Virus record (IMG/VR): IMGVR_UViG_3300025594_000059
Coordinates: 1-22,389 of that record
Origin: a virus
Strand: one strand, 5' to 3'
Length of the DNA stretch: 22,389 bases
The notes beneath the pieces are model-generated. The model was not told where the DNA came from. It was given only the letters and a program-made list of their open reading frames with translations, and did not search any database. Of this stretch, positions 1 through 22,389 are shown piece by piece. Each line of letters starts with the position of its first letter. Positions within the stretch are counted from its first letter, which is position 1. The translations under genes were made by a program, and so were the position numbers.

Positions 1-1119
1 GTAGACAAAGGTGCTAAGGCCGAGAATGGTGGAAGTAATTATATCAAAGGTGTTATTAATTCGAGATCGAGATATATTTATTGCATCTTAGATGATACCA
101 ATGATTTAAATGGAGATTCATTCACAATGTCTGGAGACTCTCCATTAGCGGGCGTCGGTGTATTCCAGCTCAAAGGTGGTATTGAAGCTCAGGATAACTT
201 GAAACTAGAAGCTGATATTAAAAATGCATTAGATCTCCTTTCAGATACAGAGACAGAAGATATAAGTCTTCTCTTCTCTCAGATTAATGACGACGGCGCC
301 GTGATTCAGAATCACATTCATGCGATTGCGACGAGTAGGAAAGATGCAATGGCATTCCTTTCTCCACCGAAGGAAGATACAGTGGGTCAGATTAATCCGC
401 TGGCTAGTGTTTTGGCATTCGCCAACGATACTTCGACCGAGGGCGGCCTAAAAAATCGGGATGCGGAGGGATCTTATGGTTTCATCGATTCTGGTGCAGT
501 GTATATCTATGATCGTTATAATGATGTATATCGTTATATCCCAGCAAATGGTCACATTGCAGGTCTCTGTGCTAACACAGATGATGTTGCAGAACCTTGG
601 TTCTCACCAGCTGGTCTCAATCGTGGAAGTCTTCGCAATGTCGTGAAGGTTGCTTATAACCCTAAGAAAGCAGATAGAGATGAACTCTATAAAGCTGGTG
701 TTAATCCAGTTGCTGGTTTCCCAGGTAGTGGCATCGTTCTCTTCGGTGATAAGACTGCACAAGCTAAACCATCTGCCTTTGATAGAATCAATGTTCGTAG
801 ATTGTTTATCGTTCTCGAAAAAGCAATTGCAACTGCAGCTAAGTATCAGTTGTTCGAAATTAATGATGAATTCACCAGATCTTCTTTCAAGAATTCTGTT
901 GAGCCATTCTTGAGAGGTGTTCAAGCCCGTCGTGGTATCACTGATTTCCTTGTTGTGTGTGATGATAGCAACAATGATGCAGGTGTTGTTGATTCTTCTA
1001 ATTTTGTTGCTGATATTTATATTAAGCCAACAAAGTCTATCAACTTCGTAAACCTGAACTTCGTCGCGACACGAACTGGTGTTGAATTCTCAGAGATCGC
1101 TGGTCGATCTAACGCTTAA
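1..1119 (+). CDS. 18: Tail sheath protein gp18, 5' end missing
   Basis: The reading frame is open from base 1 to the TAA at 1117-1119, so about 372 residues of a longer protein are visible; the N-terminus lies upstream of the window. The C-terminal half carries segments typical of contractile tail sheath subunits: a PWFSPAGLNRG motif, then NVVKVAYNPKKADRDELYKA, and a late segment with a long beta region ending near VNLNFVATRTGVEF. Sheath subunits polymerise around the tail tube and contract to drive it through the host envelope. The tail tube gene follows after 31 bases, as in T4. The internal ATG at 127 is not the real start, because the homology continues upstream of it. The family call is from recognition of motifs and gene order, not a search. 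Confidence 0.93.
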   Translation, partial: VDKGAKAENGGSNYIKGVINSRSRYIYCILDDTNDLNGDSFTMSGDSPLAGVGVFQLKGGIEAQDNLKLEADIKNALDLLSDTETEDISLLFSQINDDGAVIQNHIHAIATSRKDAMAFLSPPKEDTVGQINPLASVLAFANDTSTEGGLKNRDAEGSYGFIDSGAVYIYDRYNDVYRYIPANGHIAGLCANTDDVAEPWFSPAGLNRGSLRNVVKVAYNPKKADRDELYKAGVNPVAGFPGSGIVLFGDKTAQAKPSAFDRINVRRLFIVLEKAIATAAKYQLFEINDEFTRSSFKNSVEPFLRGVQARRGITDFLVVCDDSNNDAGVVDSSNFVADIYIKPTKSINFVNLNFVATRTGVEFSEIAGRSNA

Positions 1120-1150
1120 TAAATTAAAGAAAGAAAGGAAATAAAAAATT

Positions 1151-1687
1151 ATGTCAGATTTTAAAGTAGATACCCTTAAGGGTAAATTAGGGGGAGGCGG
1201 AGCACGCGCCAACCTTTTTAAATGCACGTTCTCGGGCGCAAACGGACTCACAGGTGATGCAGGCGATAAGGCAACACATCTATGTAAAGCCGCTTCGCTT
1301 CCGGGTTCAGTAGTTGGTCAGGTTGATATACCATTTCGAGGTCGAGTATTGAAAGTCGCGGGAGACCGCACATTCGAAAACTGGACTGTGACATTCATCA
1401 ATGATGAGGATTTTGCAATTCGGGATCAATTTGAAACTTGGATGAACAAAATTAATGGTCATGAGAATGGAAAAGGTGAAGTAGACCCTGAAAAATATCA
1501 GAGTGTTTTGACAGTTGAGCAACTTAGCCGAGACAAGACCTCGAAGGGATTGAAGAAAATCATCCTTGATGGTGCTTTCCCTGTTAACATCTCTTCGATC
1601 GATCTCAGTTATGATACAACCGATGCGGTTGAAGAATTTACTGTTGAGTTCGCTTATAACTACTATAAAACTAACACAACTACTTAG
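1151..1687 (+). CDS. 19: Tail tube protein gp19
   Basis: A 178-residue protein, slightly longer than the roughly 163-residue T4 gp19. It forms the inner tube of the contractile tail through which DNA passes. It shows the tube-fold pattern: an LPGS loop near residue 50, a GDRTFENWTVTFINDEDF strand pair at about 71-90, and a C-terminal EFTVEFAYNYY strand. A weak Shine-Dalgarno (AGAAAGGAAAT) precedes the ATG. No late promoter lies between it and gene 18, so it is probably cotranscribed with the sheath. A strong terminator hairpin follows at 1717-1744. Gene order sheath-tube-portal supports the assignment. Confidence 0.93.
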   Translation: MSDFKVDTLKGKLGGGGARANLFKCTFSGANGLTGDAGDKATHLCKAASLPGSVVGQVDIPFRGRVLKVAGDRTFENWTVTFINDEDFAIRDQFETWMNKINGHENGKGEVDPEKYQSVLTVEQLSRDKTSKGLKKIILDGAFPVNISSIDLSYDTTDAVEEFTVEFAYNYYKTNTTT

Positions 1688-1700
1688 TTAGTTAGTTAGT
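1685..1700 (+). repeat. TTAG tandem repeat after the gp19 stop
   Basis: Four TTAG units overlap and follow the gp19 stop codon, giving stop codons in more than one reading frame before the terminator. A similar TTAA-rich stretch with several stops follows gene 23 at 6721-6740. Confidence 0.7.
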
Positions 1701-1716
1701 AAGTAATTAAAAAATT

Positions 1717-1744
1717 ATGGGCTCCTCAATCTTGGGGAGCCCAT
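1717..1744 (+). terminator. Terminator hairpin after gene 19
   Basis: ATGGGCTCCTC (1717-1727) pairs with GGGGAGCCCAT (1734-1744) across a 6-base loop, giving 11 pairs including one G-U. A T-rich stretch (ATATTTT) follows. It separates the sheath/tube transcript from gene 20, whose own late promoter starts 10 bases downstream. Confidence 0.85.
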
Positions 1745-1753
1745 ATATTTTCG

Positions 1754-1761
1754 TATAAATA
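1754..1761 (+). promoter_or_regulatory. Late promoter TATAAATA for gene 20
   Basis: Perfect match to the T4 late promoter box, read by the gp55 sigma factor in T4. Only 6 bases (ACATAT) separate it from the gene 20 ATG, so the predicted transcription start is essentially at the start codon. Confidence 0.88.
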
Positions 1762-1767
1762 ACATAT

Positions 1768-3267
1768 ATGAATCTATTTGGATATGAAATTAGTAAAAAG
1801 ATTACGTCGAGAGAAACAAAACTCGATAAAGATCTAAAATCATTTGTTACACCACGTGACGAGGAAGGCTCTTCTTCTGTTGCTACAACTGGTGGATACT
1901 ACGGTCAATACGTCGATATTGATGGTACTAGTAGTGACAGCTCATCAGAGTTGATTGTTAAGTATCGGGAATCTGCATCACAACCAGAGTGTGATCAGGC
2001 CATTAATGATATTGTTGACGGAGCTATTGCATCGGGGGATGATTCTGCACCCGCTGCATTAAATATGAACGACTCTGAATTACCAGATTCAATCAAGAAG
2101 CAGATTCAAGAAGAATTTAGTAAGGTACTATCCTTATATAAGTTCAATCGTAGGGCGTCTGATCTATTTAAGGAATGGTATATAGACGGCCGACTATACT
2201 TTCACGTCATAACTGATGAAAAGAATTTTAATAAAGGTATCAAAGAGCTTAGACAGGTAAATCCTTTACATCTTAAAAAGGTTAAAGAGGTTAAAAAAGT
2301 TCTTGATCCAAAGACTGGGGCCAAAATCCCAAAGACTGTATCTGAATATTATATTTACTCAGAGGGTGGCGATGGTTCCGGTTCAGATGTTGGATTTAAG
2401 ATTGCCAAAGAAGCAATCATCGCGTGCCCTTCTGGTTTACTTGATGTTAATCAAGAAAATATAATAGGACATTTACATAAGTCAATGAAGTTGGTGAATC
2501 AACTTCGAATGATGGAAGATTCATTAGTGATGTATCGTGTATCACGTGCACCAGAAAGACGAATCTTCTATATTGATGTCGGCAATCTTCCAAAGGGTAA
2601 GGCTGAAGAATATGTACAATCTGTGATGAGTAAATATCGCAACAAGCTTGTATATGATTCGGCTACAGGTGAGATTAGAGATGATACCCGACATATGTCG
2701 ATGCTTGAAGATTTTTATATGCCACGAAGAGAAGGTGGTAGAGGTACAGAGATTACGACTCTTCCTGGTGGAGAGAATCTTGGACAGATTGAAGATGTTG
2801 TATTCTTTCAGAAGAAACTTTATAGATCTTTGAATGTGCCTATTGCAAGACTTGAACAAGATACTACTCATGCATTTGGACGACCAAGTGAAGTATCTCG
2901 TGACGAAGTTAAATTTCAGAAATTCATTGATAAGCTTAGAAACAAATTCTCTTTTCTATTGATTGATGCTCTACGAATTCAGTTAATCCTAAAGGGTGTT
3001 ATTAAACAGTCTGAATGGGATACAATCGAAGAGAGTATTGCAATCAATTATGTTGAAGATAATTACTTCTCTGAATTGAAGGAAGCCGAGATTATCAAAG
3101 AGCGTGTTGAAGCCCTTAATATTGTCAATGAATTTGTTGGTCAATACTACTCTAAGGCTTGGGTCCGCAGAACGATCTTGAAGCAAACTGATGAAGATAT
3201 TAGAAAAATTCAAGATGAGATTGAAGATGAGAAAAAAGATGAGCCAGATGATGATTTGGACATTTAA
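1768..3267 (+). CDS. 20: Portal vertex protein gp20
   Basis: A 499-residue portal subunit, a little shorter than T4 gp20 (524). The portal is the dodecameric ring at one head vertex that nucleates prohead assembly and is the DNA packaging channel. Diagnostic segments include ECDQAINDIVDGAI near residues 73-86 and the stretch RAPERRIFYIDVGNLPKGKA at about 263-282, followed by VQSVMSKYRNKLVYD. The C-terminus is strongly charged (EIEDEKKDEPDDDLDI). The start is fixed by the late promoter 6 bases upstream and there is no Shine-Dalgarno, so translation probably starts on a leaderless mRNA. It lies between tail tube and prohead core genes as in T4. Confidence 0.95.
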   Translation: MNLFGYEISKKITSRETKLDKDLKSFVTPRDEEGSSSVATTGGYYGQYVDIDGTSSDSSSELIVKYRESASQPECDQAINDIVDGAIASGDDSAPAALNMNDSELPDSIKKQIQEEFSKVLSLYKFNRRASDLFKEWYIDGRLYFHVITDEKNFNKGIKELRQVNPLHLKKVKEVKKVLDPKTGAKIPKTVSEYYIYSEGGDGSGSDVGFKIAKEAIIACPSGLLDVNQENIIGHLHKSMKLVNQLRMMEDSLVMYRVSRAPERRIFYIDVGNLPKGKAEEYVQSVMSKYRNKLVYDSATGEIRDDTRHMSMLEDFYMPRREGGRGTEITTLPGGENLGQIEDVVFFQKKLYRSLNVPIARLEQDTTHAFGRPSEVSRDEVKFQKFIDKLRNKFSFLLIDALRIQLILKGVIKQSEWDTIEESIAINYVEDNYFSELKEAEIIKERVEALNIVNEFVGQYYSKAWVRRTILKQTDEDIRKIQDEIEDEKKDEPDDDLDI

Positions 3268-3280
3268 AAATAACAATTAT

Positions 3281-3288
3281 TATAAATA
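3281..3288 (+). promoter_or_regulatory. Late promoter TATAAATA for the prohead core gene
   Basis: Perfect TATAAATA box, 14 bases after the gene 20 stop and 6 bases (GATACT) before the next ATG. The same GATACT spacer precedes the uvsW ATG at 7904. Confidence 0.87.
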
Positions 3289-3294
3289 GATACT

Positions 3295-3618
3295 ATGAAC
3301 AATACAGAAAAACTTTTTAATGATTTAGTGAATAATGATGAGCAGGCTGCTATGAGTTCTTTCACAGTAGCAATTCAAGATAAACTTGATCAAGTTATGG
3401 CAGTGAGGAAAGTTGCTATTACATCTGAAGTCTTTAATCAAGCTACTGTTGAAGAGTCAACTGAACTTGAGGAGGCTGCTATCGAGATTACATTCAAGAA
3501 GGGTAAGTCTTCTAAGAAGGAGATTGCTAAATTTAAAAATCAGAAGGAATTCGAGAAGTGGTTCATTAAACATGAAGATGATATTGAAATCACTTCACAC
3601 AAAGGATTAGAAGAATAA
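3295..3618 (+). CDS. Small prohead core protein (gp67/gp68-like by position)
   Basis: A 107-residue charged protein between portal and prohead protease, where T4 and cyanophages encode the small core proteins gp67 and gp68. The N-terminus MNNTEKLFNDLVNND is followed by a Lys/Glu-rich region and a C-terminal half (EIAKFKNQKEFEKWFIKHEDDIEI) that looks helical and folded. In T4 these proteins help fill the prohead core and are degraded during maturation. I cannot decide between gp67 and gp68, and the identification rests mainly on position, size and charge. The gene has its own late promoter, with the predicted transcript starting at about the ATG. The protease gene begins 2 bases after its stop. 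Confidence 0.65.
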   Translation: MNNTEKLFNDLVNNDEQAAMSSFTVAIQDKLDQVMAVRKVAITSEVFNQATVEESTELEEAAIEITFKKGKSSKKEIAKFKNQKEFEKWFIKHEDDIEITSHKGLEE

Positions 3619-3619
3619 T

Positions 3620-4267
3620 ATGAAATTAATCACAGAACATTTAGATTCAAACCTCGAATTTCTCATTGAGAAAGATGAGAAGGGTAACAAGAATACCTAC
3701 ATCGAGGGTGTCTTTATGCAAGCGGAGCAGAAAAACCGCAACAATAGAATTTATCCTAAAAACGTATTAACTGAGGCATGTGACAAATACGTAAAGGAGC
3801 AGGTTAAAACTGGAAGAGCTGTTGGTGAGTTGAATCACCCAGAAGGCCCAGCAATTAACCTTGATAAAGTTTCGCACAGAATTACCGAACTTAATTGGGA
3901 TGGTAATGATGTTGTTGGAAAGGCACTTATACTGAATACGCCAATGGGTAATATAGTGAAAGGACTTATTGAAGGTGGATGTAAGTTAGGTGTCTCAAGT
4001 CGTGGTATGGGAACAGTTGAAAGCAGGAATAGTAAGACCTATGTGAAGAGTGATTTTATGCTCTCCACAGTGGACATTGTACAAGATCCTTCTGCACCGG
4101 AAGCATTCGTTAATGGAATAATGGAAGGTGTTGAATGGATTTATGAGAATGGTATTCTTAAACCTCAACAGATTGAAGAATATGAGACTGAAATACGTAA
4201 AGCATCTAAATCTGAACTTGCAGAAGCTCAGAAAAGGGTCTTTAGTGATTTCCTCTCCAAACTCTAA
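3620..4267 (+). CDS. 21: Prohead core protease gp21
   Basis: A 215-residue serine protease, close to T4 gp21 (212). It processes scaffold and capsid proteins inside the prohead. Visible family motifs are GELNHPEGP with the likely catalytic His at residue 73, GVSSRGMGTVE with the likely catalytic Ser at 126 or 127, and the VDIVQDPSAPEAFVNGIMEG block at about 151-170. It starts 2 bases after the core protein gene and ends 19 bases before the scaffold gene, so these are probably translated from one late transcript. The expected cleavage motif in substrates is (L/I)-x-E, and candidates are visible in gp22 and gp23. Confidence 0.94.
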   Translation: MKLITEHLDSNLEFLIEKDEKGNKNTYIEGVFMQAEQKNRNNRIYPKNVLTEACDKYVKEQVKTGRAVGELNHPEGPAINLDKVSHRITELNWDGNDVVGKALILNTPMGNIVKGLIEGGCKLGVSSRGMGTVESRNSKTYVKSDFMLSTVDIVQDPSAPEAFVNGIMEGVEWIYENGILKPQQIEEYETEIRKASKSELAEAQKRVFSDFLSKL

Positions 4268-4286
4268 TCATTAAAATAATAAAGCT

Positions 4287-5435
4287 ATGTCAGAAGAAAA
4301 CACAGAACTAGAAGACATCATTGAAGATGTCTCTGAAGAACAGCTTATTGCTAATGAAGAGCTTGTACAGGATCTACCTGAAGTCTCTGAAGAGCAAGAA
4401 GCATCCTTTGATGATTCCATCAAGTCAATTCTCCTCGGTGAAAAGAAAGCCGTAAAAAAGGAAGAAGAAGACGAAGAAGAATCTGAAGAAGAAGAAGATG
4501 AAGACGAAGAGGAGATGGAAGAATCCACCAAATCTAAGTCTAAGAAAGAATCTGAAGACGAAGAAGAATCTGAGGACGAAGACGAAGACGAAGACGAGAT
4601 GGAAGAATCCACTAAGTCTAAGAAAGAATCTGAGGACGAAGAAGAATCTGAAGAAGAAGAAGAGGACGAAGAAGAGCCTAAGGAATCTAAAAAGAAGGTT
4701 TCTGAAGCACTTGATCTCCTTATCACAAATGAAGCTGAACTTAGCGAAGACTTCAAAACCGAAGCTGCAACACTTTTTGAAGCAGCTATTGCAGAAAGAT
4801 CTCTTGAGATTCAAGAAAGTCTTGAAGCAAAATACAATTCGGAATTGAACGAAGAAGTTGAATCACTCCGTGAGAGTCTTGTCGAAAGAATCGATGATTA
4901 TCTTTCATATGTGGTTGAAAGCTGGGTTGAAGAGAACTCTGAGCAAGTTGAAAATACACTTCGCACAGATATCGCTGAAAACTTCATGTCTTCACTTAAA
5001 GACCTATTCATCGAGAACTATATCGAAGTTCCAGCCGAAAAGAGAGACCTTGTTGAAGAACTCAACACATCTGTTGAAGAAACATCTTCACAACTCTCAG
5101 AAGCTGCAACCGAGATCGAAACTCTTAAAGAGCAGATCGAAACATTCGAGAGAGCTGAAGTTATCAACTCACTATCGGAAGATCTGTCAGAAACAGAAAC
5201 ACATCGTTTCAAGACTATCTTGGAAGACATGAGTTTCTCTGATAAAGAAGTCTTCTTCAATAAAGCTCAGACAGTCAAAAGTTCAATCTTTGAAATCAAA
5301 GAAGAAACATCTCAAGAAGAATCTTTGGTTGAAGAAACCGAAGACGAAACAGAAATCGTAATTGAAGGTACAACAGATCCTCTCACGAAGCTTCCTGCTT
5401 CTATGAGACAATATGTTGAAGCCCTCGCAAAATAA
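4287..5435 (+). CDS. 22: Prohead scaffold (core) protein gp22
   Basis: A 382-residue, extremely acidic protein at the gene 22 position, between protease and major capsid. gp22 forms the internal scaffold on which the capsid shell assembles and is later cut to peptides. Residues about 55-135 are an almost unbroken Glu/Asp/Ser/Lys run with an internal duplication of a 28-residue unit. The rest is mostly predicted coiled-coil helix (for example SLEAKYNSELNEEVESLRES). T4 gp22 is about 270 residues, so the acidic insertion accounts for much of the extra length. Low-complexity sequence limits homology, so position and composition carry the call. No clear Shine-Dalgarno is seen before the ATG. Confidence 0.88.
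   Translation: MSEENTELEDIIEDVSEEQLIANEELVQDLPEVSEEQEASFDDSIKSILLGEKKAVKKEEEDEEESEEEEDEDEEEMEESTKSKSKKESEDEEESEDEDEDEDEMEESTKSKKESEDEEESEEEEEDEEEPKESKKKVSEALDLLITNEAELSEDFKTEAATLFEAAIAERSLEIQESLEAKYNSELNEEVESLRESLVERIDDYLSYVVESWVEENSEQVENTLRTDIAENFMSSLKDLFIENYIEVPAEKRDLVEELNTSVEETSSQLSEAATEIETLKEQIETFERAEVINSLSEDLSETETHRFKTILEDMSFSDKEVFFNKAQTVKSSIFEIKEETSQEESLVEETEDETEIVIEGTTDPLTKLPASMRQYVEALAK
4512..4668 (+). repeat. 84-base repeat encoding acidic 28-residue units in gp22
   Basis: Two direct copies beginning with codons for EMEESTKSK start at 4512 and 4596, 84 bases apart. The second copy lacks 6 bases (one Ser-Lys pair). Both run into EDEEESE-type acidic tails made of GAA/GAC/GAG codons, giving a long purine-rich tract on the + strand. 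Confidence 0.8.
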
Positions 5436-5472
5436 ACCATATCACAAACAATAACATAGGAGAAATTCAAAA

Positions 5473-6723
5473 ATGTTTAATACAGAAAACGAAATGAAAA
5501 AGTGGGCACCAGTGCTTGAGCACAAGGATGCACCTGCTTTCCAAGATTCACACCGCAAGGCTGTTACAGCCAAGCTTCTAGAAAATACAGAGATCGCTCT
5601 TCAAGAAGAGAGAGTACAATCTGGTTTTCTTAACGAGAATAACGTAACTACATCGGCTGTAAGTAAGTTCGATCCAGTTCTTATCTCTCTTGTACGTCGT
5701 GCAATGCCTAATCTCATCGCTTATGATGTAGCAGGTGTTCAGCCAATGTCCGGTCCAACTGGTCTCATCTTCGCGATGAAGGCACGTTACAACGACACCG
5801 CATCTAGCCCAAGCCTTACTAAGATTGGTACGGACGACGTGGAAGCACTTGGTCTCGACGAGCCACAAACTGCTTTCTCTGGTCCTGTTTCCACAACTGC
5901 TGGTGAAGCTCTTGGCGGAGATAATGGTGCTGCTTTCGGCGACATGGGTTTCACCATCGAGAAAGCTGTTGTTGAAGCTCAGACTCGTGGTCTTAAGGCT
6001 GAATACACAATGGAACTTGCTCAAGATCTTAAGGCAGTTCATGGTCTTGATGCTGAAGCTGAATTGGCTAATATCCTTTCGACTGAAATCCTTGCGGAAA
6101 TCAATCGTGAAGTTATTGACACAATCAATGACAAGGCTAAGCCTGGTTTCACTCCAGATCCTTCCTCTCCATTCACTCCTGGCGTATTCGACCTTGCATC
6201 TGATGCTGATGGTCGTTGGGCTGTTGAGAAGTTCAAGAGCTTGATCTTCCAAATCGAAGTCGAAGCTAATAAGATTGCAACTGAAACACGTCGTGGTAAA
6301 GGTAACTTCATCATCTGCTCAAGCAATGTTGCTTCCGCACTTGCAGCCGCTGGTCAACTTGACTACACACCTGCTCTTGCTACTAATCTACAAGTAGATG
6401 CAACTGGTAATACATTCGCCGGTGTCCTTAATGGTCGCCTTAAGGTATATGTTGATCCATATGCTGCTGTCGATTATGTAACAGTTGGTTTCCGTGGAAC
6501 TAATCCATATGATGCTGGTCTCTTCTACTGCCCATACGTACCACTCACTATGGTTCGTGCAGTTGATGAAAGCACATTCCAACCTAAGATTGGTTTCAAG
6601 ACTCGCTACGGCATGGTCAAGAACCCATTCGTAGAAGCTGCTACTAGTGGCGGCGTTGGTAATGCTAACCTGAATCCATACTTCCGTAGATTCGAAGTTC
6701 TCAACATCAATGTTGGCAGTTAA
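5473..6723 (+). CDS. 23: Major capsid protein gp23
   Basis: A 416-residue HK97-fold capsid subunit, shorter than T4 gp23 (521). The hallmark block PVLISLVRRAMPNLIAYDVAGVQPMSGPTG starts at about residue 68 and matches the T4 segment with MVRRAIPNLIAFDICGVQPM. The N-terminal 45-55 residues are probably a prodomain removed by gp21. Candidate (L/I)-x-E cuts are LQE (43-45), whose spacing to the conserved block is close to T4, and LNE (53-55). It has a good Shine-Dalgarno (AGGAG at about 5458-5462) and no TATAAATA directly upstream, so it is probably read through from the gene 20-22 transcripts. It is richer in G+C than most neighbours and prefers GCT for Ala, consistent with high expression. Confidence 0.96.
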   Translation: MFNTENEMKKWAPVLEHKDAPAFQDSHRKAVTAKLLENTEIALQEERVQSGFLNENNVTTSAVSKFDPVLISLVRRAMPNLIAYDVAGVQPMSGPTGLIFAMKARYNDTASSPSLTKIGTDDVEALGLDEPQTAFSGPVSTTAGEALGGDNGAAFGDMGFTIEKAVVEAQTRGLKAEYTMELAQDLKAVHGLDAEAELANILSTEILAEINREVIDTINDKAKPGFTPDPSSPFTPGVFDLASDADGRWAVEKFKSLIFQIEVEANKIATETRRGKGNFIICSSNVASALAAAGQLDYTPALATNLQVDATGNTFAGVLNGRLKVYVDPYAAVDYVTVGFRGTNPYDAGLFYCPYVPLTMVRAVDESTFQPKIGFKTRYGMVKNPFVEAATSGGVGNANLNPYFRRFEVLNINVGS

Positions 6724-6748
6724 TTTTAATTAATTAATTTTATAATTT

Positions 6749-6778
6749 GAAGGGGTCTCGAAAGAGGCCCCTTCTTTT
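6749..6778 (+). terminator. Terminator hairpin after gene 23
   Basis: GAAGGGGTCTC (6749-6759) pairs with GAGGCCCCTTC (6764-6774) around a GAAA tetraloop, 11 pairs with one G-U, followed by TTTT. This is a textbook intrinsic terminator. The next late promoter begins only 8 bases after the stem. Confidence 0.93.
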
Positions 6779-6781
6779 GTT

Positions 6782-6789
6782 TATAAATA
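6782..6789 (+). promoter_or_regulatory. Late promoter TATAAATA for gene 3
   Basis: Perfect late box directly after the gene 23 terminator, with only 5 bases (CACAT) before the ATG at 6795. It excludes the in-frame ATG at 6747, which lies just upstream of the terminator stem. Confidence 0.88.
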
Positions 6790-6794
6790 CACAT

Positions 6795-7253
6795 ATGAGT
6801 AACTTAACCAGCAATTATAATTTTCTTTCACCAACAGGATTTAAGTTGGTTGTGAATCATGATCGATTAGCTAATTTGGAATACTTCGCCACAAGTGTGA
6901 CGCTTCCATCCTTTAACACTGGAGTCGTTGATCTTAATAGTCAGCAACATAAAGGATATATTCAGGGCGATATGACAATGGACGAATTATCTTTGAGAGT
7001 TGCCATTGATGAAGATATGAAAGTTTATACTGAGATGTTTGAATGGATGATTGAAAGTAGGGATGAAAAACTAATATCATTTGATGCAACTTTAATTATC
7101 ATGACCAGTCATAACAATCCTAATAGATCTGTTCAATTTAAAAACATCTTTCCAGTAAGCATGGGCTCTCTTGAATTTAATACTCAAAGCAGTGACATTG
7201 AATATCTTCAGGCTGATATCTCGTTTAGATATGATGAGTTTAAATTCGTATAA
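6795..7253 (+). CDS. 3: Tail completion / tube terminator protein gp3
   Basis: A 152-residue protein. The pattern FKLVVNHDRL, then SVTLPSFNTGVVD, MTMDELSLRVAIDEDMKVYTEMFEWM, LIIMTSHNNP, FKNIFPVSMGSLEF and a final ISFRYDEFKF matches my recollection of T4 gp3 (176 residues), in which a DPLIVRFIVDEE segment precedes YEWML. gp3 caps the tail tube and sheath so that tail length is fixed and the head can join. The same strand pattern is seen in gp19 here, as expected for the tube fold. In cyanophages gene 3 also directly follows 23. The start is set by the late promoter 5 bases upstream; translation from 6747 would begin just before the terminator hairpin. Confidence 0.8.
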   Translation: MSNLTSNYNFLSPTGFKLVVNHDRLANLEYFATSVTLPSFNTGVVDLNSQQHKGYIQGDMTMDELSLRVAIDEDMKVYTEMFEWMIESRDEKLISFDATLIIMTSHNNPNRSVQFKNIFPVSMGSLEFNTQSSDIEYLQADISFRYDEFKFV

Positions 7254-7256
7254 ATA
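7249..7256 (+). promoter_or_regulatory. Late promoter TATAAATA for uvsY, overlapping the gene 3 stop
   Basis: The TAA stop of gene 3 (7251-7253) lies inside this perfect box. Seven bases separate it from the first ATG (7264) and ten from the second (7267) of uvsY. Confidence 0.85.
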
Positions 7257-7263
7257 ATACCAT

Positions 7264-7713
7264 ATGATGAGTTTAAATGATATTTTAGAATCTTGGAAGA
7301 AAGATTCGGTGATTGATGAGCATGCTTTAGATGATGTAACTATTCAGACATCTAAACTACACGCTAAGTATCTTGAAATCTTCACACTGTCTAAGTTGCA
7401 GTTGAGGAAGAAAGAGATGGATCTGGAGCAAGTTCGAAAGGATAAGTGGCTTTACTACACAGGAAAGATGACACAAGGAGAGATGGATAAAAGAGGATGG
7501 TCATATGATCCATTTCAAGGTATGAGTAAACCTCTTAAATCAGAGATGGAAATGTACTATAGCACTGATGTAGATATCGTTAAAGTAAGATCTGGTATCG
7601 AATATCAGAAAGCCATTACTGATTCCCTTGAAGAGATTATGAGTAACATTCGATGGAGACATTCACACATCAAGAATATAATTGATTTCCGTAAGTTCAC
7701 ATCTGGAATGTAA
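7264..7713 (+). CDS. uvsY: Recombination mediator UvsY
   Basis: A 149-residue protein (148 if the second of two adjacent ATGs at 7267 is used), close to T4 UvsY (137). UvsY loads the UvsX recombinase on ssDNA covered by gp32. Recognisable family features are the N-terminal LNDILESWKKDSVIDEHAL, a central lysine-rich helix before WLYYTGKM, a DVDIVKV segment, and the C-terminal HIKNIIDFRKFTSGM, which parallels the T4 ending IKHIQDMRAFEAGK. It lies between gene 3 and uvsW. Transcription from a late-type promoter is notable, since recombination is coupled to late replication in T4-like phages. Confidence 0.87.
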   Translation: MMSLNDILESWKKDSVIDEHALDDVTIQTSKLHAKYLEIFTLSKLQLRKKEMDLEQVRKDKWLYYTGKMTQGEMDKRGWSYDPFQGMSKPLKSEMEMYYSTDVDIVKVRSGIEYQKAITDSLEEIMSNIRWRHSHIKNIIDFRKFTSGM

Positions 7714-7903
7714 TTCAACATACCTTCTAGAGCCGATTAAAGAATCTTTACATTAATCTATTGATGATTAAGTATCCTTGTTAATTTGATCATAGTCATT
7801 CCTGTTCTGCTTTGATTTGATTATATCAATTATAATAGAATGTCAAGTTATGTCAAGATGATATCGAAGATTCCGCAGGAAAGATTAGAAATATATAGAT
7901 ACT
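7714..7903 (+). promoter_or_regulatory. 190-base intergenic region upstream of uvsW with possible promoters
   Basis: Holds several weak signals. TAAAGAATCTTTA (7738-7750) is a near-perfect palindrome overlapping a TTTACA (7747-7752), with no good -10 at the right distance. A TATAAT (7831-7836) has TGCTTTG (7808-7814) upstream, which resembles the MotA box of T4 middle promoters but sits a few bases too far away. TGTCAAG occurs twice, 10 bases apart (7841 and 7851). ATATATAGATACT directly before the ATG resembles the late promoter plus spacer at 3281-3294, but the box is degenerate. None of these is firm. Confidence 0.4.
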
Positions 7904-9382
7904 ATGATTAATGTAGAGAAAAAGAATGAAGCCACCTTATATTTGGGTTCAGAAGACTCAGGCATATTGATGGAAATCTCGGAGTTCTTTACATTCTATG
8001 CACCTGGGTATAAATTCATGCCTAGCTATCGTAATAAGATGTGGGATGGAAAAGTGCGTTTATATAATCGTATGAACAGTACCATTCCATCAGGTTTATT
8101 GAATGAGGTGCTTCAGTTTGCGAAGGATAGGAGTTATCAAGTGAATCTTTCGCCAGACATACAGAATAGATTCTCTTATGATGAAGAGTTTATTGATGGA
8201 TTGTCACTCTGTAGTGGAGGTAATCCTATTAAGCCTAGAGACTATCAGAAGAGAGCATTTGAATTTGCTACTGATAATGGTAAGGCTATCCTAGTTTCTC
8301 CAACTGGTTCGGGTAAATCTCTTATCATCTATATGCTGATTCGATACTATTTACAAGAGGAGCTTGATAAAAAAGTTATAATCGTTGTTCCCACAACATC
8401 TCTGGTCGAACAGATGTATAAGGATTTCGCTGACTACTCAAGTGATGATCCAGACTTTGATGTTGAAGAGGATGTTCATAGAATCTATTCTGGTAAAGAA
8501 AAGACATTTGATCAATCGGTTCTTATCACAACTTGGCAGAGTGCTGTTAAACTTCCCACATTGTGGTTTGAACAATTTGGATGTGTCATTGGAGATGAGG
8601 CTCATACATTCAAGGCTAAGTCACTCACAACTATCATGAGTAGATTAGTTAATGCTGAGATGAGAATTGGCACGACTGGAACTTTAGATGGTGGTCAAGT
8701 CAATGAATTAACACTCACTGGTAATTTTGGTCAAGTGTATAAGGTAACGACTACACAGTCTCTCATTAAATCTGACACACTCGCCGACCTCAAGATTCAA
8801 TCCCTTGTGCTTAAATATAGTGATAAAGTTAGAAAAGCATTTGGTAAGCAGACATATGCTGATGAAATTAGTTTCATTGCTGCTCACGAACAGAGAAATA
8901 GATTCATCACCAACTTAGCACTTGATCAAACAGGTAATACTCTAGTTCTTTATAATCTCGTGAAGAAACATGGAGAGCCTCTATTCAAACAGATAAGAGA
9001 TAGGGCTGGTAAAAGGAAAGTCTTCTTCGTATCTGGATCAGTGAATGCTGAAGAAAGAGAGAAGATTCGTACAGTGACAGAGAAGGAGAAGAACGCCATA
9101 ATTGTTGCAAGTGTGGGTACATTCTCCACAGGAATTAATATTCGCAATCTTCATAACATTATATTTGCATCACCATCTAAATCACAGATTCGGGTTCTTC
9201 AATCCATTGGTCGAGGTTTGAGAAAGAGTGAGAATGGTCAGGGGACCGTTGTGTATGATCTAGCTGATGATCTATCTTGGAAGAAGAGGAAAAACTACAC
9301 ACTAAATCATGCGGTTGAAAGAGTAAAGATTTACAATAAAGAAGGTTTCAGTTACGAAATACACGAAGTACCTCTATTATAA
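7904..9382 (+). CDS. uvsW: DNA/RNA helicase UvsW
   Basis: A 492-residue superfamily 2 helicase, close to T4 UvsW (about 500). UvsW unwinds R-loops and branched DNA and shifts the phage from origin-dependent to recombination-dependent replication. An N-terminal DNA-binding domain (about 1-95) contains YAPGYKFMPSYRNKMWDGK. The helicase core has Walker A SPTGSGKS at 132-139, the DEAH box at 231-234, the TGT motif near 255, and motif VI QSIGRGLRKSENG near 434. The gene follows uvsY as in cyanophages. Its stop codon lies within the late promoter of the next gene. Confidence 0.95.
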   Translation: MINVEKKNEATLYLGSEDSGILMEISEFFTFYAPGYKFMPSYRNKMWDGKVRLYNRMNSTIPSGLLNEVLQFAKDRSYQVNLSPDIQNRFSYDEEFIDGLSLCSGGNPIKPRDYQKRAFEFATDNGKAILVSPTGSGKSLIIYMLIRYYLQEELDKKVIIVVPTTSLVEQMYKDFADYSSDDPDFDVEEDVHRIYSGKEKTFDQSVLITTWQSAVKLPTLWFEQFGCVIGDEAHTFKAKSLTTIMSRLVNAEMRIGTTGTLDGGQVNELTLTGNFGQVYKVTTTQSLIKSDTLADLKIQSLVLKYSDKVRKAFGKQTYADEISFIAAHEQRNRFITNLALDQTGNTLVLYNLVKKHGEPLFKQIRDRAGKRKVFFVSGSVNAEEREKIRTVTEKEKNAIIVASVGTFSTGINIRNLHNIIFASPSKSQIRVLQSIGRGLRKSENGQGTVVYDLADDLSWKKRKNYTLNHAVERVKIYNKEGFSYEIHEVPLL

Positions 9383-9385
9383 ATA
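9378..9385 (+). promoter_or_regulatory. Late promoter TATAAATA for the gene at 9400, overlapping the uvsW stop
   Basis: Perfect box containing the uvsW TAA stop (9380-9382). Fourteen bases precede the ATG at 9400, leaving a leader of about 8 bases. Confidence 0.82.
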
Positions 9386-9399
9386 TAGATGAATATATT

Positions 9400-9810
9400 A
9401 TGAAAGACATTTTAGAAAAGATACTGGAAACAGAGATATTTACATATCGGCTTACCGATGGAAGTTACATCGTAGCCGAAGAGTTGGAATCTGATAATAA
9501 TGTCACATATGTTGCACTTCCTGCACAGATAGTTTACACCGATGATTATCACTTAACAAATTGGAATATCACATCAGCATATGATCTAACAGAACTTAAC
9601 TGTTGTAATATAGTAAGTCGCGCCGACGCCCCATTTGAGTTAAAAGCGCATTACATGAAATATTTGATGATATGTAGATCAAATCAAGATGAGGTCGATG
9701 AACGAATGAAATCACTATTTGATATGGATGATGATATTTTTGGTGAACTCGATGAACAAATCCCAATTGAGCATTCTAATCGATTCAATTGGAAGCCTGA
9801 GAACAATTAG
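9400..9810 (+). CDS. Unknown protein, possible Sm-like barrel, under a late promoter
   Basis: A 136-residue protein that I do not recognise with certainty. The N-terminal two thirds read as alternating short strands: IFTYRLTDGSYIVAEELE, VTYVALPAQIVYTDD, YDLTELNCCNIVSR, then a helix around LKAHYMKYLMI. This resembles the small Sm-like barrel proteins common in marine phages, but that is a pattern judgement only. The C-terminus is acidic (FDMDDDIFGELDEQ) and ends in RFNWKPENN. Position between uvsW and the late sigma factor, and a late promoter of its own, could fit a role in late gene expression or RNA handling, but the function is not known. Confidence 0.6.
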   Translation: MKDILEKILETEIFTYRLTDGSYIVAEELESDNNVTYVALPAQIVYTDDYHLTNWNITSAYDLTELNCCNIVSRADAPFELKAHYMKYLMICRSNQDEVDERMKSLFDMDDDIFGELDEQIPIEHSNRFNWKPENN

Positions 9811-9852
9811 AGTATTTCTCTTCAATCATGATGCGAAGATTAAACTTTAGTC

Positions 9853-9880
9853 TTTACATTTCAGTTAAAATCTATATTAT
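9853..9880 (+). promoter_or_regulatory. Sigma-70-like promoter for gp55
   Basis: TTTACA (9853-9858), 16-base spacer, TATTAT (9875-9880). The predicted start is near 9887, two bases before the ATG. The upstream GATTAAACTTTAGTC (9838-9852) is a near-palindrome abutting the -35 box. The -10 region contains TCTATATTATAGTATA, repeated exactly at the gp47 promoter. Confidence 0.7.
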
Positions 9881-9888
9881 AGTATATA

Positions 9889-10467
9889 ATGAAACGTAAA
9901 CCACAACACTATGTAAATAATAAAGAATTTTCTCAAGCAGTAGTCGATTATGTAACTTCCGTAGTCGAAGCAAGAGAGGATGAAAAAGATGAACCTAAAG
10001 TTACCAATTATATTGGTACGTGTTTCTTAAAGATAGCGGAAGGACTATCACATAAACCTAATTTCTTTTCATATACATATCGTGAAGAGATGGTTATGGA
10101 TGCCGTAGAGAATTGTATCAAAGCAATTATGAACTATGATATCAAGAAGGCAACAAGAACGGGATTGCCGAATGCTTTCGCTTATTTCACACAGATTAGT
10201 TTCTATGCTTTCCTTCGAAGGATTGCAAAAGAAAAGAAACAACAAGAGATCAAAGAAAGATACATTGATTACGCAGGAGCAGATGCCTTCGCTGACTTTG
10301 GTGGTAATTGTGATTCGGAATTCATAGTAGATCACATCAGACAAAAATCACAAAGGATTAAAGAAAGAGATAATCTGGTTAAGGAATTCGGTAAGAAGAC
10401 TAAGAGAAAAGAAAGAGCAAAGAAGAAAGTTATTGACTCTTTCGAGAATTTCTATATTATAGTATAA
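9889..10467 (+). CDS. 55: Late-transcription sigma factor gp55
   Basis: A 192-residue protein close in length to T4 gp55 (185). gp55 directs host RNA polymerase to TATAAATA late promoters. Matching segments are YVNNKEFSQAVVDYV (T4 YVNNKELLQAIIDW), FLKIAEGLSHKPNFFSYTYREEMVMDAVENCIKAIMNYD and NAFAYFTQISFYAFLRRIAKEKK, all conserved sigma region 2 features. The C-terminal SFENFYIIV corresponds to the T4 tail SLDFLYE that binds the sliding clamp. It has a sigma-70-type promoter of its own and no late box, fitting expression before late genes. Its last codons also contain the -10 region of the gp47 promoter. Confidence 0.93.
   Translation: MKRKPQHYVNNKEFSQAVVDYVTSVVEAREDEKDEPKVTNYIGTCFLKIAEGLSHKPNFFSYTYREEMVMDAVENCIKAIMNYDIKKATRTGLPNAFAYFTQISFYAFLRRIAKEKKQQEIKERYIDYAGADAFADFGGNCDSEFIVDHIRQKSQRIKERDNLVKEFGKKTKRKERAKKKVIDSFENFYIIV
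10433..10460 (+). promoter_or_regulatory. Sigma-70-like promoter for gp47/gp46 inside the 3' end of gene 55
   Basis: TTGACT (10433-10438), 16-base spacer, TATTAT (10455-10460). The predicted start near 10467 leaves a leader of about 5 bases before the gp47 ATG. It is embedded in gp55 codons for the C-terminal tail. Confidence 0.65.
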
Positions 10468-10471
10468 CTAT

Positions 10472-11521
10472 ATGAAGATAGCAGTTATTAATGATACTCA
10501 TGCGGGCATCAAAAATGGTTCAGATACATTTCTTGATTACGCTGAAAGTTTTTATACCAATACGTTCTTTCCTTATTTGAAAAAACATGGTATAAAAAAG
10601 ATATTACATCTTGGTGATTACTTTGATCATCGTAGGTTTGTGAACTTTAAGGTTCTTAAAAGAAACTACGAACATTTCATTTCCAAGTTAAATGAGTATG
10701 ATCTTACAATGGATATCATACCTGGCAACCATGATGTGTATTACAAGAATACGAATGATCTTAATTCATTGAATGAAATTCTAGAGCAACATGATAGGAT
10801 AACAATCTATAATGAGGCTACTGTTGTTTCTTATGATAAACTAGATATACTTTTACTACCTTGGATATGTGAAGAGAACCATGATCGCTCAATCGCCGCG
10901 ATAAAGAAATCCAAAGCAACTATTCTAGCAGGTCACCTTGAACTTGGTGGATTCGAAGTCATGAGAGGAATCAAGGCTGTCGATGGTATGGATAGAAAAA
11001 TCTTTGATAGATTCGATATGGTTTTATCTGGTCACTATCATGCCAAAAGTTCAAAGGATAATATTCACTATCTTGGCACACAATTTCAGTTTACATTTGC
11101 TGATGCAAATGAAGATAAGTATTTCCATATATTAGATACAGATAAAAGAGAATTGACATCAGTTCGAAACCCTGATAGTATGTTTCATAAACTAATATAT
11201 GATGAAGATAAGGTACCAGAGATAAAGAAAGATTATAAAGATTCATACATCAAGGTAATCGTTCTGAATAAAAAGAACTTGTATTCTTATGATAAGTGGC
11301 TGGATAAGCTTCATAAGGCTGAACCATTCGAAATTAAAATACTAGAATCATTTGATGAATATCTAGGTGAGAATGTAGAAGATGAAGGAATCACAACCAC
11401 AGATACATCAACACTTCTAAACAGTTATATCGATTCAACAGAAACAGATTTGAATAAAGACATACTGAAGAAATTGATGCAAGAACTCTTTCTTGAAGCA
11501 CAGAATATTGACGAGATTTAA
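10472..11521 (+). CDS. 47: Recombination endonuclease subunit gp47 (SbcD/Mre11 family)
   Basis: A 349-residue calcineurin-like metallophosphoesterase, close to T4 gp47 (339). With gp46 it forms the Mre11-Rad50 type complex that resects DNA ends and helps degrade host DNA. Metal-binding motifs appear in order: NDTH at 7-10, GDYFDH at 48-53, GNHD at 85-88, AGHLELGG near 153, and SGHYH near 189. The C-terminal part has the helices expected for contact with the Rad50-like partner. Its TAA stop overlaps the ATG of gp46 (TAATG), which points to translational coupling. It begins 4 bases after gp55. Confidence 0.95.
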   Translation: MKIAVINDTHAGIKNGSDTFLDYAESFYTNTFFPYLKKHGIKKILHLGDYFDHRRFVNFKVLKRNYEHFISKLNEYDLTMDIIPGNHDVYYKNTNDLNSLNEILEQHDRITIYNEATVVSYDKLDILLLPWICEENHDRSIAAIKKSKATILAGHLELGGFEVMRGIKAVDGMDRKIFDRFDMVLSGHYHAKSSKDNIHYLGTQFQFTFADANEDKYFHILDTDKRELTSVRNPDSMFHKLIYDEDKVPEIKKDYKDSYIKVIVLNKKNLYSYDKWLDKLHKAEPFEIKILESFDEYLGENVEDEGITTTDTSTLLNSYIDSTETDLNKDILKKLMQELFLEAQNIDEI

Positions 11522-13230
11522 TGATCACATTTGAAAAACTATCCTATAAGAATTTTCTAAGTACAGGAGATAAAACCACAGTAATCGATCTGAATAGATC
11601 ATCTGCAACACTTGTTGTTGGCGCAAATGGAGCTGGTAAATCTACCATGTTGGATGCACTATCATTTGCTCTATTTGGAAAGCCGCACCGTAATATCAAT
11701 AAGCCCCAATTGGTAAATTCAATCAATGGTAAAGGTTGCGAGGTTGAGGTATCATTCTCTGTCGGTAAAAATAAATATAGGGTGTATCGTGGAATCAAAC
11801 CAGGAGGCTTCAAGATATATCAGAATGATCAATTACTAAATCAAGAATCTCATAGCAGAGATTATCAAAAAGTTTTAGAGAGTAACATCCTTAAATTAAA
11901 TCACAAGTCTTTTCATCAGGTTGTAGTTCTTGGTTCAAGCAGTTTCATTCCTTTTATGCAATTGCCTACAGCACAAAGAAGAGGTGTTATTGAAGACCTG
12001 CTAGATATTGGTATATTCACGAAGATGAATATTCTGACAAAAGATCGCTATTCTAAACTCAAGAATGATCTAATCAATACAGTTAATGAGATTAATATAC
12101 TTACCGAATCGATAAGATTAAAGAAGAAGCACATTGATGAATTAAAAGCAATTGATCTAAAGAATTCTGTTAATAACACAAGAAAGATTGAATCTCTTAA
12201 AGATGAGCAAAAACTTCTTCAAAAAAGGAATACAGAATTACAAGAGGAGTTTGATATCAAGTGGCCCGAACTTAGTTCTCTTATAGAAGAAGCAACAGAT
12301 AAAAGAAAAGATATAGGCTTTGAGAAGAACACTTGTAATCACGATCTGAAATCATTGATGAAACAGTCTAAATTCTTTGAGGAAAATGATTGTTGCCCTA
12401 CGTGCGACCAAATTATCTCGGATGAATTGAAAGCATCTAAGAAATCAGATATAAAAGAGACCGCTGGATCGATTCAAGACACACTAAAATCTCTCGAAAA
12501 CGATGATTTTTCACTTCGCGAAACCCTCGACTCTTTAGGTAATAAGAAGAAAGATATAGATAAACTTCGCACAGATATTCGTATGAATGAAGGCACTATC
12601 CAACATTGTATGAATCAGATAGAATCACTTGAATCCTCAGATTCAATTGTTTCAGTAGATACAAGCGAATCAGAAAATGAACTCAAACAAGACCAAGATT
12701 CTATTGTAGACCTGAATAAGAAACAACAATCACAGAATCATGTTAAGACATATATCGAAGCAATCTTTGAGTTATTAAAGGATACGGGAATCAAAACAAA
12801 GATCATTCGTGAATATTTACCTGTGATGAATAAACTTATCAATCAATATTTACAGGTACTAGATTTCTTTGTTTCATTCAACCTTGATGATTCTTTTAAT
12901 GAGACAATCAAATCAAGACACAGAGATGATTTCTCTTATGATTCGTTTTCAGAGGGCGAGAAACAAAGGATCGATCTGGCTCTTCTCTTTGCTTGGAGAC
13001 AGATAGCCAAGATGAAGAATTCAGCCAACACAAATCTTTTGATATTGGATGAGACATTTGATTCTAGTATGGATGCAGATGGAGTTGATAATCTTCTTAA
13101 AATTCTTTTCACATTAAGAGATGATTCAAATGTATTTGTGATATCACACAAGCAAGATTTACTAGAAGGCAAATTTCCTACCAAGATAGAATTTGAGAAG
13201 ACTAGAAACTTCTCTGGTATAAAAAAGTAA
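11521..13230 (+). CDS. 46: Recombination endonuclease subunit gp46 (SbcC/Rad50 family ATPase)
   Basis: A 569-residue SMC-like ATPase, close to T4 gp46 (560). Walker A GANGAGKS lies at 34-41. A long coiled coil follows and is broken by the zinc-hook motif CPTC at about 292-295. The ABC signature FSEGEKQRIDLALLF and Walker B LLILDETFDSSMD lie in the C-terminal quarter, with a final VISHKQDL H-loop. All parts of a working Rad50-type protein are present. Expression is coupled to gp47 by a one-base overlap. A short unknown gene follows after 12 bases. Confidence 0.96.
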   Translation: MITFEKLSYKNFLSTGDKTTVIDLNRSSATLVVGANGAGKSTMLDALSFALFGKPHRNINKPQLVNSINGKGCEVEVSFSVGKNKYRVYRGIKPGGFKIYQNDQLLNQESHSRDYQKVLESNILKLNHKSFHQVVVLGSSSFIPFMQLPTAQRRGVIEDLLDIGIFTKMNILTKDRYSKLKNDLINTVNEINILTESIRLKKKHIDELKAIDLKNSVNNTRKIESLKDEQKLLQKRNTELQEEFDIKWPELSSLIEEATDKRKDIGFEKNTCNHDLKSLMKQSKFFEENDCCPTCDQIISDELKASKKSDIKETAGSIQDTLKSLENDDFSLRETLDSLGNKKKDIDKLRTDIRMNEGTIQHCMNQIESLESSDSIVSVDTSESENELKQDQDSIVDLNKKQQSQNHVKTYIEAIFELLKDTGIKTKIIREYLPVMNKLINQYLQVLDFFVSFNLDDSFNETIKSRHRDDFSYDSFSEGEKQRIDLALLFAWRQIAKMKNSANTNLLILDETFDSSMDADGVDNLLKILFTLRDDSNVFVISHKQDLLEGKFPTKIEFEKTRNFSGIKK

Positions 13231-13242
13231 TAGGTTTGGCAT

Positions 13243-13470
13243 ATGAGATATTTGGATACATACAATAATACCACACACATGGTTGAATCGATGCTGAGCA
13301 AAGAAGATAATTTGCCCTCAAAGGAGCTATTCGAAACATATTTTAATGGAGTCCTCAAAATAGATTTCCTCAAAGACTACGGAATCGAACTCCAATATAA
13401 TGAGAATTACTCTCATTTGCTCGAAGAATTGAAACGTATTCGTAAGTCATTGATAGCGAACAACTTGTAA
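13243..13470 (+). CDS. Unknown 75-residue protein
   Basis: I do not recognise this small acidic, mostly helical protein (MRYLDTYNNTTHMVESMLSK at the N-terminus; NYSHLLEELKRIRKSLIANN at the C-terminus). It is in the same direction as gp46 and starts 12 bases after it, so it is probably cotranscribed. No Shine-Dalgarno is evident. Its size and position downstream of 46 recall small host-takeover or transcription proteins of T4-like phages, but there is no motif to support that. Its last codons overlap the distal operator-like site of the GIY-YIG gene promoter (13450-13460). Confidence 0.6.
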   Translation: MRYLDTYNNTTHMVESMLSKEDNLPSKELFETYFNGVLKIDFLKDYGIELQYNENYSHLLEELKRIRKSLIANNL

Positions 13471-13517
13471 ACTTTAGGCAAGGCCCGAATTTTCTTTCAT
13501 AACTTATTGATATTCAA
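13450..13517 (+). promoter_or_regulatory. Paired operator-like sites upstream of the GIY-YIG gene
   Basis: Site 2 is TTGATATTCAA (13507-13517), 24 bases upstream of the -35 box measured start to start. Site 1, TTGATAGCGAA (13450-13460), is exactly 57 bases further upstream and has one good half. AACTTGTAAACTTT after site 1 lines up with AACTTATCAATTTT after the matching sites of the other two promoters. Confidence 0.6.
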
Positions 13518-13524
13518 TGAGTTA
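13504..13524. repeat. 21-base inverted repeat, copy 1 (partner at 16204-16224)
   Basis: The 21 bases here are the exact reverse complement of 16204-16224. The core is TTGATATTCAA here and TTGAATATCAA there. Both are operator-like sites, one proximal and one distal in their promoters. Confidence 0.85.
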
Positions 13525-13530
13525 AAGCCC

Positions 13531-13559
13531 TTTACAAAACGGCATTTATGGTATATAAT
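13531..13559 (+). promoter_or_regulatory. Sigma-70-like promoter for the GIY-YIG gene
   Basis: TTTACA (13531-13536), 17-base spacer, perfect TATAAT (13554-13559). The predicted start near 13566 gives about 4 bases of leader. The preceding GAGTTAAAGCC recurs at the next two promoters. Confidence 0.82.
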
Positions 13560-13569
13560 ATACCTATAA

Positions 13570-13872
13570 ATGAGAAAGAAAAGAAAAGATAGAAACTACG
13601 TTTTATACCGTGTGACGATCGGAGCCGACACATATATCGGTCTCACGGTTTCACAAGGCCGAGCATTTTGGAAATCCGTTAAGATTCGTGTTCAGAAACA
13701 CATCTCTCGGGCAATGAAGGAAAACAAGGACTGGACGATGTGCAATGTCATTCGTGCAACAAATGAAACCATCTACTACGAGGTTCTTGAAGTTATTCGT
13801 GGTCGCAAGCCGGCTTATGGCCGCGAGAGAGAACTCATCTCAGAGTTAAATCCATCGCTCAATGATTTTTAA
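13570..13872 (+). CDS. Small single-domain GIY-YIG nuclease-like protein
   Basis: A 100-residue protein consisting of little more than one GIY-YIG domain. VLY at 11-13 stands for the GIY triplet and YIG is intact at 22-24. A conserved Arg lies in VKIRVQKH (residue 40), the metal-binding Glu in GRERELI (87), and Asn in LNPSLN (94). All catalytic positions of the family therefore appear present, so a small DNA-cutting enzyme is plausible. It lacks the DNA-binding tail of homing endonucleases and does not interrupt a gene, so a free-standing role (host DNA degradation, DNA repair or control) is more likely. It has its own strong promoter with paired operator-like sites. Confidence 0.72.
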   Translation: MRKKRKDRNYVLYRVTIGADTYIGLTVSQGRAFWKSVKIRVQKHISRAMKENKDWTMCNVIRATNETIYYEVLEVIRGRKPAYGRERELISELNPSLNDF

Positions 13873-13876
13873 TATG

Positions 13877-13944
13877 TTGACTATCAATGACTTATCAATT
13901 TTTGCAGAGATGAATTATACATATCATAACTCGTTGATACTCAA
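13877..13944 (+). promoter_or_regulatory. Paired operator-like sites upstream of the VWA gene
   Basis: TTGACTATCAA (13877-13887) and TTGATACTCAA (13934-13944), 57 bases apart start to start. The second begins 24 bases before the -35 box. The bases between the two sites differ from the AAA+ gene promoter except next to the sites. Confidence 0.65.
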
Positions 13945-13957
13945 AGACTTAAAACCC

Positions 13958-13985
13958 TTTACAAATCCACAGAACCTGATATAAT
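13958..13985 (+). promoter_or_regulatory. Sigma-70-like promoter for the VWA gene
   Basis: TTTACA (13958-13963), 16-base spacer, TATAAT (13980-13985) preceded by TGA, an extended -10 (TGnTATAAT). The predicted start near 13992 leaves a 12-base leader. From 13934 to 13994 it is nearly identical to 16268-16328. Confidence 0.87.
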
Positions 13986-14003
13986 ATATATATACGATTA
14001 ATT

Positions 14004-16181
14004 ATGAATTACGAACTCCAATCCACCCTCGCCCGCCTTCTAGCCAAAGAGAACATTACTGTGACCCACGGCAACATGAAGACCGCAATGTTTGATGTTA
14101 AGAATCGTGTTCTTGGTTTGCCCATGTGGAAAAATAAGAGCAAAGATGTTTATGATATGTTGGTCGGACACGAAGTTGGTCACGCCCTTTATACGCCCTC
14201 AGAAGGAATCGAAGAATTCCGCAGAAAGTGTGGCGACATTCCATTTGATGTATGCAACATCGTTGAAGATATTCGAATCGAACGAATGATTCAAGATACC
14301 TATCCTGGCTTGCCGCGAGTATTTAAAAAGGCTTATACAGAATTGGTCGAAGATGACTTCTTTGGCACCAAGAAAAAGAACATAGCCGAATGTGGCTTTC
14401 TTGACCGCCTCAATCTACGAGGCAAAGTTGGTTCACTCTTAGCTATTCCTTTGAATGACGATGAAGAGGTGATTTATCAAAAGTGCCTTATGGCTGAGAC
14501 CTTCGATGACGTTATTGAAATTTGTCTAGAGATCAAAGACATGCTTGAGAAAGAGCCGCCGCAACCTCAAAGTGAAGACGCCGACTCTGCTGAAGACGCC
14601 GACTCTGCTGAAGACGCCGACTCTTCTGAAGAAGCCGAAGATTCAGACCCCACGCCGGGCAATGAAGGTGATTCGGAAGACACCGATGGTGATTCAGAAA
14701 CAGATGATGGCGAAGAATCTTTTACTAAGGCTTTCCAAGATGCAATGGAAGATGCGGCGTCTGAAGCCGATACATCCAGTCCCGATATCGAATCTGATTC
14801 AGAAGATGAAGAATCGGTCAACACTGATTCAATTCAGAATGAAGGCGCAGGTGACGGCGTATCAAAGCAATTCAAATCAGAAACCCTTTCAGATTTCGAA
14901 GAAAAACTGGAAGAGACCGTCGAGTCGCCAGAGGACAGAAATTTCACATCAGTGATGCTTCCTCGACCGAATTATATTTATGATGCAATCATTGGTTATG
15001 ATCAGTTGCAAAAGTCGCGCCTCAAATTTTCTTATACAGCTCTTATGAAAAGCAGGCCTGATTATGCCGCTCAGGTAAATGATAGATTCATAACCTTCCG
15101 AAAGACAACCAAAAAGAAAGTTGGAACTATGGTTCGTGAATTCGAACAACGCAAAGCGGCTTATCAATACTCTCGTGCGAAAGAAAGTCGCACAGGCAAA
15201 TTGGATGTTAATAAGTTACATAACTACAAGTTGACCGACGAGATTTTCCTCTCACAAACTAAGTTGGCTAACTCGAAATCGCACGGCATGATTTTTCTAT
15301 TAGACTATTCTGGTTCAATGAGTTCCGTGCTCAAAGATGTGATTGACCAGACTCTCAATTTGGTTACCTTTTGTAAGAAGGTTGGAATTCCTTTTCGAGT
15401 TTATTCCTTCACAAATACATGGGCAACAGCAACCAAAATGACGACTAAGCCCACATTCAATGAGGTCGATTTAGGTGATGTGCTTCTTGTAGAACATATC
15501 ACCAGTGAAATGAATAAAACGAAATATGATGAGGCTTTCAAATCTCTCTGGTGGACAGTGAATAGCTGTGGGGGCAACGCCGGAGATTATGATCAACTTG
15601 GAGGCACACCATTAGATACTGTATTGACCATGATGCCAACAATCTTGACAGATTTTGCTAAGAAAAATGGAATACAGAAAACCACTTTTGTTACCTTGAC
15701 AGACGGTGATAGTGCCCGCCTTAATACTTCACATGAATGGAGTGAGGTGAAGACTTTGAAGAAGATCAAATGCGGTAGTAAGATACACGAAATTCGCAAC
15801 TACACGGCGACGAATGATCTAATGGAAATGATCAATCAATTGCCTGGTATAAACACTATTGGTTTCTACCTTCCTAATCACAAGAAAGCAGTAAACAGAA
15901 TCCTACACCGATTCATTTACAATTCTAAGGATATGCAGAAAGCCAGAAAATTACACGCCAAGAATGGTTTCTCAAGTGTCAAGAATCTTGGCTACGGTGC
16001 CTATTACATTTTAGATTCAGATGTCGGCATCAATGACAGCGATTTCATTACAAAAATCGATGAAGATGCTGCCAACTCTCGAAAGGCTCAAACCAAGCTA
16101 GCAAAACAGTTCGGCGAGCACAATAGAAAATCCCGGCAAACTAGAGTTCTTCTAACAAGTCTTGCTCAACAAATTGCTTAA
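14004..16181 (+). CDS. VWA-domain protein with HExxH metallopeptidase-like N-terminus (CobT-like)
   Basis: A 725-residue protein in three parts. The N-terminus has GHEVGHAL with HExxH at 56-60 and NIVEDIRIERMI at 85-96, the pairing expected for a zinc site with a downstream Glu ligand. A disordered acidic linker runs from about 182 to 300 and includes a triplicated EDADSA unit. The C-terminal half is a VWA domain with a complete metal-binding MIDAS: DYSGSMSS near 434, the Thr of GGTPLD near 535, and the Asp of TLTDGD near 566. CobT of cobaltochelatase and other MoxR partners have this acidic-linker/VWA plan. The CobS-like ATPase follows under a duplicate promoter, so the two probably form one machine. 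Its substrate is unknown. Cobalt chelation is only one option and nothing here proves it. Confidence 0.8.
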   Translation: MNYELQSTLARLLAKENITVTHGNMKTAMFDVKNRVLGLPMWKNKSKDVYDMLVGHEVGHALYTPSEGIEEFRRKCGDIPFDVCNIVEDIRIERMIQDTYPGLPRVFKKAYTELVEDDFFGTKKKNIAECGFLDRLNLRGKVGSLLAIPLNDDEEVIYQKCLMAETFDDVIEICLEIKDMLEKEPPQPQSEDADSAEDADSAEDADSSEEAEDSDPTPGNEGDSEDTDGDSETDDGEESFTKAFQDAMEDAASEADTSSPDIESDSEDEESVNTDSIQNEGAGDGVSKQFKSETLSDFEEKLEETVESPEDRNFTSVMLPRPNYIYDAIIGYDQLQKSRLKFSYTALMKSRPDYAAQVNDRFITFRKTTKKKVGTMVREFEQRKAAYQYSRAKESRTGKLDVNKLHNYKLTDEIFLSQTKLANSKSHGMIFLLDYSGSMSSVLKDVIDQTLNLVTFCKKVGIPFRVYSFTNTWATATKMTTKPTFNEVDLGDVLLVEHITSEMNKTKYDEAFKSLWWTVNSCGGNAGDYDQLGGTPLDTVLTMMPTILTDFAKKNGIQKTTFVTLTDGDSARLNTSHEWSEVKTLKKIKCGSKIHEIRNYTATNDLMEMINQLPGINTIGFYLPNHKKAVNRILHRFIYNSKDMQKARKLHAKNGFSSVKNLGYGAYYILDSDVGINDSDFITKIDEDAANSRKAQTKLAKQFGEHNRKSRQTRVLLTSLAQQIA
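14574..14627 (+). repeat. 18-base tandem triplication in the VWA gene linker
   Basis: Three head-to-tail copies of GAAGACGCCGACTCTGCT start at 14574, 14592 and 14610. The last copy differs by one base (TCT for GCT). They encode EDADSA repeats. Confidence 0.9.
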
Positions 16182-16203
16182 CCAACGAAGTGAACTGGAT
16201 GTC

Positions 16204-16224
16204 TAACTCATTGAATATCAATAA
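16204..16224. repeat. 21-base inverted repeat, copy 2 (partner at 13504-13524)
   Basis: Exact reverse complement of 13504-13524, 2.7 kb away. It contains the distal operator-like site of the AAA+ gene promoter. Confidence 0.85.
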
Positions 16225-16278
16225 CTTATCAATTTTTACTAAAGGTTCGAAACAGTCTTGTAACTATTTGATACTCAA
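16211..16278 (+). promoter_or_regulatory. Paired operator-like sites upstream of the AAA+ gene
   Basis: TTGAATATCAA (16211-16221) and TTGATACTCAA (16268-16278), again 57 bases apart start to start, with the second 24 bases before the -35 box. Confidence 0.65.
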
Positions 16279-16291
16279 AGACTTAAAACCC

Positions 16292-16319
16292 TTTACAAAT
16301 CCCCAAAACCTGATATAAT
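16292..16319 (+). promoter_or_regulatory. Sigma-70-like promoter for the AAA+ gene
   Basis: TTTACA (16292-16297), 16-base spacer, TATAAT (16314-16319) with an extended TGA. The predicted start near 16326 leaves a 12-base leader before the ATG at 16338. Confidence 0.87.
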
Positions 16320-16337
16320 ATATATATAAGATTGATT

Positions 16338-17540
16338 ATGAAAAATACACTAACAAATGAAAATATCGCCTCCATTCACCAAGTGATGGATTTTACTAAA
16401 GCCCCGGTCAAAAAAGGAGCCATCGTCGATGCCGGTGAGAGCCTCGGAATTGATCGTTCTAGCATCCATCGAGCTGTTAATTCAATGTTTTCGAAAACAT
16501 CGAAACGAGGTTACTACACCTTTCCTATTTCCCAAGTCACGGGTGAACCAATCACCGCTGATACTCCGATTTCAGCGCCGGCAAAACCTCCGGCGCCGAC
16601 TCCAGCTGAGAATTTCAAACTGGCGACCACAGTTTCCTCGGTTGTCGATGATGAGATTCACATTCCAACAGTTGACCGCACATATGTCAAGTGGGGTGAA
16701 TTCAAAACCGTGGCTGATATTCTTGCCGCCGGCATTTTCTACCCATTATATATTGAGGGCATGTCTGGCAATGGTAAAACATTCATGGTCGAACAAGCCT
16801 GTGCAAAAGCAAAGCGTGAATATATTCGAGTTCAGATTTCGCCTGAGACGGATGAAGATGATCTTATCGGTGGTTTTCGACTTATCAATGGCGAGACAAT
16901 CTATCAAAAAGGTCCCGTAGTCAAGGCTATGGAACGTGGAGCAGTTCTACTGGTTGATGAAATTGACCGTTCGACTAACAAGATCATGTGCCTCCAAGGG
17001 GTTCTTGAGGGCAATCCTGTTCTTCTAAAGAAGACCGGTGAAGTCATTACTCCAGCTCGAGGTTTTACAGTTATTGCCACCGCAAATACTAAAGGTCGTG
17101 GCTCTGATGATGGCCGATACACCGCCGCAACGATTATCGATGATGCTTTCCTAGAGCGTTTCGTAGCCACAATCGAACAGCAATATCCTGCCCCCGGCAC
17201 TGAGAAAAAGATTTTGGTTAAACACGCCGAAAAATACGAAGTGAATGACCCAGAGTTTATCGATAAGCTGGTCGCCTGGTCAAATGTGATTCGTAAAACA
17301 TTCGCTGATGAAGCCGTGGATGAAGTGATTTCCACTCGCCGTCTCTGCCACATTATAAAGAGCCATTCCATTTTCGCCAATCGCATGAAATCGATTGAGA
17401 TGTGCATCAACCGTTTCGACTCTGAGACCAAGGAAGCCTTCCTTGACCTATACACGAAGATCGATGAGTCCGCTAATTTAGAGGAATTCACTCAAGAGAA
17501 AGAATTTGCCTCCGAGGCTGACAACCACGACATGCCATAA
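16338..17540 (+). CDS. cobS: CobS/MoxR-like AAA+ ATPase with N-terminal helix-turn-helix-like region
   Basis: A 400-residue ATPase. Walker A GMSGNGKT lies at 141-148, Walker B VLLVDEID at 203-210, the sensor 1 segment ATAN at 247-250, and a likely arginine finger in FLERF (271-275). The segment FTVIATANTKGRGSDDGRYT is close to the equivalent part of CobS, the ATPase of aerobic cobaltochelatase. Many T4-like cyanophages carry a gene annotated cobS. Residues about 20-60 (GAIVDAGESLGIDRSSIHRA) read like a helix-turn-helix, followed by a Pro/Ala-rich linker at 70-92. That part is not expected in bacterial CobS as I know it. The ATG at 16338 is chosen over an in-frame TTG at 16332. Ala is mostly GCC here (about 18 GCC to 10 GCT by my count), unlike gp23. 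Confidence 0.82.
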   Translation: MKNTLTNENIASIHQVMDFTKAPVKKGAIVDAGESLGIDRSSIHRAVNSMFSKTSKRGYYTFPISQVTGEPITADTPISAPAKPPAPTPAENFKLATTVSSVVDDEIHIPTVDRTYVKWGEFKTVADILAAGIFYPLYIEGMSGNGKTFMVEQACAKAKREYIRVQISPETDEDDLIGGFRLINGETIYQKGPVVKAMERGAVLLVDEIDRSTNKIMCLQGVLEGNPVLLKKTGEVITPARGFTVIATANTKGRGSDDGRYTAATIIDDAFLERFVATIEQQYPAPGTEKKILVKHAEKYEVNDPEFIDKLVAWSNVIRKTFADEAVDEVISTRRLCHIIKSHSIFANRMKSIEMCINRFDSETKEAFLDLYTKIDESANLEEFTQEKEFASEADNHDMP

Positions 17541-17545
17541 ACACT

Positions 17546-17570
17546 TTACTATCGAGGGATACGATAGTAA
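17546..17570 (+). other. Perfect hairpin after the AAA+ gene
   Basis: TTACTATCG (17546-17554) pairs perfectly with CGATAGTAA (17562-17570) around the 7-base loop AGGGATA. No T-run follows, so it may be a transcript 3'-end stabiliser or protein-binding site rather than a terminator. Confidence 0.65.
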
Positions 17571-17589
17571 TTCATAATCATAATCAATC

Positions 17590-17618
17590 GAGGTGGCGCC
17601 CATTACGGGTGTCACCTC
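17590..17618 (+). terminator. Strong hairpin upstream of the dGTPase-like gene
   Basis: GAGGTGGCGCCC (17590-17601) pairs with GGGTGTCACCTC (17607-17618) across a 5-base loop, 12 pairs with two G-U. The following bases (ACTATATCAAATTTTATATG) are AT-rich but lack a compact T-run, so the terminator call is moderate. It lies 17 bases before the next ATG. Confidence 0.55.
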
Positions 17619-17635
17619 ACTATATCAAATTTTAT

Positions 17636-18028
17636 ATGAAAACAAAACCAACTAACCCAAAAGATTCTTGCGGAATTAAAAAGGTACCCATGAGTGGCAT
17701 GCCTATGAACGTTCTGATGGAAGCAGGACTTGTTAAACTACACGGCGACTTAAAATATGGTCGCTTTAATTGGAGAGAAGCGGGGGTTCGAGGCTCTGTA
17801 TATTATGATGCCTCGATTCGCCATTTGGCGGCATGGTATGAAGGTGAAGACATTGACCCAGATTCTGGTGTTCACCATATCGCTCATGCAATTTGTGGTT
17901 TAGCCGTTCTTCGTGATTCAATGATAAGAGATAATTGGACAGATGATCGCCCGCCACCAAGTGAAGCTGGTTGGATAAAAGAATTTAACGAGATCGCTGC
18001 GAAGATGATCGAAAATAAGCTAAAATAG
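17636..18028 (+). CDS. dGTP/dATP diphosphohydrolase-like protein (DUF5664 type)
   Basis: A 130-residue protein with the family pattern I associate with DUF5664, also described as a dATP/dGTP diphosphohydrolase N-terminal domain: NPKDSCGIKK near the start, LKYGRFNWRE at about 39-48, YYDASIRHLAAWYEGEDIDPDSG, then HHIAHA. The Glu/Asp and His pairs would bind metal. Related MazG-like enzymes hydrolyse deoxynucleoside triphosphates to monophosphates and can shape the phage dNTP pool. The frame is open upstream to a GTG at 17609, but that codon lies inside the hairpin, so the ATG at 17636 is preferred. No clear promoter is visible, so it may be read through from the AAA+ gene. Confidence 0.68.
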   Translation: MKTKPTNPKDSCGIKKVPMSGMPMNVLMEAGLVKLHGDLKYGRFNWREAGVRGSVYYDASIRHLAAWYEGEDIDPDSGVHHIAHAICGLAVLRDSMIRDNWTDDRPPPSEAGWIKEFNEIAAKMIENKLK

Positions 18029-18030
18029 AT

Positions 18031-18058
18031 TTGACATAAAACCATAACCTGATATAGT
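18031..18058 (+). promoter_or_regulatory. Sigma-70-like promoter for gp45
   Basis: Perfect TTGACA (18031-18036), 16-base spacer, TATAGT (18053-18058) with an extended TGA. The predicted start at about 18065 is one base before the gp45 ATG. Confidence 0.83.
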
Positions 18059-18065
18059 ATATAAC

Positions 18066-18737
18066 ATGAAACTAAGTAATGAAACAATAGAGGTGCTAAG
18101 AAATTTCGGCGCCATCCAACCAAACATCGTAGTCAGCCCTGGTTCGACTATTTCAACACTGGCAGAGGCAAAACACATCTTGGCTGAGGCTCAGATCGAT
18201 CAGACCTTTGATTCTGAATTCGGCATCTATGATGTAAATGAATTCCTTTCTGCTCACAGTCTTATTGAAGACCCCGAGCTAGAATTCCTTGACAGTCATG
18301 TTACTCTGAAATCTGGCTCGGCAAGTGTGAAGTACCACTTTGCTGATAAAGACATCTTAACAAAGAAGACTAAGGATATTAATATGCCACCGGCTGATAT
18401 GTCTTTCACATTCACCGAAGCAAATATTAATAATATTCGTAAGGCAGCTTCAAGCCTTAATTTAGATTCTCCAACACTATCACTAATTGTTGAAGATGGT
18501 AATATTGTAGCCCGAGTCCTTTGTACTCAAAATCCATCTTCCAATAGCTATTCATTGGTCATTGGTAAATATGATGGAGATGATACAGAAGCAGATTATC
18601 GATTCAACATTGATAACTTGAAACTTATTAGTGGTGACTATAACGTGGATATCAACAACAAACTAATTTCCAACTGGAAACACGAAACAGTAAGTGTGCA
18701 ATACTGGATTGCACTTGATAAAACATCAACAGTATAA
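18066..18737 (+). CDS. 45: Sliding clamp gp45
   Basis: A 223-residue DNA polymerase processivity clamp, close to T4 gp45 (228). It encircles DNA as a trimer and, in T4, also activates late transcription through gp55 and gp33. Matching segments are MKLSNETIEVLRNFGAI (T4 MKLSKDTTALLKNFATI), IYDVNEFLSAHSLIEDPELEF, FTEANINNIRKAASSLNLDSPTLSLIVEDGNIV and YSLVIGKYDGDDTEADYRFNI. It opens the replisome block under a strong sigma-70-type promoter whose predicted start is at the ATG. The next gene begins 4 bases after its stop. Confidence 0.95.
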   Translation: MKLSNETIEVLRNFGAIQPNIVVSPGSTISTLAEAKHILAEAQIDQTFDSEFGIYDVNEFLSAHSLIEDPELEFLDSHVTLKSGSASVKYHFADKDILTKKTKDINMPPADMSFTFTEANINNIRKAASSLNLDSPTLSLIVEDGNIVARVLCTQNPSSNSYSLVIGKYDGDDTEADYRFNIDNLKLISGDYNVDINNKLISNWKHETVSVQYWIALDKTSTV

Positions 18738-18741
18738 TAAT

Positions 18742-18969
18742 ATGAGTGAAGAAAACCAAACAGAAGCAGAAGCAGTAAAACCAGATGTCAGCCTCAATGA
18801 TTTTATCGTGATGGTTAAGTTGATTGACATCTGCTCAAAACGTGGAGCATTCGAAGGGCCCGAATTAAAAGATGTTGGTACTCTTCGAGGCCGACTATCA
18901 GAGTTTGTTGAATATCACAAACCCGAAGAGCCAGAGCCAGAAGAAGAGCCAAGCGCCGAAGAAGAATAA
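18742..18969 (+). CDS. Unknown small acidic protein between gp45 and gp44
   Basis: A 75-residue protein starting at the MSEENQTEAEAV methionine. The frame is open further upstream, but that would overlap gp45 by 44 bases. The middle (LNDFIVMVKLIDICSKRGAF, then EGPELKDVGTLRGRLSEFVE) is a compact helical core that I associate with a conserved unknown protein of T4-like marine phages. The C-terminus is a Glu/Pro-rich tail (KPEEPEPEEEPSAEEE). It lies 4 bases after gp45 and just before a terminator, so it is cotranscribed with the clamp. A clamp or polymerase partner is possible but unproven. Confidence 0.72.
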   Translation: MSEENQTEAEAVKPDVSLNDFIVMVKLIDICSKRGAFEGPELKDVGTLRGRLSEFVEYHKPEEPEPEEEPSAEEE

Positions 18970-18977
18970 ATGATACT

Positions 18978-19013
18978 ATGGTGGGTGTTTGAGTGATATC
19001 AGACACCCACCAT
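18978..19013 (+). terminator. Terminator-like hairpin between gp45 and gp44 transcripts
   Basis: ATGGTGGGTGT (18978-18988) pairs with ACACCCACCAT (19003-19013), 11 perfect pairs extendable by two. CTTAATCTT follows. It ends just before the -35 box of the gp44 promoter. Confidence 0.75.
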
Positions 19014-19020
19014 CTTAATC

Positions 19021-19049
19021 TTGACCCGCCAAACTTATTACTATATTAT
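19021..19049 (+). promoter_or_regulatory. Sigma-70-like promoter for gp44
   Basis: TTGACC (19021-19026), 17-base spacer, TATTAT (19044-19049). The predicted start near 19056 is one base before the gp44 ATG. CTATATTATA is shared with the gp55 and gp47 promoters. Confidence 0.7.
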
Positions 19050-19056
19050 ACATTAT

Positions 19057-19998
19057 ATGAAAGAAAATTTACTATGGGTGGAGAAATACAGACCTCAAAA
19101 GATTGAGGATTGCGTTCTACCACAAAAACTGAAAAAGACATTTACCGAGTTTGTTAAGAATTCCGATATTCCTAATATCATCCTAGCTGGTCCCGCAGGG
19201 ACTGGAAAGACTACAATCGCCAGAGCATTGTGTAATGAATTAGGACTTGACTGTCTGCTCATTAATGCCTCGGAGGAAAGTGGTATCGACACCCTTCGCA
19301 ATAAAATTAAGCAGTTTGCTTCTTCAATGTCCCTTGATATGGAAAAGAAGTATAAAGTGGTTATTCTCGATGAGGCTGATTATCTAAATGCGCAATCTAC
19401 ACAACCTGCGCTACGAGGATTCATTGAAGAGTTTTCTGGTAACTGCCGATTTATTCTTACGTGTAATTTCAAGAATCGTATTATTGAGCCACTCCATTCT
19501 CGATGCACAGTTATTGATTTCAACGAAGTGAAAATCAATGACCCCAAACTGGCTTCGCTCTTTATGAAGCGATTGCAATTCATCTTGAAAGATCAAGGCA
19601 TTGAATTCAATAATCAGGCTATTGCCAATCTCATTATGAAACATGCTCCAGACTGGCGCCGTGTTATCAATGAGTGTCAACGTTACTCATCGTCTGGCTC
19701 ACTCTCTCCAGAGATTGTTACTACAGGTGAGAATGAGATCAAGGAGTTGGTGAAGTATCTAAAAGATCGTGACTTTCGACAGATGCGAGCTTGGGCAGCA
19801 GCAAACTCTGACATTGATTCTTCGGTAGTCTTTCGACGGATTTATGATTCAGCATATGACATCCTTGAATCTCAATCGATTCCACCCGCGATTCTAATCT
19901 TGGCTGACTATCAATATAAAGCGGCATTCGTAAGTGACAGAGAATTGAATATGGTTGCGTGTTTAACAGAACTCATGTCCAGCGCAAAGTGGAAATAA
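19057..19998 (+). CDS. 44: Clamp loader large subunit gp44
   Basis: A 313-residue AAA+ ATPase, close to T4 gp44 (319). With gp62 it opens the gp45 ring and loads it on primed DNA. Visible are the N-terminal WVEKYRPQKIEDCVLP box, Walker A GPAGTGKTT near residue 45, Walker B VVILDEADYL near 108, and the SRC arginine-finger motif in PLHSRCTVIDF near 147. The frame also has a TTG at 19021, but that is the -35 box of the promoter, so the ATG at 19057 is used. gp62 follows after 4 bases. Confidence 0.95.
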   Translation: MKENLLWVEKYRPQKIEDCVLPQKLKKTFTEFVKNSDIPNIILAGPAGTGKTTIARALCNELGLDCLLINASEESGIDTLRNKIKQFASSMSLDMEKKYKVVILDEADYLNAQSTQPALRGFIEEFSGNCRFILTCNFKNRIIEPLHSRCTVIDFNEVKINDPKLASLFMKRLQFILKDQGIEFNNQAIANLIMKHAPDWRRVINECQRYSSSGSLSPEIVTTGENEIKELVKYLKDRDFRQMRAWAAANSDIDSSVVFRRIYDSAYDILESQSIPPAILILADYQYKAAFVSDRELNMVACLTELMSSAKWK

Positions 19999-20002
19999 TT
20001 AT

Positions 20003-20425
20003 ATGAGTAAATTATCCCCGTTTGATTTCTTAGGTTCAATCAACGAGAAGAAAGGTTATCTCTTCACTGACTGTCAATCTGATAGCAGTGGAGAGGCAGC
20101 CCAATTAGATTCTGTTGATCGTCAATATCCTCCGTTCATGGTGAATCGTGGACTATCATATTTCGTTGATACAGTAATGCTGTCGAATGAGATGAATCAA
20201 AGATTCGGTCTTGCAAATAAGATGCAATATGATTTCTTATATCACGGCATTAGAAAGAAGCGCAGGTTCTCTAAATGGCACAAGAAGGAAAAAGATACAA
20301 AGGATATTGAATTGATCAAGGAGGCATATTCATATAATCGTGAAAGAGCCGAAGAGGTTTATGACATGATTGATATCAAACAACTTCGCAAAGATATGGA
20401 TAAGGGTGGTATGAAAAAAAGATAA
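20003..20425 (+). CDS. 62: Clamp loader small subunit gp62
   Basis: A 140-residue protein, shorter than T4 gp62 (187). Recognisable parts are PFMVNRGLSYFVDTVMLSNEMN at about 44-65 and QYDFLYHGIRKKRRFSKWHKKEKD at about 76-99, which parallel the T4 segments FMVENALSQF and NYLMAAVPRGKRYGKWAK. It forms the clamp loader with gp44, whose stop is 4 bases upstream. The C-terminus is short and basic (MDKGGMKKR). No Shine-Dalgarno of note. A late promoter for regA begins 2 bases after its stop. Confidence 0.9.
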   Translation: MSKLSPFDFLGSINEKKGYLFTDCQSDSSGEAAQLDSVDRQYPPFMVNRGLSYFVDTVMLSNEMNQRFGLANKMQYDFLYHGIRKKRRFSKWHKKEKDTKDIELIKEAYSYNRERAEEVYDMIDIKQLRKDMDKGGMKKR

Positions 20426-20427
20426 TG

Positions 20428-20435
20428 TATAAATA
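20428..20435 (+). promoter_or_regulatory. Late promoter TATAAATA upstream of regA
   Basis: Perfect late box just after the gp62 stop, 26 bases before the regA ATG. This gives one of the longer predicted leaders in the window, about 20 bases. Confidence 0.75.
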
Positions 20436-20461
20436 CATTCATAAGATAAACAAATAATACT

Positions 20462-20884
20462 ATGAATGAAGATGACATTATAAAATGGACACACGATGAT
20501 ATGCTTGAGGTTCTCTTATCAGAGCCTGATGACTTTCTTAAAATTAAAGAAACACTTACACGAATTGGTGTTTCATCAAAGAAGGATCATAATACACTAT
20601 ATCAAAGTTGTCATATATTACATAAACAGGGACGATATTTCATCGTACACTTTAAAGAACTCTTTATGCTTGATGGTAAACCATCGAACTTCACAAGAGA
20701 TGATTTGAGTCGCAGGAATACAATTACAACACTATTATCCGATTGGGGTTTACTAAATATCGTTGATGAATCAAAGTCTGAAGAGAAGACTACATTAAGG
20801 AGCATTAAAATCATTTCCCATCGTGATAAACGTGAGTGGCAGTTAGAATCGAAATATTCGATTGGTAATACTAAAAGCGTTTAA
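20462..20884 (+). CDS. regA: Translational repressor RegA
   Basis: A 140-residue protein, slightly longer than T4 RegA (122). It binds the translation start region of many early mRNAs and blocks ribosomes. Identity to T4 is high: DFLKIKETLTRIGVSSKKD (T4 DFLKVKETLTRMG), LYQSCHILHKQGRYFIVHFKEL, LLSDWGLLNIV and KREWQLESKYSIGN. The N-terminus has about 14 extra residues (MNEDDIIKWTHDDM). It has a late promoter and a leader of about 20 bases; its stop overlaps the next ATG by one base. Because many genes here look leaderless, RegA targets may be arranged differently from T4. Confidence 0.94.
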   Translation: MNEDDIIKWTHDDMLEVLLSEPDDFLKIKETLTRIGVSSKKDHNTLYQSCHILHKQGRYFIVHFKELFMLDGKPSNFTRDDLSRRNTITTLLSDWGLLNIVDESKSEEKTTLRSIKIISHRDKREWQLESKYSIGNTKSV

Positions 20885-21270
20885 TGAAAGCACATTTTAA
20901 GACAGATCTAGAAGCAACAATTTCAGGTTACTTTAATGGTAACAAATTCATTCGTACAGTTACACTATTAGAAGATTTGGTATTCTATACAAAGGCAGGT
21001 GATTCTATCACTGTTCCTAAGGGTTTTGAGAGTGATGGAGCGAGTGTGCCTAAAGTATTCTGGTCAGCCTTTCCACCATTTGACACATATCTACCTGCCG
21101 CGGTCTTACACGATATTCTATGTGTACAAGCTCATGACGATAAGTGTTTATATACCTCTAAGGAAGCAGCTGATATATTCTATGAAGCAATGCGAGTATG
21201 TGGAGTTGGAAGAACTAAAGCACGAACGATGTATTATGCAGTCCGTTACTTCGGACCTAAATGGAAATAA
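20884..21270 (+). CDS. DUF1353 family protein
   Basis: A 128-residue protein with the DUF1353 pattern: ITVPKGFESDGASVPKVFWSAFPPF at about 40-64, then YLPAAVLHDILC with a conserved His-Asp, and a C-terminal helix with RTMYYAVRYFGPKW. Proteins of this family are common in tailed phages near structural or lysis genes, and no biochemical function is established as far as I know. The ATG overlaps the regA stop (TAATG), so it is translationally coupled to regA. A structural or assembly role is only a guess. Confidence 0.8.
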   Translation: MKAHFKTDLEATISGYFNGNKFIRTVTLLEDLVFYTKAGDSITVPKGFESDGASVPKVFWSAFPPFDTYLPAAVLHDILCVQAHDDKCLYTSKEAADIFYEAMRVCGVGRTKARTMYYAVRYFGPKWK

Positions 21271-21293
21271 ACTAAAATCGAACTTTAAATTAA

Positions 21294-21301
21294 TATAAAT
21301 A
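21294..21301 (+). promoter_or_regulatory. Late promoter TATAAATA for the gene at 21312
   Basis: Perfect late box, 10 bases before the ATG, leaving about 4 bases of leader. It marks the return to late, probably virion, genes. Confidence 0.83.
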
Positions 21302-21311
21302 ACATATATAC

Positions 21312-22250
21312 ATGGCTTGGCAAAATATACCTAATAATCCACGTTGGCAATATGACGACGCTCCACTTGACCCAGGTGGTGCAGAAACTGCGCTATGGGC
21401 GACTAGCACAAACGGTGTTCGCACAAACGCCGCAGGTGACCAAATCTATGTTAATTGTAGACATAAACTTCTACACTCAACACAAGATTCTTTTCCTAAT
21501 GAAATAAATAAAACATTTTGGATTGGAGTCGAACCTACTGGTATCATTCTCATTGACGAACTTGACGGCACCGCTGAAGGTACGACGTTGACCGTAGCCG
21601 CCACAGGGCGTGCCGCGCGCGATGTTACTAGCTGGCAAAAAGGCGAGAATAGCGCTTGGAAGCTCGGAGTAGGAAATACATGGCTTTTTAATACCAGCAA
21701 TGTAAATGGTAATACAAGTGATGGTGCTATGGTAAAGATTATTAATCTAAGTGGCCATGGATTGTCAACTGAGAACCAACTTCAGATCAACATGACTTAT
21801 AGTGCTTGGGATAATATCTCACCCTATGATGATTCTACAGAGATTGAGGTCTACGTTCATGTATGGGGCTTGGTTGACATAAATTCGACCGATGCATCCG
21901 GTGTCGCAAACTTACTTTCCCAAAACGGAAATATGTGGGCGGCGACCGACTCCCTCGCCGTGTTCGATATTTATAATTTAGGGAATGGCACCCAATTTAC
22001 AACCGGCTTCGCCGATGATGGTGGTAAAGGTGTAGCCGCAATCAAATTAACGCCCACGCAAGACACTGGAACTGCAGCTCTTGCCGATGCGGTGGCTTAC
22101 TCCACTACGATTGATCTCAGCGGATATAGTTTGAACACACTTGCGCAGTATGATTATTTTGTGATCGGCATTGCTAAAAACAGCGACAGCGCATCCGACA
22201 GACAGTTTGCGATCCACGACATTAAGGCCATTGCTAGCACAGGTGCATAA
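21312..22250 (+). CDS. Unrecognised probable virion protein
   Basis: A 312-residue protein with no motif I recognise. It is rich in Gly, Asn, Ser, Thr and Asp and reads as mostly beta strand. The N-terminus MAWQNIPNNPRWQYDDAPLDPG has a Pro/Trp-rich style common in marine phage structural proteins, and a Gly/Thr-rich stretch (EGTTLTVAATGRAARDVTSW) lies near 95. No signal peptide or membrane segment is visible. A late promoter, the composition and the lack of enzymatic motifs suggest a fibre, decoration or other virion part. Some stretches, such as 21600-21630, are more G+C rich than the neighbours, as often seen in exchanged host-range genes. Confidence 0.6.
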   Translation: MAWQNIPNNPRWQYDDAPLDPGGAETALWATSTNGVRTNAAGDQIYVNCRHKLLHSTQDSFPNEINKTFWIGVEPTGIILIDELDGTAEGTTLTVAATGRAARDVTSWQKGENSAWKLGVGNTWLFNTSNVNGNTSDGAMVKIINLSGHGLSTENQLQINMTYSAWDNISPYDDSTEIEVYVHVWGLVDINSTDASGVANLLSQNGNMWAATDSLAVFDIYNLGNGTQFTTGFADDGGKGVAAIKLTPTQDTGTAALADAVAYSTTIDLSGYSLNTLAQYDYFVIGIAKNSDSASDRQFAIHDIKAIASTGA

Positions 22251-22259
22251 GAAGTATAA

Positions 22260-22267
22260 TATAAATA
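22260..22267 (+). promoter_or_regulatory. Late promoter TATAAATA for the last gene
   Basis: Perfect late box 10 bases after the previous stop and 88 bases before the next ATG. The predicted start near 22273 coincides with the foot of a hairpin. Confidence 0.8.
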
Positions 22268-22273
22268 AACTTT

Positions 22274-22319
22274 TAAGGTAACACGCTGTTACTTTAAATG
22301 AGACGCCCTCGGGGTCTCA
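22274..22319 (+). other. Two consecutive hairpins in the late leader
   Basis: TAAGGTAACA (22274-22283) pairs with TGTTACTTTA (22287-22296) around a CGC triloop. TGAGAC (22299-22304) pairs with GTCTCA (22314-22319) and encloses a short inner C/G stem. Neither is followed by a T-run, so they look like 5' stabilising structures of the late mRNA rather than terminators. Confidence 0.6.
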
Positions 22320-22355
22320 CAACAACATAACCCTGCCTAATAGGAGGAACAATAA

Positions 22356-22389
22356 ATGACACAATACACAATCCCACGTTCGTGGACAA
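22356..22389 (+). CDS. Start of a late gene, cut by the window end
   Basis: Only MTQYTIPRSWT is visible. The start is supported by an excellent Shine-Dalgarno (TAGGAGG, 22341-22347) nine bases before the ATG and by the late promoter at 22260. The strong ribosome site and hairpin leader suggest a highly expressed virion protein. No identity can be given. Confidence 0.65.
   Translation, partial: MTQYTIPRSWT

Follow-up and report, generated by a model that had tools for sequence, protein, structure and literature searches.

What are the paired TTGA-N3-TCAA sites that precede three promoters of a T4-like marine phage, and what would read them? The sites lie in a stretch of 22,389 nucleotides (IMG/VR record IMGVR_UViG_3300025594_000059), referred to here as the window. 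An earlier note had placed the proximal sites at 13507, 13934 and 16268, each 24 bases before a TTTACA hexamer (at 13531, 13958 and 16292), and the distal sites at 13450, 13877 and 16211, each 57 bases further upstream. All of these coordinates proved correct, as did the description of the distal copy at 13450 as degraded and lying in coding sequence, its unit (13443-13467) falling inside an ORF that ends at 13470.

The paired 25-bp palindrome in the window and its relatives

Our analysis showed that the actual repeated unit is larger than the TTGA-N3-TCAA core. It is a 25-bp palindrome, TAASTCRTTGA-N3-TCAAYGASTTA, of which the AACTT and TAACT blocks of the earlier note are parts. The 11-mer core alone is common (31 matches at one mismatch or fewer, 25.5 expected), while the 25-mer occurs exactly six times where 0.4 would be expected at an equal threshold, with the same outcome in a PWM scan. 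The six units form three pairs, each exactly 57 bp apart (Table 1), and every proximal unit begins exactly 31 bp upstream of the -35 hexamer of a sigma70 promoter. Promoters throughout are predictions from sequence only; the three that bear units rank highest within the window's right half, with 11 of 12 consensus bases, and the next-best predicted promoter, at 18031, is without a unit. Of the neighbouring gene products, the GIY-YIG-like protein is unusually conserved, with about 75% identity in relatives whose VWA protein shows about 50%.

Table 1. Units, predicted promoters and genes around the three pairs (U1, distal unit; U2, proximal unit).
Feature	Positions	Strand	Remarks
U1, pair 1, TAAGTCATTGATAGCGAACAACTTG	13443..13467	.	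right half degraded; within 3' end of ORF 13243-13470
U2, pair 1, TAACTTATTGATATTCAATGAGTTA	13500..13524	.	57 bp from U1
Sigma70-type promoter TTTACA-17-TATAAT (predicted)	13531..13559	+	31 bp after pair-1 U2 start
GIY-YIG-like protein, 100 aa	13570..13872	+	motif only; no Pfam/PHROG match
U1, pair 2, TAATATGTTGACTATCAATGACTTA	13870..13894	.	overlaps stop codon of GIY-YIG-like gene
Conserved TnAnTTTT block, TCAATTTTT	13895..13903	+	immediately 3' of pair-2 U1; TTT invariant in 22 non-redundant promoters
U2, pair 2, TAACTCGTTGATACTCAAAGACTTA	13927..13951	.	
Promoter TTTACA-16-TATAAT, extended -10 (TGATATAAT) (predicted)	13958..13985	+	31 bp after pair-2 U2 start
VWA-like protein	14004..16181	+	PHROG 459 'peptidase', CobT-like; MIDAS-like DYSGSMS
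U1, pair 3, TAACTCATTGAATATCAATAACTTA	16204..16228	.	
U2, pair 3, TAACTATTTGATACTCAAAGACTTA	16261..16285	.	
Promoter TTTACA-16-TATAAT, extended -10 (TGATATAAT) (predicted)	16292..16319	+	31 bp after pair-3 U2 start
AAA+ protein	16341..17540	+	PHROG 249 (CobS-like)

In 22 non-redundant promoters of relatives of the window phage, the distance between units is 57 bp and that from the proximal unit to the -35 hexamer is 31 bp, with a mean spacer identity of 47%. The information content of the units (1.15 bit per position) exceeds that of the spacer (0.61) and of the sequence upstream (0.26); the palindrome not only recurs beyond chance but is also more conserved in relatives than its surroundings. 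Unit pairs in the window's relatives are spaced by 57-58 bp, and 18 of the 20 strong predicted promoters in the window group show the offset of 31. The earlier note's impression that the sites are selected is borne out, and so is their reading as protein-type recognition sites, because their spacing and promoter offset are invariant while the spacers have diverged and hairpin covariation is absent (see below). Search and alignment in the relatives clearly revealed conservation, and chance frequency is ruled out for the 25-mer.

Recurrence and helical phasing in unrelated phages

The exact palindrome is present in at least 120 stretches among IMG/VR viral contigs, against none for a reversed control, and many of these are in unrelated phages, where pairs have their own preferred spacings of 41-42, 48, 50 or 58 bp. 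In the unrelated 48-bp group, an offset of 31-32 is seen in 9 of 14 strong predicted promoters (1.5% in a shuffled control). Across the other groups, offsets range from 31 to 94 and are helically phased; an unbiased scan of periods from 6 to 16 gave 10.25-10.5 (R=0.67, empirical p<0.001 for promoters scoring 9 or more). Held-out loci replicated this phasing (n=93, period 10.5-10.75, R=0.40, with none of 4000 random sets as high), and their phase matches that of the window. These p-values are optimistic, since loci whose flanks share less than 70% identity may still be homologous. Whether fixed or phased, the position of the unit is thus set relative to the predicted promoters. No units were found in the cultured T4-like phages Melnitz, HTVC008M, S-PM2, RB49 and phi1; a search for cultured relatives that would point to hosts gave no match, or RIIA-like matches only, for large proteins from the 48- and 50-bp groups, and BLAST of the promoter regions against phages returned weak matches only. 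A search of the literature, motif strings included, turned up no published description of the unit.

The earlier note had proposed a small regulon with a dedicated activator or repressor. The part that concerns protein-type sites on accessory-gene promoters stands, but 'small' and 'dedicated' do not: other genes of the window's phage group also carry the unit (L242:18435, L244:7915 and L168), as do the many unrelated phages described above.

Paired operators, stem-loops and other readings

We consider it probable that the units serve as paired operators for a dimeric regulator, which contacts RNA polymerase from one face of the helix and thereby modulates accessory-gene promoters. Each 25-bp palindrome would be the operator of one dimeric sequence-specific DNA-binding protein, with each 11-bp half-site TAASTCRTTGA read separately, and two dimers would sit upstream of the sigma70 promoter, separated by a distance that depends on the lineage (57 bp in the window). 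Assuming a start 7 nt after the -10 box, the centres of the proximal and distal dimers would fall near -53 and -110, respectively. Both would lie on the helix face of RNA polymerase, from where they could modulate the promoters of accessory, probably early, genes. Activation is somewhat favoured over repression as the sign of the putative regulator, because the sites are upstream of the core promoter, the phase is kept to about 95 bp and upstream arrays are possible. A precedent for a regulator touching RNA polymerase from a set upstream helical position is protein p4 of phi29, which binds upstream, contacts the polymerase, and activates a weak promoter but represses a strong one (PMC3100819). 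A p4-like repressor may act here instead, as the core promoters are near consensus; p4 itself differs in having other sites and in being phage-specific, and no p4 relative was identified here.

Counting against this model are the near-consensus core promoters, which may work without an activator, a conserved pair of the 48-bp group that lies between convergent genes without a promoter (L206:2837 and its orthologues), the failure to find a candidate regulator gene among the families listed for the scanned phages, and the three window copies, which are alike down to the -10 box, so that shared ancestry accounts for some of this likeness.

An RNA-level explanation would liken the pairs to the promoter-early stem-loops (PeSLs) reportedly described by Arbiol et al. 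(2010) and Comeau et al. (2014) in RB49 and phi1, the paired units being stem-loop arms that terminate the upstream gene before an early promoter. The anatomy is similar (gene end, inverted repeat, near-consensus sigma70 early-type promoter of the form TTTACA-16/17-TATAAT by sequence prediction, accessory region), as are the many copies between T4-like accessory genes. A T-rich block follows U1 in the window group, the spacer between units is GC-rich in the 48-bp group, one pair sits where two convergent genes end, and near-perfect 20-bp arms occur in some relatives (L020, fold z -7.5). We nevertheless think this explanation unlikely, because the folding of the window pairs does not surpass that of shuffled sequences (z of -1.15, -0.69 and +0.30) and base-pair covariation is absent from 189 pairs, in which pairing at most variable positions is no better, and sometimes worse, than in shuffled ones. 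On the grounds of folding and covariation, an RNA stem-loop, terminator or PeSL is rejected as the main reading, despite those near-perfect arms. No terminator-like site was called at the pairs, and an Rfam search gave tRNAs only. Unit pairs also occur between divergent genes, where there is nothing to terminate, and in the 48-bp group a pair so placed can have a promoter at an offset of 31 in each direction (L206:901); a hairpin loop leaves the invariant spacer length and the helical phasing unexplained. PeSLs are elements of the T4-type phages RB49 and phi1 (PMC4503421, PMC3950731); these genomes (NC_005066 and EF437941) contain no unit at three mismatches or fewer. In contrast to PeSLs, the window element is without a conserved stem-loop, consists of two self-palindromic units at fixed spacing, is helically phased to the promoter and shares its sequence with unrelated phages.

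The units might instead bound exchangeable cassettes, as integron- or REP-like recombination sites that shuffle accessory genes between phages. They do lie at gene boundaries within arrays of small accessory genes, sometimes as arrays themselves (L020, L219), and recur in unrelated phages with common cargo (GP88, DUF932, ArdC). A fixed helical phase to promoters would be unexpected for such sites, however, the relatives keep the order of genes that flank the window pairs, no recombinase was noted in the vicinity of these pairs and half-sites vary independently of each other, which makes this quite improbable. Resemblance to integron attC sites likewise fails: the arms do not covary and no integrase was identified in the shared protein clusters, the majority of them unannotated. 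Sites for replication, partition or nucleoid-type binding, intergenic by happenstance, are very unlikely. Such sites would fit the clustering of roughly ten to twenty units over some 10 kb of large phage genomes and the single copies in Fibrobacter and one Akkermansia chromosome, but leave the promoter offset of 31, or 31+10.5n, unexplained. That the three regions are mere recent duplicates of one promoter region, their spacing inherited rather than selected, is most improbable: the VWA and AAA+ regions are nearly identical from -35 to -10, yet the divergence of the spacers disfavours it, spacing being equal in all 22 promoters, and offset or phase being equal in unrelated phages.

The putative regulator and a possible wider regulon

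Which protein would read paired operators of this kind? No regulator gene was found among the families and clusters listed. Pfam and PHROG scans of a set of 104 proteins of phage G008 gave no regulator among the families listed, and the 25 of 51 Pfam families listed included no HTH transcription factors; no protein cluster common to all unit-bearing groups was found. The neighbouring GIY-YIG-like protein was considered, I-TevI being a precedent of autorepression, and rejected, as it has no homologue in unrelated unit-bearing loci. The protein could be encoded by the host, or it could be a phage product that either diverges or is passed from phage to phage.

A host regulator has a precedent in CtrA, whose palindromic sites (TTAA-N7-TTAA) occur in promoter regions of unrelated alphaproteobacterial phages (PMC9437464); the CtrA site is unlike the window unit, whose spacing is much stricter. 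The stoperators of Cluster A mycobacteriophages such as L5 are also many copies of one phage operator across a genome, but they are asymmetric and serve lysogenic immunity (PMC9283540, PMC6550527), whereas the units described here are paired palindromes tied to promoters in a T4-like phage, where a linked repressor gene was not found. Halovirus HF2 has 58-bp intergenic repeats that carry promoters (PMC8707807) and thus resembles the window in its short repeated intergenic promoter elements, although the HF2 promoters are archaeal.

As a rule, a regulatory site goes with a single regulator and a single phage group. Here the same 25-bp paired operator, on the same helix face, occurs in phages with little else in common and so points to a shared controlling protein; we found no description of such a protein for any phage. 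It is possible, and we suggest it tentatively, that one cis-regulatory code, the paired TAASTCRTTGA-N3-TCAAYGASTTA phased to sigma70 promoters, controls host-takeover and anti-restriction cargo (GP88, DUF932, ArdC, CobS/CobT-like) in unrelated environmental phages and is read by a conserved host regulator or one moving between phages, the site being present also in Fibrobacter and some Akkermansia chromosomes. The unit offers a means of predicting promoters and regulons from sequence for many phages that have not been cultured, and raises the testable question of which protein reads it and whether unrelated phages heed the same host signal in switching on anti-defence genes. Given its recurrence, paired and on the same helix face, among many unrelated environmental phages, the site looks like a widespread, previously undescribed switch for phage accessory genes.

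Paired palindromes before three promoters of the window

Paired TTGA-N3-TCAA motifs had been placed by the earlier note at fixed distances before three promoters, and re-measurement reproduced its sites and distances exactly. By itself the 11-base motif is ordinary in the window (31 matches versus 25.5 expected, with at most one mismatch). Alignment of the three regions showed that it forms the centre of a longer palindrome of 25 bp, TAASTCRTTGA-N3-TCAAYGASTTA (the unit), whose outer parts account for the AACTT and TAACT blocks that the note had also singled out. The full unit occurs six times at the same threshold, versus 0.4 expected, and every copy belongs to one of the three pairs, each consisting of a distal (U1) and a proximal (U2) unit; in all three promoters TTTACA begins exactly 31 bp downstream of the U2 start. 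These promoters are the top-ranked in the scanned half of the window, with 11 of 12 consensus bases and, in two of them, an extended -10; the next-best promoter of that half, at 18031, has no unit.

Unit pairs of the window and the genes behind them
Promoter	U1 start	U2 start	-35 (TTTACA)	Product	Gene position	Basis
1	13443	13500	13531	GIY-YIG-like protein, 100 aa	13570-13872	motif only
2	13870	13927	13958	VWA/CobT-like protein		PHROG 459
3	16204	16261	16292	CobS-like AAA+ protein		PHROG 249

The 22-kb contig represents part of a T4-like phage genome, with genes for the major capsid protein, gp46, clamp and clamp loader, and its DNA is weakly similar to Methylophilales phage Melnitz and to cyanophages. 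The GIY-YIG-like protein has no match in Pfam or PHROG; it is about 75% conserved in relatives, versus about 50% for the VWA protein behind it. The end of a 75-aa ORF (KSLIANNL) is encoded within U1 of pair 1, and operator and coding constraints therefore overlap at 13443-13470. The location of this ORF after gp46 suggests that it is a gp45.2-like gene.

Conservation and helical phasing of the pairs

Contigs whose proteins are 48-90% identical to those of the window retain the pairs at 57-58 bp, and pairs exactly 57 bp apart also accompany other genes in this phage group (L242:18435, L244:7915, L168:10523 and 11093). The more distant relatives L022 and L024, read by eye, have apparently only a single or decayed U2, at offset 31. 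Twenty-two non-redundant promoters of the group, admitted only if the pair spacing was 57 bp and the promoter at 31, align without gaps, with 57 bp between units and 31 bp to the -35 in all. Mean information content in this alignment is 1.15 bit for each unit, 0.61 for the spacer and 0.26 upstream; the spacers have a mean identity of 47%, and a TnAnTTTT block directly 3' of U1 is likewise conserved. Five-unit arrays lie upstream of a GIY-YIG-like gene at L219:4578-4812 and L020:31-216, with mixed spacing of about 27 to 79 bp and the final unit 31 bp ahead of the -35.

When promoters were predicted by a simple sigma70 scoring scheme, without preselection, 18 of 20 strong ones in the 57-bp group had the -35 at an offset of 31 from U2, and 9 of 14 in the 48-bp group had it at 31-32 (shuffled flanks, 1.5%). 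Offsets in the remaining groups range from 31 to 94, and an unbiased search over periods of 6-16 bp puts their periodicity at 10.25-10.5 bp (R=0.67 for promoter scores >=9, empirical p<0.001). The phasing was repeated, in the window's phase, at 93 predicted promoters of later-fetched loci with flanks <70% identical to the earlier ones (period 10.5-10.75, R=0.40, reached by 0 of 4000 random sets), these p-values being optimistic because some flanks may still be homologous. One pair can serve divergent genes, with a promoter at 31 on either side (L206:901). A conserved pair also lies between two convergent gene ends (L206:2837; orthologues L205:1154, L250:6503 and L251:10519), flanked on neither side by a strong promoter, and a pure promoter-operator model leaves it unexplained.

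A proposed regulator and the stem-loop alternative

The two palindromes, their independently variable half-sites, the lineage-invariant spacing and the fixed helical face toward RNA polymerase suggest a DNA-binding regulator that acts as a dimer and would bind twice upstream of the promoter. For a transcription start 7 nt downstream of the -10, the centres of the proximal and distal sites in the window would fall at about -53 and -110. We favour activation of the promoters by this regulator, given that the units are positioned upstream of the core promoter, hold their phase to a distance of about 95 bp and can occur as upstream arrays; repression through upstream contact, as with phi29 p4, may apply instead, since the core promoters are near consensus. 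None of the protein clusters is shared by all unit-bearing groups compared, and in phage G008 (172 kb) the Pfam and PHROG matches listed for 104 proteins name no regulator. CtrA provides a precedent for phages using a host regulator's palindrome (PMC9437464).

The promoter-early stem-loops (PeSLs) of T4-type phages, as citing papers describe them (PMC4503421, PMC3950731), are the closest known anatomy. An RNA stem-loop was rejected here as the main reading: among 189 pairs, base pairing within or between units was not above column-shuffled expectation overall, with single positions varying both ways and several clearly below it. The window pairs show no folding advantage over shuffled sequence (z -1.15, -0.69 and +0.30), L020 does (z -7.5), and no terminator-like site was called at the window pairs. 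The element is thus set apart from PeSLs by the lack of covariation, of folding in the window and of a terminator call; the unit was not found in RB49 and phi1, the PeSL type phages.

Distribution across phages, chromosomes and plasmids

An 18-base half of the unit matched at least 119 viral-contig stretches, many of them in phages without visible relation to the window, and the exact palindrome at least 120; the reversed pattern, used as a control in the latter search, gave 0 matches. In large phages, ten to twenty units are packed into about 10 kb, and pair spacing is group-specific (48, 50-52, 57-58 or 41-42 bp). Genes adjoining pairs include those for GP88, DUF932, ArdC anti-restriction and L5-gp82-like proteins. 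In large uncultured freshwater phages of the 48-bp group (L118, L130, L149, L250, L251 and others), a unit-rich region or its surroundings contain plasmid-type genes (ArdC, DUF932, DUF736) as well as genes for RIIB and the clamp loader.

The unit is also present in Fibrobacter MAGs (1-5 per genome) and, in several copies, in one Akkermansia MAG; it was found in 0 of 38 other genomes of the latter's phylum. These chromosomal units (L223-L241; G019-G025), here palindromes of 27 bp, stand as single copies, usually intergenic and adjoining varied genes, and may reflect either the regulator of the phage units or convergence. Plasmid BPP5P1 of B. parapertussis Bpp5 has a near-perfect unit, TAAGTCGTTGAAAATCAACGACTTA (L258:3001-3032), and the IncW plasmid R7K one that differs from it by one base (L259:3001-3032); both units (score 34-41 bits) lie in the presumed oriT region, adjoining a GC-rich inverted repeat, and are possibly a coincidence.

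The small regulon proposed in the earlier note was right in kind and too narrow, the unit being present in many unrelated phages as well. The observation behind it is sound, and understated: its worth lies in one operator code common to unrelated phages.
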